This document shows, one piece after another, positions 1-64,000 of a stretch of 64,000 bases of DNA. Made by a program: the position numbers and the translations under genes. The notes under the pieces are model-generated. The model was not told the origin of the DNA, did no database searches, and saw nothing but the letters and a program-made list of their open reading frames with translations. Origin of the DNA: Xenorhabdus koppenhoeferi (GTDB lineage: Bacteria; Pseudomonadota; Gammaproteobacteria; Enterobacterales; Enterobacteriaceae); contig NZ_FPBJ01000001.1 in the NCBI RefSeq assembly GCF_900116635.1, positions 124,001 through 188,000 of the forward strand, in the 5' to 3' direction. Numbering within the stretch: position 1 is the stretch's first letter; each line of letters begins with the position of its first letter.

Positions 1-24
1 TTCAGTGTCTAATTGGATTTATTT

Positions 25-74
25 TACATTGCAATAAATAGCCGCCTTTACAGGCGGCTATTTATTGCAATGTA
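25..74. terminator. Perfect 23-bp hairpin, probable terminator
   Basis: Two 23-base arms (25-47 and 52-74) are perfect reverse complements around a 4-base loop (TTAC). The GC-rich core sits next to the loop and the outer part is AT-rich. It lies just past the end of the minus-strand btuF gene, so it probably ends the mtnN-btuF transcript. The symmetry means it could also serve a gene to the left of the window. Confidence 0.75.
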
Positions 75-111
75 TTTTCAGTCTTAAGAAGCAGGGCAAC
101 CGAATATTATC

Positions 112-981
112 CTATTTTGCTTGATTGTTGGAATAATTTAACTGCTTACAAAGTTGCTCTGTTGCCAGAATAACCCTCGGCCCTGCACGGCCAAACCAGT
201 CATCATTGAGTGCGATGATTTTAATATTCATGTGTGGTTGCCAGAAATCTGCGATCCGTTGTTTATGCTCTTCCGTACCGCCCATTACTATTACTTCCGG
301 TTTGCGGGTAAGTACTTGCTCACGATTAACCTGTGGCCACGGAACAGGGCTGTCAGCAAAAATATTTTTTCCACCGCATGTGGAGACAATCTCACTTTGA
401 ATAGTGTGATCAGATGACGTAAAAATAGGATTCATGCCAAACTGTAAAAATACCCGTTTAGGGGACTGGTTGGCATAATCCTGTTTTAATTGATTGAACG
501 CCTGACGAATATCTGAAGCGGATTTTTTGGCTATATCGGGACTTGGGCTATAGTCAGCAAGACGCACCAACTCTGCCGCGACATCTTCTACTTTTTTCAC
601 ATCAGAATAAAAAATCGGAATACCCAAAGCGGCCAGTTGTTCCAGCGGGCGCTGGGGATTGCCGCCACGCCATGCCAGAATCAGGTCAGGTTTCAGTGAG
701 ATAATCCGTTCTACATTAATGCCTTGCCAATCCGCAACTTGTTCCAGTTTTTTGGCTGCTCCGGGATAATCGGAATAAGCACTGACTGCAATAAGCTGAT
801 CGCCCAGTCCTGCTGCGTAAGCAAGCTCTGTTGTTGATGGCGCAAGGCTGATAACGCGGGAAGCGGCGGCATAAAGTGGAGCACTGAAACCATATAAAAA
901 GCTATATAAAAAACCATATAGAAGAAATGAAAAGGCCAGCCAAATAGATCGGTGAAGGGCAATCTTCAAAAATGATTTCAT
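112..981 (-). CDS. btuF: Vitamin B12 ABC-transporter periplasmic binding protein BtuF
   Basis: This 289-residue protein should capture cobalamin in the periplasm and hand it to the BtuCD transporter. Residues from about 41 on align with E. coli Btu[18 protein letters not shown], then [33 protein letters not shown] and [12 protein letters not shown]. The N-terminus is a signal peptide with an unusually long hydrophobic stretch containing repeated Phe-Leu-Tyr-Gly-Phe units before an Ala-rich cleavage region. It starts 27 bases after the mtnN stop on the same strand, so the two are probably co-transcribed. The family identity is secure; the exact signal cleavage site is not. Confidence 0.9.
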
Positions 982-1008
982 TATTTATGATCCACTTTAA
1001 ATGATGAT

Positions 1009-1707
1009 TTACTGCTTGCTGAGTTCGGACAGCATGGCGTTGACCATCCGTGTGGATTCACGGGCGGCGACAACCAAAAACTCATCAAAGCTGATATGGG
1101 ATTCTTGATCGGCAATATCAGAGATGGCACGGACAACAACAAACGGAACTTTATACTGGTGACAAACATGACCAATCGCTGCTGCTTCCATTTCAACCGC
1201 CGCGACTTTCGGGAAAGTCTCTCGAATACGTGCCAGTGATTCTGAGCCATTGATAAAGGCATCACCGCTGCAAACCAGACCACGAATAGCATTCAGCTCA
1301 AGGGATTGGATACACTTTTCTGCCAGAGTGATTAATTGTTTATCAGCAATAAAAGCGGGTGGACATTGTGCCATTTGTCCTGATTCATAACCAAAAGCGG
1401 TAAGGTCAGCATCGTGGTAGCGGACTTCTTCGGAAACTACGATATCCCCCACTTTCAACTTAGGGTCAAGACCACCTGCTGAACCTGTGTTGATCACAAT
1501 ATCTGGCTGGCAATGTTCAATCAACAAAGTGGTTCCAAGTGCCGCTGAGACTTTACCGATACCGGATTTCAGTAAGGCGATATCAACGCCATTCAGTTTG
1601 CCGGTATAGATTTCACAACCGCCTCGTGACAATATTTGCAGACCTTCAATCTGGTCACGCAATAGAGTCACTTCTTGTTCCATTGCACCTATTACACCTA
1701 CTTTCAT
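1009..1707 (-). CDS. mtnN: 5'-methylthioadenosine/S-adenosylhomocysteine nucleosidase
   Basis: This cytosolic enzyme cleaves methylthioadenosine and S-adenosylhomocysteine to adenine and the thioribose or ribosyl moiety, in methionine salvage and autoinducer-2 precursor formation. The protein begins [20 protein letters not shown] and contains [29 protein letters not shown] and [12 protein letters not shown], the substrate-binding and catalytic segments of the family (the nucleosidase Asp is in VRAISDIAD). I chose the ATG at 1707 over an in-frame ATG at 1758 because it gives 232 residues, the length of the E. coli enzyme. It precedes btuF in an apparent operon and is divergent from dgt. Confidence 0.93.
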
Positions 1708-1821
1708 TGTGTCATACTCGCTTATTAATGGGTTGATTTGAGTCGGGAAGTGTATCATTGAATAATGATTTACCGGAGATTCCTATTCTAAATAATCGTT
1801 TCATTCGGCATGGGGGGATTA

Positions 1822-3348
1822 ATGTCTAAGATTGATTTCAAACAGAAGCTAAATTACCAGCGTAAGTTCAGTAAATCTTCCATCCACCCTGATGATGAAG
1901 ATCAAGTATCACGCCAATTTGAAAGTGATCGGGGGCGGATTATCAACTCAGCCGCTATTCGGCGATTGCAGCAGAAAACACAGGTATTTCCACTTGAGCG
2001 TAATGCCGCCGTGCGTAGTCGATTGACGCATTCTCTCGAAGTTCAGCAAATAGGACGTTATATCTCAAAAACGATTATTTCGGAGCTGACAAAACAAAAT
2101 TTGCTGAAAAAATATGGGCTGAGTGAGCGGTTACTTGCCTTTGAAAGCCTGATAGAAATGGCCTGCCTGATGCACGATATTGGTAATCCCCCATTCGGCC
2201 ATTTTGGTGAAGCGGCGATTAAAGATTGGTTCTCCCGCCGATTAGACCCTGATTATTCACTCAAAATGAAAGATCGGCAGGATGGTTGTAACGTCGCGGC
2301 ATTGCTCCTGAGCGGTGATGAGAAAAAAGACTTATTCCGTCGGCAATTGCGCAAAGACTTATGCCAGTTTGAAGGCAATGCTCAGGCTATCCGTCTGGCG
2401 CATAATCTGCTCCGGCTGAATCTCACTTATGCCCAAATAGGCTGTATCCTGAAATATACTGGCCCGGCATACAGTCTGGAAAGGAACCCTCTTGAATTCA
2501 GTTATCTCATGAAGAAACCGGGTTATTACTGGTCGGAAGATAGTTTTATTCGTGAGCTGAGAAAAGAGCTGCAAATGGGGGATTTTTGTCGCTTTCCCCT
2601 GACATACATTATGGAAGCCGCAGATGATATCTCCTATTGCATTGCGGATTTAGATGATGCTGTTGAAAAGGGCATCTTTAATGTCGATCAATTACTGGAA
2701 TACCTGAAAAAAGAGTGGGATGAACAGGGGGGGCACAGGAAAGGTGACTTATTCGAAGCCACGGTAATGCAAGCCCATAAAAAAACAGCCAATAACGAAG
2801 CTCGCCGTAATATTCACGAACAGTTTTTTATGTACCTGCGGGTATTTATCACGGGGAGACTGGTTCCTTATACTGCCAAATTGTTTATTGAAAATTTGCC
2901 CGAAATTTATGCGGGTACATTTAACCACGCCTTGTTGGAAGGGAAGGGAGATGAACACCGCTTGTTGAAAACCTTGAAAAATGTGACGCGTAAACGGGTT
3001 TTTAATCATCCTGAAGTGGAAGAGCTGGAATTACAGGGTTACCGGATTATTAACGGATTACTGGATGTATATAGCCCTTTGCTGGAGTTGTCCCGGCAAG
3101 ACTTTGTCGAACTGAATCAGAATAATTTCCACAAAAAATATTTTATTGAAACACGCTTGTTGCACAAACTTTCTGCGAAGCATCGTCTGGCTTATAGCGA
3201 ATCGGTAGAAGGAATTGTTGCCACTGATGAAACTGAAAAAGATATACTCGAATTTTATTATCGGGCACGTCTGATTCAAGATTATATCAGTGGTATGACA
3301 GACCATTATGCCTACGAAGAATACCGCAAGTTTATGGTAACTAAATAA
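1822..3348 (+). CDS. dgt: Deoxyguanosinetriphosphate triphosphohydrolase
   Basis: Dgt hydrolyses dGTP to deoxyguanosine and tripolyphosphate in the cytosol. The protein (508 residues, E. coli about 505) carries [20 protein letters not shown] near the N-terminus, the HD-superfamily metal motif in [15 protein letters not shown], and further family blocks such as [19 protein letters not shown]. The start is the ATG at 1822 ([10 protein letters not shown]), which has a GGGGGA ribosome-binding site; an ATG 12 bases upstream lies inside that site and is unlikely. The gene is convergent with barA, and the two overlap by 8 bases at their stop codons. Confidence 0.93.
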
Positions 3349-5680
3349 GGGGTTTGGTGGTTCTGAATATATCAGGGGCTGCAGCAATCACGTGATTAAT
3401 TTCATCTATAAACTCCAGCAATTCCGGCTCAAGATCGGCCAAAGCAATATCTTGTTGAAGTTGTTTTTCGACGAATTCGCAAATCGCTTTCAGTTTGGGA
3501 ACGCCGTTATAGCAGCAACTGCCATGCAATTGGTGGACACAGTGCTGAAAATGTTTGCGAGACAATTCGCCATCGTTAGATAAAGCCCGCTCAATCATGC
3601 TTTTCATCTCAGGCAAAGATTGTAGCAGTATTTCCAGCATCTCCCGTGCTAATGGTTCCTTGCCGGCGGTTTGTTGTAACGCTATACCCCAATCAATGGC
3701 TGGCGGCTTTTTCTGCTGGCTGTGTTGATTCAGCAAGGCTTTCAGACGGTTCTCATCCAACGGTTTAGAAAGGCAGTCAATAAACGGCGCATTTTTTGCC
3801 TCACTACAAGCAAAGGCGGTGACGGCGACAATCGGTGTTTCTCTATGCTGAGGCAATTGATGGATCTGTTCAGAAGCTTGAATACCGTCCATATCAGCCA
3901 TTTGAATATCCATCAAAATCAGATTCAGAGCGTGTTTTTTTGCTGTTTCCAACGCTTCCATACCACTGCTGCACAGCAGGGTATTCTCAACTTGCTCATT
4001 TAATAGAGCGCCAATCAATTTTAAGTTTGCGGGATTGTCATCCACAGCCATTACAGTTATCGGTAAACGCGTTACTATTGAAGGAACGGGCACAAGCTTT
4101 GGTAGTGATCCGAATAAGCATTCTTCTTTTTCCAACCAGATATCAAAATAGAACACTGTGCCTTTGGCAATTTCACTGGTGAAATCAATCTCCCCCTTCA
4201 TCTCATTGACGAGTCTCTTGGTAATACTCAGGCCTAGCCCTGTTCCTCCATAATGGCGGGTAATACTGGCATCTGCCTGATTGAAGGCTTGGAACAAAAT
4301 CGGACGGTATTCCGGTTTGATGCCGATACCTGTGTCCGTTATGGAAAAATCGATCTGTACAAGGTGGTGCTGTTGCTGGCGTAATTTGATATTCAGTGCC
4401 ACGTAGCCTTTATCGGTAAATTTAATCGCATTACCAATAAGATTTGTAAGTATTTGTTGTAGGCGAATGGGATCGCCAATCATCAGATTAGGCAGTTTTT
4501 CATCAATATGATGATTCAATGGCAGATTTTTCACACTGGCAGCGGGAGTAAGTAATTCAATAACTTCATTGACGGTATCGCGCAGCAGAAAAGGGACTTG
4601 ATCCAGTACCAATTTATTGGATTCCAGCCGTGAGAAATCCAAAATGTCATTGATGATTTTCAGCAGGTTGTTTGCTGAACGATCAATAACATACAGATAT
4701 TCCATCTGTCGGGAGGTAATGGGGGTCTTTAACATTTGGCGGGTAAAGCCAATGACACCGTTGAGTGGTGTGCGCAATTCATGGGACATATTGGCCAAAA
4801 ATTCGGTTTTGATCCTGACGGCCTCTTGTGCCCGCTTTTTGGCGATGGTCAGTTCCACATTCTGGATTTCCAACTGTTCCATTGTGATTTGCAGATCAGA
4901 AGTGGCTTGATCAATATGGAGCTGCATCTCGTTTTTATACTTTGAAAGTGATTCAGCCACGGTATTGATACCATTTTGAAGCGCAGCCAATTCTCCCGGC
5001 ATAGCACCTGTCACGCGGCTGTTCAACTGCCCTTGTCGAATGCGATCCACGGCTTTGACCATGCAGTTCAGGGGTTGGGTCACTTTGCGCACCAGAACAT
5101 GAGCAAACAAGGCTGTTCCTCCCAGACACAGAATCAACAGGATAATGGCAGTGGCAATCTCTTTGTATTGCTGAAGCTGGGCGACGCGTAAATCCAAATC
5201 AATCGCGATATAACCGATGGGCTGAGTATTGCTGGCGGGATTGTTCCACTGATTAGAAGGCTGTATTTCTGAGATAATCGGCATCTTCAGGATGATGCTA
5301 TTGCCATACTCTGTCTTGGATAATGTCGTTGGGATAAGTTCATCGGGTGTGAGTCTCAGGTGATTGACATTATATTTGTTATTCGAAATATCAAATAATT
5401 TATGGTGCTCATCGAAAATCGCAATTGCCCTGACAATTTCAGAGTGACGGCGGTGCAGGCTGTTTATCAATGACTTGACGCGTCTGTGATTGTCCAGATT
5501 AATGCCAACTTCGCTGGCGATAGATAGGGGTTCAATAATGCTTATCCCACTTCGGACTATCAGGATCTTCAACTCGTAATAGCGGTATGAGATAAATGAT
5601 ATACTCACAAGCGTTCCGACCAGTAAAACAGGAACCAATATCAGGCTCATCATACGGGTACGTAGGCTATATTTGGTCAT
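3341..5680 (-). CDS. barA: Hybrid sensor histidine kinase BarA, short form
   Basis: BarA is the inner-membrane tripartite sensor kinase that phosphorylates UvrY to drive the Csr system. The N-terminus ([11 protein letters not shown], membrane segment about 8-30) and a periplasmic sensor are followed by a second membrane segment and HAMP region. Next come the dimerisation/phosphoacceptor helix ([10 protein letters not shown], His300), the ATPase domain ([21 protein letters not shown]), a receiver with Asp591 in LILMDIQM, and a C-terminal HPt domain with His716 (HQLHGS). The protein has 779 residues, about 140 fewer than E. coli BarA. The missing part is the degenerate receiver between the ATPase and the true receiver, reduced here to about 27 linker residues. 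The start at 5680 matches the family; an upstream ATG at 5704 is possible. Confidence 0.9.
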
Positions 5681-5733
5681 AGGCATCCATTGTGGGAAAA
5701 TCATAACTCAATTTTTCAAAGTCAGTCAGAATC

Positions 5734-5933
5734 ATGGTGCAATTTTACCCCCCAAATCGTCGTTCCGTAAACCGAGACATTATCTCCGTTGCCTCAGATA
5801 ACCTTGATGCTCAAGGGCAGGGCATTGCCCGTCATCAGGGAAAAACTATCCCACAACACTGGCGCGGGACAGCAAGATTATGCTGGAGGCGGGTTATCAT
5901 CTTGTCAGTCGTGAGCCAAGGGCTATCGAGTAG
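5734..5933 (+). pseudogene. rlmD: rlmD relic (23S rRNA m5U1939 methyltransferase) with internal deletion
   Basis: The reading frame from 5734 begins MVQFYPPNRR and continues through DNLDAQGQGIARHQGKTI, matching the N-terminal RNA-binding start of RlmD. At about 5848-5852 it jumps. In another frame the sequence reads PTTLARDSKIMLEAGYHLV, the near-C-terminal block that follows the catalytic Cys region of RlmD, then reaches a stop at 5931-5933. About 370 codons, including the SAM-binding and catalytic parts, are gone. Its place directly before relA is the normal enterobacterial position of rlmD. The continuous 73-codon frame through the region is an accident of the deletion. Confidence 0.85.
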
Positions 5934-5942
5934 GGAGAAATT

Positions 5943-8180
5943 ATGGTTGCGGTAAGAAGTGCGCATCTCACACCGGCAGGTGAATTTGCTGTCGATAAGT
6001 GGATCGCAAGTTTAAATATTACTAACCCACAATCCAGTGCGAAATTGGCTGAAACATGGCATTACTGCCACGAAAAAGTCCAAATTCACCCCGATGCAGA
6101 ATTGCTGTTGTGGCGCGGTGTGGAAATGGTGGAAATTTTGTCCACATTGAGTATGGACAATGACAGTATGCGCGCCGCGCTACTTTTCCCCATCCTTAAT
6201 TCTAAGCTGATCGATAGCGAAACAGTGACGGAAACTTTTGGTAAGTCCATTACGAATCTGGTCAATGGTGTTCTGGAAATGGATGCCATTCGTCAGCTAA
6301 AAGCAACACATACTGACTCTACTTGCTCAGCACAAGTCGATAATGTTCGCCGGATGTTGTTGGCAATGGTAGAAGATTTTCGCTGTGTCATTATCAAGCT
6401 GGCAGAACGCATTGCCCATTTGCGGGAGGTGAAAGATGCCAGTGAAGATGAGAGAGTGCTTGCGGCTAAAGAGTGTTCCAATATCTATGCCCCTCTTGCT
6501 AATCGTCTGGGGATTGGGCAGTTGAAATGGGAACTGGAAGATTTTTGTTTCCGTTATCTGCATCCTGATGAATATAAAAAAATTGCCAAACTACTGCATG
6601 AGCGCCGGATTGATCGCGAACAATATATCGAGAAATTCATTGCAACTCTGCGTAAATACATGCTCAAAGAGGGAGTTCGTGGTGAGATATATGGCCGTCC
6701 CAAGCATATTTACAGCATCTGGCGAAAAATGAAGAAGAAATCCCTCTCTTTTGATGAGTTGTTTGATGTACGTGCTGTTCGGATTGTTGTCGAACGTTTG
6801 CAAGATTGCTACGCGGCTTTGGGGATAGTGCATACTCACTACCGTCATTTGCCGGATGAATTTGACGATTACGTTGCTAACCCGAAACCGAATGGTTATC
6901 AGTCCATTCATACTGTCGTCTTGGGACCAAATGGAAAAACCCTTGAAATCCAAATCCGAACCCGTCAGATGCATGACGATTCTGAACTTGGGGTGGCTGC
7001 CCATTGGAAATACAAAGAAGGCGCTGCGATTGGCAGTGGTAAATCTGGCAGTTATGAAAGCCGCATTGCGTGGTTACGTAAACTGATCGCATGGCAGGAA
7101 GAAATGGCGGATACCGGCGAGATACTGGATGAAGTGCGCAGTCAGGTATTTGATGATCGGGTTTATGTCTTTACGCCAAAAGGTGATGTGATTGACCTGC
7201 CAATCGGCTCTACGCCGTTGGATTTTGCTTACCATATCCACAGTGATGTCGGGCATCGTTGTATCGGGGCGAAAATCGGGGGACGTATTGTACCGTTCAG
7301 TTATCAGCTCCAGATGGGCGATCAGATAGAAATCATCACCCAGAAACAGCCTAACCCAAGCCGTGATTGGCTTAATCCTAACCTTGGCTATGTCACTACC
7401 AGCCGTGGTCGGGCGAAAATCCATAACTGGTTCCGTAAACAGGATCGCGATAAGAATATTATTGCCGGTAGGCAAATGCTGGACAATGAGCTGGCGCATT
7501 TAGGGATCACGGTTAAGGAAGCTGAGAAAGAACTGATTGCCCGTTATAACGTCCATTCGTTGGAAGAAGTGCTGGCAGGCATTGGTGTTGGTGACATCCG
7601 TATCCACCAGTTGATGAATTTCCTGCAAAGTAAATTCAATAAAATCACGGCGGAAGAAGAGGATCGCGAAGCGCTTCGCAATCTGGAAAACAAAGCCTAT
7701 ACACCGCACAATACAACCAGAGACAATGGCCGTATTGTCGTAGAAGGGGTGGGTAACTTAATGCATCACATTGCCCGTTGCTGCCAGCCTATCCCCGGTG
7801 ATGAAATCATCGGGTTTATCACCCGTGGGCGCGGTATTTCCATCCATCGTTCTGATTGTGATCAACTGACAGAATTGGAAGCCAGTTCACCAGAGCGGAT
7901 TGTTGATGCGGTATGGGGAGAAAGTTATTCCAGTGGCTATTCCCTTGTGGTTCGGGTGCTTGCCAATGATCGCAGCGGATTATTGCGTGATATCACAACT
8001 ATCCTCGCCAATGAAAAAGTCAATGTATTGGGTGTCAGCAGCCGTAGTGATGTTAAGCAGCAGCTTGCCACCATTGATATGAACATTGAAATTTATAACT
8101 TACAAGTACTCGGGCGGGTATTGGCGAAACTTAATCAATTGCCTGATGTGATTGAAGCCAGACGTTTACACGGTAATTGA
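5943..8180 (+). CDS. relA: GTP pyrophosphokinase RelA ((p)ppGpp synthetase I)
   Basis: RelA binds ribosomes carrying uncharged tRNA and makes (p)ppGpp from ATP and GTP or GDP. The 745-residue protein begins MVAVRSAHLTPAGEF as in E. coli (744 residues). It shows a degenerate HD hydrolase half, where the HD dyad is lost, as expected for RelA. The synthetase region contains YGRPKHIYSIWRKM, FDVRAVRI and NPKPNGYQSIHT. The C-terminal half has the TGS domain (VYVFTPKGDVIDLP), the zinc-finger/CC region (HHIARCCQPIPGDEI) and an ACT domain. AGGGAG precedes the ATG at a suitable distance. Both neighbours that normally flank it, rlmD and mazG, are relics here. Confidence 0.95.
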   Translation: MVAVRSAHLTPAGEFAVDKWIASLNITNPQSSAKLAETWHYCHEKVQIHPDAELLLWRGVEMVEILSTLSMDNDSMRAALLFPILNSKLIDSETVTETFGKSITNLVNGVLEMDAIRQLKATHTDSTCSAQVDNVRRMLLAMVEDFRCVIIKLAERIAHLREVKDASEDERVLAAKECSNIYAPLANRLGIGQLKWELEDFCFRYLHPDEYKKIAKLLHERRIDREQYIEKFIATLRKYMLKEGVRGEIYGRPKHIYSIWRKMKKKSLSFDELFDVRAVRIVVERLQDCYAALGIVHTHYRHLPDEFDDYVANPKPNGYQSIHTVVLGPNGKTLEIQIRTRQMHDDSELGVAAHWKYKEGAAIGSGKSGSYESRIAWLRKLIAWQEEMADTGEILDEVRSQVFDDRVYVFTPKGDVIDLPIGSTPLDFAYHIHSDVGHRCIGAKIGGRIVPFSYQLQMGDQIEIITQKQPNPSRDWLNPNLGYVTTSRGRAKIHNWFRKQDRDKNIIAGRQMLDNELAHLGITVKEAEKELIARYNVHSLEEVLAGIGVGDIRIHQLMNFLQSKFNKITAEEEDREALRNLENKAYTPHNTTRDNGRIVVEGVGNLMHHIARCCQPIPGDEIIGFITRGRGISIHRSDCDQLTELEASSPERIVDAVWGESYSSGYSLVVRVLANDRSGLLRDITTILANEKVNVLGVSSRSDVKQQLATIDMNIEIYNLQVLGRVLAKLNQLPDVIEARRLHGN

Positions 8181-8195
8181 TGATATGGACGACAT

Positions 8196-8334
8196 ATGGC
8201 GCAATTGCGCCATCCCCCATATTTTCAGGAGCAGCGGCGAAGAAGCGATAGGAAGCTGGGAACAGCGACATTGGATGAGATGGAAGGATGAGATGGAAGA
8301 AATGTGGCAACGAGTCAAAAAGCAGCAGTCATAA
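8196..8334 (+). pseudogene. mazG: mazG relic with frameshift and deletion
   Basis: Directly after relA, where mazG normally sits, one frame gives AQLRHP. After a run of five C (8214-8218) the next frame gives PHIFRSSGEEAIGSWEQ, together matching the RRHPHVF...WEQ block of nucleoside triphosphate pyrophosphohydrolase MazG. The same frame ends with DEMEEMWQRVKKQQS and a stop at 8332-8334, resembling the MazG C-terminus. The N-terminal catalytic part and most of the second MazG domain are missing. Inference: a one-base gain in the C-run plus deletions inactivated the gene. Confidence 0.7.
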
Positions 8335-8510
8335 GGCAGCGATAACGGCAAATAACGAGTGAAAAGCGAAAAGGATGTCGCATGAATAGCTGAATAATCT
8401 GAATTGGGTGAAAAAATTCCATATTAATAACTTTCTGAATTTAAAGAGAAAGCAGTGCCTTAGTTTTGTGGTGTTACTCATTTCGGGGCACTTTAGCCTG
8501 CTCAGATGGT

Positions 8511-8539
8511 TTGTAGCGCATTTAAGGTTAGGGTATACT
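8511..8539 (+). promoter_or_regulatory. Probable sigma-70 promoter of pyrG
   Basis: TTGTAG (8511-8516) and TATACT (8534-8539) are separated by 17 bases. They lie 57 bases upstream of the pyrG start, after the mazG relic. No better promoter was seen between 8335 and 8595, and the rest of that gap shows nothing coding. Confidence 0.6.
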
Positions 8540-8580
8540 GCTTTCCCGTCCTGTTATATTCATCATCCTTTTAAACCTAA

Positions 8581-10233
<1,653 letters not shown>

Positions 10234-10321
10234 GATATGGGGCAATAGGTTGATTTTAAATCGAATGCTGTAGGTTAATGGCTTTTTGGTTTCAATCTGT
10301 TTCCCGGAATTTAACTTGTGA

Positions 10322-11638
<1,317 letters not shown>

Positions 11639-11681
11639 TTGCCAGCTTAGTCCGATAAAAGTAAATATTATTTATGTTTCG

Positions 11682-11712
11682 GCGAAAGAGGTCAAAACTC
11701 TTTCGCTTTTTT
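11682..11712 (+). terminator. Rho-independent terminator of eno
   Basis: GCGAAAGAG (11682-11690) pairs perfectly with CTCTTTCGC (11698-11706) around a 7-base loop, and six T follow. It sits 43 bases past the eno stop. Confidence 0.9.
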
Positions 11713-11989
11713 AAAGAAAGAAAATTTTTATTTAAAATAGAATTTTACATACAATCAAGATACAAAAATTTAACATAAAAGCAAAGATTAAATTTAATTT
11801 TCGACCAATAATTCAGTAATTAGATAAATCCCACGTAATAGATCCCAAAATCACACAACTCGTATTTTATTCCTTGTTGATACTCCTTATTATTTCACAT
11901 GTAATGTAATTCTTTAACATTTATGGCAATGATTCATCAATTATCTTTTTACATTACTGAATAATGTTTCATTGTTTTATGGAGTCTTC

Positions 11990-13375
11990 ATGGACGCTTC
12001 TGAATCTTTAACCCCAGCGGTTGGGCCTACCCCTTTAAATAAAAGAGGCTTAATTATACTTACGCTGGATATCATCTTGTTTGTATTGCTGCTTAAGTTT
12101 TTGCCTTATGGAGAGAAAGCAAACGCAGGTCTGGCATTAATGGCATTTGTTGGTGTGTTATGGCTGACTGAAGCCATTCACGTCACGATTACTGCACTGT
12201 GTATTCCAATTCTGGCCGTTGGTATGGGGTTGATGGGAACCAGTGACGCACTGAAATCTTTTGCAAACCCGATTATCTTTTTGTTTTTCGGTGGTTTTTC
12301 ATTAGCAACGGCGCTACATATCCAAGGTCTGGACAGATTGATTGCTAACCGTCTGCTGATGGTTGCCCGTGGACGTTTGTCTGTAGCGGTAATGCTGATA
12401 TTTTGTATTACAGCACTACTTTCAATGTGGATCAGTAATACTGCAACTGCTGCGATGATGCTGCCACTGGTTCTCGGTATTCTGGTAAATCTGGATATAC
12501 GCTCTGAGCGTAATACCTTTGTGTTTGTACTGTTAGGAGTGGCATATAGTGCCAGTATCGGTGGATTGGGTACATTGGTAGGTAGTCCACCCAATGCCAT
12601 CGCCGCCGCACAATTGGGCATGGATTTCATCACGTGGATGAAATACGGTGTGCCAATGGTCATTATTCTGATGCCTGTTATGGTTGGGGTGATATACATC
12701 ATGTTGCGCCCAAATCTGAATCACAAATTTGATCTGGAACTGGAACAGTTGGAATGGAAGGGTAAACGTATTATTGCCATGATCATTTTCCTGCTGACCG
12801 TTGTGTGCTGGATTTTCAGTTCATTTATCAGCGACGCACTTGGTGGTGTGAAAGAGCTGGATACAATTATTGCAATAAGCGCGGCTATCCTGATTGGTAT
12901 CACCGGTGTCTCAACGTGGTCACAGATTCAAAATAATACTGAATGGGGCGTGTTGATGCTGTTCGGAGGCGGTTTGACGTTGAGTGCTGTCTTGAAAGAC
13001 TCTGGAGCCAGTGAAGTGATGGCGAATAGCATAGCGACGACTTTCGGTACAAGCTCATGGTTTATGATCATCGTTGCTGTTGCTGCGTTTATTATCATTC
13101 TGACAGAATTTTCCAGTAATACGGCAAGTGCTGCATTGCTTGTACCTATTTTTGCCACGGTTGCAGAAGCATTGGGAATGCCAGTCATGGTCTTGACCAT
13201 GATTATTGGTATCGGTGCATCTTGTGCATTTATGCTGCCTGTAGCGACACCGCCTAACGCGATTGTTTACGGCTCTGGTTATATCAAGCAAGTGGAAATG
13301 GTCAAAGTGGGCATGGTGCTGAACGTGGCATGTATTGCCATTATTGCTGTGGTTGCCTGGTTCTTCTGGGTTTAA
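11990..13375 (+). CDS. DASS/SLC13-family anion:sodium symporter (dicarboxylate transporter)
   Basis: The 461-residue inner-membrane protein has about 11-12 hydrophobic segments. It carries two Ser-Asn-Thr repeats typical of DASS carriers: WISNTATAAMMLP in the first half and EFSSNTASAALLVP in the second. Each is followed by a Pro-Pro-Asn-Ala motif (GSPPNAIAAAQ and ATPPNAIVYGSG). These features point to uptake of a C4-dicarboxylate or related carboxylate, but the substrate cannot be read from sequence. The start at 11990 (MDASESL) has GGAG just upstream and is preferred over an ATG 18 bases earlier. The 277-base gap from the eno terminator is AT-rich and shows no clear gene. Confidence 0.85.
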   Translation: MDASESLTPAVGPTPLNKRGLIILTLDIILFVLLLKFLPYGEKANAGLALMAFVGVLWLTEAIHVTITALCIPILAVGMGLMGTSDALKSFANPIIFLFFGGFSLATALHIQGLDRLIANRLLMVARGRLSVAVMLIFCITALLSMWISNTATAAMMLPLVLGILVNLDIRSERNTFVFVLLGVAYSASIGGLGTLVGSPPNAIAAAQLGMDFITWMKYGVPMVIILMPVMVGVIYIMLRPNLNHKFDLELEQLEWKGKRIIAMIIFLLTVVCWIFSSFISDALGGVKELDTIIAISAAILIGITGVSTWSQIQNNTEWGVLMLFGGGLTLSAVLKDSGASEVMANSIATTFGTSSWFMIIVAVAAFIIILTEFSSNTASAALLVPIFATVAEALGMPVMVLTMIIGIGASCAFMLPVATPPNAIVYGSGYIKQVEMVKVGMVLNVACIAIIAVVAWFFWV

Positions 13376-13390
13376 TCACTCAATAAGTAA

Positions 13391-13416
13391 AATCGCCATC
13401 TTTATAGGTGGCGATT
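13391..13416 (+). terminator. Hairpin after the SLC13 transporter
   Basis: AATCGCCATCT (13391-13401) pairs with AGGTGGCGATT (13406-13416), with one G-U pair and a 4-base loop. It is followed by an A-rich rather than T-rich stretch, so it is a weaker terminator candidate. It closely resembles the hairpin at 14695-14725. The gap to the next gene at 13676 is AT-rich and has nothing else recognisable. Confidence 0.55.
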
Positions 13417-13675
13417 AAAATTGCAGATAAATCTGTTAAATTATTTATAAAGCAATTAAAGATATAATCTTCATCTTTCAGGCAGCAGTTTTATTCGTTA
13501 CACTCACTCCAACTACCATTTTTATAAATATAAAATTAACTATGCTCTTGAGAATTTACTTCTTTTTATCGGTCATAAGTTATAACTTCATTGAATATTT
13601 TCAAAAATATCTTTAGAAATTTACTATCATTTATGTTGTAGGCGTTTTATTATTCATTTAAATGAGAATTATTAC

Positions 13676-14599
13676 ATGATTAAATGTATTTCTATTTTCA
13701 CTTTGTTAATTTTATCTTTTTCTGTCAAAAGTATAGGGGATTTCAATATCCATACACTAAAATCTGACGATAATAAGGGTATTACTTATTATCTCTTTAA
13801 AAGAAACAACGGAAAATCTAAAAATTTATTAGTTCTCATTCAAGGGTCTGATTGTAAGAGTGCCATACGAAACAAAAACATGATAAAAAAATTTGGTCAG
13901 ATTGTCCCTGAAAGTGATCTCTTACTGGTTGAAAAATATGGGCTTAATGAAAAATCATCGAGTCAGGATGATGTTGAAATAAAAAGTAATAATTGCCCTA
14001 AAACCTACATGTTAAATGATTCACCAAAAAAGAGAGTGTCGGACTATATTGCTGTCATTAGCCTCTTAAAGAAAAATTATAAGAAAGTTATTTTATTGGG
14101 TGGAAGTGAAGGTGCTATTATTTCCAATTTAGTGACAGCAAATTCGAATGTCAGCGATGTAACAATATCAATAAACGGTGGTGGTCGCTATTTTCGTGAT
14201 GATGTCATTTACAGTGTAGAAAAAAATAATAACGAAAATGAATTAGATGGTAATCTCAGAGATTTGAATAAATTCTTTTCTGCGGTCAAAGAAAATAAAC
14301 TACCCGAAGACTTTATCACTAGTGACCACGGAACTCGTTGGTGGCAAGAGTCATTATCCATTGATAATCAATCAGTTATATCATCAATACAATCACCTAT
14401 GCTTATTATACAAAACATGAATGATATCAATGTAAATGTTAATGAATTCAACAAAATGTATCATCAGATTAATAATAAAAATATTACGTTTATGACCTAT
14501 GAAAATCTTGACCATTTTTTTAAAAACAGAGAAAAAGAAGATGAATCATCAATGGTAATTGAAGACATTAAAAAGTGGTTAAATTATCATATTAAATAA
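13676..14599 (+). CDS. Secreted alpha/beta-hydrolase-like protein, AT-rich
   Basis: I do not recognise a named family. The 307-residue protein has an N-terminal signal-like segment (lysine, then a hydrophobic run to about residue 18). A hydrolase-type layout follows: LLVLIQGSDC (oxyanion-loop strand), ILLGGSEGAIISN (Gly-X-Ser-X-Gly nucleophile elbow, Ser near residue 145), MLIIQNMNDINVN (acid strand) and a late His in ENLDHFF. This order suits an alpha/beta hydrolase such as an esterase or peptidase. The gene is rich in Asn, Lys and Ile codons and much more AT-rich than its neighbours, suggesting transfer. It is flanked by two similar hairpins. The function is inferred from the motif order only. 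Confidence 0.65.
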   Translation: MIKCISIFTLLILSFSVKSIGDFNIHTLKSDDNKGITYYLFKRNNGKSKNLLVLIQGSDCKSAIRNKNMIKKFGQIVPESDLLLVEKYGLNEKSSSQDDVEIKSNNCPKTYMLNDSPKKRVSDYIAVISLLKKNYKKVILLGGSEGAIISNLVTANSNVSDVTISINGGGRYFRDDVIYSVEKNNNENELDGNLRDLNKFFSAVKENKLPEDFITSDHGTRWWQESLSIDNQSVISSIQSPMLIIQNMNDINVNVNEFNKMYHQINNKNITFMTYENLDHFFKNREKEDESSMVIEDIKKWLNYHIK

Positions 14600-14694
14600 A
14601 TGTGATAATTATTATTAAACCAATAAGTAATGTAAATAATATCAAAGCGGTTTTAATTGTTCTCTATATTTGAATTAATAAATTAGTGATATTG

Positions 14695-14725
14695 AATCGC
14701 CACTTGTGAAGGTGGCGATTTTTTT
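14695..14725 (+). terminator. Rho-independent terminator after the hydrolase-like gene
   Basis: AATCGCCACTT (14695-14705) pairs with AAGGTGGCGATT (14709-14720), with one wobble pair, followed by a run of T. The orientation suits the upstream plus-strand gene. Confidence 0.8.
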
Positions 14726-14748
14726 CAGTTATTCTTATTGTTCGCCCA

Positions 14749-16233
14749 TTACTCTTCTTTTGTGCTGATATAGATATTTTTCACTTCAGTGTAAGCATCC
14801 AATATCATTTTGTGAGTTTCACGCCCAAGCCCTGATTTTTTATAACCCCCAAATGGAGTATGGGCGGGCAGCTCGTGATAGGTATTAATCCACATACGAC
14901 CCGTTTTCACTGCCTTAGCAACACGCAGGGCGCGGTTAATATCCTGTGTCCATACCGCTCCCGCCAGACCATATTCGGAGTCATTGGCCATTTCGATGAC
15001 TTCTTCTTCATCACTGAATGGCATAACACACAGCACAGGCCCGAAAATTTCTTCCTGCGCAACCCGCATATCATTGGTCACATTAGTGAGGATCGTTGGC
15101 TGGATAAAAAAGCCATCATCATATCCTTCACCTGTTATGCGCTTTCCACCAGTCAGAACGGTTGCACCTTCCTGTTTTGCAAGGTCGATGTAAGCTAAAA
15201 TAGTGTTCATCTGTTCTTCACTGACTTGGCTACCCATTTCAGTTTCTAACAGCATGGGATCACCCACCTTGACTGTTTCGAACACTGTTTTCAGTGAGTT
15301 CAGGAATTCATCGTGAATATCTTTATGCAAGAACAGGCGTGCACCGGATTCACAGGCTTGCCCTTGATTGAGCAAAATCGCGTTAGCAGCATATTTAACT
15401 GCTTTTTTCATATTGGCATCAGGGAAGACGATATTGGCAGACTTACCCCCTAATTCTAGAGTGGCAGGAATAAGTTTTTTTGCCGCTGCGGCAGCAACGT
15501 TGTATCCGACTTCTGTTGATCCGGTAAAGGCTACTTTGCTAATACCTTCATGGTCTAGGATTGCTTGGCCGACGACTGAGCCACGTCCTGTGACGATATT
15601 GACAACGCCCGCAGGCAGAACTTCATTCAGGATACGTCCCAGTTCAAGCAGAGTGATTGGAGTCAGGCTTGCGGGATTGATAATAATAGTATTACCTGCG
15701 GCAAGAGCAGGGGCAATTTTCCAGGCTGCCATTAATAATGGAAAGTTCCATGGAATAATTTGCCCGACGACCCCAATGGGTTCTCTAATCACCAGGCTAA
15801 GAGTATCTTTATCGATAATATCGGAGGCATCAGAATGCGCCCGGATCACTCCTGCAAAATAGCGGAAATGATCAATAGAAAAAGGAATATCAAAATTACG
15901 ACATAGCGCTTGTGTTTTACCGCCATCCAGTGTTTCAAGAGCAATAAAGCGTTCCGCTTCAGCTTCCAGCAGATCGGCAATTTTCAGTAACAGAGATTGC
16001 CTTTCTACGGGAGAGATTTTGCTCCATTCAGGTAAGGCTTTTTGGGCAGCTTTAACGGCAAGTTCAATATCATCGACATTACCCGCTGCATATTCTGTCA
16101 GTAATTCACCTGTTGCCGGATTATAGCTTTTCATCGTATTTTTCGAAAGGCTATCAACCCACTGACCGTTAATCAACATCTTGTAAGATTTAGCGGGTAA
16201 CAGTTCTTTTGCGATATCATGTAACTTTTTCAT
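14749..16233 (-). CDS. NAD(P)-dependent aldehyde dehydrogenase
   Basis: The enzyme should oxidise an aldehyde to the acid in the cytosol. The 494 residues follow the ALDH fold. GVVGQIIPWNFPLLMAAWK and INPASLTP lie in the cofactor site and FTGSTEVG is the Rossmann turn. The general base Glu is in LELGGKSANIVF, the nucleophile Cys in NQGQACESGARLFL, and EEIFGPVLCV and PFGGYKKSGLGRE are near the C-terminus. GGAG lies 6 bases before the ATG at 16233, so I prefer this over the longer frame to 16281. The physiological substrate is not evident and no pathway partner adjoins it. Confidence 0.88.
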   Translation of the reverse strand: MKKLHDIAKELLPAKSYKMLINGQWVDSLSKNTMKSYNPATGELLTEYAAGNVDDIELAVKAAQKALPEWSKISPVERQSLLLKIADLLEAEAERFIALETLDGGKTQALCRNFDIPFSIDHFRYFAGVIRAHSDASDIIDKDTLSLVIREPIGVVGQIIPWNFPLLMAAWKIAPALAAGNTIIINPASLTPITLLELGRILNEVLPAGVVNIVTGRGSVVGQAILDHEGISKVAFTGSTEVGYNVAAAAAKKLIPATLELGGKSANIVFPDANMKKAVKYAANAILLNQGQACESGARLFLHKDIHDEFLNSLKTVFETVKVGDPMLLETEMGSQVSEEQMNTILAYIDLAKQEGATVLTGGKRITGEGYDDGFFIQPTILTNVTNDMRVAQEEIFGPVLCVMPFSDEEEVIEMANDSEYGLAGAVWTQDINRALRVAKAVKTGRMWINTYHELPAHTPFGGYKKSGLGRETHKMILDAYTEVKNIYISTKEE

Positions 16234-16518
16234 TATATTCTCCGGGTACTTTGTTTCTTGTATGCTAGGACATATATTCAAAAGTGATTATCGGATTAAG
16301 TCTTAATTTTCTAACAAAAATGAATCTAAATGTAAAAGAGGCTTATCAATAAATGAGGTTTACAAATCTTAACTTATTGTTATATCGAAATCCATTGGGA
16401 ATATAAGTTAAATTAAAAATTAGAAATATATCAATTTAACTAGTTATTAATGCAGAGATAATTCAATAAAATAATAAATTAAACTGTTTCTATAAGGTAA
16501 TTTTTTATTAGGTAAGCG

Positions 16519-16650
16519 TATATACACGATGGATTTCAAGTTGCATTGCAACGGCAAGAGAGCAAATCCCCGGGAGCATAGATAACTATGTGACCGGGGT
16601 GAGCGAGCGCAGCCAACAAAGAGGCAGTTTGAAAGACGAAGTGTATATAC
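16519..16650. repeat. Complete ERIC/IRU intergenic repeat
   Basis: This 132-base element has inverted-repeat ends (TATACAC... on the left, ...GTGTATA on the right). Its central core reads AAATCCCCGGGAGC...GTGACCGGGGTGAGCG, the hallmark of enterobacterial repetitive intergenic consensus sequences. It lies between the divergent aldehyde dehydrogenase and lipoprotein genes. The rest of that gap (16234-16518) is AT-rich with no recognisable gene. Confidence 0.85.
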
Positions 16651-16696
16651 CCATCTTCTGCTATGATTATCTTATTCGTATCAGGCGGGGGTGATC

Positions 16697-17044
16697 ATGA
16701 AAAAATTGTTGTTAATTTGTTTAGTGGGTTTTGTATTAACGGGATGTGATAATCAGCCTAAGATTGACGGCTCGAATGAAATAGCAGTAAAGACATCGAT
16801 TGAAAAAATCCGAGATACTTTATCAGAAGATAAAAAACTAAAATTTGATGATTCATTGAATATTACTATGATTAATAGTATTGATTTTGATGAATTATTT
16901 AAGAATGATAAGAGCGGAAATATTCATCATAGTGATATTGAAAATTTAGAACAAAAATTCTACCGATCACTTCATGGGAAATCAGCAGATCAAATTATAG
17001 CGGAAGCTGAAGAACTCAAAGTAATGAGCATTGCTGCTGAATGA
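16697..17044 (+). CDS. Small outer-membrane-type lipoprotein, function unknown
   Basis: The 115-residue precursor starts MKKLLLICLVGFVLTGCDNQ. It has a type II signal peptide with lipobox LTGC, so the Cys should be lipidated; Asp at +2 is the classic inner-membrane retention residue. The rest is charged and helical, ending DQIIAEAEELKVMSIAAE. It resembles short enterobacterial lipoproteins of a DUF6694-like type, with modest certainty. GGGGG precedes the ATG at 16697; a GTG two codons upstream overlaps that site and is less likely. Confidence 0.75.
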   Translation: MKKLLLICLVGFVLTGCDNQPKIDGSNEIAVKTSIEKIRDTLSEDKKLKFDDSLNITMINSIDFDELFKNDKSGNIHHSDIENLEQKFYRSLHGKSADQIIAEAEELKVMSIAAE

Positions 17045-17054
17045 ATTCGAAAGT

Positions 17055-17120
17055 TATACCCGTCGTCTTTCAAGTTGCAGCGCAACCAATAAAGCAGCAT
17101 TTTGAAATTGATTGGATATA
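17055..17120. repeat. Internally deleted ERIC-like element
   Basis: TATACCCGTCGTCTTTCAAGT on the left and ATTTTGAAATTGATTGGATATA on the right are imperfect inverted repeats of ERIC ends. The CCCC-GGGG core of the full element is missing. It sits 10 bases past the lipoprotein stop. Confidence 0.6.
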
Positions 17121-17159
17121 AATAAGATGCCCTGATGCTGGAGCATTTTACTGATTTTA

Positions 17160-17660
17160 TTATTTGGGGAGTTTTAATTTTTCTCCACATTGGCGACAAA
17201 TATAGCAACTTTTTCCTCTGAGGATTTTATTGTGTTGTCTGATTGTTAGCTCATGTTGCCGACAGTGACAACAATAAGTGAATATTTGGCTGCGAACAGA
17301 ATTAACAGAGAACTGATGTGTCCGATTGGCTGATACTTTAAGCACTGTTTCCATGATAAAACGCCACTCTTTCCCGTGTGGGGCTGCTTGACCAAACTGA
17401 TGATAAGTCAACAAATGGGCAAGTTCATGAGGAAGAACTTCATCAATGAATGCTTGCTGGTTTTCGATCAGCAAAATCGGATTCAGGCGGATTTCCCAAT
17501 CTTGTAATCGGGCACAGCCCGCTATAGTGCCTCGTTGGCGATAGGTGACGCTAGGCTCAGGAAAAGCTTTTTGAAAAAAATTGCTTGCCTGTGCCAGTTT
17601 TTGTCGCATGGCGCGCATAACGGCTTGCTGTAAGAAGAGGGGAACTCTGACAGATTTCAT
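17160..17660 (-). CDS. sprT: SprT-family zinc metalloprotease-like protein
   Basis: The 166-residue protein has the HExxH zinc motif in LPHELAHLLTYHQFG and the C-terminal zinc-ribbon cysteines CCHCRQHE...CYICRQCGE seen in SprT/SprT-like proteins. E. coli SprT aligns along its full length (MK...R.P...QQAVMR, AAPHGKEWRFIME, NRTHQF). The cellular target in bacteria is not well established; eukaryotic relatives degrade DNA-protein crosslinks. I chose the ATG at 17660 over the adjoining GTG at 17663. It lies downstream of metK on the same strand. Confidence 0.85.
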   Translation of the reverse strand: MKSVRVPLFLQQAVMRAMRQKLAQASNFFQKAFPEPSVTYRQRGTIAGCARLQDWEIRLNPILLIENQQAFIDEVLPHELAHLLTYHQFGQAAPHGKEWRFIMETVLKVSANRTHQFSVNSVRSQIFTYCCHCRQHELTIRQHNKILRGKSCYICRQCGEKLKLPK

Positions 17661-17791
17661 CACGGCTGCATATTGTTTTTAGCTTACTTTTCAGGATTTA
17701 TCTCTTATCTTTCAACTTGCTGTTTTGCAACTTAAAAGAGGATGATTATATTTCAAACTTTCATAATGAGCGGATCAAACTTAATTTAAAC

Positions 17792-17824
17792 GGCCTGAGC
17801 CCGGTACAATATTGGGTTCAGGCC
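17792..17824 (-). terminator. Probable terminator downstream of metK
   Basis: GGCCTGAGCCC (17792-17802) pairs with GGGTTCAGGCC (17814-17824), with one wobble pair. On the minus strand the stem is followed by a T/A-rich stretch. It lies between metK and sprT. Confidence 0.55.
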
Positions 17825-17901
17825 ATATCAACCGCCATATAAAAAGTGTCCAATATATAGGGGTCACTTCAAGAACGCGGGCTTCATTGATTAGCAAAGG
17901 A

Positions 17902-19056
17902 TTATTTCAAACCTGCTGATAAACGTAAAATTTCAGCTTTATCTGTTGCTTCCCACGGGAACTGCTCACGACCAAAATGACCGTATGCCGCAGTATCGCG
18001 ATAGATCGGATGCAGCATATCCAGCATCTTGATCAGGCCGTAAGGTCGTAGATCAAAGAACTCACGCACTAATTGAATCAGAGTTGACGTTGGAACTTTC
18101 TCAGTGCCGAATGTTTCCACCATGATAGAGGTTGGCTCTGCAACTCCGATGGCGTAAGAAACTTGGATTTCACAGCGATCAGCCAGACCCGCTGCAACGA
18201 TGTTTTTGGCAACGTAACGAGCAGCATAGGCAGCAGAACGGTCAACTTTAGAAGGATCTTTACCTGAGAATGCTCCACCACCATGACGAGCCATTCCACC
18301 GTAGGTATCTACGATGATTTTACGCCCAGTCAGACCACAGTCACCCATCGGGCCACCAATGACGAAACGGCCTGTTGGGTTAATGAAGTATTTGGTCATC
18401 GGAGTGAGCCATTCAGTCGGCAGTACCGGCTTGATGATTTCATCCATCACGGCTTCTTGCAGTGCTTTTTGATTGATGTCTTCGGAGTGCTGGGTTGAAA
18501 GCACAACGGCATCAATACCAACAATTTTGCCGTTATCGTACTGGAATGTTACCTGACTTTTCGCATCAGGACGCAACCACGGCAAGGTGCCGTTTTTACG
18601 GACTTCAGCCTGACGTTCAACTAAACGGTGTGCATATGTGATGGGTGCTGGCATTAAAACATCAGTTTCGTTAGTGGCATAACCAAACATCAAGCCCTGA
18701 TCACCTGCGCCTTGCTCCAGAGGATCGGCCCGGTCAACACCTTGGTTGATATCAGGTGATTGTTTACCAATCGCGCTTATAACCGCACACGAGCTGGCAT
18801 CAAAGCCCATATCAGAACTGGTGTAGCCTATTTCACGGACTGTACGACGAGTAATTTCTTCAATATCGACCCATGCACTAGTAGTGATTTCGCCACCAAC
18901 CATGACCATGCCAGTTTTAACATAAGTTTCACAGGCAACACGAGCCTTGGGATCTTGTTCTAAAATCGCATCAAGGACGGCATCGGAAATTTGATCGGCA
19001 ATTTTATCTGGATGTCCTTCTGAAACAGACTCAGAAGTGAAAAGATGTGTAGTCAT
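17902..19056 (-). CDS. metK: S-adenosylmethionine synthetase
   Basis: MetK makes S-adenosylmethionine from methionine and ATP. The 384-residue protein matches the E. coli enzyme in length. It has the ATP-binding [12 protein letters not shown], the metal and substrate regions [21 protein letters not shown] and [22 protein letters not shown], and the N-terminal His16 region. Upstream (19057-19110) there are only weak matches to MetJ boxes, so methionine repression is plausible but not shown. It is monocistronic and divergent from speA. Confidence 0.97.
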
Positions 19057-19401
19057 TATATTTTATACCTTAAATATAATTTTGGTTTAAGGGCGGATGT
19101 TTTACCATCTAGATGGCTATTTTAAGGCACTCTTACTAAGGTTACCAGTCTTTTTAGTTTTAAATGTCTTTCATTATGTGACATCTTAATTTTCTTTTCT
19201 GAAAATGGGAGTGAATGCAGCCAACAAAGCTGCAATTTGAAGGTGATGCGTATAACTATCCTTACACTATCAACGTTTTTATAATTTAAGAGAATGCTGT
19301 TCACTGACATTTTTTAATGCGCAAGATACGTACGATAAAATAGTGCCTTGGGTTATTGACTACAGGTGAAGGCAAACTTCGACTCCATAAAGGAGACTAC
19401 C
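19057..19401. other. metK-speA divergent intergenic region
   Basis: This 345-base gap should hold both divergent promoters. Between about 19206 and 19252 is a short ERIC right-end fragment (CAGCCAACAAAGCTGCAATT and a trailing GCGTATA). No gene was recognised. AAGGAGA at 19390-19396 is the speA ribosome-binding site. Confidence 0.55.
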
Positions 19402-21321
19402 ATGAAAGATAATATCGCACGCAAAATGCGACAGACTTACAACATCGCATACTGGGGCGGCAACTATTACTATGTCAATGATCTGGGTAATGTCAGTGTT
19501 TGTCCAAATCCTGATTTACCGGAAACCCAAGTTGAACTCGCCTATCTGGTGAAGAAAGTTCAGGAAGAAAAAGAACAATTGCGTTTACCTGCACTGTTTT
19601 GTTTTCCCCAGATCTTGCAGCACCGCCTGCGTTCTATCAATGCGGCGTTTAAGCATGCCCGTGAATCTTATGGCTATAAAGGGGATTATTTTCTGGTTTA
19701 TCCAATTAAGGTCAATCAGCAACGTCGTGTTATTGAAACACTGGCAAATGCTGATGAACCCGTTGGGTTGGAAGCAGGCTCCAAGGCAGAACTTATGGCG
19801 GTGCTGGCTCATGCTGGCATGACAGGTACTGTAATTGTCTGTAATGGCTACAAAGATCGTGAATATATTCGTCTGGCCCTGATCGGTGAAAAACTGGGAT
19901 ATAAAGTGTATCTGGTTATCGAGAAAATGTCTGAAATTGAGCTAGTGTTGGAAGAAGCCAAACGACTCAACGTGATCCCACGTTTAGGGGTACGGGCGCG
20001 TCTGGCATGTCAGGGTTCAGGCAAATGGCAGGCCAGCGGTGGTGAAAAATCCAAATTTGGTCTGGCTGCGTCACAAGTATTGCAATTGATTGAAACTCTG
20101 CGCTCTGCGGGTCGGTTGGACAGCCTGCAATTGCTACATTTCCATTTAGGTTCCCAGTTGGCAAATATCCGAGATATAGCAACAGGGGTACGTGAGTCTG
20201 CCCATTTTTATGTCGAGCTGTCTAAATTGGGTGTCAATATTCAGTGTTTTGACGTTGGTGGTGGATTGGGTGTTGATTATGAAGGTACACGTTCCCAGTC
20301 AGAATGCTCTGTTAACTATGGTTTGAATGAGTACGCAAATAACGTTATATGGGGTATTGGCGATGCTTGTGAAGAGCACGGACTTCCCCATCCAACGGTT
20401 ATTACTGAATCTGGTCGTGCATTGACAGCTCACCATACGGTTCTGGTTTCCAATGTCATTGGGGTGGAACGTAACGAGTTCACCGAAACAACACCACCGA
20501 CAAAAGATGCTGCACGTCCATTGACCAGTTTATGGAATACATGGCTGGAAATGCAGTCTGACGGTAGCTGCCGTTCACTGCGTGAATGGCTCCATGACAG
20601 CCAGTTTGATCTGCATGATGTTCATACCCAATATTCCCATGGCATACTAAATCTGTCAGAACGGGCATGGGCAGAAGAACTGTACTTAAATATCTGTCGC
20701 CACATTCAGCAGGATCTTGACCCAAGCAACCGTGCCCATCGTCCTATCATTGATGAATTGCAGGAACGTATGGCGGATAAACTCTACGTTAATTTTTCGT
20801 TGTTCCAGTCTATGCCCGATGCGTGGGGGATTGATCAGCTATTCCCCGTCCTGCCAATTGAAGGGCTGGATAAGCCGCAGGATCGCCGCGCTGTTCTGTT
20901 GGATATCACCTGTGATTCAGATGGTACTATTGATCATTATGTCGATGGCGATGGTGTAGCAACAACAATGCCAATGCCGGCTTATGATCCGGATAACCCG
21001 CCATTGATTGGCTTCTTTATGGTAGGCGCATATCAGGAAATTCTGGGTAATATGCACAATCTGTTTGGTGATACAGCAGCCATTGATGTTTACGTTTCAG
21101 AAAATGGTGAAGTAACTTATCAGCAGAGCGAAGAGGGTGATTCTGTTGCCAATATGCTCCAATATGTCAAACTGGAGCCGCAAGTATTGCTGACCCGCTT
21201 CCGTGATCAGGTGAAATCAACCGACTTGGATGAAGGTTTGCAAGCGCAATTCCTGCAAGAGTTTGAAAGTGGCCTTTATGGTTACACTTATTTAGAAGAT
21301 ATAGCCCTGATTGGTCATTGA
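19402..21321 (+). CDS. speA: Biosynthetic arginine decarboxylase
   Basis: SpeA decarboxylates arginine to agmatine, the first step of the agmatine route to putrescine. The 639-residue PLP enzyme of fold III shows the PLP-lysine segment [26 protein letters not shown]-type ([13 protein letters not shown]), [11 protein letters not shown], the Gly-rich phosphate loop [12 protein letters not shown], and the active-site Cys region [17 protein letters not shown] lies 6 bases before the ATG at 19402. That gives a shorter N-terminus than E. coli (658 residues), which carries an extra leader. No speB (agmatinase) follows; lysS is convergent. Confidence 0.95.
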
Positions 21322-21330
21322 CCTTCATTA

Positions 21331-21380
21331 ATAGTCATTCTGAGTCAAGATAGTTATTTGATTTCGAATGACTATTTTTT
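21331..21380 (+). terminator. Terminator of speA
   Basis: ATAGTCATTC (21331-21340) pairs perfectly with GAATGACTAT (21366-21375), followed by a T-run. The loop is long (25 bases). It lies 10 bases past the speA stop. Confidence 0.75.
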
Positions 21381-21507
21381 ATTGAGGTAAGAATATCACC
21401 TCTGTAATGATGACACAAAATTAGTGTGTCACATCGTCCGTGGAGTGAGATATCGTTATCATTTGTTTGTATTTCAGCTTGTTGTTTAAACTTACCTTAT
21501 GAATGTA

Positions 21508-21542
21508 AAAACGCCCTGTCAGCTTAACCAGACAGGGCGTTT
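21508..21542 (-). terminator. Terminator of lysS
   Basis: AAACGCCCTGTC (21508-21519) and GACAGGGCGTTT (21530-21541) form a perfect stem with a 10-base loop. On the minus strand it is followed by TTTTAC. It lies just after the lysS stop, at the end of the xerD-dsbC-recJ-prfB-lysS cluster. Confidence 0.85.
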
Positions 21543-21564
21543 GCTAATTTTAATCAGAAAATGA

Positions 21565-23079
21565 TTATTTATTCGGACGCATTGCCGGGAACAGGATAAC
21601 GTCACGGATAGTGTGGCTGTTAGTGAACAGCATTACCATACGGTCGATACCAATACCTAAGCCTGCTGTTGGTGGCAAGCCGTGTTCCAATGCAGTAATG
21701 TAATCTTCGTCGTAGAACATTGCTTCGTCGTCGCCTTCGTCTTTTTGACGAACTTGCTCCGCAAAACGTTCAGCCTGATCTTCTGCGTCGTTCAGCTCCG
21801 AGAAACCGTTACCAATTTCACGGCCCCCAATGAAGAACTCAAAACGATCAGTAATGAATGGGTTGTCGTCGTTACGGCGTGCCAGAGGAGAAACTTCTGC
21901 CGGATATTCTGTTATGAATGTCGGCTGAATCAGATGGCTCTCTGCGGTTTCTTCAAAGATCTCACACTGAACACGGCCCAAGCCCCAACTTTTTTCAACT
22001 TCAATACCCAGAGATTCAGCGATAACAACTGCTTTATCCATATCATCCAGATCCACCATATTGGTTTCTGGTCGATATTTGCAGATTGCTTCTTTCATGG
22101 TCATTTTGGTGAAAGGTTTACCAAAATCGAACTCTTGTTCACCGTATTGCACCAATGTTGTTCCCAGAACTTCCTGAGTTAAAGTGCGGAACAAATCTTC
22201 GGTCAGTATAATCAGATCTTGGTAATCGGCGTAAGCCATATAGAGTTCCATCATGGTGAACTCTGGGTTATGGCGTGGTGAAACACCTTCGTTACGGAAG
22301 TTACGGTTGATTTCGAAAACGCGCTCGAAACCACCAACAACCAGACGTTTCAGATACAGTTCCGGCGCAATACGCAGGTACATGTCGATGTCCAGCGCAT
22401 TGTGATGCGTGATAAATGGACGTGCACTTGCACCACCAGGGATCGCCTGCATCATTGGGGTTTCAACTTCCATGAAATCTTTTTTGGCCATGAAGTTACG
22501 CAATGCAGACATCACACGGGAACGGATCTGGAATGTCTTGCGTGATTCATCATTCGAGATCAAATCCAGATAACGCTGGCGATAGCGGGTTTCTTGATCC
22601 GCCAGACCGTGGAATTTATCCGGCAGTGGACGCAGTGCTTTAGTCAGCAAACACAGTTCAGTACAGTGAATCGAAAGTTCACCCGTTTGAGTTTTGAACA
22701 GTTTTCCACGTGCACCTAAAATATCACCCAAATCCCATTTCTTGAACTGAGTGTTGTAAATGCCTTCTGGCAGGTCATCACGGGAAACGTAGATCTGGAT
22801 TCGGCCACCCACGTCTTGCAAAGTTGCAAAAGATGCCTTGCCCATGATACGACGAGTCATCATACGACCCGCAACGGTCACTTCAATGCCCAGCTCTTCC
22901 AACTCTTCCTTAGTCTTGCCATCGTATTTTGCATGCAGATCTTCGGAAATATTTTCACGACGAAAATCATTTGGGAAAGCAACGCCGTCGCTACGCAGTA
23001 TAGCCAGTTTTTCACGGCGAGTTTTCAGTTCGTTATTTAAGTCGGGAGCCTGTTCAGTTCCCTGCTGTTGTTGTGACAT
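21565..23079 (-). CDS. lysS: Lysyl-tRNA synthetase, class II
   Basis: LysS charges tRNA-Lys in the cytosol. The 504-residue protein has the N-terminal OB-fold anticodon domain (about 60-150, with [14 protein letters not shown]) and the class II catalytic core. The core contains motif 1 ([18 protein letters not shown]), motif 2 ([20 protein letters not shown]) and motif 3 ([17 protein letters not shown]). It begins 9 bases after the prfB stop, the conserved prfB-lysS operon. Confidence 0.97.
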
Positions 23080-23088
23080 TTTAGTTCC

Positions 23089-24187
23089 TCATAGACCAGC
23101 TTTTAAGCTTGCTTCAATGAATTTGTCCAAATCACCATCCAGCACAGATTGCGTATTGCGGGTTTCAACACCAGTACGCAGGTCTTTAATGCGGGAATCG
23201 TCCAGAACGTAAGAGCGGATTTGGCTACCCCAACCGATATCCGATTTATTCTCTTCCATTGCTTGTTTATCAGCATTTTTCTTCTGTATTTCCAGTTCAT
23301 ACAGTTTTGCTTTCAACTGTTTCATTGCCTGGTCTTTGTTTTTATGCTGAGAACGGTCGTTCTGACATTGGGTTACGATACCAGTCGGTACATGGGTGAT
23401 ACGTACCGCAGATTCGGTTTTGTTGACGTGCTGACCACCAGCACCAGAGGCGCGGTATACATCAATACGTAAATCAGCGGGGTTGATTTCGATATCAATA
23501 TCATCATCCACTTCAGGGTAGATAAAAGCTGAACTGAACGATGTATGACGGCGACCACCTGAGTCAAACGGGCTTTTACGTACTAAGCGATGAACACCCG
23601 TTTCGGTACGCAACCAACCGTACGCATATTCACCTATGATCTTGATGGTTGCCGATTTCAGTCCAGCAACGTCACCATCAGATTCTTCGATGATTTCAGT
23701 CTTGAAGCCCTTGGATTCCGCCCAGCGCAGATACATACGCATTAACATGCTGGCCCAGTCCTGTGCTTCTGTACCGCCAGAGCCTGCCTGAAGATCAAGA
23801 TAACAATGTGCGCTATCATATTCACCAGAAAACATACGACGGAATTCCAGTTGACCAAGTTTTTCTTCTAGCTGCGCCAGTTCATCAACTGCTTCATTGA
23901 AAGTTTCTTCGTCATCCATTTCAACTGCCAGTTCCAGCAGACCATTCACGTCTTCCAATCCCTGAACAAGCTGGTCAATCGTTTCTACGATACCTTCCAG
24001 TGATGAACGCTCTTTGCCCAACGCCTGTGCCCGTTCCGGCTCATTCCAGACATCAGGCTGCTCCAGTTCAGCATTAACTTCTTCTAAGCGTTCTTTCTTG
24101 GCATCATAGTCAAAGATACCCCCTCAGAACTGCTGTCCGCTCAGACAGGTCCTGAATGTGATTTTTTACCGGATTAATTTCAAACAT
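23089..24187 (-). CDS. prfB: Peptide chain release factor 2, expressed by programmed +1 frameshift
   Basis: RF2 reads UGA and UAA stop codons. Translation from the ATG at 24187 gives [20 protein letters not shown] and ends at an in-frame TGA (codon 26, bases 24112-24110). Shifting +1 there joins Leu25 to Asp26 and continues [13 protein letters not shown] into the main frame to 23089, giving about 365 residues. The main frame carries the catalytic GGQ loop ([18 protein letters not shown]) and the Ser-Pro-Phe anticodon tripeptide ([14 protein letters not shown]). It follows recJ by 119 bases and is co-oriented with lysS. A caller that ignores the shift would find only the 310-codon downstream frame. 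Confidence 0.96.
24109..24124 (-). promoter_or_regulatory. prfB autoregulatory +1 frameshift site
   Basis: Read on the minus strand the site is AGGGGGTATCTTTGAC, identical to the classical E. coli signal. It has a Shine-Dalgarno-like AGGGGG, the slippery CUU, the UGA read by RF2 itself, and the following C. Low RF2 slows termination and favours the shift, giving feedback control. Confidence 0.95.
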
Positions 24188-24306
24188 ATTTCGTGTCTTA
24201 TACGTTGTGTATTATGAGTAAATGATGGCCGCATAGATCTTTTCGAACCGCGTATTCTAACGGATCTGCCAAAGGGTTTATAGCATTTCTCAGATTTGCT
24301 ACACAA

Positions 24307-26046
24307 TCAAACGGCCAAAGGCCAAATGTGCTGGATCAAAAGCTGGACATCACGATTACCGCGAAATTCGTTAATATCCAATTTATAGGCCAATTCTACT
24401 GTTTTGATGCTATTATCCGGCCAGATATTAGCATCAATATTAAATGCGATACCGTCTAACATTGGCCCACCATTTAATGGCTCAAGCATCACTTTGAGAT
24501 GTTTTTCTCCAACGATGCGTTGTTGCAGAAGTTTAAATTTGCCGTCAAAAATCGGTTCTGCAAATGCCTGCCCCCAAGGACCGCCATCACGCAGGATTTC
24601 AGCCATTTCTAGCGATAGTTCCCCTAATGCCAATTCGCCATCGCTCCAGACCACACCTTCAAGTTGGGCAATATCAAGCCAATCCGCCACCAGCTCGGAA
24701 AAATAACGCTGAAATAGGTCAAATTTATCTTCTTCAATCGATAACCCTGCTGCCATAGCATGACCACCAAATTTCAGTATCAATCCTGGATGCAGAGTAT
24801 CAAGATGCTCAAGCGCATCTCGAATATGCAAGCCATTCACGGAACGACCAGAGCCTTTTAATGTCCCGTCTCCAGCAGGAGCGAAGGCAATGACTGGGCG
24901 GTGGAAGCGTTCTTTAATGCGCGAGGCTAAAATCCCCACTACGCCCTGATGCCATTCTGGATGGTAAATCGCCAGGCCATAAGGTAATTGGGTATGGGTT
25001 CGCTCGATTTTATCGCAAATTTGCAAGGCTTCTTGCTGCATGCCCTGTTCAATTTCTCGGCGAGTTTGGTTCAAACCATCCAGCTCACAAGCAATCTGAC
25101 GGGCTTGCAGCATATCGTCTGTCAACAATAATGCCACGCCGACAGACATATCATCCAGACGTCCCGCAGCGTTTAACCGTGGTCCCAATGCAAACCCTAA
25201 GTCACTGGCAACCAATTTAGTCGGTTCCCGTTTGGAAACCTCGAGCAGTGCCCGTATTCCCGCACAGCAACGTCCTGCCCGAATACGGTTTAATCCTTGA
25301 TATACAAAGATGCGATTATTGGTATCGAGGGGAACCACATCAGCTACGGTACCCAATGCGACTAAATCCAGTAATTCCGCCAGATTGGGCAATGGAAGGC
25401 CTTGTTGTTCAAACCAAGCCAACTTACGCAATTCCGCCCTGAGCGCGGACATCAGATAAAATGCAACGCCAACACCCGCCAACGCCTTGGAAGGAAAGGA
25501 GCAATCAACTAAATTGGGATTGATGATAGCGTCTGCTGCTGGCAATGTTTCACCTGGTAAATGGTGGTCAGTGACAATGACTTTGATGTCGTGTTGATGT
25601 GCCGCAACCACACCATCATGGGAGGAGATCCCATTATCCACCGTGATAATCAGATCAGTACCTTTTTTGATGACTTCATCGACAACCTGAACGCTTAACC
25701 CATAACCGTCATCAAAACGATTCGGAACGAGATAATCAAGATTACGATATCCCATTGTCCGCAAAGCACGAATGCATAACGCGGTACTGGTCGCACCATC
25801 TGCATCAAAGTCACCGACAATGACAATGCGCCAATGTTCATGCAATGCGGTTATAAGCAATGAAACAGCTTGTTCAATGCCATTAAGGGACTGGTAATTG
25901 AGTAACCCCTTTGCACTTCGTTCTAACTCATCAGCCTGACATATACCACGCGTGGCGTATAAGCGACGCAATAATGGATGAATAGTGCTGGGAAGATGGT
26001 CGGAATCCGCCACCAATCGGCGACGGAGTTGTGTTTCTCTATTCAC
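24307..26046 (-). CDS. recJ: Single-stranded-DNA-specific 5'-3' exonuclease RecJ
   Basis: RecJ degrades single strands during mismatch repair and RecF-pathway recombination. The 579-residue protein shows the DHH phosphoesterase motifs in order: VIVGDFDADGATSTAL (motif I), VPNRFDDGYGLS, IITVDNGISS, VIVTDHHLPGE (motif III), the DHHA1 region with GSGRSVNGLHIRDAL and LKFGGHAMAAGLS, then the C-terminal OB-like domain. Length matches E. coli (577). It lies between dsbC and prfB in the usual cluster. Confidence 0.95.
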   Translation of the reverse strand: MNRETQLRRRLVADSDHLPSTIHPLLRRLYATRGICQADELERSAKGLLNYQSLNGIEQAVSLLITALHEHWRIVIVGDFDADGATSTALCIRALRTMGYRNLDYLVPNRFDDGYGLSVQVVDEVIKKGTDLIITVDNGISSHDGVVAAHQHDIKVIVTDHHLPGETLPAADAIINPNLVDCSFPSKALAGVGVAFYLMSALRAELRKLAWFEQQGLPLPNLAELLDLVALGTVADVVPLDTNNRIFVYQGLNRIRAGRCCAGIRALLEVSKREPTKLVASDLGFALGPRLNAAGRLDDMSVGVALLLTDDMLQARQIACELDGLNQTRREIEQGMQQEALQICDKIERTHTQLPYGLAIYHPEWHQGVVGILASRIKERFHRPVIAFAPAGDGTLKGSGRSVNGLHIRDALEHLDTLHPGLILKFGGHAMAAGLSIEEDKFDLFQRYFSELVADWLDIAQLEGVVWSDGELALGELSLEMAEILRDGGPWGQAFAEPIFDGKFKLLQQRIVGEKHLKVMLEPLNGGPMLDGIAFNIDANIWPDNSIKTVELAYKLDINEFRGNRDVQLLIQHIWPLAV

Positions 26047-26105
26047 TGGTTTTTATTCTGCTTACTTTTATGCACTGAAATGAAAGGAATTATCGGTTAT
26101 TCACC

Positions 26106-26798
26106 CTATTTTTCCAGTATTGCCAACAAATCTTTTGACGGCAGATAACCACTGATTACACTGCCATCATTGAGAACAATCGCAGGTGTGCCCTGAACAC
26201 CAAATTGCAAGCCTAACTGATACTGTTTCGCTATATCAATTTTGCACTCTTTGACAGGAGAAACCTTTTCACCTTTGAAAACAGCATTCAGTGACTTGTT
26301 TGGTGTCGCACTGCACCAAATGGATTGCATATCTTTGGCTGATTGGTGTTGTAAGCCATGACGAGGATACGCCAGATAACGGACAGTGATCCCCATGTCG
26401 TTATATTCCTGCATATTTTCATGCAACTTTCGGCAATAACCACAGGTAATATCAGTAAACACAGTCACAACATGTTTTTCTTTCGGTGCCTTGTAAATGA
26501 TCATTTGATTTTTCAGGGCATCCAGCTTTTTAACCAGAATCTGATTACTGACATTTTTCGGTGTATTCCCACTAATATCATAAAGTGGTCCTTGCAGCAG
26601 ATATTTACCATCATTAGACATATAAATAATGCCCTGCTCAGTTAAAATTGTACTGATGTCAGAAAGTTGTGATGGTGTGATACTTTCTGCTTTTAGCCCC
26701 ATTTTGGACAGTGATTTGTTGATGGCGCTTTCATCAGCAAAAGCATTAGTGGCAAAAGCAGTCAATAGTAAGGAAAGGCAAAATGCAATTTTATTCAT
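26106..26798 (-). CDS. dsbC: Thiol:disulfide interchange protein DsbC (disulfide isomerase)
   Basis: DsbC is the periplasmic homodimeric isomerase that reshuffles wrong disulfides and is kept reduced by DsbD. The 230-residue precursor has a signal peptide (MNKIAFCLSLLLTAFATNAFA), an N-terminal dimerisation domain and a thioredoxin domain with the active-site CGYC (TDITCGYCRKLH) and the cis-Pro loop (GVQGTPAIVLNDG). AAGGAA lies 6 bases before the ATG at 26798; the longer frame to 26819 would include this site and is rejected. It is 33 bases after xerD. Confidence 0.95.
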   Translation of the reverse strand: MNKIAFCLSLLLTAFATNAFADESAINKSLSKMGLKAESITPSQLSDISTILTEQGIIYMSNDGKYLLQGPLYDISGNTPKNVSNQILVKKLDALKNQMIIYKAPKEKHVVTVFTDITCGYCRKLHENMQEYNDMGITVRYLAYPRHGLQHQSAKDMQSIWCSATPNKSLNAVFKGEKVSPVKECKIDIAKQYQLGLQFGVQGTPAIVLNDGSVISGYLPSKDLLAILEK

Positions 26799-26831
26799 TA
26801 GTTGTTCCTTTATTTCCATCTTTCTTCGCAG

Positions 26832-27803
26832 TTACCCGCGAGGATGATGTTGTTGGTGCAGCATCTTAAGACGTTCAGTCGCTACATGAGTATAAATCTG
26901 AGTAGTGGAAAGGTCGCTATGACCCAATAACATTTGCACAACACGTAAGTCAGCACCATGATTAAGTAAATGTGTCGCAAAAGCATGGCGCAGAACATGA
27001 GGTGATAAACGTTCAGCATCAATTCCTGCCAATATGGCATAGTGTTTTATCCGATGCCAGAAAGTCTGGCGTGTCATCTGAGTTCCCCGCTTACTGGGAA
27101 AAAAAACATCGGATACAGAGCCATTCAATAACCACGAGCGCCCATATTCCAGATATTTTTCCAGCCAGTAAACGGCCTCTTCTCCTAAAGGTACTAATCT
27201 TTCCTTATTTCCCTTACCTATTACCCTGACAACACCCTGGCGCAAGTTCACATCTGATAATGTCAGACCAACCAGCTCTGAGACTCGCAATCCACAAGCA
27301 TAAAGCACTTCAAACATTGCTTTATCCCGCAGTTCAATCGGTTGGTCAGTCAAAGGGGTGTTGAGTAAATCCTCAACTTGCTTTTCACTTAAGTCCTTAG
27401 GGAGTCGTTTAGGCAATTTAGGCGCAGATAATAACGCAGTTGGATCATCTTCCCGTATTTTTTCCCGATAAAGATACTGGAACAACCGCCGCATTGCACT
27501 CAACAATCGTGCTGAACTACTTGCTTTATAGCCGCCATCTACCCGGTCAGCCAAAAATGCTTGTAGTTCTATAGACTGAACAGAAAATACATCATGACCA
27601 TAATTCACCAACCAGTTATTCAAGGCTTGTAAATCGAGCCGATAAGAAGCTAAGGTATTTTCAGCCAGATCTTTTTCCAGCCAAATGGTATCCAGAAATT
27701 GTTCTATCAGGGGATTTGTTAATGGATGCTGTTCCAATGAATGATTTTCCAATGTGTGGTTTTCTGATAGGGAATTTTCTGATATATGGTATTTTTGTGG
27801 CAC
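26832..27803 (-). CDS. xerD: Site-specific tyrosine recombinase XerD with repetitive N-terminal extension
   Basis: XerD with XerC resolves chromosome dimers at dif under FtsK control. The C-terminal catalytic domain carries the Arg (LYACGLRVSELVGL), the Lys region (GKGNKERLVPL), HVLRHAFATHLL, LLGHSDLSTTQIYTH and the nucleophile Tyr within it. The protein is 323 residues against about 298 in E. coli. The surplus is an N-terminal stretch (about residues 8-29) of four pentads with Glu-Asn-His/Ser-Leu character. The start is GTG at 27803, with AGGAGG a few bases upstream. It is the first gene of the xerD-dsbC-recJ-prfB-lysS cluster and divergent from fldB. Confidence 0.93.
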   Translation of the reverse strand: MPQKYHISENSLSENHTLENHSLEQHPLTNPLIEQFLDTIWLEKDLAENTLASYRLDLQALNNWLVNYGHDVFSVQSIELQAFLADRVDGGYKASSSARLLSAMRRLFQYLYREKIREDDPTALLSAPKLPKRLPKDLSEKQVEDLLNTPLTDQPIELRDKAMFEVLYACGLRVSELVGLTLSDVNLRQGVVRVIGKGNKERLVPLGEEAVYWLEKYLEYGRSWLLNGSVSDVFFPSKRGTQMTRQTFWHRIKHYAILAGIDAERLSPHVLRHAFATHLLNHGADLRVVQMLLGHSDLSTTQIYTHVATERLKMLHQQHHPRG

Positions 27804-27905
27804 AACCCCTCCTTTCTGTCTGCGCCTTCCGATCGGCTATTATGCCTGAAAAAGCGATTATTCTGTTACAGTACAGCCACTGATATTCGACACTCCCGAT
27901 AAATA

Positions 27906-28427
27906 ATGATGAAAATTGGTCTCTTTTACGGCTCCAGTACATGCTATACAGAGATGGTAGCAGAAAAAATACGCGATATACTCGGTGAAGATCTGATCGA
28001 CTTACATAATGTCAAAGATTGTGATCCTCAATTGATGGAAGAATATTCTGTCCTGATTCTCGGTATTCCCACCTGGGATTTTGGAGAGTTGCAGGAAGAT
28101 TGGCTGACCATTTGGGATCAACTTCCATCACTGAATTTGACAGGGAAAATTGTTGCCATGTATGGCATGGGCGATCAAATTGATTACAGCGAATGGTTTC
28201 TGGATGCCCTAGGAATGCTGTATCACCTTTTACTTCCTACAGGCGTGCAGTTTATCGGCTTCTGGCCGATTGAAGGTTATGAATTCACCAGTCCAAAGCC
28301 ACTAACCGAAGATGGCAAACAGTTTGTCGGCCTTGCCCTGGATGATGTGAACCAGTTTGAAGAGACTGATGAGCGTTTGAATCAATGGTGTATGCAGATA
28401 TTGGCAGAAATGGAAGCACTATTTTAA
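27906..28427 (+). CDS. fldB: Flavodoxin FldB
   Basis: FldB is a small FMN electron carrier in the cytosol. The 173-residue protein has the phosphate-binding loop [18 protein letters not shown], the isoalloxazine-facing loop [14 protein letters not shown] and [19 protein letters not shown], all as in E. coli FldB (173 residues). Two adjacent ATG codons (27906 and 27909) are possible starts and no strong ribosome-binding site is visible. fldB next to xerD is the usual enterobacterial arrangement. Confidence 0.95.
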
Positions 28428-28466
28428 CATCACTTAAGCTTTCTTAAGCGTTCAATGCGAGCCTGA

Positions 28467-28513
28467 AAGTAATCCAGATAAAGTAGCCATAATGCTGCTT
28501 TATCTGGTTACTT
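28467..28513. terminator. Long hairpin after fldB, probably bidirectional terminator
   Basis: AAGTAA and CCAGATAAAGTAGC on the left pair with GCTGCTTTATCTGG and TTACTT on the right, with one bulged base, one wobble and a 6-base loop (28488-28493). It lies between fldB and the end of the broken minus-strand gene, whose stop codon falls within the right arm. Confidence 0.65.
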
Positions 28514-28787
28514 GCAATCGACAGAAATTTTAATAAGAGTGGCTTTATAAACTACGTCATTTTCAGCAGCAAACACAGCAATACCTATGACGGACTTGCC
28601 CGCTTTCAATGTGCCCTGATTCAGGTCTTCATCAACCGTATCCAGCCTAAATTCTTTTTTGTCAGAAGAGTAAGCTTTCAGACAATGTGGAAACCTTCAT
28701 ATAAGTCCCTTCTTTAGAGGTTGAAATCATCGTAGTAACTGTACGTATGCAAGATACAGTCTTAATTATAAGACTACCATTACCAAG
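28508..28787 (-). pseudogene. Broken small-protein gene, DUF4354-like
   Basis: On the minus strand one frame reads GSLIIKTVSCIRTVTTMIST, then SKEGTYMKVSTL. After a frame change near 28685 the next frame reads FPHCLKAYSSDKKEFRLDTV and continues (KAGKSVIGIAVFAAENDVVY) to DCK and a stop at 28510-28508. The combined sequence resembles the small secreted DUF4354-type proteins found in Photorhabdus and Xenorhabdus; that family call is from memory and uncertain. No intact start or signal peptide precedes it, as stops occur in all frames just upstream. Confidence 0.55.
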
Positions 28788-29517
28788 TTATTATTATAAA
28801 CATATTGTTCACAAATATACTGGCATTAATTTACAACTAATAAATATATAAGAAAATGTAAATCCTATTTGCGAAATTAATTCACTACCATAAAAAATTG
28901 AGGAATATGTGCTAATGCTTAAATTATTTAACAATTAAAACCAACAATAATTTTAAAAAAATTAACAATATGTATACCAACATATTTGTTATAAATCCCA
29001 TACAATAATGATGGGGAAAATTTAATATCAAAACCACATCGCATAATTTTATCTGTTTTGCTTTCTTTTTCATTATCATTAGAGGGATCACCAAAACAAA
29101 ATATATAGCGCTAATGCGGTTTCATTCACTACAGTTGTCTCTAAAAGAGTCCTAGTAAACTAGCTCAGGCTACAGTAATTTAATTAAAACCGAATCACTC
29201 ATGTCTATAATATAGTCAAAATTAAGTCACTTAGCAGTGCTTGACATCATAAAAGTGCTATGTTATCTATATATTTAACAGTCACATAAACAATTTTTTT
29301 ATATTTAGACATAATCATAGAAAATGCTTATATAGTTACTTATCTTGGATTAAGGTATTAGCACCTCAATTTTCCGGTATGTTTATAAGGATATTATGGA
29401 GAGAAAATAAACTTGATAATTTAATTAAAGCAGTTAAGAAAACGTAACAGCGGAAATCAACGCTGCAATTTATATTAGTAGTCATTTCAATAAACATCAA
29501 CATAATGGGAAAATACA
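28788..29517. other. Long AT-rich non-coding region upstream of the txp40-like gene
   Basis: These 730 bases hold no convincing reading frame on either strand and are markedly AT-rich. A promoter-like pair lies at 29241-29269, and GGGA about 7 bases before 29518 is the probable toxin ribosome-binding site. The leader could be about 240 bases long if that promoter is used. Confidence 0.5.
29241..29269 (+). promoter_or_regulatory. Possible promoter for the txp40-like gene
   Basis: A consensus TTGACA (29241-29246) is followed after 17 bases by TATCTA (29264-29269), a weak -10. It is the best match I saw upstream of the toxin gene. AT-rich DNA yields such matches by chance, so confidence is low. 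Confidence 0.35.
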
Positions 29518-30621
29518 ATGGTTGAAAATACAGTGGTTATGAAACCCGTAACAACTTCGAGTGTAATACAATTAACGCCTGATGATAGAGGTGGATACCC
29601 ACCCGTTGAAAAGCAAATAGCGGGAGATATAATACGTGTACTAAACTTTAGGCAAACAGATAAAGGTCATACAGCATTGTATGGAATTGAATATCGAGCT
29701 AAGAAAGTAATAATAGCATATGCTTTAGCGGTAAGTGGTATTCATAATGTCTCTCAACTTCCAGAGGACTATTATAAGAATAAGGATACCACAGGTAGAA
29801 TTTATCAAGAATACATGTCTAATCTTTCATTTGCACTATTGGGTGAGAATGGTGATCAACTTTCTAAAACTATGGCAAATGATTTTATCCAGTACGAACG
29901 GGATATTGAAGGTAAAAAACCTGAAAATACCTGGGATATTCCTGATCTTGAGAATAAACCATTGAAAGATTATTCAGATGAAGATAAATGGTTAGCACTA
30001 TATTTTTTTGCTTTACAAGAACTTCCAATGGAGGCCAATCAACAATCAAATACCGAAAGATTTTTAAAATTAATTGATGTTTTCCTTATCTTATCTCCTA
30101 TAAGATCACTGGGAAAAAGTTTTTTTTCAAAAAAAATTTATAATAGTCTAAACACTAAATCATTAGAGAATTTTTTGGGGAGAGAAAAACTTTCTAAACC
30201 TTTCTTCCGACCACCGCAGAAGTTACCTGATGGCAGAACAGGCTACTTGGCCGGTCCAACAAAAGCACCTAAATTGCCAACAACGTCTTCTACAGCAACA
30301 ACGTCTACAGCAGCTCCATCTAATTGGAGAGTTAGTTTGCAAAAACTTAGAGATAACAAATCCAGAAATGCATTTGATAAAATGGATGATGCTGCAAAAC
30401 AAAAATATAGTTCATTTATAAAAGAGGTGCAAAAGGGTCATGATCCACGTACAGCAGCAACAAGTATTGGTACAAAAAGCGGCAGTAACTTCGAAAAACT
30501 GCAAGGTAGAGATTTATATAGTATAAGACTAAGCCAAGAACACAGGGTGACATTCTCCATGAATAATACTGACCAAATAATGGAGATCCAAAGTGTTGGA
30601 ACTCATTACCAAAATATATAA
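29518..30621 (+). CDS. txp40: Insecticidal toxin Txp40-like protein with YoeB/RelE-like C-terminus
   Basis: The 367-residue protein (about 41 kDa) begins [19 protein letters not shown] and matches in size and N-terminal sequence what I recall of Txp40, the ubiquitous injectable insecticidal toxin of Xenorhabdus and Photorhabdus. There is no signal peptide. Residues 1-240 form a mostly helical domain. A Thr/Ser/Pro/Ala-rich linker spans about 245-268. The rest ends with [20 protein letters not shown] and VGTHYQNI, which resembles the end of YoeB-type mRNA interferases, including Arg343 and the terminal His363-Tyr364 pair. No antitoxin-like gene adjoins. The gene is AT-rich and isolated between fldB and ygfX-sdhE. 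The Txp40 name rests on memory; the C-terminal fold is inference. Confidence 0.75.
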
Positions 30622-30689
30622 CCTGATTTATAATAGCAATAAGACGTAAGATAAATATGGAAGGTTGTAATTCTATTGCACCTCCTCAA

Positions 30690-30713
30690 AGGTGACCGCC
30701 CAGACGGTCACCT
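30690..30713. terminator. Hairpin after the txp40-like gene
   Basis: AGGTGACCG (30690-30698) pairs perfectly with CGGTCACCT (30705-30713) around a 6-base loop. No T-run follows on either strand, so it may be a weak terminator or 3' stabilising hairpin. Confidence 0.45.
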
Positions 30714-30790
30714 AATTCGCTAATAAAACAGCTTATTGTCATTCGCCAGTCCAGCAATTCCCCACACACAGGAATAATACAGTCAGATTC

Positions 30791-31243
30791 TCATGATCTT
30801 TCTGCCTTTTCTTTCCACAATTCTGTATTACGCATAATCTGGCTAAAACTACGCCAATCTTCAACCGACATACTATCCGATGCCACCCATAATCGAATAT
30901 CAGGCGGGAGGAAAAAACTTTCCGCTTGTTTAAAGGGACGCAGTGTGAGCATTATTCCATAACGGCTAAGCCACGGTGGCTGAATAATTTTCCATCTTTC
31001 TTTTTGCCAGTGCACCTTATTGCCACGAAACAGTATAAGTTTTCCCTGGCACTGCATGATATTTCTCTGGCTCCTTATCCAACTTGCTACTGTGGAGATA
31101 ATAATCAGTGGCAGAAGCCATACATAAAAACTATTGGCAAACCAGGGCGTTAATAGAGCAGCCAAGGCAATTACTCCATGCACGCCAGAGGAAAACAGGC
31201 GGGTTCGGAGAGATACTCTCAGTTCACTGTGCCACAGGGCCAC
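30791..31243 (-). CDS. ygfX: YgfX/CptA membrane protein
   Basis: The 150-residue protein begins [20 protein letters not shown], carries two membrane segments (about 18-36 and 40-58) and a basic C-terminal half. Length and layout match E. coli YgfX (CptA, 135 residues), reported as a partner of SdhE and as a toxin acting on MreB and FtsZ. It overlaps the sdhE reading frame by 20 bases, so the two are translationally linked. The role beyond this pairing is unsettled. Confidence 0.85.
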
Positions 31244-31490
31244 GAGCTTGGTTTCTGCTCTGAATCAATTGCACCATACGGAAAAGCGCATCATCTTCCG
31301 GACGGCCATGATTCATCAGCCAATTGAAAAGATCAGGATCAGGGCATTCCAGCAAACGAACAAAAATGCGCTTTTCATCATCACTCAATGAGTCATATTC
31401 ATATTCAAAAAATGGCATGATAGAAATATCCAGTTCACGCATCCCGCGACGACATGCCCAGTGAATACGTGCTTTATTACCAATATCCAT
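31224..31490 (-). CDS. sdhE: FAD assembly factor SdhE (YgfY/CptB)
   Basis: SdhE promotes covalent flavinylation of succinate dehydrogenase and fumarate reductase flavoproteins. The 88-residue protein has the defining Arg-Gly-x-x-Glu motif in [12 protein letters not shown], then the conserved [19 protein letters not shown]. It is the first gene of the sdhE-ygfX pair and divergent from ygfZ, the normal arrangement. Confidence 0.93.
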
Positions 31491-31634
31491 GTTTAAAAAG
31501 TCTCTTTATCATTTTCATCAGGCAGGATTATCAACGATTCTGTCTTGTTTTTCATTAATTGCTACACTTGAATTACTGGATATATCGACAAGATGCGAAG
31601 CATATCGCAACAACTCAACAAGATATCCAATAAA

Positions 31635-31690
31635 TGCCGAGTTGCCATACAGCCAACAAGACTACAATTTGATAGATAGAGAGTATAAAT
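31635..31690. repeat. ERIC-like right-end fragment
   Basis: The stretch with CAGCCAACAAGACTACAATT followed by GAGAGTATAAATA resembles the right end of the ERIC element at 16519-16650. It lies in the sdhE-ygfZ divergent gap (31491-31773), which shows no gene. Confidence 0.45.
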
Positions 31691-31773
31691 AACGGGAATA
31701 ACCTCTTTGCATAAGTCTACTTCTCTTTTACCATTAGATTTATTTCTCAGATAGTTTACTGGCAGGAGTTGCT

Positions 31774-32775
31774 ATGGCTTACCAAATTCCGTTTTCTGCA
31801 CAATCACCATCCCCTTCTGCAATACTTCCCCTGACTTTAATTTCCCTTGATGATTGGGGAATAGTGACTGCCATTGGTGCTGACACACAAAAATATCTGC
31901 AAAGCCAAATTACAGCAGATATTAACTCCCTGAATGAGAGCCAACACGTGTTGGCTGCACATTGTGATGCGAAAGGAAAGATGTGGAGTAATTTTCGGCT
32001 GTTCCAACGTGGTGAAGGTTTTGCCTATATTGAGCGCCGTTCATTATTGGAAACGCAATTAACTGAATTGAAAAAGTATGCCGTGTTTTCCAAAGTAACC
32101 TTTACCAAAGATGAAGAAAGTATCTTGCTCGGCGTAGCCGGAACAAGTAGCCGGGAAGCGCTTTCTGCGCTCTTTCCAATCCTGCCCGATGCTGAATCCC
32201 CTGTTATTCAACACGAAACCACAACGCTTCTCCACCTGGCACTTCCTGCCGAACGTTTCCTTATCATCACAAACAAAACAACTGCGACCCAATTAGCCGA
32301 AATATTAGTCGAGAAGTTTCAGTCACAATTAAATGACAGTCAGCAATGGCTTGCGCTGGAGATTGAAGCAGGGTTTCCTGTGATTGATGCTGTCAATAGC
32401 ACACAATTTATTCCGCAAGCAACAAACCTTCAGGCAATCGAAAACAGTATCAGCTTTAAGAAAGGCTGTTATACCGGTCAGGAAATGGTCGCCCGAGCCA
32501 AATATCGCGGAGCAAATAAACGAGCCATGTACTGGCTGGCGGGTAGTGCTTCTTCGCTACCCACCGCAGGTGATGATTTAGAATGGCAATTGGGCGATAA
32601 ATGGCGTCGGACAGGTTCTGTGCTAGCGGCGGTTAAACTGGCTGATGGTTCAGTCTGGATACAAGTTGTCATGAACAATGATATGGAAGCAGGCAGTGTA
32701 TTTAGAATCCGTGAAGATAAAGGTAATACTCTGACGATCCAAGCACTGCCTTATTCATTAAATGAAGAACAATAA
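31774..32775 (+). CDS. ygfZ: tRNA-modifying / Fe-S maintenance protein YgfZ
   Basis: YgfZ is a folate-binding GcvT-like protein that supports certain Fe-S enzymes such as MiaB. The 333-residue protein has the diagnostic motif Lys-Gly-Cys-Tyr-x-Gly-Gln-Glu in [20 protein letters not shown], preceded by [16 protein letters not shown]. The length is close to the E. coli protein (326). The HD-domain gene follows 16 bases later on the same strand, suggesting co-transcription. Confidence 0.92.
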
Positions 32776-32791
32776 TTATTGAGGTTTTTGT

Positions 32792-33397
32792 ATGTCATTA
32801 ACTGTACCTCCTGTTGATTTCGGTCCTTTTACCGATGTTATTGCGTTTATCATGGAACTGGACAAATTAAAATCTGTCCATCGCAAAACGAAATTACTGA
32901 ACAATGAGCGCCATGAAAATTCTGCTGAGCATAGCTGGCATTTTGCTCTTGCAGTTATCGGCTTTGCGCCTTATGCCGGAGATGTGAATATCAGCCGTGT
33001 CGTGCAGATGGCTCTAATTCATGACATTGTTGAAATCGATGCTGGAGATGTCATTGTTTTCGATCTGGCCGCCCGTGAAGCTATCCAAGAACAAGAAATA
33101 AAAGCAGCCAATCGTATTTTTGGTATGCTTCCTGATGCCCAAAAAGAGTATTTTCTGGAACTTTGGCACGAATACGAAGACGCTATCACGCCTGAGGCGC
33201 TGTTTGCCAAAACTCTCGACAGGATAATGCCTATGTTTATGAATCTGTATAACCACGGTCAGAGTTGGGTTGAGAATGACATTCGCTTTGAACAAGTTTA
33301 CAACCTGCTGCATTTTATTTCTGAAAGTTATCCTGAACTCTGGAAGTACCTGCTGCCACAATTGGAAGCAGCAAAAGAAAAAGGCTGGCTAAAATAA
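32792..33397 (+). CDS. HD-domain phosphohydrolase, YfbR/HDDC2-like
   Basis: The 201-residue protein carries the HD metal ligands: ENSAEHSWHFAL (first His), ALIHDIVEIDAGD (His-Asp with following Glu and Asp) and a late Asp in KTLDRIMPMF. This arrangement is that of the 5'-deoxynucleotidase-like HD family (YfbR, HDDC2). The substrate is probably a nucleoside monophosphate, by analogy only. It is close behind ygfZ and convergent with gcvP. Confidence 0.82.
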   Translation: MSLTVPPVDFGPFTDVIAFIMELDKLKSVHRKTKLLNNERHENSAEHSWHFALAVIGFAPYAGDVNISRVVQMALIHDIVEIDAGDVIVFDLAAREAIQEQEIKAANRIFGMLPDAQKEYFLELWHEYEDAITPEALFAKTLDRIMPMFMNLYNHGQSWVENDIRFEQVYNLLHFISESYPELWKYLLPQLEAAKEKGWLK

Positions 33398-33421
33398 TTC
33401 TCCCATCTTTATCTTCTAATT

Positions 33422-33450
33422 AAGCTGTCAGATATCATCTCTGACAGCTT
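33422..33450. terminator. Hairpin between the HD gene and gcvP
   Basis: AAGCTGTCAG (33422-33431) pairs perfectly with CTGACAGCTT (33441-33450) around a 9-base loop. It sits between convergent genes; the flanking T content is modest. Confidence 0.6.
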
Positions 33451-33487
33451 CAATTTATAGTGTTTTTATTCCATTAAATTACCTGCT

Positions 33488-33538
33488 TACAGCCCGGATT
33501 TGAATCCCATCGAACCCAAATGGGCTGAAGCAAAATAA
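33488..33538 (+). mobile_element. IS630-type transposase scrap
   Basis: One frame reads YSPDLNPIEPKWAEAK then a stop. This is the segment around the catalytic Glu of IS630/Tc1-family DDE transposases (typically YSPDLNPIE..W). Only these 17 codons remain, squeezed between the HD gene and gcvP. No terminal repeats were recognised. Confidence 0.7.
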
Positions 33539-33549
33539 TTTATTTATTA

Positions 33550-36426
33550 TTAACGATAGTCATCAATCGGTGCGCACGAACAATGTAAATTGCGGTCACC
33601 ATAAACATCATCAAGACGTTTAACTGTCGGCCAATATTTATTGGCTTTGGTTTCTACTGTCGGGAAAACAGCAATTTCACGGCTGTATGCGTGGTTCCAG
33701 TCAGAAACCAGTTCAGTCTGAATGTGTGGTGCATTAACCAATGGATTGTCCTCCAAAGGCCATTCCCCTTTCGCCACTTTGCTGATTTCTTCCCTAATTG
33801 CCAACATAGCATCAATAAAGCGATCGATTTCCACTTTGCTTTCTGATTCTGTTGGTTCAACCATCAAGGTGCCCGCTACAGGGAATGACATGGTTGGTGC
33901 ATGGAAACCATAATCAATCAAACGCTTGGCGATATCCATCTCACTGATGCCGAACTCTTCTTTCAACGGACGAATGTCCAGAATACATTCGTGGGCAACA
34001 TAACCACCGCGTCCGGTATAGAGGATCTCGTAAGCCCCTTTCAGGCGAGCAGCAATGTAATTTGCATTCAAGATCGCAACTTGGCTGGCTTTTTTCAGCC
34101 CTTTTGCTCCCATCATGCGAATGTACATCCAGCTAATTGGCAAAATGGAAGCACTGCCAAATGGTGCGGCAGATACTGCGCCCAATGTGGATATGCCATC
34201 CATTTCTACTACTGAATGCCCCGGTACAAATGGCGCAAGGTGTTTTTTCATGCCAATCGGTCCCATGCCCGGGCCACCGCCGCCATGAGGAATGCAGAAG
34301 GTTTTATGCAGGTTCAGGTGTGAAATGTCCGCGCCAATAAAACCCGGGGTAGTAATACCCACTTGGGCATTCATGTTCGCACCATCAAGATAAACCTGAC
34401 CACCGTGTTGGTGAATGACATCACAAATTTCACGGATGGTTTCTTCATATACGCCATGAGTTGATGGGTAAGTCACCATGATACAAGCAAGGTCATCACG
34501 ATGTTTTTCTGCTTTTTCACGTAAATCAGTCAGGTCAATGTTGCCTTCGTTATCGCAATTCACGACAACAACGGTCATACCCGCCATATGTGCGGAAGCC
34601 GGGTTTGTACCATGAGCTGAACTTGGGATTAAGCAAATATGGCGATGTTGTTCACCACGGCTGGCGTAATATCGGCGGATCGCCAGTAAACCAGCATATT
34701 CTCCTTGCGCGCCCGAATTTGGCTGCATGCAAAATGCATCATATCCGGTTAACAGCACTAACCAGTGGGAAAGTTGACTGATCAGCTGATGATAACCCTG
34801 CGCCTGATCTTGTGGGCAGAATGGGTGCATGTCGGTGAATTCCGGCCATGTGATCGGCGTGATTTCCGCAGCCGCATTCAGTTTCATGGTGCATGAACCT
34901 AATGGGATCATTGCCTGATTCAAAGCCAGATCTTTACGTTCCAGACTGTGCATATAACGCATCATGTCAGTTTCGCTGTGATAACGGAGGAAGTTATCGT
35001 GCGTTAGGATCTTATCATGACGCAGCATGGAGGCGGGAATGGATTGGCTGCCTGCCGCTATTTCGCTATCGAGTGTCTCGATATCCAATATCGAATCAGT
35101 ACCCGTCAAGACTTGAAATAAGGTTACTAAATCATCGCGGCTGGTTCTTTCACTCAATGACACACCAACAGCATCCAGAAGATCGGTACGCAGGTTGATT
35201 TGCGCTTTCTCCGCTCTTGCCAATACCTGAGCTTTATCTGCAACTTCAACGGTCAAGGTGTCAAACCATGTTTGGTGGCGCAGTGTAATGCCTGCTTTTT
35301 GCAAACCAGCAGCCAGAATATCAGCCAGGCGGTGAATGCGGTTAGCAATACGTTTCAGGCCTTCAGCCCCATGATAAACCGCGTACATACCCGCAATATT
35401 TGCCAACAATACCTGAGAGGTACAAATATTGGAGTTCGCCTTTTCACGACGGATGTGCTGCTCACGTGTCTGCATCGCCATGCGCAGTGCTCTGTTACCG
35501 GCTGCGTCACGGGAAACACCGATAATACGTCCCGGCATGGAACGCTTGAATTCATCACGGCAGGCAAAGAAAGCTGCATGAGGACCACCATATCCCATCG
35601 GAACCCCGAAACGTTGAGCAGAACCAAATGCAATATCAGCACCTTGTTTGCCCGGTGCTGTCAGCATAACTAATGCCATGAAATCTGTTGCAACGCTGAC
35701 TATGATTTTGCGGTCTTTCAATTCCGCGATCAGGTCACTGTAGTCGTGAACTTCTCCCGTTGTACCAATTTGTTGCAACAGAGCACCAAAAATGCCTTCC
35801 AGTTCCAGCACTTTTTCCGCTTTATCAACAATGACCTCAAATCCAAATGTTTCAGCACGGGTACGTACAACATCCAATGTTTGTGGATGAATGTCATCTG
35901 CCACGAAAAAACGCTCAGCCTTTTTCAATTTGCTGATTCGTTTTGCCATTGACATGGCTTCCGCCGCTGCAGTTGCTTCATCCAAAAGAGATGCTGAAGC
36001 GAGATCCAAACCTGTCAGGTCAATCGTCACTTGCTGGAAGTTTAGCAGGGCCTCCAATCGACCTTGAGAAACCTCCGGTTGGTAAGGCGTATATGCGGTA
36101 TACCAGCCTGGATTCTCCAGTAAGTTACGCAAAATAACCGGCGGGAGTATTGATGGTGCATATCCCATACCGATATAAGATTGATAACACTGGTTCTGAC
36201 TCGCTATCGCTTTCAATTCAGCCAGTGCTTGTTGTTCTGTCGCACTTTCACCGATTGCTGGTGGCTCTGACAATGCAATATTGCTGGGAACAATTTTATT
36301 TGTCAGATCATCAAGAGAATTTGCGCCAACTGCCACCAGCATGTCTGCTTGCTGTTCAGCAGAAGAACCAATGTGGCGACGAATGAATTCGCCTTGATTT
36401 TCAAGTTGGATTAGTGTCTGAGTCAT
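33550..36426 (-). CDS. gcvP: Glycine dehydrogenase (decarboxylating), glycine cleavage P protein
   Basis: The P protein decarboxylates glycine with PLP and passes the aminomethyl group to lipoyl-GcvH. The 958-residue protein aligns end to end with E. coli GcvP (957). Segments include [57 protein letters not shown] and the PLP-lysine region [21 protein letters not shown] chose [14 protein letters not shown] at 36426; the 18-codon upstream extension runs through a terminator and is unlikely. It is the last gene of gcvTHP. Confidence 0.96.
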
Positions 36427-36465
36427 TGATAATAATTTCCTGAAACTAGCTAAAAAATGGCTAAC

Positions 36466-36500
36466 AAAAAAACGCCCCATTCACAACGTGATATAGGGCG
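36466..36500 (-). terminator. Intra-operon terminator between gcvH and gcvP
   Basis: On the minus strand CGCCC (36500-36496) and GGGCG (36477-36473) close a stem with an inner CAC/GTG pairing, followed directly by TTTTTTT (36472-36466). It begins 12 bases past the gcvH stop and ends 40 bases before the gcvP start, so some transcripts probably stop here. Confidence 0.7.
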
Positions 36501-36511
36501 ATAAAAAATAA

Positions 36512-36901
36512 TTATTCGTCTTCCAAGAGTGATTGATAGCTTTCAGCATCAAGCAAATTAGTCAGTTCACTCTCATCAGTAATTTTGATGCGGAATAACC
36601 AACCTTCGTTATAGGGTTCACTGTTCACTAACTCAGGGGAACCTTCCAGGTCGGGGTTAACTGCAATAACTTTACCACTTAACGGTGCATAAATGTCAGA
36701 AGCGGCTTTCACTGATTCCACAACTGCACAATCATCACCATTAGTTACTTCTGTACCGATTTCAGGCAAGTCAACAAAAACCATATCACCCAATAGTTGC
36801 TGGGCATGTTCAGTAATGCCTACTGTGTATTCACCATTGCCTTCCGAACGAATCCATTCATGTGATTCTGTATATTTTAATTCTGCTGGTACATGACTCA
36901 T
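36512..36901 (-). CDS. gcvH: Glycine cleavage system H protein
   Basis: GcvH carries the lipoyl arm that shuttles the aminomethyl group between P, T and L proteins. The 129-residue protein has the lipoylation site Lys in [17 protein letters not shown], plus [23 protein letters not shown], in the standard order and length. It lies 68 bases after gcvT. Confidence 0.97.
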
Positions 36902-36969
36902 CGCCGCTATCTCCTTGTTCTTTATTGATTAATCAAAAAATTACAACTATCAAGACATTAGTTGAAAAA

Positions 36970-38067
36970 TCACTCTACGAGAGATTTTCCCATTCGCACA
37001 AAACCGGGTTTAACAACCTTAACGGGCATTTCACGATTACGAATTTGGACAATCGCCTGTTCGCCAATACCTTGCGGTACACGTGCAAGAGCGATGCTGA
37101 ATCCTAAGGTCGGGGAAAATGTCCCGCTGGTAATAACACCAGAACGCTCCTCTCCGGAATCATTTGTGAAACTGACGGTTAACCCACCACGCAATATCCC
37201 TTTTTCACGCATAACCAGCCCAACTAATTGTTCAGTACCTGTTTCACGCAGCCTTTCCAGCGCTTCCCGACCGATAAATTGGCGATCCTCCGGTTTCCAG
37301 GAAATCGTCCATCCCATGTTAGCTGCCAGAGGTGAAATAGTTTCGTCCATTTCCTGACCATAAAGATTCATGCCCGCTTCAAGGCGCAATGTGTCACGCG
37401 CACCTAATCCCGCTGGTTTCACACCGACTGCCAGCAACTGTTGCCAGAAATCTTCCGCCTGTTCTTTCGGTAATGCGATTTCATACCCCGCCTCGCCGGT
37501 ATAACCTGTAGTCGCAAGGAATAAATCCCCCGACTGGACACCGAAGAAAGGTTTCATTCCTGCTACAGCCTGCTTTTGTTCATCACTTAACAATAATTGA
37601 ACTTTGGGTTGTGCATTTGGCCCTTGAACAGCAATCAGTGCTAAATCATCACGCACAGTGATTTCAACATCATATTTCGCTACATGTTGTTGAACCCATG
37701 CTAAATCTTTCTCGCGGGTTGCTGAGTTAACAACCATGCGATAGAAATTATCAGTGAAGAAATAGACAATCAGATCATCAATGACACAACCAGAAGCATT
37801 CAGCATTCCGGTATAAAGCGCTTTACCCTGTTCGGTCAGTTTAGCGATGTCATTTGCCAGAAGGTAACGGAGAAAATCATGGCAGCCAGTACCATGCAGA
37901 TCCACAATTGTCATGTGGGAAACATCGAACATACCAGCATCAGTACGTACAGTGTGGTGTTCGTCGATCTGTGAGCCGTAATGCAGAGGCATCATCCAGC
38001 CATGAAAATCCACCATGCGTGCTCCGCATGCCAAATGTTGATCATATAGTGGGGTGTGTTTTGACAT
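36970..38067 (-). CDS. gcvT: Aminomethyltransferase, glycine cleavage T protein
   Basis: GcvT moves the methylene group from lipoyl-GcvH to tetrahydrofolate, releasing ammonia. The 365-residue protein (E. coli 364) starts [20 protein letters not shown]. It shows the folate-site Asp region [40 protein letters not shown] and [24 protein letters not shown] precedes the ATG at 38067. It heads the gcvTHP operon. Confidence 0.96.
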
Positions 38068-38437
38068 TATTTCCCTCTTTCCATTCTTGACATGAAAACA
38101 TTCGTGATCTGAAAAAACATACAACGTATTAACCGACAGATGTTGGATCATGAAGCAAAAAAGCGGTTAACCACGCAAACGATACCTTGGAACCAGAAGT
38201 TATCACTGAAAATAGAAATGAACCATAAAATAAATTAGCCACACTGAAGTGATAACTTAAAAAAACGCTCATTATGATGCAGAATTTTTGTCTGATTTAC
38301 TGTATCAACACACACAAAATTTGTAATAAATGGCAGTAATTTATTCTTTAATCAGAAAATGACTAAAGTGTGAAGCAAATCTACTGAACACACCTTAGCC
38401 TAATATTAGAAAAAGTAATCCCAAATGAACTACTAAA
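38068..38437. other. ubiI-gcvT intergenic region with a wide inverted repeat
   Basis: This 370-base gap should contain the gcvTHP promoter. An 11-base perfect inverted repeat, AAGTTATCACT (38197-38207) and AGTGATAACTT (38248-38258), is separated by 40 bases. I saw no glycine riboswitch-like architecture and no gene. AT content is high between 38280 and 38430. Confidence 0.45.
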
Positions 38438-39670
38438 TTAGATTTTTTCAACTGAAGAGGTCTGAGAAATTAGCCAATCAGGGAGATCATTAAGCCCCAT
38501 TGCATGGCGAAGTAACTGAGGTTTCACCCCTGGTAAATGATCAGCCAATGCTATTCCGATATCACGCAGTAACTTTTTAGCGGGATTATTGCCATCAAAT
38601 AGCTGACGGAAACCCTGCATACCTGCCAGCATAATCGCAGCACTGTGTTTGCGGCGACGTTCATAACGCCCAAGGTAGAGATACTGACCAATATCTTTGC
38701 CTTGCCGGTTCAAACGATTCAATTCACCAATCAGTTCTGCCACATCCATAAATCCTAAATTGACACCCTGGCCAGCCAAAGGGTGGATAGTATGTGCCGC
38801 ATCTCCCAAAAGTGCTAACCGATGTGCAGCAAAGTTACGGGCATAACGCCCCATCAATGGTAGGGTTTGTCGATCACTTATCAGCTCACATTGACCAAGC
38901 CGCATATCAAAGGTCACGCTCAATTGCCGATTAAATCGTTCTGGTTCCATTATATTAAGCTGCTGCGCGGATTCGGCCGGCAGCGACCAGACAATCGAAC
39001 ATAGATGAGGATCTGACAATGGCAGGAAAGCTAATATTCCATCACCATGAAACACCTGACGCGCAACACTTTCATGCGGTTCCGCAGTCCTAATGGTTGC
39101 TACCAACGCGTGATGCTCATAATCCCAGAAAGTCAGCGGAATATCTGCATGATGACGCAGCCAAGAGTGTGCGCCATCAGCCCCTACGACTAACCGTGAA
39201 GTCAGCATTCGCCCATCAGATAAAGTAATGAAGGCTTCATTTTCCCCCCAGGCAACATTGTTGAGAGACGACGGGGTAAGAATTGTCACTTCTGGTAGAT
39301 TTTTGGCATGTTGCCAGAGTGCCTGTCTGATCACATGGTTTTCAATGATATGCCCGAGGTGTGTCAGGCCGTGTTCCGACGCATTAAACTGGATTCGACC
39401 GAAACTGTCTTGATCCCAAACTTCCATCCCCTGATAAGGACTGGCTCGCATTTCAAGAATACTCTGCCAGACACCAAGGTAGGTTAGTAATCGTTCACTG
39501 GCTGCATTGATGGCTGAAACACGCAGCGCATGTTCATCATTGCTATCAAATATCTTTGCCGGTGGATATTCTTCTACAACCGCGATGCGTAAACCGCTGC
39601 CTTGCAAACCACAGGCCAGCGCAAGGCCAACCATCCCGCCTCCTGCGATCACCACATCAAATGATTGCAT
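38438..39670 (-). CDS. ubiI: 2-octaprenylphenol 5-hydroxylase UbiI (VisC)
   Basis: UbiI is an FAD monooxygenase that adds the C5 hydroxyl in aerobic ubiquinone synthesis. The 410-residue protein has the N-terminal dinucleotide fold (VVIAGGGMVGLALACGLQGSG), the middle motif VVGADGAHSWLR and the C-terminal FAD motif ALLGDAAHTIHPLAGQGVNLG. The start at 39670 (MQSFDVV) matches E. coli and has AGAGGA upstream; the 15-codon longer frame is rejected. It follows ubiH by 14 bases in the ygfB-pepP-ubiH-ubiI cluster. Confidence 0.94.
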   Translation of the reverse strand: MQSFDVVIAGGGMVGLALACGLQGSGLRIAVVEEYPPAKIFDSNDEHALRVSAINAASERLLTYLGVWQSILEMRASPYQGMEVWDQDSFGRIQFNASEHGLTHLGHIIENHVIRQALWQHAKNLPEVTILTPSSLNNVAWGENEAFITLSDGRMLTSRLVVGADGAHSWLRHHADIPLTFWDYEHHALVATIRTAEPHESVARQVFHGDGILAFLPLSDPHLCSIVWSLPAESAQQLNIMEPERFNRQLSVTFDMRLGQCELISDRQTLPLMGRYARNFAAHRLALLGDAAHTIHPLAGQGVNLGFMDVAELIGELNRLNRQGKDIGQYLYLGRYERRRKHSAAIMLAGMQGFRQLFDGNNPAKKLLRDIGIALADHLPGVKPQLLRHAMGLNDLPDWLISQTSSVEKI

Positions 39671-39684
39671 GTTTTTCTTTCCTC

Positions 39685-40875
39685 TTAATCTGCCAGTGAT
39701 GATTGAGCAACCCAACCCAATGTCTGCTGGGCAAATAGATCCCGCATCAGTGGTAATGTTTCCATCGTCATCAGGCCAAAACTACGCCCAATCTTTAACG
39801 GCAAATAGTCATTGGCAAATAACCTAACCAATCCGTCTGTAATACCAATAGTCGCTTCACGATCTGCATTGTGCTGCTGTTGATATTGGGCCAAAACCTT
39901 ATAACTGCCAATATCCATCCCTGAAACCGCCGCCTCTGAAATAACTTGTGCCAACGCCATAACATCACGCATTCCCAAGTTAAATCCCTGCCCTGCAATC
40001 GGGTGTAAAGTTTGGGACGCATTGCCTACCAATGCCAAACGGTGGCTGACCTGCTTGCTGGATGTTGATAAAGCCAATGGATAACTGTGTTGCTGACCGA
40101 TTTCCAACATTTTACCCAAACGCCAGCCAAACGCTTTTTGTAAGTGTTGGAGAAACTCACGCTGATTCCAACTATTGATCTCCGCCTGTTTTTCCAGCGG
40201 GTGACACCATACCAGTGAACTACGCCCTTCAGACATCGGCAATAGTGCCAATGGCCCATGTTCCGTAAAGCGCTCAAATGCCCTTCCCTGAGGATGTTCA
40301 GATGTCAAAACATTAGCGATAATTGCCACCTGGCCATAAGATTGCCGCTGATATGGAATATGGCACGCTTGAGCTATCGTAGAATGGCTACCATCCGCAG
40401 CTACCAGTAATTCTCCCGTCAGTTTTTCACCACTATGCAGGGTGACAGTGACTGAATTTTCTAAACGCTCAACGGAATTTACTTTCGCCGGACAATAAAG
40501 TTTGATATTCGGTGACTGTTTTACTAAATCAAAGAGATGAATTCCAGCGTCATGTAATTCAATTACATTTCCCAAAGCCGGAATATCATAATCATCAGCG
40601 CGGATGTTAACGAAACCGCAATGACCACGGTCGCTAACATGAACGTGAGTTATTGGAGTAACACTATGTTTTAGCGCAGGCCATACATCTATCTGATTTA
40701 AGCTCTGGCATGTACCATAGGCTAAGGCAATGGCTCTCGCATCAAAACCTGGATGTTCCTGAGCAGGTTCTGCTGTTTCAATCAAGGAGACTTGCAATTG
40801 TCCCCGGCTCAAGGAAGAAATAGCCAGAGCCAAAGTGGCTCCTGTCATTCCCCCACCCACAATAATCACGTTCAT
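39685..40875 (-). CDS. ubiH: 2-octaprenyl-6-methoxyphenol hydroxylase UbiH
   Basis: UbiH hydroxylates position C1 of the ubiquinone ring precursor. The 396-residue flavoprotein begins MNVIIVGGGMTGATLALAIS (FAD fold), then VAADGSHSTIAQ and LVGNASQTLHPIAGQGFNLG. The Asn in place of the usual Asp of the last motif is a UbiH trait also seen in E. coli. It lies 24 bases after pepP. Confidence 0.94.
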   Translation of the reverse strand: MNVIIVGGGMTGATLALAISSLSRGQLQVSLIETAEPAQEHPGFDARAIALAYGTCQSLNQIDVWPALKHSVTPITHVHVSDRGHCGFVNIRADDYDIPALGNVIELHDAGIHLFDLVKQSPNIKLYCPAKVNSVERLENSVTVTLHSGEKLTGELLVAADGSHSTIAQACHIPYQRQSYGQVAIIANVLTSEHPQGRAFERFTEHGPLALLPMSEGRSSLVWCHPLEKQAEINSWNQREFLQHLQKAFGWRLGKMLEIGQQHSYPLALSTSSKQVSHRLALVGNASQTLHPIAGQGFNLGMRDVMALAQVISEAAVSGMDIGSYKVLAQYQQQHNADREATIGITDGLVRLFANDYLPLKIGRSFGLMTMETLPLMRDLFAQQTLGWVAQSSLAD

Positions 40876-40899
40876 TATAATTTCCTGATTGCTGAAATA

Positions 40900-42216
40900 T
40901 TAACTCTGTCTTGCCTGCGCCATCAGCGCTTCTATTTCATCCGGATCTTTCACTACATATTCAGTCAGGTTTTCATTACCTGCTTCTGTGATCACGATAT
41001 CGTCTTCAATACGGATACCTATGCCTCGATATTCCATCGGAACATCTGCATCCGGCGCAATATAAAGCCCCGGCTCCACAGTCACCACCATGCCCGGTTC
41101 CAGAATGCGATCACGATCGATGCCGTAATGACCCACATCATGTACGTCCAGCCCTAACCAATGACTCAAACCATGCATGAAAAACTGGCGATAAGCATTG
41201 GTTTCGATCAATTGCTCGACTTCACCGTGCATAATTCCGAGTTTCACCAACCCTTCAACCATAATTCGCACAACCTGCTCAGTGACTTTACTCATGCTGA
41301 TGCCCGGTTTATACAGGTCAAGGGCAACATTGATGGCTTCCAGCACAATGTCATAAATTTCACGTTGAGGACGCGTAAACTTGCCATTCACCGGGAACGT
41401 CCGCGTAATGTCACCGGCATATCCTTCATATTCGCATCCCGCATCAATCAACACTAAATCACCGTCTTTCATTCGACGTTCATTTTCCGTGTAATGAAGA
41501 ATACAGGAATTTTCTCCTGCACCGACTATGGTGTTATAAGCAGGATAACGGGCGCCCTGATAAGTAAATTCATGATGAATTTCCGCTTCAAGTTGATATT
41601 CAAACATGTCTGGACGGCAAACCTGCATCGCTCTTGTATGCGCTTGCGCACTGATTCGCCCAGCCCGACGCATGATTTCCAGCTCAGCTTCCGATTTGAA
41701 CAGTCGCATTTCATGCAACCACGGACGCCAATCCGCTATGACAGACGGGGCTTTGAGATTACGACGACTATTTTTACGTAATTTATCCAAGGCACTGAAT
41801 ACAACATTATCAGCGTATTCAAGCTCTCCTTGAGCGTGATAGACTACTTCCAGACCATTTAACAGTAGATAGAGCTGTTCGTTGAGATCATCAAATGGCA
41901 GGGCGCGATCCACCCCTAACTTTTCCAATGCCGCTTCTTGACCAAGACGGCGGCCAAACCAAATTTCCGCAGTCAAATCACGAACACGATTAAACAACAC
42001 GCTATGATTATGAGTTTCATCGCTTTTGATCAGTACCAGAACTGATTCCGGCTCACTGAACCCTGTCAGGTACAGAAAATCACTATGCTGGCGATAAGGA
42101 TATTCGCAATCTGAATTACGTGTCGCAGGCGGGGCAGAAAAAATGATGGCCGCGCTGGCCGGTGCCATTTTTGACAATAATGCCTGACGACGAGATAAAT
42201 ATTCTTGTTTAATCAT
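40900..42216 (-). CDS. pepP: Xaa-Pro aminopeptidase (aminopeptidase P)
   Basis: PepP removes N-terminal residues that precede proline. The 438-residue protein has an N-terminal domain (FLYLTGFSEPESVLVL) and a pita-bread catalytic domain. The metal ligands are Asp in VLIDAGCEYEGYAGDITRTF, His in GLSHWLGLDVHDVGHYG, Glu in VVTVEPGLYI and Glu in IRIEDDIVIT. It sits 22 bases after ygfB in the conserved cluster. Confidence 0.95.
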   Translation of the reverse strand: MIKQEYLSRRQALLSKMAPASAAIIFSAPPATRNSDCEYPYRQHSDFLYLTGFSEPESVLVLIKSDETHNHSVLFNRVRDLTAEIWFGRRLGQEAALEKLGVDRALPFDDLNEQLYLLLNGLEVVYHAQGELEYADNVVFSALDKLRKNSRRNLKAPSVIADWRPWLHEMRLFKSEAELEIMRRAGRISAQAHTRAMQVCRPDMFEYQLEAEIHHEFTYQGARYPAYNTIVGAGENSCILHYTENERRMKDGDLVLIDAGCEYEGYAGDITRTFPVNGKFTRPQREIYDIVLEAINVALDLYKPGISMSKVTEQVVRIMVEGLVKLGIMHGEVEQLIETNAYRQFFMHGLSHWLGLDVHDVGHYGIDRDRILEPGMVVTVEPGLYIAPDADVPMEYRGIGIRIEDDIVITEAGNENLTEYVVKDPDEIEALMAQARQS

Positions 42217-42238
42217 ACCCTCTCCTGCGATTTAATTA

Positions 42239-42838
42239 TTATTTAGTTGGTATATTGCCAATTAGTGCAACGTTGGCTTGTCGTTTTTGGTAGTGCCTGA
42301 TTTTTTTTGGCGTTGCCAAAGCGATGTAACAAAGCTGAACTGCAACACGAATATATTCCAATACTTCCTCAAGAGCCTGAGCCAGTTCTTCCTGATCTTC
42401 GTTCTCGTCATATCCCAGCATGCCGATGTTACGTAAATCAGTGACGATTTCCTGAATTTCGGGTTTTTCTGTCAATTTAGGATTCGCAACGCCTAATCCC
42501 AGCAAGAAGTGATTTACCCATCCTGCCAACGCATCCGCGCATTCAAAAATGCCTGCATCTTCATCAGGAAGCAGTAAATTAAACGCAAAATTACTGTCAT
42601 CCAGTGATTCAAATGTCGTTTCATATAATTCTCTGAGCGGCAGAGATAAAGTCTGAGAAAATGCCAGACCATCATTAGCAAGATCATGCACCAATGTTTG
42701 CCAACTACTATCACGATTTCCACCGCATAGTAATCCACTGATTAAGCCGTGCATTTCTGCTGCTGTCAGCGCAACGGACTGTTGATGCAAAATTTCATCA
42801 AATGATTGATAATTAGGTAATGAGTTTTGTATAGACAT
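42239..42838 (-). CDS. ygfB: UPF0149 family protein YgfB
   Basis: The 199-residue acidic, all-helical protein has the family segments [36 protein letters not shown] and [20 protein letters not shown]. Its biochemical role is unclear; in Pseudomonas a YgfB homologue has been tied to ampDh3 regulation and beta-lactam resistance. It is the first gene of the ygfB-pepP-ubiH-ubiI cluster and divergent from zapA. Confidence 0.88.
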
Positions 42839-43026
42839 GTATATTGATCATCGTTGGCGATATAAATTCATGCTATGCTACCATCAAGGGGAGTCGCTAT
42901 ACCAGACAGCACACATCGATATAAGAGGGGGCTTTTGGTATTGTACAGTAATGATTGGTGTCGGCCTTGTTTTTATACCAAAATTAACTTTGTGCCTAAT
43001 AGATTTTAAATTGTAATTCAACCAAC

Positions 43027-43116
43027 TATATCCAATGGATTTCGGGTTACAGCCGACAAAGCTGCAACTTGAAAGATACGGGGTATAAGCTGCAATTTGA
43101 AAGATGAAGGGTATAT
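43027..43116. repeat. ERIC-derived fragment with tandemly duplicated right arm
   Basis: A left-end piece (TATATCCAATGGATTTC) is followed by two copies of the right end, GCTGCAACTTGAAAGATACG (43061 on) and GCTGCAATTTGAAAGATGAA (43090 on), each ending GGGTATA. The central ERIC core is absent. It lies in the ygfB-zapA divergent gap and ends 45 bases before the zapA start. Confidence 0.6.
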
Positions 43117-43160
43117 GTCAAAATCAAGGTATCGGCGCAGTAATAAATCAGGAAGGTGTC

Positions 43161-43466
43161 ATGTCTGCACAACCAGTAGATATTCAGATTTTTGGGCGGT
43201 CATTACGTGTCAATTGTCCACCAGAGCAGATAGAAGCATTGCAAGCTGCTGCGGAGGAACTTGATCAGCGTTTACATAACCTCAAAGAACGCACCAGAGT
43301 CACTAATACTGAGCAACTGGTTTTTATTGTGGCACTGAATGTCTGTCACGAGTTGGCACAGGAGAAAGTGAAAACCTGTGATTATGCTTACAATATGGAA
43401 CAAAAAATAAAAATGCTCCAGCAGACCATTGAGAATGCATTGTTAGAACAAGGTAAAATTACCTGA
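43161..43466 (+). CDS. zapA: Cell division protein ZapA
   Basis: ZapA bundles FtsZ protofilaments at the division ring and recruits ZapB. The 101-residue protein reads [20 protein letters not shown], then [19 protein letters not shown] and a coiled-coil C-terminus ([19 protein letters not shown]). AGGAAGG lies just before the ATG at 43161; the 19-codon longer frame reads back into repeat DNA and is rejected. It is 8 residues shorter than E. coli ZapA (109). zapA, ssrS and fau are in the standard order. Confidence 0.93.
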
Positions 43467-43617
43467 TGCTCCTTACCCGTCAATGGATTAAGTTTTGTTG
43501 ATAGATCAGGCAGTAGTTACTCTAGATTAATATAAGCAGTTGCTTTCTTCATTCAGTTCCATACAATAGATTTCATAGCGCTGCTTGGAGTCTATTTAGT
43601 TGGTTTAAGCAGCAAAA

Positions 43618-43802
43618 ATTTTCTCTGAGGTGTTCGTCAGCAGGTAAGTCCCCTGAGCCGATATTTCATCTCTATAGAATGTGGTGCTCTGTCTCTTGTG
43701 AGCATGCTTGGCTAGACCAAGAAGCCTAATAGGGGCGACACTGCGTTCACCTTGAACCAAGGGTTCAAGGGTTACCACCTGCAACGGCATCTTGGAGAAA
43801 CC
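43618..43802 (+). ncRNA. ssrS: 6S RNA
   Basis: 6S RNA mimics an open promoter and sequesters sigma-70 RNA polymerase in stationary phase. The sequence keeps the E. coli landmarks in order: TTCTCTGAGGTGTTCG at the 5' end, AAGTCCCCTGAGCCGATATT, GTGAGCATGCTTGG, TTCACCTTGAACCAAGGGTT and CGGCATCTTGGAGAAA at the 3' end, which pairs with the 5' end. Length is about 185 bases. It lies between zapA and fau, the conserved position. A TTGCTT/TACAAT pair near 43532-43561 may be an upstream promoter (weak). Confidence 0.95.
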
Positions 43803-43851
43803 CAATTTTTTATCTGTTTTGTGTCCTTTTCTGCGTCAATAGGCAGGTATT

Positions 43852-44463
43852 ATGCAATCAGATTCCTTTACGTCTCCCCATTTTTTGTCTCTACGAAACT
43901 CCATCAGAAAAAAGATCCGGCAATTACGTCAAAGTGTCCCCCCTGAAAAACAGTTACAATTAGCTCAACAAGCAGCCGAACGAATCATTGCTCATCCTAA
44001 AGTTCAGCAGGCTAACAAAATTGCGCTGTATCTCTCCTTTGATGGAGAATTAGATACTCGTCCATTAATTCAACAACTTTGGCAACAAAATAAACAGGTC
44101 TACTTGCCAATATTGCATCCTTTCAGCCAACATCATTTGCTGTTCCTTCGTTACCAGGCTGATACTCCCCTTATTAAAAACCGTTTTAACATAGAAGAGC
44201 CTTCTTTGGATGTCCGACAGGTTCTACCCATCCCTGAGCTTGATCTTATGTTTATCCCACTCGTTGCTTTCGATTGTACGGGACAACGTTTAGGAATGGG
44301 GGGCGGGTTCTACGATAGAACGCTCGCAAAATGGCAACAACAAAATTTCTATCCCATTGGGTTGGCGCACGATTTTCAATTGGTTGAAACATTACCCAGC
44401 GCAAGCTGGGATATTCCTCTGCCGGAGATCATTACACCCGAAAAAACATGGCAATGGATATAA
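43852..44463 (+). CDS. fau: 5-formyltetrahydrofolate cyclo-ligase
   Basis: The enzyme (YgfA) converts 5-formyl-THF to 5,10-methenyl-THF using ATP. The 203-residue protein has the family core: IALYLSFDGELDTRPLIQ, LDLMFIPLVAFDCTGQRLG and the signature GMGGGFYDRTLAKW. It lies 49 bases after 6S RNA and is probably co-transcribed with it, as in E. coli. Confidence 0.92.
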   Translation: MQSDSFTSPHFLSLRNSIRKKIRQLRQSVPPEKQLQLAQQAAERIIAHPKVQQANKIALYLSFDGELDTRPLIQQLWQQNKQVYLPILHPFSQHHLLFLRYQADTPLIKNRFNIEEPSLDVRQVLPIPELDLMFIPLVAFDCTGQRLGMGGGFYDRTLAKWQQQNFYPIGLAHDFQLVETLPSASWDIPLPEIITPEKTWQWI

Positions 44464-44478
44464 ATTTTTAACTCATTG

Positions 44479-44516
44479 ACAGGGGGTATTGAAGAATACA
44501 ATACTCCCTGTTTTTA
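44479..44516 (+). terminator. Terminator of the ssrS-fau transcript
   Basis: ACAGGGGGTATT (44479-44490) pairs with AATACTCCCTGT (44500-44511), with one wobble pair, followed by TTTTTA. It lies 16 bases after the fau stop. Confidence 0.8.
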
Positions 44517-44528
44517 ATCAGCTCAGCT

Positions 44529-44579
44529 TCTTTTATCAATAAAGCTCTTTTATCAATAAAGCCCTTTTATCAATAAAGC
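44529..44579. repeat. Three tandem 17-bp repeats overlapping the serA 3' end
   Basis: The unit (T/C)CTTTTATCAATAAAGC occurs three times back to back (44529-44545, 44546-44562, 44563-44579). Each unit is nearly palindromic (CTTTAT/ATAAAG). The third copy contains the serA stop codon and its last codons. Confidence 0.85.
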
Positions 44580-45811
44580 AAGCGAGAACGGATCGTGCCA
44601 GGAACGGCTTTCAATTGTTGTAATACCAATTCAGCTTGAGCCGTATTTTGCGTCGTGATATCGATTACCACATAACCAATATCGCCTTCAGTCCGCAAAT
44701 ATTGTGCTTCAATATTGATTCCCTGATCAGTGAAGACTTGGTTGATGTTGGTTAAGATACCAGGACGGTTTTCATGGATATGCAGTAATCGGTTAGTATC
44801 CTTAGCATGGATAGGCAATGAAACTTCCGGGAAATTAACCGCTGACAATGTAGAGCCGTTATCAGAATATTTGACTAACTTACCTGCGACTTCATAACCG
44901 ATGTTCTGTTGGGCTTCCTGTGTTGATCCCCCGATATGTGGTGTCAGCAGTACGTTGTCAAATTTACTTAATGGCGAAGTGAAAGGCTCGCTGTTTGTTG
45001 CAGGCTCCACTGGAAATACATCAAGTGCAGCGCCAGCAAGGTGCCCAATCCCCAACGCTTCACTTAAGGCAGGAATATCCACAACAGTACCGCGGGATGC
45101 ATTGATCAGAATTGAACCTGGTTTCATCAGTTCCAACTCTGTTACACCAATCATATTTCTGGTTGAGTTTGTTTCAGGAACGTGCAGACTCACAACATCA
45201 CTCATATTCAACAATTCAGATAGATGATGGACTTGCTGTGCATTGCCCAATGGCAATTTGTGTTCTATATCATAGAAATAAACATTCAGGCCGATATTTT
45301 CAGCCAAGATACCCAACTGTGTACCGATATGACCATAACCAATAATACCGAGTTTTTTTCCGCGAGCTTCATAACAACCTGTTGCCTGCTTATCCCAAAC
45401 GCCTTTGTGAGCTTTCGCATTTGCTTCAGGAATACGACGCAACAGCAACAGCAATTCACCCAATACCATTTCAGCTACAGAACGAGTATTGGAAAATGGT
45501 GCATTAAAGACTGGAATACCGCGTTTTGCCGCGGCCTTCAGATCCACTTGGTTGGTGCCAATACAGAAACATCCCACCGCAACCAACTTTTCTGCTGCGG
45601 CGAAAATTTCTTCCGTCAACTGAGTACGCGAACGAATTCCCACAAAGCGTGCATCACGAATCGCCTCTTTTAACGCTTCCGGCTCCAATGCACCTTTGTG
45701 ATACTCTATATTGCTGTATCCAGCCGCTTTCAAATTGTCTACTGTGCTTTGATGAACGCCTTCCAGTAGCAGAAATTTAATTTTGTCCTTTTCTAAAGAT
45801 ACCTTAACCAT
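44570..45811 (-). CDS. serA: D-3-phosphoglycerate dehydrogenase
   Basis: SerA catalyses the first committed step of serine synthesis and is allosterically inhibited by serine. The 413-residue protein (E. coli 410) has the substrate domain with GCFCIGTNQVDL, the NAD fold LGIIGYGHIGTQLG, the catalytic Arg (NASRGTVVDIPAL) and His (LLTPHIGGSTQEAQ), and the C-terminal ACT domain with LLHIHENRPGILTNI where serine binds. Its stop codon lies inside a 17-bp tandem repeat. Confidence 0.96.
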   Translation of the reverse strand: MVKVSLEKDKIKFLLLEGVHQSTVDNLKAAGYSNIEYHKGALEPEALKEAIRDARFVGIRSRTQLTEEIFAAAEKLVAVGCFCIGTNQVDLKAAAKRGIPVFNAPFSNTRSVAEMVLGELLLLLRRIPEANAKAHKGVWDKQATGCYEARGKKLGIIGYGHIGTQLGILAENIGLNVYFYDIEHKLPLGNAQQVHHLSELLNMSDVVSLHVPETNSTRNMIGVTELELMKPGSILINASRGTVVDIPALSEALGIGHLAGAALDVFPVEPATNSEPFTSPLSKFDNVLLTPHIGGSTQEAQQNIGYEVAGKLVKYSDNGSTLSAVNFPEVSLPIHAKDTNRLLHIHENRPGILTNINQVFTDQGINIEAQYLRTEGDIGYVVIDITTQNTAQAELVLQQLKAVPGTIRSRLLY

Positions 45812-46142
45812 TTGCTCACCCTAGTTGTACTTATACCCTTCATCTTTCAAACTGCCGCTTTATTGGCTGTAACCCGAAATCCATTAGGTATAATTTTCTT
45901 AACACCGATAGATTCCACCAAAATAACAAAAAAAACGACAACAGCAAGACAACCGATTGCTTATATCACAGAATACGCAATAGTAAATAAGTTGTTATAC
46001 AAAGAAAAACAATTCGTTACAGAACAAAAACAGAGTTTTGAGGTTTTTTTAGGCAGGAAATTGATATATATCACCAAATTTTCTTTTTTTGAATAAATAC
46101 TCAAATATTTTGAGGACAGACTATTCTGCCCTCAATAAATGG
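45812..46142. other. rpiA-serA intergenic region
   Basis: This 331-base gap between the rpiA and serA genes (both minus strand) holds an ERIC-type fragment at 45832-45892, a likely serA promoter region and AT-rich DNA. A 94-codon frame through it is composed of repeat DNA and is not supported as a gene. Confidence 0.5.
45832..45892. repeat. Internally deleted ERIC-like element
   Basis: TATACCCTTCATCTTTCAAA on the left and AACCCGAAATCCATTAGGTATA on the right are inverted-repeat ends of the local ERIC family, joined without the CCCC-GGGG core. It lies 20 bases upstream of the serA start codon. Confidence 0.6.
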
Positions 46143-46802
46143 TTACTCTGCGAGAATTTTAACGCCGTTCTCAGTTCCTACCAGAACAACATTAGCGCCG
46201 CGATTGGCAAAAAGACCAACGGTTACCACACCCGCAATACCATTAATTTGGTTTTCTAACTCAATCGGATCAACGATAGAAAAATTATGGACATCCAGAA
46301 TGTCATTGCCATTATCCGTCACCACGTTTTCGCGATAGACCGGGGTTCCTCCCAATTTCACCAGTTCACGAGCAGCATGGGCACGTGCCATTGGGATAAC
46401 TTCAACCGGGAGTGGGAATTTACCCAATACATCTACTTGCTTAGAGGTATCAATAATACAGATAAATTTCTTTGCAACAGCGGCAATGATTTTTTCTCGG
46501 GTCAATGCTGCGCCACCACCTTTGATCATTTGCATCTGACCATTAATTTCATCAGCGCCATCAACATAAACATCCAAAGCATCAACATCATTGCAATCAA
46601 ATACAGGAATGCCGAGACTTTTCAATTTCTCAGTCGATGCTTCTGAACTGGACACCGTACCTTTAATTTTATCTTTGATTGTTCCTAACGCATCAATAAA
46701 ATGCGCTGCCGTTGAACCCGTACCAACACCTACGATTGTATCTGGTTTGACGTATTCCAATGCCGCCCAGCCCACTGCTTTTTTCAGTTCATCCTGAGTC
46801 AT
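46143..46802 (-). CDS. rpiA: Ribose-5-phosphate isomerase A
   Basis: RpiA interconverts ribose 5-phosphate and ribulose 5-phosphate. The 219-residue protein matches E. coli in length. It has [18 protein letters not shown], the phosphate loop [16 protein letters not shown], the catalytic Asp region [26 protein letters not shown] and [11 protein letters not shown]. The start is the ATG at 46802 rather than an in-frame codon 9 bases upstream. It is divergent from argP, as in E. coli. Confidence 0.96.
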
Positions 46803-46920
46803 ATCAATCACAGCCTATAATCAGTTACAAGGAAAAATCTGACGACTAGTATAAACAATATTGCCTCATCCCACGAAAAAATATGGCATAGTGCCACCCA
46901 GTCAACATAATGTTATTCAG

Positions 46921-47009
46921 AATTCAATGGATATTTAAACCAGGATTTCAGATGCAGCGCGACGACAAGGAACAAATCTCAGGGAGCATAGATAGCTGTA
47001 TGTTTATAA
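46921..47009. repeat. Partial ERIC-like element upstream of argP
   Basis: It has a left-end-like segment (TTCAATGGATATTT), GATTTCAGATGCAGCGCGAC, and the left half of the core (AAATCTCAGGGAGCATAGAT), then stops before the right half. It sits within 25 bases of the argP start, so it may lie in the argP 5' leader. Confidence 0.55.
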
Positions 47010-47030
47010 AAATGGAGAGTCTTATTTTCA

Positions 47031-47936
47031 ATGAAACGTCCTGATTACCGATCCCTGCAAGCACTGGATGCAGTGATCCGAGAGCGTGGTTTCGAGCGGG
47101 CGGCACAAAAACTTTGTATCACCCAATCTGCGGTATCCCAACGAATCAAACAATTAGAAAATTTATTTGGTCAGCCTCTGTTGGTGCGTACCGTTCCCCC
47201 TCTCCCCACAGAGCAAGGGCAAAAACTGCTCGCACTATTACATCAGGTAGAATTGCTGGAGGCACAATGGCTCGGCGATGAAAATGGTAACGACATACCG
47301 CTATTACTCTCTCTCGCTGTTAACGCAGACAGTTTAGCTACATGGCTTTTACCGGCTCTTCATCCGGTTTTGTCCGATTTGCCCATACGGTTAAATATTC
47401 AGGTGGAAGATGAAACCCGAACTCAAGAGCGCCTGCGGCGCGGAGAAGTCGTTGGGGCAATTAGTATCCAATCCCAACCTCTGCCAAGCTGTCTGGTTGA
47501 TAAGTTAGGTGCCCTTGATTATCTGTTTGTTGCCTCACCGGCATTTGCAGAACGCTTTTTCCCTAACGGAGTCACTCGTCCAGCATTGCTGAAAGCACCT
47601 GCTGTTGCATTTGATCATTTGGATGATATGCACCAAGCATTTTTACAACAGAATTTTGACCTATCACCGGGCAGTGTTCCCTGCCATATCGTGAATTCCT
47701 CTGAGGCTTTTGTTCAATTGGCAAAACAAGGCTCAACTTGTTGCATGATCCCTCACTTACAAATCTGCAACGAGCTGAAAGCCGGGGAACTAATTGATTT
47801 AACACCTGGCCTATACCAGCGTCGTATGCTTTATTGGCATCGTTTTGCCCCAGAAAGCGGAGTAATGAAAAAAGTTACTGACACCCTGTTAAAACTAGGG
47901 CGTCAGATGTTACGTCAAGAAGATGAAATTAATTAA
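47031..47936 (+). CDS. argP: LysR-type regulator ArgP (IciA)
   Basis: ArgP controls arginine export (argO) and lysine-responsive genes. The 301-residue protein has the N-terminal winged helix ([20 protein letters not shown] and [20 protein letters not shown]) and a periplasmic-binding-like effector domain. Overall it matches E. coli ArgP (297), including [11 protein letters not shown] and [11 protein letters not shown]. It is divergent from rpiA and overlaps yggE by 4 bases at their convergent stops. Confidence 0.92.
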
Positions 47937-48667
47937 CGTTGTAACTCAAAAACGGCATCAATGTGATCTGAGAATTCAATGCTCTGTGGTTCATAAGTTT
48001 CATTGACTGAATCTGAAACGGGTGCTGCCATCAGAGCTGCTTGGTATTTCAGGCGGCTCATTGGAGCAGCCACAGCTTCTGGGGCACGGTAATTGATGCT
48101 ATATACAGGCCCTAGTTTACCATTGAACCCTTTTGCCAGTGCAGTTGCCTGCTGAATAGCACTCTCTATCGCTTTTTGTCTGGCTTCATCACGATAACGT
48201 TGTGGGTTATCAACACTGAACTGAACGGAACTAATTTCATTCAGCCCTGCTTTCAAAGCGCCATCCAGCAACGTATTTAACTGATCTAGTTTATGAACTT
48301 TGACTTCAACTGAACGTGATGCTCTATAACCTGTAATCGTTGATTTACCGGTTTTTTGTTCATAGTGATATTCTGGTTGAGTGCGCAAATTAGCAGCATC
48401 AATATCTTTCTTTTCGATGCCACTATTTCTCAGAAAATCAAAATATTTCGCGACACGTTCATCCACTTTTTTCTTCGCATCTGCCGCGTTTTTCTGAGTC
48501 TCACTCACATTGATCATTAACGTGGCCATATCTGGTGTTGCTTTGATTACCGCGTTACCAGAAGTAGAAATATGTGGAACAGATGGCAATTCAGCAGCGG
48601 AAGCAGCCATACTAGACGATCCTCCCAGAGCCATCATTGCGGCCAATACCAGTGATTTATATTTCAC
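47933..48667 (-). CDS. yggE: SIMPL-domain oxidative stress defence protein YggE
   Basis: The 244-residue precursor has a signal peptide ([20 protein letters not shown]) and a SIMPL/DUF541 domain: [34 protein letters not shown] and [20 protein letters not shown]. coli YggE is associated with lowered reactive oxygen levels; its chemistry is not known. The start is GTG at 48667, with AAGGAGG (48672-48678) just upstream; the longer ATG frame to 48706 would overrun that site. Confidence 0.88.
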
Positions 48668-48754
48668 AAAACCTCCTTCAAATACAGCAAATTTGGTGTG
48701 AGCCAAAAGATCCTCACACCAATCTGTTTTTTTAATTTATTCGCCCGTATTCTT

Positions 48755-49609
48755 CTATAAGGCGGCCTGTTGTTGGTGTAAATAAACATCCATCTGTGGG
48801 AATGGAATACCAATATTGTGCTTATCTAAGGTACGCTTAAAGTTTTCCATCAAATCCCAGTACACATTCCAGGCTTCACCATTAGTAGTCCATATACGCA
48901 CAATAAAATTCAGTGATGAAGGAGCCATTTCATGCAGGCGAATGGTAACACCTCTTTCATGTTGGATCCGTTTATCTTCTTTAATCACATCACCCAACAC
49001 TCTTTTTACTTCATCAATATCCGCATTATATGCAACTCCTACCATAATTTGGGTACGGCGGTTAGGTTCACGGCTAGTATTGATAATATTATCCGCAATA
49101 ATCTTACCGTTGGGGATAACAATGATACGATCATCTGCCGTACGTAATGTCGTAGAGAAAATCTGCACTTGTACAACGGTTCCCTCTACAGAAGCGATAC
49201 TGACATATTCACCTGTACGGAGCGGGCGGAAGATCACCAATAAAACACCTGCGGCAAAATTAGACAGTGACCCCTGTAATGCCAGACCAACAGCCAAACC
49301 TGCGGCACCGATTACTGCAATCACAGACGCTGTCTGTATACCCAACTTCCCAAGAACAGCGATGACTGTAAACGCAATGACAGCATAACGAATAATTATA
49401 GACAAAAAATCAGAAATAGTGATATCAATACCACGCAAAGACATCACACGTTTGACCGCTTTACTGACAAGCTTGGCAATAAATAAGCCAACGATAAGAA
49501 TTAAAATGGCAGATACAATATTTACCGTATACTGAATAAGTAAATCCTGATTGCTGGTAAACCAGCCTGCCGCTTTATCAATCTGAGTTGATAGATTGAT
49601 CTCTTCCAT
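48755..49609 (-). CDS. mscS: Small-conductance mechanosensitive channel MscS
   Basis: MscS is the inner-membrane heptameric channel that opens under tension during hypo-osmotic shock. The 284-residue protein starts [16 protein letters not shown], has TM1 (about 28-50) and TM2 (about 66-85), and the pore helix with its Gly/Ala pattern in [20 protein letters not shown]. The cytoplasmic beta domain contains [20 protein letters not shown] and IIVIPNGKI. The 39-codon upstream extension does not look like channel sequence and is rejected. It is adjacent to yggE. Confidence 0.94.
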
Positions 49610-49780
49610 ACAAAGCCCACCGTTATTGTTGGAACCTATCTCATTCAGTGCTATTACTGGATATGAACACCACCGATTAACACAGGCTCCTGTTCCAAAA
49701 ATAGAAAAACCACGATCAAAACACAAAATTAATGGAATATAGATTATGGCAGAAAACTATCATATATTGAACGTTAATAC

Positions 49781-50152
49781 TTATGTTTTATTTTTTTGCA
49801 AAACAAACTCTTTATAATCAGTTAACATAGCAACAAAATCGTCTGTACCACAAAACGCTAAGCTCTCGTTATCGTAGTAGCTCATTCCCTCTTCCAGCAT
49901 TTCCGTATCAAACTGAAGTTGATTGGCCCTAATCATGATTTCATCTTCGCTCATTACTAGCGTATATTCATGACCTGCCAACTGCCACTGACGTTCACTA
50001 CCTTTAATATATTTCAATGCTGCTATTATTTTATTCAATACGCTAAAATCACCTTTCACTTCCTCATTCAGCCAATAACCAATTGCTTCATGCTCCATTG
50101 AAAAAGACGTTGTTACCTGGCCAGTAAGATCCTGTATAAATTTATATTCCAT
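49781..50152 (-). CDS. yacL: UPF0231 family protein YacL
   Basis: The 123-residue acidic protein matches E. coli YacL over its length: EYKFIQDLTGQV, SMEHEAIGYWLNEEVKGD, GSERQWQLAGHEYTL and ANQLQFDTEMLEEGMSYYDN. The function is unknown. GGAGG precedes the ATG at 50152 at good distance; an overlapping GTG at 50155 is possible. In E. coli yacL lies elsewhere (near acnB), so its place next to mscS is a local rearrangement. It is the last intact gene before the degraded stretch. Confidence 0.88.
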   Translation of the reverse strand: MEYKFIQDLTGQVTTSFSMEHEAIGYWLNEEVKGDFSVLNKIIAALKYIKGSERQWQLAGHEYTLVMSEDEIMIRANQLQFDTEMLEEGMSYYDNESLAFCGTDDFVAMLTDYKEFVLQKNKT

Positions 50153-50189
50153 CACGTACCTCCACGATTTTTTTACTTATCTACTTCTA

Positions 50190-50226
50190 TTTCAAAGCCG
50201 TAGCTTGAAATCTACTGGGATATGCC
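50190..50226. repeat. Short ERIC-like fragment
   Basis: TTCAAAGCCGTAGCTTGAAA and CTACTGGGATATGCC recall the ends of the local ERIC family. Only about 37 bases remain, at the edge of the degraded region. Confidence 0.35.
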
Positions 50227-50297
50227 AAATCAATAGATTTGGATTTTAAACATTTCTGATAACCCCACTTCAGAGGTAGTCCACAAACTGATACAAA

Positions 50298-50585
50298 ATT
50301 GCCACAAAAGCAGACATAAAAAATGTAGTGGTATAAGAATTTCGGACACCTAACAGCCTGCTAATCTGATTAATAGTGAAAGAGCGGCAAAAACAGGTGC
50401 ACAGCAAATTGTGATTACCGATAGCCAAAAGTAGTTCTCTGGCCAGTTTTAGTGATGTCTGTTTTGTGGTAAAGGAAGCACGAGTTGATGCATTCCGTTC
50501 TCAGTCAACGGCTTTGTATTTGGTGCAGTCATTGACTATGGCACTGGCTTATCAGCAAGGAAATGTAGTTGATGATACTTTTTAG
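50298..50585 (+). pseudogene. RpiR/MurR-type SIS-domain regulator relic
   Basis: Joining frames gives IATKADIKNVVV, then GIRISDT (stop) QPANLINSERAAKTGAQQIVITD, then SSSLASFSDVCFVVKEARVD and FRSQSTALYLVQSLTMALAY to a stop at 50583-50585. This order, a sugar-isomerase strand, GAQQIVITDS, LASFSDVCFVV and a late FRS...ALYLVQSL, is that of the C-terminal SIS domain of RpiR-family regulators. Two frame changes and one internal stop show it is dead. The N-terminal DNA-binding half is absent. Confidence 0.55.
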
Positions 50586-50690
50586 CAGCTAATCATATAC
50601 AGGATCTTAATCGATAACCCTTTATTTAAGATAGAAAAAAGCTTCATTTATGATCTGATAATCGTCGCCAAACTCATATCAAAACCACGG

Positions 50691-51004
50691 ATGAAGCCTA
50701 TGACAATTATCACTATAAAACACCAGTTAATGCAATTTTTCAGTGACATTTCTTTGAAAAAGATAGCCTTTCGATGTGGATTTATTCAACGCGTGAGAAA
50801 TATCGAGCCTCATATGTTCATCCTCAGTCTTATCGTCGCGCTGAGTTCAGGGAAAATCACGTCTAACGTTTCTGTCTCTGGCTGACCAACTTATCAATGG
50901 AGAAATTTACAGCCCACGACATCATGGATATTTATCGTTGCCGTTGGCAAATTGAGTTGCTGTTCAACGAGTTAAAATCGCACACAATTTTTAAAAATCA
51001 GTAA
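50691..51004 (+). mobile_element. IS4-family transposase relic
   Basis: From 50691 one frame reads SDISLKKIAFRCGFIQRVRN and FILSLIVALSSGKITSNVS, the N-terminal part of an IS4-type transposase. After a stop and frame change, 50895-51004 reads MEKFTAHDIMDIYRCRWQIE and LLFNELKSH, the YREK-like catalytic Glu region of IS4 transposases. The central part with the DDE aspartates is deleted. No clear terminal inverted repeats were seen. Confidence 0.7.
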
Positions 51005-51356
51005 GATAAATTGTGGTTTATCATGCATCTTCAAGTTTATTGCGTATATGATTTATAATTAACGTTTACATTAGTTATATAATTTTATTATTATTAAATT
51101 ATATTTAATCAGGTTAGTTAATGATTTTTACGTATATGAATATATACTAATCAATATAACCAATAATAAGTAATTTTCTTATGGTGAAATCTGTTCCCTA
51201 TAGAATTCAGTTAGGCCCATTTTGCAGAGAATTATCAAAGTAAACCTAATATTAATTAATGATCAGGAGGTTGATTTCTCTACGTAACTGTTTGATTTTT
51301 AAATTAAATAGTTTACATACAACATTAATTCCATATGGACAAAATACAGCAGGGAT
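51005..51356. other. AT-rich region upstream of the NRPS gene
   Basis: These 352 bases are strongly AT-rich (runs such as ATTATTATTAAATTATATTT near 51090) and show no supported gene. They probably contain the NRPS promoter; I could not single one out. AT-rich leaders of this kind are typical H-NS targets, which is inference. Confidence 0.4.
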
Positions 51357-51620
51357 ATGGAATATCTTCCTCCAGTTCACTGTATTAATTGTTTATTCCA
51401 TTTTCAGAAAAATAATTATCTAAGAATTGTTAATTATGCGGCTATTAACAGGGCTATTACATCAGCACCCAATAAAAAGTGTTGTCTGAGGATCTTAATT
51501 GATACTTGGCACGCCCCCTCTTTCTTTGCAGAAAGAAATAGGGGAAAAGCATTTGTTGTGACTGTTAAGAGTGAAATCTTTCAAATAACTAAGAGATTCG
51601 TTGAGGTAATAAGTAGATGA
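51357..51620 (+). CDS. Small hypothetical ORF overlapping the NRPS start (doubtful)
   Basis: An 87-codon frame runs from an ATG at 51357 to a TGA that overlaps the NRPS ATG in the arrangement ATGA (51617-51620). The product is Cys- and aromatic-rich at the start (PVHCINCLFHF) and resembles no family I know, including MbtH proteins. There is no clear ribosome-binding site. It may be a chance frame or a short leader coupled to the NRPS. Confidence 0.25.
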   Translation: MEYLPPVHCINCLFHFQKNNYLRIVNYAAINRAITSAPNKKCCLRILIDTWHAPSFFAERNRGKAFVVTVKSEIFQITKRFVEVISR

Positions 51621-54600
51621 AAGCTAGCATGGCTAAAAAGGAAATTATCTTTGACGCGGGATTAGTACAAATACAGCCAGAAAAGGTCAGTGACGACATA
51701 TCTGTTCAGAAACTTAATTTGTTGTCAGAAGCTGAACGCACACTGCTGTTGGAAACCTGGAATGCCACTGAGACCGTCTATCCTGATCAGTTAGGTATCC
51801 ATCAGTTGTTTGAACGACAAGTAGAGAAAACCCCGACAGCGACGGCATTAATAGCAGGGGATAAGACCCTGAGTTATGCGGAATTGAATGCTCGTGCTAA
51901 TCGACTGACTCATCAACTAATTAAACAAGGGATTGACCCGAATGATCATGTAGCAATCCTGTTAGAACGATCTATTGAGTTAGTGGTGGCTCAATTGGCT
52001 ATTCTCAAGGCGGGAGCGGTTTATATCCCTATCGACCCCAATGTACCGGACAAGAGAAAAAACTGGCTGATAAGAGATTGTTTAGCCAAATTGTTACTCA
52101 CCGATACACAAACGGCTATCCCGACTGACTTGGATGTTTCGCTAATTCGTCTTTCTGATGAGGCAGACGTGAGCAAGGAAGAGGAAGGCCTTAATCCTGA
52201 TTTACTTTGTTCCAATACTGCGCCAGCGTATATCATGTACACCTCCGGCTCAACTGGCACCCCAAAAGGGGTGATCGTGCCTCACCGCGCTGTGGCCCGA
52301 CTCGTTATTAATAATGGCTATCTTGAAATTGAAACCAATGACCGGGTTGCTTTCGCGGCTAATCCTGCATTCGATGCCAGCACCTTTGAAGTGTGGGCCC
52401 CTTTGCTCAATGGCGGGGCACTGGTGGTGATCGACCACACCACTTTGTTGACACCACCGGAATTTATACAGGCATTAGACAATTATCAAATTAATACGCT
52501 ATGGTTAAGCGCCGGCCTGTTTAACCGGCTGGCGACGGAGTTGCTCCCGGTTATGCCGCAGTTGAAAAACTTAATTATCGGCGGCGATATCCTTGACCCT
52601 CATGTGATTACCCAAGTTTTACGCAACAATCCACCTCAGCAGTTATTGAATGGCTATGGGCCGACCGAAGGCACCACCTTTACCACTACGTACCGGATTA
52701 AGGCTTTAACTGCAGGAACAACCAGTATTCCGATTGGCCGGCCCATTGCCAACACACGGGTTTACTTACTGGATGAACAGGGCCAGCCAGTGCCATCGGG
52801 AATGATTGGCGAGATTTATGTGGGTGGCGACGGGGTGGCCTGCGGTTATCTCAATCGCCCTGAATTGACCGCTGAACGCTTTCTGGCTGATCCATTCAGT
52901 GACGTCCCGGGTGCGCGGATGTATCGGACGGGTGATTTAGCCCGCTATCTGCCTGATGGTAATTTGGAGTTTCTGGGGCGCAACGATCAGCAGGTTAAAA
53001 TCCGTGGTTTCCGTATTGAACCGGGGGAAATTGAAACCCGACTGGCGGAATATCCGGCAGTGCGTGAAGCCGTGGTATTGGCATCAGGCGAAGGACAAGA
53101 CAAGCAGTTAGTGGCTTATGTACTGGCAGAGCCGGATAACGAATTACCTGCCCACTTGCGTGAACACCTCAGTGCGCGGTTACCTGATTATATGGTGCCG
53201 GTGGCTTTTGTACGGTTGGATATATTCCCGCTGACTGCCAATGGCAAACTGGATCGCCGGGCGTTGCCGGCACCGGGTGAAGAGGCCTTTGCCCGTCAGG
53301 TTTACGCTGCACCGCAAGGGGAGCGGGAAATTACATTAGCGACTCTCTGGCGTGAATTACTGGGTATTGAGCAGATAAGCCGACATGACAGCTTCTTTGC
53401 CCTGGGCGGTCATTCATTGCTCGGCATACGCATGATTGAACAGCTACGTCATTTAGGTCTGACACTGGCTGCCCGCGACCTGTTCCAGTCTCCAATACTG
53501 GCGGAGCTGGCCCAAACTCTGGGGCAACATCAGGTTGTGACAGTGCCGCCGAATCTCATTACCGCGGCGACCACGGCACTGACACCGGCGATATTACCGT
53601 TGATTGATTTGACTCAACCTGACATTGATCACATCATCAGACAAGTGCCGGGTGGGGCAGCTAATATTCAGGATATCTATGCACTGTCACCGTTGCAGGA
53701 CGGTATCTTGTTTCACCATGTGCTGAAGAAAGGAGGTGATCCTTACTTGCTGGCTTATCCGATGATCTTTGCTGACCGTGATTTGCTGGATCGCTATTTA
53801 TTCGCGGTACAACAGGTGGTTGACCGCCATGATATTTTGCGTACCGCTTTTATCTGGCAGGAATTGTCTGTTCCGGCGCAAGTGGTCTGGCATCAGGCTC
53901 CATTGTCAGTCACTGAACTCATGTTGAACCCGGCTGACGGGTCGGTGAGTGATCAACTGGCACAACGTTTTGATCCGCGCCAATATCGTCTCGATCTCAG
54001 TCAAGCGCCGTTATTACGCTTTGTAATAGCACAGGAAACGGATGGCCGCTGGTATGTACTGCAATTGCAACATCATCTGATTGGTGACCACACCACGCTG
54101 GAAGTCATGAACCGCGAAGTTCGGGCTTATCTTGACGGACAGGAAGATGATTTACCGGCACCTGTACCTTTCCGTAATCTGATCACTCAGGCCCACCAAG
54201 GGGCGAGTCAGGAAGCGTACACTCGCTTCTTTACCGACATGCTGGCGGAGGTGGATGAACCGACGTTACCGTTTGGGCTGACTGAGGTACATCGAGATGG
54301 TTCGCAGGTCATACAAGCGCACCGGAAGCTGCCTCCTGTGCTGAATAACCGTCTGCGTGCGCAGGCGAGACGTCTGGGCGTCAGTCTGGCAACCCTGTGT
54401 CATTTAGCTTGGGCACAAGTATTGTCGCATACCAGCGGACAAGAGAAAGTGGTATTCGGCACTGTGCTGTTTGGACGCATGGCGGCGGGGGAAGTTGCTG
54501 ACAGCGGTATGGGGCTGTTTATCAATACATTACCACTGAGGCTGGATATAGATGGTACCTCGGTACATGATAGCGTCAGGATGGCACATGCCGGATTAGC

Positions 54601-57600
54601 CGGATTGCTGGATTATGAACATGCCTCACTGGCATTGGCCCAGCGTTGCAGTGGTATACAGAGCGGCACACCGCTTTTTAGTGCCCTGTTGAATTACCGG
54701 CATAATGAACAACCAATGACACCGCATGAGAGGATGCCGGGTATTGAATTTCTTGGTGAACAGGAGAGTACTAACTACCCGTTTGTTCTGTCGGTTGAGG
54801 ATGGTATTGACACATTGGGTCTGACTGCTCAGGTGGTGGAACCGTTTGATTCAGAAAGAATATGCGGTTATATGCAGCAGGCGCTGGAAAGTCTGGCGGA
54901 TGCCCTTGAACTGGCGCCGGAAACGCCGGTACGGGCACTTAATATTTTGCCTGCATCAGAACGCACGTTATTGCTGGAAACCTGGAGCACGGCTGAAACT
55001 CCTTATCCTGAACAACTGTGCATCCATCAGTTAATTGAGCAACAGGCGGAGAAAGCTCCGGATGCCACGGCACTGGTGTTTGAAAATCAGACACTCAGCC
55101 ACGGACAATTGAATGCCAGTGCTAACCAGCTTGCCCACCAACTGATTGCCTTGGGTGTCGTGCCAGATCAACGGGTGGCGATTTGCATGGCAAGTTCACC
55201 CGCGCGGGTAATAGCGGTGTTGGCAGTGCTGAAAGCGGGTGGGGCCTATGTGCCGTTAGATCCGGCTTATCCGGGAGAACGACTGTCACATATCCTGACC
55301 GATGCAGCCCCAGAGATATTGCTGGCGGACAGTACCGGACGAGCCGCATTGGGTGAACAGGCACTTGCAAGACTGACAGTATTGGACCCAACTATCTTAC
55401 CTGATCAGCCAGACCGCAATCCACAGGTTGCTGCCTTGACCTCCCGCCATCTCGCCTACGTGATTTACACGTCTGGATCGACCGGGACACCCAAAGGGGT
55501 GATGATTGAACATCGTGGGTTGATCAATCTTATTCAGGATAAAATCACCCGATTCGGCATTCATCCCGCTAGCCGAATGTTGCAGTTTGCTTCATTTGGC
55601 TTTGATGCCGGTGTCTGGGAAATCATGATGGCATTAGGCAGCGGAGCCTGTCTGGTTATTCCGGCCGAGACCGTTCGTCAAGACTCGCGTCGCCTTTGGC
55701 ATTATCTGGAAGAACAATCGGTGACACATGCCTGCCTGACTCCTGCTCTGTTGCGGGATGGGGCTGATTTGCCAGCGATAATGATAAAACCGACATTGAT
55801 ATTGGGTGGTGAAGCCCCCAGCCCTGTGCTAATACGGTCACTAAGTCGTCAGGCAACCCTGTTTAATGCCTATGGCCCGACAGAAATTACGGTCTGTGCG
55901 ACCAGTTGGCGTTGCCCGTCACACTATACTGATATGCTGGTTCCCATTGGACGCCCAACGGCGAACACCCGCATTTACCTGCTGGATAACTACGGCCAGC
56001 CAGTCCCATTAGGGGCGGTGGGAGAATTGTATATTGGTGGGGATGGTGTCGCTCGTGGCTATCTCAATCGTCCGGATCTGACTGACGAGCGCTTTCTGGC
56101 TGATCCATTTAGTGATGTGCCTGATGCCCGGATGTACCGGACCGGGGATTTAGTGCGCTACCTGCCGGACGGCAATCTGGTGTTTGTTGGCCGTAACGAC
56201 CAGCAGATTAAAATCCGTGGTTTCCGCATTGAGCCGGGTGAAATTGAAACCCGGTTGGCAGAACATCCTATGGTGCATGAGACGCGGGTAGTGGCAGTGA
56301 CTTTGGGGGATGAGCAGGATAAACGTTTGGTTGCCTATATTGTGGCCGAAGCGGATAGCGGATTAGCGGCCATTTTGCACGCCTATTTGAGCGCGATGTT
56401 ACCTGAATATATGGTGCCGGCCGCTTTTGTGTGCCTGGAGGCCTTCCCGCTGACACCAAACGGTAAATTGGATCATCAGGCATTGCCCGCGCCAGGGGAA
56501 GATGCTTTCGCCCGCCAGATTTATGTTGCGCCACAAGGAGAAATGGAAATCGCAATAGCGGCTATCTGGCGTGAATTACTGGGTGTTGAACAGATCGGCC
56601 GGTATGATAATTTCTTTTCCTTGGGCGGACATTCTCTGTTAGCGGTACGGATGATGAACCGGATAACCGCTTTCGGTGTCGATCTGCCGTTGGCCACGTT
56701 GTTTATGTCTCCGTCACTGGTGGCATTTACCGAAAAGATCTGCGCACAACGTCATGCGAACAGTGATCAATTGCCTGAAATCAGGCCAATATCCCGTGAT
56801 CGTGTTTTGCCTTTATCGTTTGGTCAACAGCGTTTGTGGTTTCTGGCGCAATTTGAGGAGATCAGTGACACCTATCATATTCCGACAGCCCTGCGCTTAC
56901 GTGGACGGCTTGACCTTTCTGCCTGGCAACAGGCCCTGAAGCGCCTGTTTGCCCGCCACGAAGCACTGCGTTCCGTTTTTATCACTGTAGATGGTCAGCC
57001 TCAGGTTGAATTGTTGCCGGCGGAATTTGGTCTGCCGATGCAAAAATACGATTTGCGTAAAGCCTCTGACGTTGATGAACAGCTTGCGCATTTGTGCGCA
57101 CAGGAAGCCAAAACACCGTTTGATCTTACCCGTGGGCCTTTAATTCGTTGCGCACTGGTCCGACTGGCCGAAGAGGAGCATTTATTCCTGCTGACTCAGC
57201 ATCATATCATCTCTGATGGTTGGTCTTTAGGGATACTGGAATCAGAACTGACGGCACTTTATGTTGCTTGTCTGAATCAACAACCTGATCCGCTGCCGCC
57301 ATTGACTATTCAATATCCTGATTATGCTGTCTGGCAGCGGCAGGTATTCTCTGATGAAGGCGTACAGGCGCAGAGTGATTACTGGCGTCGTACACTGGCA
57401 GATGCTCCGGTATTACTTGAATTGCCGCTGGACAGACCGCGACCCTCGCAGCAATCATTTGCCGGCGGTCAGGTAGCCGTACACTTTGATGCCACACTGG
57501 TACAGGCCCTGAAACATTTGGGGCAACCGCACGGTACCACACTGTTTATGACGCTGTTGACCGCTTGGGCTACGTTGTTATCGCGCCTGTCTGGTCAGGA

Positions 57601-60600
57601 TGATGTGGTGATTGGTATACCGAGTGCCAACCGCAACCGGCGGGAAATTGAGTCACTGCTTGGTTTCTTTGTCAACACACTGGCGTTGCGTATTGATTTA
57701 TCCGGTATGCCGGATGTGGTCACATTGCTACAGCGTGTGCGGCAGACGACACTAGGGGCACAGGAACATCAGGACTTGCCTTTTGAGCAAGTGGTAGAAA
57801 TTGTTCAGCCGCCGCGCAGACCAGAGCATACGCCACTGTTTCAGGTGATGTTTGCCTGGCAAGAAAGTGAAACAAAGGAATGGCAATTACCGGAACTAGC
57901 GGTAACCCCCTTTGAGCTGGGATACGACATAGCGAAATTCGACCTGCAACTGGAATTAACGGAGAAGGCGGGCGAAATTGTCGGAGTGCTGAATTATTCT
58001 TCTGCCCTGTTCGACCCTGAAACCATCGAAAGGCAGATGGGTTATTTGCAGGCTATATTGCGGGCAATGGTGAACCAGCCTCAACAACCTGTTACGGCCA
58101 TTGATATTTTGTCGTCCACGGAACGCACATTGTTGTTAAAAACCTGGAATGCCACTGAAACCGTGTATCCTGAATCGTTATGTATTCATCAACTTTTTGA
58201 ACAGCAAGTGGAAAAAACTCCGCAGGCAACAGCCCTGATCACAAGAGAAAAACACCTGAGCTACAGTGAACTGAATGTATGGGCAAACCGGCTGGCTCGT
58301 CAGTTAATCGGGCAAGGTGTTGGCTCCGGCGATCATATTGCGCTGTTGTTTGAGCGCTCCATCAAGCTGGTGGTGGCGCAACTGGCAGTACTTAAAGCTG
58401 GTGCAGTTTATGTCCCTCTGGACCCTGATATGCCGGATGGACGGAAAAACTGGCTGATCAATGACTGTGCCGCCAAATTGTTACTTACCGATACACAGAC
58501 AGCAATTCCGACTGACTTGATTGTCCCGTTGTTGCGTCTTTCCGATGAAAGCGAGGCGGTGAGTGAACAAGCCAGCGGACAAAAAAATAGTATTAACCTT
58601 GATTTACCGCGTACCAGCACGGAACTGGCCTATATTATGTACACCTCTGGCTCAACCGGCACTCCGAAAGGCGTTCTGGTACCGCACCGTGCCGTGGCTC
58701 GGCTGGTCATCAATAACGGTTACGTAGCCATCGAACCGGATGATCGGGTGGCCTTTACCGCGAATCCGGCTTTTGATGCCAGCACCTTTGACATCTGGGC
58801 ACCGTTGCTTAATGGGGGCGCGTTGGTCGTGATTGATCGTGCCATGTTATTGACACCGGTGGAACTCATCCGGGCTGTACAAAACCATGGCATTACAGTG
58901 ATGTGGCTGACTGTCGGGTTGTTTAACAGGTTGTTCACTGAGCTATCTCCGGCTCTGCCGCAGATAAAAACCCTGATTGTCGGGGGTGATGTTCTTGATC
59001 CTCATGTTATCAGTCAGGTATTGAATAACAGCCCACCACAACAACTCTTAAATGGCTATGGACCCAGTGAAGGCACCACTTTTACGACAACATACTGTAT
59101 CAGGGCCTTAGCACAAGGTGCGATAAACATCCCTATTGGCCGACCCATTGCCAATACGCGGGTTTATCTGCTGGACAATCATGGTCAGCCAGTTCCGTTG
59201 GGAGCAATCGGTGAGATTTATATTGGGGGTGACGGGGTGGCCTGTGGCTATCTGAACCGCCCTGATTTGACGGCTGAACGTTTTCTGGCGGATTCATTCA
59301 GTGATCAACCGAATGCCCGCATGTACCGGACCGGAGATTTGGCCCGTTACCTGCCGGACGGCAATCTGGTCTTTATGGGTCGCAATGACCAACAGGTGAA
59401 AATCCGGGGTTTCCGCATTGAACCGGGAGAAATCGAAGCGCGACTGGTTGAACACGCTGAGGTAAGTGAAGCACTGGTCCTGGCATTGGGGGGCGGGCAG
59501 GATAAACGTCTGGTGGCTTATATCGTAGCACAAGCAAATGACGGGCTGGCAACCAGACTGCGTGAACACCTGAATGATATTTTGCCTGACTATATGGTGC
59601 CGGCAGCTTTTGTGCGTTTGGATGCCTTTCCGCTGACGCCTAACGGCAAGCTGGATCGCCGGTCGCTGCCGGCACCTGATCAGCATGCCTTTGCCCACCA
59701 GGTTTACCAAGCGCCGCAAGGGGAAATTGAAATAGCATTAGCGGCTATCTGGCGGGAATTACTGAATGTTGAGCGAATTGGCCGGCATGACAGTTTCTTT
59801 GCTTTGGGCGGGCATTCGCTGCTGGCGGTCAAGATGATTGAACGTTTACGGCGTATTGGTTTAGGCCTGTCAGTACAAACGCTGTTCCAGCATCCGACAT
59901 TAAGTGTATTAGCCCAATCTTTGGCTCAACATTGTGAAATGAGTGTGCCTGACAACGTTATTACCCCGGATGCGGCGGTACTAACGCCAGCCATGTTGCC
60001 GCTGATTGATCTCGCTCAATCTGACATTGATTGTATTGTTGAGCAAGTGCCGGGTGGGATCGCCAATATTCAGGATATTTACGCGCTGTCACCGTTACAG
60101 GATGGCATTTTATTCCACCATTTGCTGGCCAATGAGGGCGATCCCTATCTGCTGATCATGCAACAGGCTTTTGCTGATCGACATTTACTCGACCGTTATC
60201 TGGCTGCGGTTCAACAGGTGGTTGACCGTCATGACATCTTGCGTACTGCTTTTATCTGGCAGGGATTATCTGTGCCGGCACAGGTCGTTTGCCGTCAGGC
60301 ACCTTTGTTAGTGACGGAATTGACACTCAACCCGGCTGATGGGCTAATCAGTGACCAACTGGCCCGACGTTTCGATCCGCGTCAACATCGTATTGACCTG
60401 AATCAGGCACCATTATTACGTTTTGTTGTGGCACAAGAGAGCGATGGCCGTTGGATTGTGTTGCAATTGTTGCATCACCTGATTGGCGACCATACCACGC
60501 TGGAGGTGATGAACAACGAAGTTCAGGCTTTTCTCACCGGACGAACAGACAGCTTGCCGGCACCGGTGCCGTTCCGCCATCTCGTGGCACAGGCTCGGCA

Positions 60601-63600
60601 GGGTGTCAGTCAGGCAGAACATGCCCGTTTCTTTACCGATATGTTGGCTGAGGTAGATGAGCCAACGCTGTCATTTGGATTGTCGGAAGTGCACTATGAT
60701 GGTTCACAGGTAACTGAATCTCACCGGATGCTGGCAGCGGAACTGAATGATCGCTTGCGTAATCAGGCGCGGCGCTTGGGTGTCAGTGTAGCGGCGCTGT
60801 GCCATCTGGCTTGGGCGCAAGTGTTATCGCGTTCCAGTGGGCAGCAGAAGGTAGTATTCGGCACAGTCTTGTTTGGACGCATGACAGCAGGTGAAGGGTC
60901 TGATGGTGGCATGGGCTTGTTTATCAATACCTTGCCGTTGCGTTTGGATATCGATCATACCTCGGTGCGGGACAGTGTACGCGCAGCACATGGCCGACTG
61001 GCAGGGTTGCTGGAACATGAACACGCGTCACTGGCGCTGGCACAGCGTTGCAGCGGCGTAGCCAGTGGAACGCCTCTTTTTAATGCGCTGTTGAACTACC
61101 GGCATAATACGCAGCCGATAACACCAAATGAAATGGTGAGCGGCATCGAATTCCTTGGCGCACAGGAACGGACTAACTATCCGTTTGTGTTGTCGGTAGA
61201 GGATGGCGGCACTGATCTGGGGCTAACGGCTCAAGTGGTACAGCCATTTGATCCGGAACGGATATGCGGCTATATGCAGCAAGCGTTAGAAAGTCTGGCA
61301 GAAGCACTTGAGCAGGCACCTGATATGTCGGTACAGCAGTTAGAAATTCTGCCGGAAACTGAACGCACATTGTTGTTAAAAACCTGGAATGCCACTGAAA
61401 CCGTGTATCCTGAATCGTTATGTATTCATCAACTTTTTGAACAGCAAGTGGAAAAAACTCCGCAGGCAACAGCCCTGATCACAAGAGAAAAACACCTGAG
61501 CTACAGTGAACTGAATGTATGGGCAAACCGGCTGGCTCGTCAGTTAATCGGGCAAGGTGTTGGCTCCGGCGATCATATTGCGCTGTTGTTTGAGCGCTCC
61601 ATCAAGCTGGTGGTGGCGCAACTGGCAGTACTTAAAGCTGGTGCAGTTTATGTCCCTCTGGACCCTGATATGCCGGATGGGCGGAAAAACTGGCTGATCA
61701 ATGACTGTGCCGCCAAATTGTTACTTACCGATACACAGACAGCAATTCCGACTGACTTGATTGTCCCATTGTTACGTCTTTCCGATGAAAGCGAGGCGGT
61801 GAGTGAACAAGCCAGCGGACAAAAAAATAGTATTAACCTTGATTTACCGCGTACCAGCACGGAACTGGCCTATATTATGTACACCTCTGGCTCAACCGGC
61901 ACTCCGAAAGGCGTTCTGGTACCGCACCGTGCCGTGGCTCGGCTGGTCATCAATAACGGTTACGTAGCCATCGAACCGGATGATCGGGTGGCCTTTACCG
62001 CGAATCCGGCTTTTGATGCCAGCACCTTTGACATCTGGGCACCGTTGCTTAATGGGGGCGCGTTGGTCGTGATTGATCGTGCCATGTTATTGACACCGGT
62101 GGAACTCATCCGGGCTGTACAAAACCATGGCATTACAGTGATGTGGCTGACTGTCGGGTTGTTTAACAGGTTGTTCACTGAGCTATCTCCGGCTCTGCCG
62201 CAGATAAAAACCCTGATTGTCGGGGGTGATGTTCTTGATCCTCATGTTATCAGTCAGGTATTGAATAACAGCCCACCACAACAACTCTTAAATGGCTATG
62301 GACCCAGTGAAGGCACCACTTTTACGACAACATACTGTATCAGGGCCTTAGCACAAGGTGCGATAAACATCCCTATTGGCCGACCCATTGCCAATACGCG
62401 GGTTTATCTGCTGGACAATCATGGTCAGCCAGTTCCGTTGGGAGCAATCGGTGAGATTTATATTGGGGGTGACGGGGTGGCCTGTGGCTATCTGAACCGC
62501 CCTGATTTGACGGCTGAACGTTTTCTGGCGGATTCATTCAGTGATCAACCGAATGCCCGCATGTACCGGACCGGAGATTTGGCCCGTTACCTGCCGGACG
62601 GTAATCTGGAATTTCTCGGCCGTAATGACCAGCAGGTCAAAATCCGGGGTTTCCGCATTGAACTGGGGGAAATTGAAGCCCGGTTGGCAGAACATCCGGC
62701 GGTGCGTGAGGCTGCAGTGCGGGTGTTGGGTGAAGGGCAGGATAAACATCTGGTGGCTTATTATGTAATGGTGCAAGCTAATAATATAGCGGCGTCTGCG
62801 GATAACGGATTGGCGACCCAATTACATCGTCATTTGAGAACCTTGTTGCCTGACTACATGATTCCGGCTGCTTTTGTGCAGTTGGATGCCTTTCCGTTGA
62901 CCCCGAACGGCAAACTGGATCATCGGGCGTTGCCTGTGCCTGAGCAGCACACCTTTGCCCACCAAATCTATGAAGCACCGCAAGGGGAAACGGAAATCGT
63001 TATGGCAACTATCTGGCGTGAATTACTGGGCGTTGAGCAGATTAGCCGGCAAGACAACTTCTTTACCTTGGGAGGACACTCTCTGCTTGCCATGCGGATG
63101 ATCAGTCTGGCCGCAGAGAGAGGGTTGATTTGTTCATTGAATAATCTGTTCCAATTTCCGGTGCTGGCGGAACTGGTGGCAGAGATCACACTAGATCCGC
63201 TATCTCAATCACAAAGCAGTGCTGTACCGATACGACCCGATGGCACCGAACCGCCACTATTCTTTATACCTAGCGGCATGGAAGATTATTCCTATGTTTT
63301 CGGGCTGGCTCAGCATATTCAGGCGGATTACCCGATTTATGCGCTACCTTGGCCATTAATCAATGAAGCACTGCCGACCATTGAAGCCTTGGCAGTCAGA
63401 ATGATTACCTTTATGAAAGCGGTGCGACCAGAAGGACCGTACCGGATATACGGCTATTCTTCTGGTGGTGTACTGGCTTACGCCATTGCTCAACAACTCT
63501 TGAATGCTGGAGAGACAGTTGACTTTTTAGGCCTGATTGATACACCGGCTCCTCACCATCTCAAGGCACTGGTCATTCAACCTAAACTTCATTTTCTGGC

Positions 63601-64000
63601 TGATTTGGCAAGGCAGGCAATAGATGAACATCCTCAGGAAATTGCGTCATTATATCAGAAAATGGATGAGCTGAATTTGGTGCAATTTATTGCCGCTGCA
63701 CAGAAGTTGGCATTATACCCATCTAATTTGCGCCCTGATTTAATTGCAAGACGCTGGGAGCAGATAGGGAACTATGTTGAAATGGTCAAAGATTATAAGC
63801 CGAAAGCCCTTGCAATAACCTTGCATCAATTCTATGCCATGGAATCTTATCCGCAGATCCCGTTTGTTACAGATATTGAGCTACAGTCCGTAACAATGAA
63901 ACCGTCGTTAGGTTGGGAGCAGATAATTCCCGACTCTTCGCTACAATTAACTCCTGTTCCTGGAGATCATTTTAGCCTGATGGAAGATAGCGAAAATAAA
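51617..64000 (+). CDS. xtpS: Four-module non-ribosomal peptide synthetase, xenotetrapeptide synthetase-like (3' end beyond window)
   Basis: A single open frame of 4128 codons starts at the ATG at 51617 (GAGGT 9 bases upstream; a second ATG follows at codon 5) and runs off the right edge. Domains in order: A1, T1 (Ser600), dual E/C2 (His700, His819), A2, T2 (Ser1673), C3 (HHIISDG, His1862), A3, T3 (Ser2734), dual E/C4 (His2834, His2953), A4, T4 (Ser3822), TE (Ser3948 in GYSSGG, Asp3975, His4118). Ten-residue A-domain codes read by alignment to GrsA are DAFWIGGTFK for A1, A3 and A4 (Val) and DAWCIGAVCK for A2 (probably Leu). The predicted product is D-Val-L-Leu-D-Val-L-Val, probably cyclised by the TE, which fits xenotetrapeptide cyclo(vLvV) of Xenorhabdus nematophila. 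The gene name rests on that match. Only the last few codons after the TE His are missing. Confidence 0.85.
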   Translation, partial: MKASMAKKEIIFDAGLVQIQPEKVSDDISVQKLNLLSEAERTLLLETWNATETVYPDQLGIHQLFERQVEKTPTATALIAGDKTLSYAELNARANRLTHQLIKQGIDPNDHVAILLERSIELVVAQLAILKAGAVYIPIDPNVPDKRKNWLIRDCLAKLLLTDTQTAIPTDLDVSLIRLSDEADVSKEEEGLNPDLLCSNTAPAYIMYTSGSTGTPKGVIVPHRAVARLVINNGYLEIETNDRVAFAANPAFDASTFEVWAPLLNGGALVVIDHTTLLTPPEFIQALDNYQINTLWLSAGLFNRLATELLPVMPQLKNLIIGGDILDPHVITQVLRNNPPQQLLNGYGPTEGTTFTTTYRIKALTAGTTSIPIGRPIANTRVYLLDEQGQPVPSGMIGEIYVGGDGVACGYLNRPELTAERFLADPFSDVPGARMYRTGDLARYLPDGNLEFLGRNDQQVKIRGFRIEPGEIETRLAEYPAVREAVVLASGEGQDKQLVAYVLAEPDNELPAHLREHLSARLPDYMVPVAFVRLDIFPLTANGKLDRRALPAPGEEAFARQVYAAPQGEREITLATLWRELLGIEQISRHDSFFALGGHSLLGIRMIEQLRHLGLTLAARDLFQSPILAELAQTLGQHQVVTVPPNLITAATTALTPAILPLIDLTQPDIDHIIRQVPGGAANIQDIYALSPLQDGILFHHVLKKGGDPYLLAYPMIFADRDLLDRYLFAVQQVVDRHDILRTAFIWQELSVPAQVVWHQAPLSVTELMLNPADGSVSDQLAQRFDPRQYRLDLSQAPLLRFVIAQETDGRWYVLQLQHHLIGDHTTLEVMNREVRAYLDGQEDDLPAPVPFRNLITQAHQGASQEAYTRFFTDMLAEVDEPTLPFGLTEVHRDGSQVIQAHRKLPPVLNNRLRAQARRLGVSLATLCHLAWAQVLSHTSGQEKVVFGTVLFGRMAAGEVADSGMGLFINTLPLRLDIDGTSVHDSVRMAHAGLAGLLDYEHASLALAQRCSGIQSGTPLFSALLNYRHNEQPMTPHERMPGIEFLGEQESTNYPFVLSVEDGIDTLGLTAQVVEPFDSERICGYMQQALESLADALELAPETPVRALNILPASERTLLLETWSTAETPYPEQLCIHQLIEQQAEKAPDATALVFENQTLSHGQLNASANQLAHQLIALGVVPDQRVAICMASSPARVIAVLAVLKAGGAYVPLDPAYPGERLSHILTDAAPEILLADSTGRAALGEQALARLTVLDPTILPDQPDRNPQVAALTSRHLAYVIYTSGSTGTPKGVMIEHRGLINLIQDKITRFGIHPASRMLQFASFGFDAGVWEIMMALGSGACLVIPAETVRQDSRRLWHYLEEQSVTHACLTPALLRDGADLPAIMIKPTLILGGEAPSPVLIRSLSRQATLFNAYGPTEITVCATSWRCPSHYTDMLVPIGRPTANTRIYLLDNYGQPVPLGAVGELYIGGDGVARGYLNRPDLTDERFLADPFSDVPDARMYRTGDLVRYLPDGNLVFVGRNDQQIKIRGFRIEPGEIETRLAEHPMVHETRVVAVTLGDEQDKRLVAYIVAEADSGLAAILHAYLSAMLPEYMVPAAFVCLEAFPLTPNGKLDHQALPAPGEDAFARQIYVAPQGEMEIAIAAIWRELLGVEQIGRYDNFFSLGGHSLLAVRMMNRITAFGVDLPLATLFMSPSLVAFTEKICAQRHANSDQLPEIRPISRDRVLPLSFGQQRLWFLAQFEEISDTYHIPTALRLRGRLDLSAWQQALKRLFARHEALRSVFITVDGQPQVELLPAEFGLPMQKYDLRKASDVDEQLAHLCAQEAKTPFDLTRGPLIRCALVRLAEEEHLFLLTQHHIISDGWSLGILESELTALYVACLNQQPDPLPPLTIQYPDYAVWQRQVFSDEGVQAQSDYWRRTLADAPVLLELPLDRPRPSQQSFAGGQVAVHFDATLVQALKHLGQPHGTTLFMTLLTAWATLLSRLSGQDDVVIGIPSANRNRREIESLLGFFVNTLALRIDLSGMPDVVTLLQRVRQTTLGAQEHQDLPFEQVVEIVQPPRRPEHTPLFQVMFAWQESETKEWQLPELAVTPFELGYDIAKFDLQLELTEKAGEIVGVLNYSSALFDPETIERQMGYLQAILRAMVNQPQQPVTAIDILSSTERTLLLKTWNATETVYPESLCIHQLFEQQVEKTPQATALITREKHLSYSELNVWANRLARQLIGQGVGSGDHIALLFERSIKLVVAQLAVLKAGAVYVPLDPDMPDGRKNWLINDCAAKLLLTDTQTAIPTDLIVPLLRLSDESEAVSEQASGQKNSINLDLPRTSTELAYIMYTSGSTGTPKGVLVPHRAVARLVINNGYVAIEPDDRVAFTANPAFDASTFDIWAPLLNGGALVVIDRAMLLTPVELIRAVQNHGITVMWLTVGLFNRLFTELSPALPQIKTLIVGGDVLDPHVISQVLNNSPPQQLLNGYGPSEGTTFTTTYCIRALAQGAINIPIGRPIANTRVYLLDNHGQPVPLGAIGEIYIGGDGVACGYLNRPDLTAERFLADSFSDQPNARMYRTGDLARYLPDGNLVFMGRNDQQVKIRGFRIEPGEIEARLVEHAEVSEALVLALGGGQDKRLVAYIVAQANDGLATRLREHLNDILPDYMVPAAFVRLDAFPLTPNGKLDRRSLPAPDQHAFAHQVYQAPQGEIEIALAAIWRELLNVERIGRHDSFFALGGHSLLAVKMIERLRRIGLGLSVQTLFQHPTLSVLAQSLAQHCEMSVPDNVITPDAAVLTPAMLPLIDLAQSDIDCIVEQVPGGIANIQDIYALSPLQDGILFHHLLANEGDPYLLIMQQAFADRHLLDRYLAAVQQVVDRHDILRTAFIWQGLSVPAQVVCRQAPLLVTELTLNPADGLISDQLARRFDPRQHRIDLNQAPLLRFVVAQESDGRWIVLQLLHHLIGDHTTLEVMNNEVQAFLTGRTDSLPAPVPFRHLVAQARQGVSQAEHARFFTDMLAEVDEPTLSFGLSEVHYDGSQVTESHRMLAAELNDRLRNQARRLGVSVAALCHLAWAQVLSRSSGQQKVVFGTVLFGRMTAGEGSDGGMGLFINTLPLRLDIDHTSVRDSVRAAHGRLAGLLEHEHASLALAQRCSGVASGTPLFNALLNYRHNTQPITPNEMVSGIEFLGAQERTNYPFVLSVEDGGTDLGLTAQVVQPFDPERICGYMQQALESLAEALEQAPDMSVQQLEILPETERTLLLKTWNATETVYPESLCIHQLFEQQVEKTPQATALITREKHLSYSELNVWANRLARQLIGQGVGSGDHIALLFERSIKLVVAQLAVLKAGAVYVPLDPDMPDGRKNWLINDCAAKLLLTDTQTAIPTDLIVPLLRLSDESEAVSEQASGQKNSINLDLPRTSTELAYIMYTSGSTGTPKGVLVPHRAVARLVINNGYVAIEPDDRVAFTANPAFDASTFDIWAPLLNGGALVVIDRAMLLTPVELIRAVQNHGITVMWLTVGLFNRLFTELSPALPQIKTLIVGGDVLDPHVISQVLNNSPPQQLLNGYGPSEGTTFTTTYCIRALAQGAINIPIGRPIANTRVYLLDNHGQPVPLGAIGEIYIGGDGVACGYLNRPDLTAERFLADSFSDQPNARMYRTGDLARYLPDGNLEFLGRNDQQVKIRGFRIELGEIEARLAEHPAVREAAVRVLGEGQDKHLVAYYVMVQANNIAASADNGLATQLHRHLRTLLPDYMIPAAFVQLDAFPLTPNGKLDHRALPVPEQHTFAHQIYEAPQGETEIVMATIWRELLGVEQISRQDNFFTLGGHSLLAMRMISLAAERGLICSLNNLFQFPVLAELVAEITLDPLSQSQSSAVPIRPDGTEPPLFFIPSGMEDYSYVFGLAQHIQADYPIYALPWPLINEALPTIEALAVRMITFMKAVRPEGPYRIYGYSSGGVLAYAIAQQLLNAGETVDFLGLIDTPAPHHLKALVIQPKLHFLADLARQAIDEHPQEIASLYQKMDELNLVQFIAAAQKLALYPSNLRPDLIARRWEQIGNYVEMVKDYKPKALAITLHQFYAMESYPQIPFVTDIELQSVTMKPSLGWEQIIPDSSLQLTPVPGDHFSLMEDSENK
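51700..53540 (+). other. NRPS module 1: A1-T1 (loading, predicted Val)
   Basis: The protein opens without a condensation domain, so this is the initiation module. A1 shows YTSGSTGTPKG (from residue 208), FDASTFEVW, NGYGPTEG (from 345), YRTGDLARY (from 436) and NGKLDRRALP. The code residues are D-A-F-W-I-G-G-T-F-K, a recognised valine code. T1 has FALGGHSLLG with the phosphopantetheine Ser600. Confidence 0.85.
53560..56750 (+). other. NRPS module 2: dual E/C2-A2-T2 (predicted Leu)
   Basis: C2 carries the N-terminal HHVLKKGGD (His700-701), the extra His motif that marks dual epimerisation/condensation domains, plus HHLIGDHTT (His819-820) in place of the usual HHxxxDG. It should epimerise residue 1 before coupling. 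A2 differs strongly from the other A domains (FDAGVWEIM, HACLTPALL, NAYGPTEITVC; code D-A-W-C-I-G-A-V-C-K), which I read as leucine with moderate confidence. T2 has FSLGGHSLL with Ser1673. Confidence 0.8.
56770..59920 (+). other. NRPS module 3: LCL C3-A3-T3 (predicted Val)
   Basis: C3 begins PLSFGQQRLWFLAQFE and has the canonical HHIISDGWS (His1862-1863), so it accepts an L-configured donor and residue 2 stays L. A3 has the valine code D-A-F-W-I-G-G-T-F-K and contains the first copy of the 1241-base repeat. T3 (Ser2734) precedes a dual E/C domain. Confidence 0.85.
58121..59361 (+). repeat. Near-identical A-domain repeat, copy 1 (A3)
   Basis: This 1241-base stretch recurs at 61361-62601, exactly 3240 bases downstream and in frame. 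I count three mismatches by eye (58441, and two near 58528 and 58534). It runs from the C-A linker (ERTLLLKTWNATET) to just after the YRTGDLARYLPDG motif. Confidence 0.95.
59980..64000 (+). other. NRPS module 4: dual E/C4-A4-T4-TE (predicted Val, release)
   Basis: E/C4 has HHLLANEGD (His2834-2835) and HHLIGDHTT (His2953-2954), so residue 3 should be D. A4 contains the second repeat copy and the same valine code; its C-terminal subdomain differs, with GFRIELGEIE and an insertion around VQANNIAASADNG. T4 has FTLGGHSLL with Ser3822. The type I TE shows GYSSGG (Ser3948), LIDTPAP (Asp3975) and GDHFSLM (His4118), so release by hydrolysis or macrocyclisation is intact. Confidence 0.85.
61361..62601 (+). 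repeat. Near-identical A-domain repeat, copy 2 (A4)
   Basis: Second copy of the segment at 58121-59361. Both edges are abrupt. Upstream the C4 and C3 ends are unrelated. Downstream, from 62602, the A3 and A4 C-terminal parts diverge at once, with many silent and coding differences. Confidence 0.95.

Follow-up and report, generated by a model that had tools for sequence, protein, structure and literature searches.

Probable gene conversion between two adenylation cores of xtpS, a four-module synthetase gene at the gxpS locus of Xenorhabdus

How do two adenylation (A) domains of one non-ribosomal peptide synthetase (NRPS) gene come to have almost the same DNA in their cores, while the flanks of the two cores are unlike each other? 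The window, a stretch of 64,000 nucleotides from Xenorhabdus koppenhoeferi, ends within such a gene, xtpS, which runs on to contig base 188060, the end of its last codon (64060 in window numbering). Its features are as follows.

51617..64000, + strand: xtpS, xenotetrapeptide-type NRPS gene, 4148 aa, continuing past the window edge
51054..51616, + strand: 5' leader, which over its final 260 bp matches DNA upstream of gxpS genes and so marks the gxpS locus
56801..58135, + strand: C3 condensation domain, gxpS-like scaffold just before the block (Pfam Condensation, best stretch aa 1729-2173; window comparison with gxpS)
58121..59361, + strand: homogenised block as present in A3, beginning in the C-A linker, crossing Acore and ending shortly after YRTGD; presumed donor of the last conversion
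59266..59361, + strand: A3 segment +1146..+1241, polarity marker, common to A4 and unlike X. nematophila
59362..59760, + strand: A3 C-terminal subdomain and T start, native gxpS-A3 type (tree support 99; 80-92% identity with A3 in the three nearest gxpS genes)
61361..62601, + strand: A4 copy of the homogenised block; presumed recipient
62602..62700 (right end approximate), + strand: what is left in A4 of the older foreign tract; agrees with X. nematophila A3 and A4 (site comparison)
62740..62974 (left end approximate), + strand: A4 C-terminal subdomain, native gxpS-A5 type carrying 8 additional residues; borders the lost module on its far side (tree support 99)
62975..64000, + strand: T4 and thioesterase (TE), orthologous to gxpS T5-TE (85-90% DNA identity, best hits)

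Compared at an offset of 3240, the A3 block (58121-59361) and the A4 block (61361-62601) differ at 3 of 1241 bases, which confirms an earlier note's description of two blocks 3240 bases apart and about 99.8% identical. The mismatches, at 58441 (A/G), 58528 (G/A) and 58534 (G/A), are all synonymous and at third codon positions, and the longest clean run (58535-59361) covers 827 bp. As the spacing equals 1080 codons, the blocks are mutually in frame. The note had described sharp divergence at both edges. This holds on the left, where identity jumps from 27/100 at 58001-58100 (ungapped window) to 92/100 at 58101-58200, to remain at 98 to 100 per 100-base window up to 59300; the right edge, however, is softer (54/60, 53/60, 38/60 and 42/60 in 60-bp gapped windows from +1200 on), and past it identity falls to the ordinary paralogue level. 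Such a likeness is not due to chance, since the next-best match of the block within its own genome, A1 of xtpS, reaches only 71%. We consider it very probable that the two blocks are the product of homologous recombination (gene conversion) inside xtpS, with a staged history that is reconstructed below.

Within the 4128 aa of XtpS that lie inside the window, Pfam recognises four AMP-binding, three Condensation, four PP-binding, four AMP-binding_C and one Thioesterase domains. From these counts, motif positions, and matches to gxpS C2, C3 and C4 for the C positions, the domain order is A-T-C/E-A-T-C-A-T-C/E-A-T-TE, the dual C/E label being presumably correct. The pocket letters of A1 to A4 (DAFWIGGTF, DAWCIGAVC, DAFWIGGTF and DAFWIGGTF) follow the pattern Val, Leu, Val, Val, in keeping with vLvV. 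Val is the residue expected at both module 3 and module 4, and the predicted product is cyclo(vLvV), as reported for X. nematophila XtpS (PMC10443035, PMC8362031).

The xtpS gene of X. nematophila ATCC 19061 is orthologous, with a collinear alignment and a dS of about 0.10. The XtpS linker printed in PMC8362031 is found in its A3, and the NATETVYPES motif taken from PMC10443035 is present in both species; the X. nematophila enzyme, the XtpS of these two papers, resembles that of the window in domain order, A3/A4 core pair and C-A linker. The Xtp cluster is reported in one more strain, Vera (PMC10892061). Both genes contain the same foreign core with the same left edge, and the X. nematophila pair lies at the same offset, with differences at 41 of 1241 sites. 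Its A3/A4 identity of 96-97% reaches to mid-T domain, whereas in the window gene the 99.8% identity ends after YRTGD and native subdomains follow. The flanks of A3 and A4 are mostly 94-100% identical to their positional X. nematophila orthologues (90-column windows).

This comparison bears on an assembly artefact, in which the copies truly differ and a single consensus exaggerates their identity. The window genome is a 91-contig draft, and an identical run of 827 bp would exceed a short read. However, the 4,432,590-bp chromosome of X. nematophila carries this pair too, with its copies equally far apart. Copies differing as they do there (41 sites) should be separable by ordinary reads, unique A4 sequence is found within 100 bp of the segment +1146..1241, which reads should therefore anchor, and three differences were retained in the assembly. 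An artefact is thus unlikely.

If gene conversion took place, which copy was the donor? The segment +1146..1241 is common to window A3 and A4 and unlike X. nematophila (71/90 and 69/90). Immediately beyond it, among 43 variable sites at +1242..1400, window A4 has the state shared by X. nematophila A3 and A4 at 30 sites, and window A3 at 4. Because of this mosaic right edge, A3-type first and then back to the X. nematophila state, the last conversion most likely ran from A3 to A4. The direction is argued from contiguity and parsimony, and it is, like the timing, deduced from two xtpS sequences, one genome per species. Over +1140..1200 the sequence is hardly closer to gxpS A3 (77%) than to A1 or BG5 (75% each). 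The initial copying may have gone the other way, from module 4 to module 3, because over its first 60 bp the block is like A1 and A4 of the three nearest gxpS genes (86% and 82%) and not like A3 (57%).

Alternatively, the window cores could be two separate imports from one outside donor. Imports into xtpS did happen, but the left edge and the +1146..1241 marker fall at the same base in both copies, and two imports with such like ends are improbable. We therefore reject this scenario as very unlikely, and return to conversion and the evidence of the silent sites.

Over 413 codons, the window A3 and A4 cores have 3 synonymous and no nonsynonymous differences (dS 0.0099). Between species, dS is 0.079-0.081 in the A core, and in the scaffold 0.101 (A1-C3), 0.103 (T3-C/E4) and 0.084 (T4-TE); between X. 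nematophila A3 and A4 it is 0.077. Silent divergence within the window pair is lower than the comparison values (Fisher p 4e-5 and 1e-4, on rounded counts), and the synonymous identity of the tract is far above the orthologue level, as intragenic conversion predicts. In A4, moreover, the replaced tract lies between native flanks: C/E4 to the left, and to the right the X. nematophila-like remnant and then the gxpS-A5-type subdomain. Taken with the shared left edge, this silent-site uniformity supports the earlier note's proposal that in-gene copying of an A core homogenised two Val-type pockets. The copying was also called very recent; the last event is, but there was more than one, the pair being already present in X. 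nematophila. The C3 domain has ordinary silent differences between species.

Purifying selection on the Val pocket could in principle keep two old copies alike, and the pocket letters of both are indeed identical. It would not, however, make silent sites almost as uniform as replacement sites (3 changes in 304 against 0 in 935), and A1, with the same nine letters, is only 70% identical to A3 and A4 in the core. Nor is the block identity repeated in the single orthologue available: there, two copies sharing these letters are separated by 22.5 synonymous and 18.5 replacement changes in 413 codons. We reject constraint, which is contradicted by the synonymous sites and highly improbable.

The history of the flanks is best read at the locus itself. 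In 13 other Xenorhabdus, the site occupied by xtpS contains a collinear five-module gene, gxpS. The leader matches at least 100 bp at 12 of these 13 loci, the remaining one (L116) matching the X. nematophila leader only, over 103 bp, and the downstream flank is common to two (L114 and L123). GxpS, as described in PMC9177418 and PMC9315016, is like xtpS in the leader and in the A1-T-C/E-A2-T-C3, T3-C/E4 and T5-TE scaffold, but has one module more. With homologous flanks and scaffold, xtpS qualifies as a gxpS descendant; with four AMP-binding domains, XtpS is not a five-module GxpS proper. One query with the gxpS A4 region found no separate gxpS in the window genome or in X. nematophila. Compared with the 13 gxpS genes, xtpS is one module short, and its A3 and A4 cores are Val-type ones that come from elsewhere. 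Its C4 is 83-89% identical to gxpS C4 and 26-78% to C5, and the flanks of its A3 and A4 correspond to gxpS positions 3-4 and 5. It is nested among the five-module genes, although its grouping with L114 in the TE tree is weak (42). In 11 of the 13 gxpS genes the pocket letters at positions 3-5 are other than Val-type, and in none of the 13 are there copied cores at both A4 and A5 (A4/A5 cores 52-84% identical). If unequal exchange had recently duplicated an entire module, instead of a block being converted, a spacing of exactly one module would follow; but the A block is the only part in common, and the flanks, unlike each other and matching their positional counterparts in X. nematophila and gxpS, contradict it, so that we reject it as scarcely credible.

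The origin of the core was sought with trees of 82 of 95 collected domains, 13 of other substrate types having been left out beforehand. In the core tree, window A3 and A4 are sisters (100) within an xtpS clade that joins Val-type domains of X. khoisanae, X. indica and BG5 (99); support for X. nematophila A3 and A4 as sisters is low (56). In the subdomain tree, by contrast, window A3 groups with gxpS A3 (99) and window A4 with gxpS A5 (99), and the X. nematophila pair with X. khoisanae and X. indica (86). Each window core thus adjoins its position-matched native subdomain, whereas the X. nematophila foreign piece extends to mid-T domain. Among the domains compared, the nearest relative of the core (80%) is the second A domain of a 7745-aa NRPS of X. 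khoisanae. This gene, which also has the 3240 spacing, was considered as a third orthologue (80%) and rejected as a different NRPS. Searched against 60 genomes of the family, the X. nematophila core had matches at E<=1e-100 in two, the window genome and G009, both Xenorhabdus. No relative of the block was found among viral contigs, and a repeat pattern looked for in the 64-kb window had no match there.

We propose the following order of events. Comparison indicates that a five-module gxpS-type gene lost one module (gxpS A4sub-T4-C/E5-A5core) and that its modules 3 and 4 both came to hold a Val-type A core of foreign origin; the order of these changes is reconstructed. The core pair is common to the window genome and X. 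nematophila, so the doubled core is about as old as the lineage split or older. After the split, to judge from a dS of 0.010 within the window pair against 0.08 between species in the core, the window lineage re-homogenised the pair by overwriting it from the C-A linker to just after YRTGD, most likely from A3 to A4; the tract ends on the left where homology stops and on the right about 100 bp into A3-specific sequence.

It is conceivable, though we think it rather doubtful, that in-gene core copying first changes the residue and that the near-identical copies then drive an in-frame loss of a whole module. If so, xtpS would be a fossil of a route from cyclic pentapeptide to cyclic tetrapeptide, its TE adapting later to the smaller ring, and the present 99.8% pair would be the same process still under way. 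Copied cores at A4 and A5, absent from the 13 gxpS genes, would be the intermediate that such a route predicts. The repeat is predicted to be measurably unstable, the earlier note expecting deletions of 3240 bp; four modules are retained in both sampled xtpS lineages, although a module-sized loss is visible in the gene's earlier history. In the T-TE stretch, 11 columns that do not vary among the 13 gxpS genes differ from them in the two xtpS genes; judged by position, nine lie in the TE. These columns may form a short candidate list for why the XtpS TE closes four-residue rings, the GxpS TE being reported unable to cyclise tri- and tetrapeptides (PMC9315016).

Is xtpS alone in this? A survey of in-gene core pairs found 33 of 468 distinct pairs at 88% identity or more; 12 with alignments of 11 bases or less were dropped, leaving 21, and further alignments below the 88% cut may have failed likewise. 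Seven of the 21 reach at least 93% (L040, L045, L053, L105, L112, L121 and L122), and in five of these (L045, L053, L112, L121 and L122) the subdomains are below 85%. The gxpS of the griffiniae group is a second case of an in-gene core copy. L079 and L122 are stretches of one X. griffiniae contig.

A-core recombination is already known, and a 2024 paper in Science is said to deal with recombination sites in T domains; xtpS is a further, unusually readable case. The covered parts of the open-licence full-text literature contain no report that we found of XtpS deriving from GxpS or of the A3/A4 cores being copies. Since XtpS and GxpS serve as NRPS engineering parts (PMC9315016, PMC8362031), a naturally shortened and re-pocketed GxpS, if XtpS is one, would offer field-tested junctions (C-A linker, after YRTGD, mid-T) within one scaffold, in two natural versions: core only (window) and core with subdomain and half-T (X. 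nematophila). Laboratory partial A swaps, according to Calcott et al., were mostly inactive (PMC7486941). In cyanobacterial module loss along A-T-C units (PMC12184294), the deletion does not follow C-A-T borders, as in xtpS, but other genes and organisms are involved and the loss is not linked with an A-core copy in what is described there. In mcyA, the conversion of the A2 core that gave [D-Leu1]microcystin similarly replaced up to about 1 kb over the substrate pocket; unlike xtpS, it is described with no in-gene repeat of the same core, and the account does not state the donor (PMC3640908). The natural Acore exchanges described by Baunach 2021 (PMC8097286) and Calcott 2020 (PMC7486941) resemble the window gene: mostly the Acore is swapped while interfaces and subdomain are kept, and breakpoint hotspots lie between C and A and around the binding pocket, as here. 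The X. nematophila exchange, with subdomain and part of T, is of the type that Baunach et al. call an exception (PMC8097286). What sets xtpS apart from these exchanges is that the same core is present twice in one gene and was later re-homogenised.

The paired blocks lie within xtpS, the xenotetrapeptide synthetase gene, an open NRPS frame of 4148 aa whose final codon ends 60 bases past the window end. The 4128 aa inside the window contain four AMP-binding, three condensation (C) and four carrier (T) domains and one thioesterase (TE).

51617 onwards, plus strand: xtpS
58121-59361, within xtpS: block in A3, the adenylation domain of module 3
61361-62601, within xtpS: block in A4, the adenylation domain of module 4

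The pair is as the earlier note had described it, with an offset of 3240 and three mismatches, all silent. Of the sharp divergence claimed for both edges, only the left one is abrupt; at the right, the copies pass to paralogue-level identity across about 100 bp. The predicted deletion between copies would stay in frame (1080 codons). The A4 subdomain (62602-62974) has eight additional residues, YVMVQANN, which are not in X. nematophila XtpS.

We take the pocket letters of the four A domains, by letter-to-residue assignment, to stand for Val, Leu, Val and Val. Among the matches listed for 30 genomes of the genus, this one included, the only other full-length block matches above 80% were two in X. 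nematophila ATCC 19061 (95%), also spaced 3240 bp. The C-A linker that PMC8362031 prints for XtpS is present in the X. nematophila protein, and the motif NATETVYPES, from PMC10443035, is found in the xtpS proteins of both species; the same source gives cyclo(vLvV) as the XtpS product.

For comparison, loci were taken from 14 of the other 29 genomes, picked by their block matches. Thirteen carry a five-module gene of 5150-5256 aa, the GameXPeptide synthetase gene gxpS (L114-L126), and the fourteenth (L127) is cut off. As read from the two best matches per 180-bp window and from L114, xtpS is collinear with these genes, with 80-93% DNA identity to the best of them outside the A3 and A4 cores (the A domain without its C-terminal subdomain). 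Relative to them it omits one module between C4 and the final A subdomain, and its C4 protein is 83-89% identical to gxpS C4 and 26-78% to gxpS C5. In L121, L122, L125 and L126, C5 has an identity of only 26-27% to xtpS C4, versus 77-78% for the remaining nine genes, so these four carry a different C type at this position, and with it the predicted stereochemistry may be altered.

The upstream leader of xtpS is matched at 12 of the 13 gxpS loci and the downstream flank at two, and one query with the gxpS A4 region found no separate gxpS in the window genome or X. nematophila. A 127-bp repeat at 16521-16647, presumably ERIC-like, also occurs within the X. nematophila xtpS leader and upstream of the L124 gxpS; no match to it was found in the window's own xtpS leader. 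The window genome measures 3.18 Mb (100% completeness); 28 of the 29 others have 3.6-5.3 Mb, and the last, 82% complete, has 3.0 Mb.

Midpoint-rooted, the A1-C3 scaffold tree nests xtpS next to L123 and, further out, L114 and L115, with support of 100 at each step; the T-TE tree joins xtpS to L123 (100), then L115 (90), then L114 (42). Since xtpS is nested among five-module genes, four modules is the derived state. PMC9177418 describes GxpS as having five modules and reports it from 72% of Xenorhabdus and 93% of Photorhabdus. The T-TE stretch of xtpS is 75-86% identical to that of the 13 gxpS, and 11 columns invariant in gxpS are changed in xtpS of both species; by their position, nine of these columns fall in the TE. 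Because of these differences, and because the GxpS thioesterase reportedly does not cyclise tri- and tetrapeptides (PMC9315016), the two genes offer a natural comparison for ring size, with the 11 columns as candidate residues only.

How old is the pair? In X. nematophila, A3 and A4 differ at 41 sites across the 1241 bp, and their similarity extends over 1701 bp, into the mid-T domain. Synonymous divergence between A3 and A4 is 0.0099 in the window genome and 0.077 in X. nematophila; between species, with one genome for each, it is 0.079-0.081 in the core (+1..1140, counted from the block start) and 0.08-0.10 in the scaffold. On synonymous sites, with rounded counts, the excess identity of the window copies is significant against both the between-species value (p 4e-5) and that within X. 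nematophila (p 1e-4). Because of these within- and between-species divergences, the core pair is about as old as the split of the two lineages, or older, and the window lineage copied it anew at a divergence about one-eighth to one-tenth that of the split. The recent in-gene copying proposed earlier thus applies to this re-copying, but not to the origin of the pair, which X. nematophila also has.

As to direction, both window copies are unlike X. nematophila over +1146..+1241 (71/90 and 69/90 identical in a 90-column window). At 30 of the 43 variable sites of +1242..1400, window A4 shares the state of the two X. nematophila copies and A3 differs; four have the reverse pattern, five are species differences and four are other. 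Further right, A4 changes to a gxpS-A5-type subdomain, and A3 continues as a gxpS-A3-type one. The simplest account is that A3 would have overwritten A4 as far as +1241. Against A3 as donor, the +1140..1200 piece is only weakly gxpS A3-like (77%, versus 75% for A1). Earlier copying may have gone from module 4 to module 3, since the block's first 60 bp resemble A1 (86%) and A4 (82%), not A3 (57%), of the three nearest gxpS genes.

The window's case is not unique. In two of the 13 gxpS genes, L121 and L122 (the latter of X. griffiniae VH1), the cores of A2 and A4 share 95% identity, rising to 98-99% over the central 900 bp, and the subdomains 74-77%. The copy edges lie near +170 and +1250..1300, the right one near that of the window. 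Their relatives L125 and L126 retain a Val-type A2 but have another A4 core inside the same flanks, so the donor here was A2, with its Val-type core; this copying is independent of the window's. After 12 failed alignments were dropped, core identity was at least 93% in 7 of 468 distinct pairs (88 gene stretches, 338 domains), which is not an unbiased rate, since the loci were chosen for similarity to the xtpS core. In an NRPS stretch of Photorhabdus heterorhabditis (L105), the second and fourth A domains have 99.9% identity across the central 900 bp of the core and 100% across the part of the subdomain that was sampled. A 7745-aa NRPS of X. khoisanae (L046) has a 3239-bp tandem repeat at an offset of 3171 and 90% identity.

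Judging from trees of 82 of the 95 domains, core and subdomain of xtpS A3/A4 differ in history. The core tree places all four, from both species, with support 99 in a group with Val-type domains of X. khoisanae, X. indica and BG5. For the subdomains, window A3 joins gxpS A3 (99), window A4 joins gxpS A5 (99), and X. nematophila A3/A4 join those of X. khoisanae and X. indica (86). Because these groupings differ, the window genome follows the common pattern of natural exchanges, in which the core is swapped and the subdomain retained, whereas X. nematophila corresponds to what Baunach et al. (PMC8097286) describe as the exception, with the subdomain and part of the T domain also swapped.
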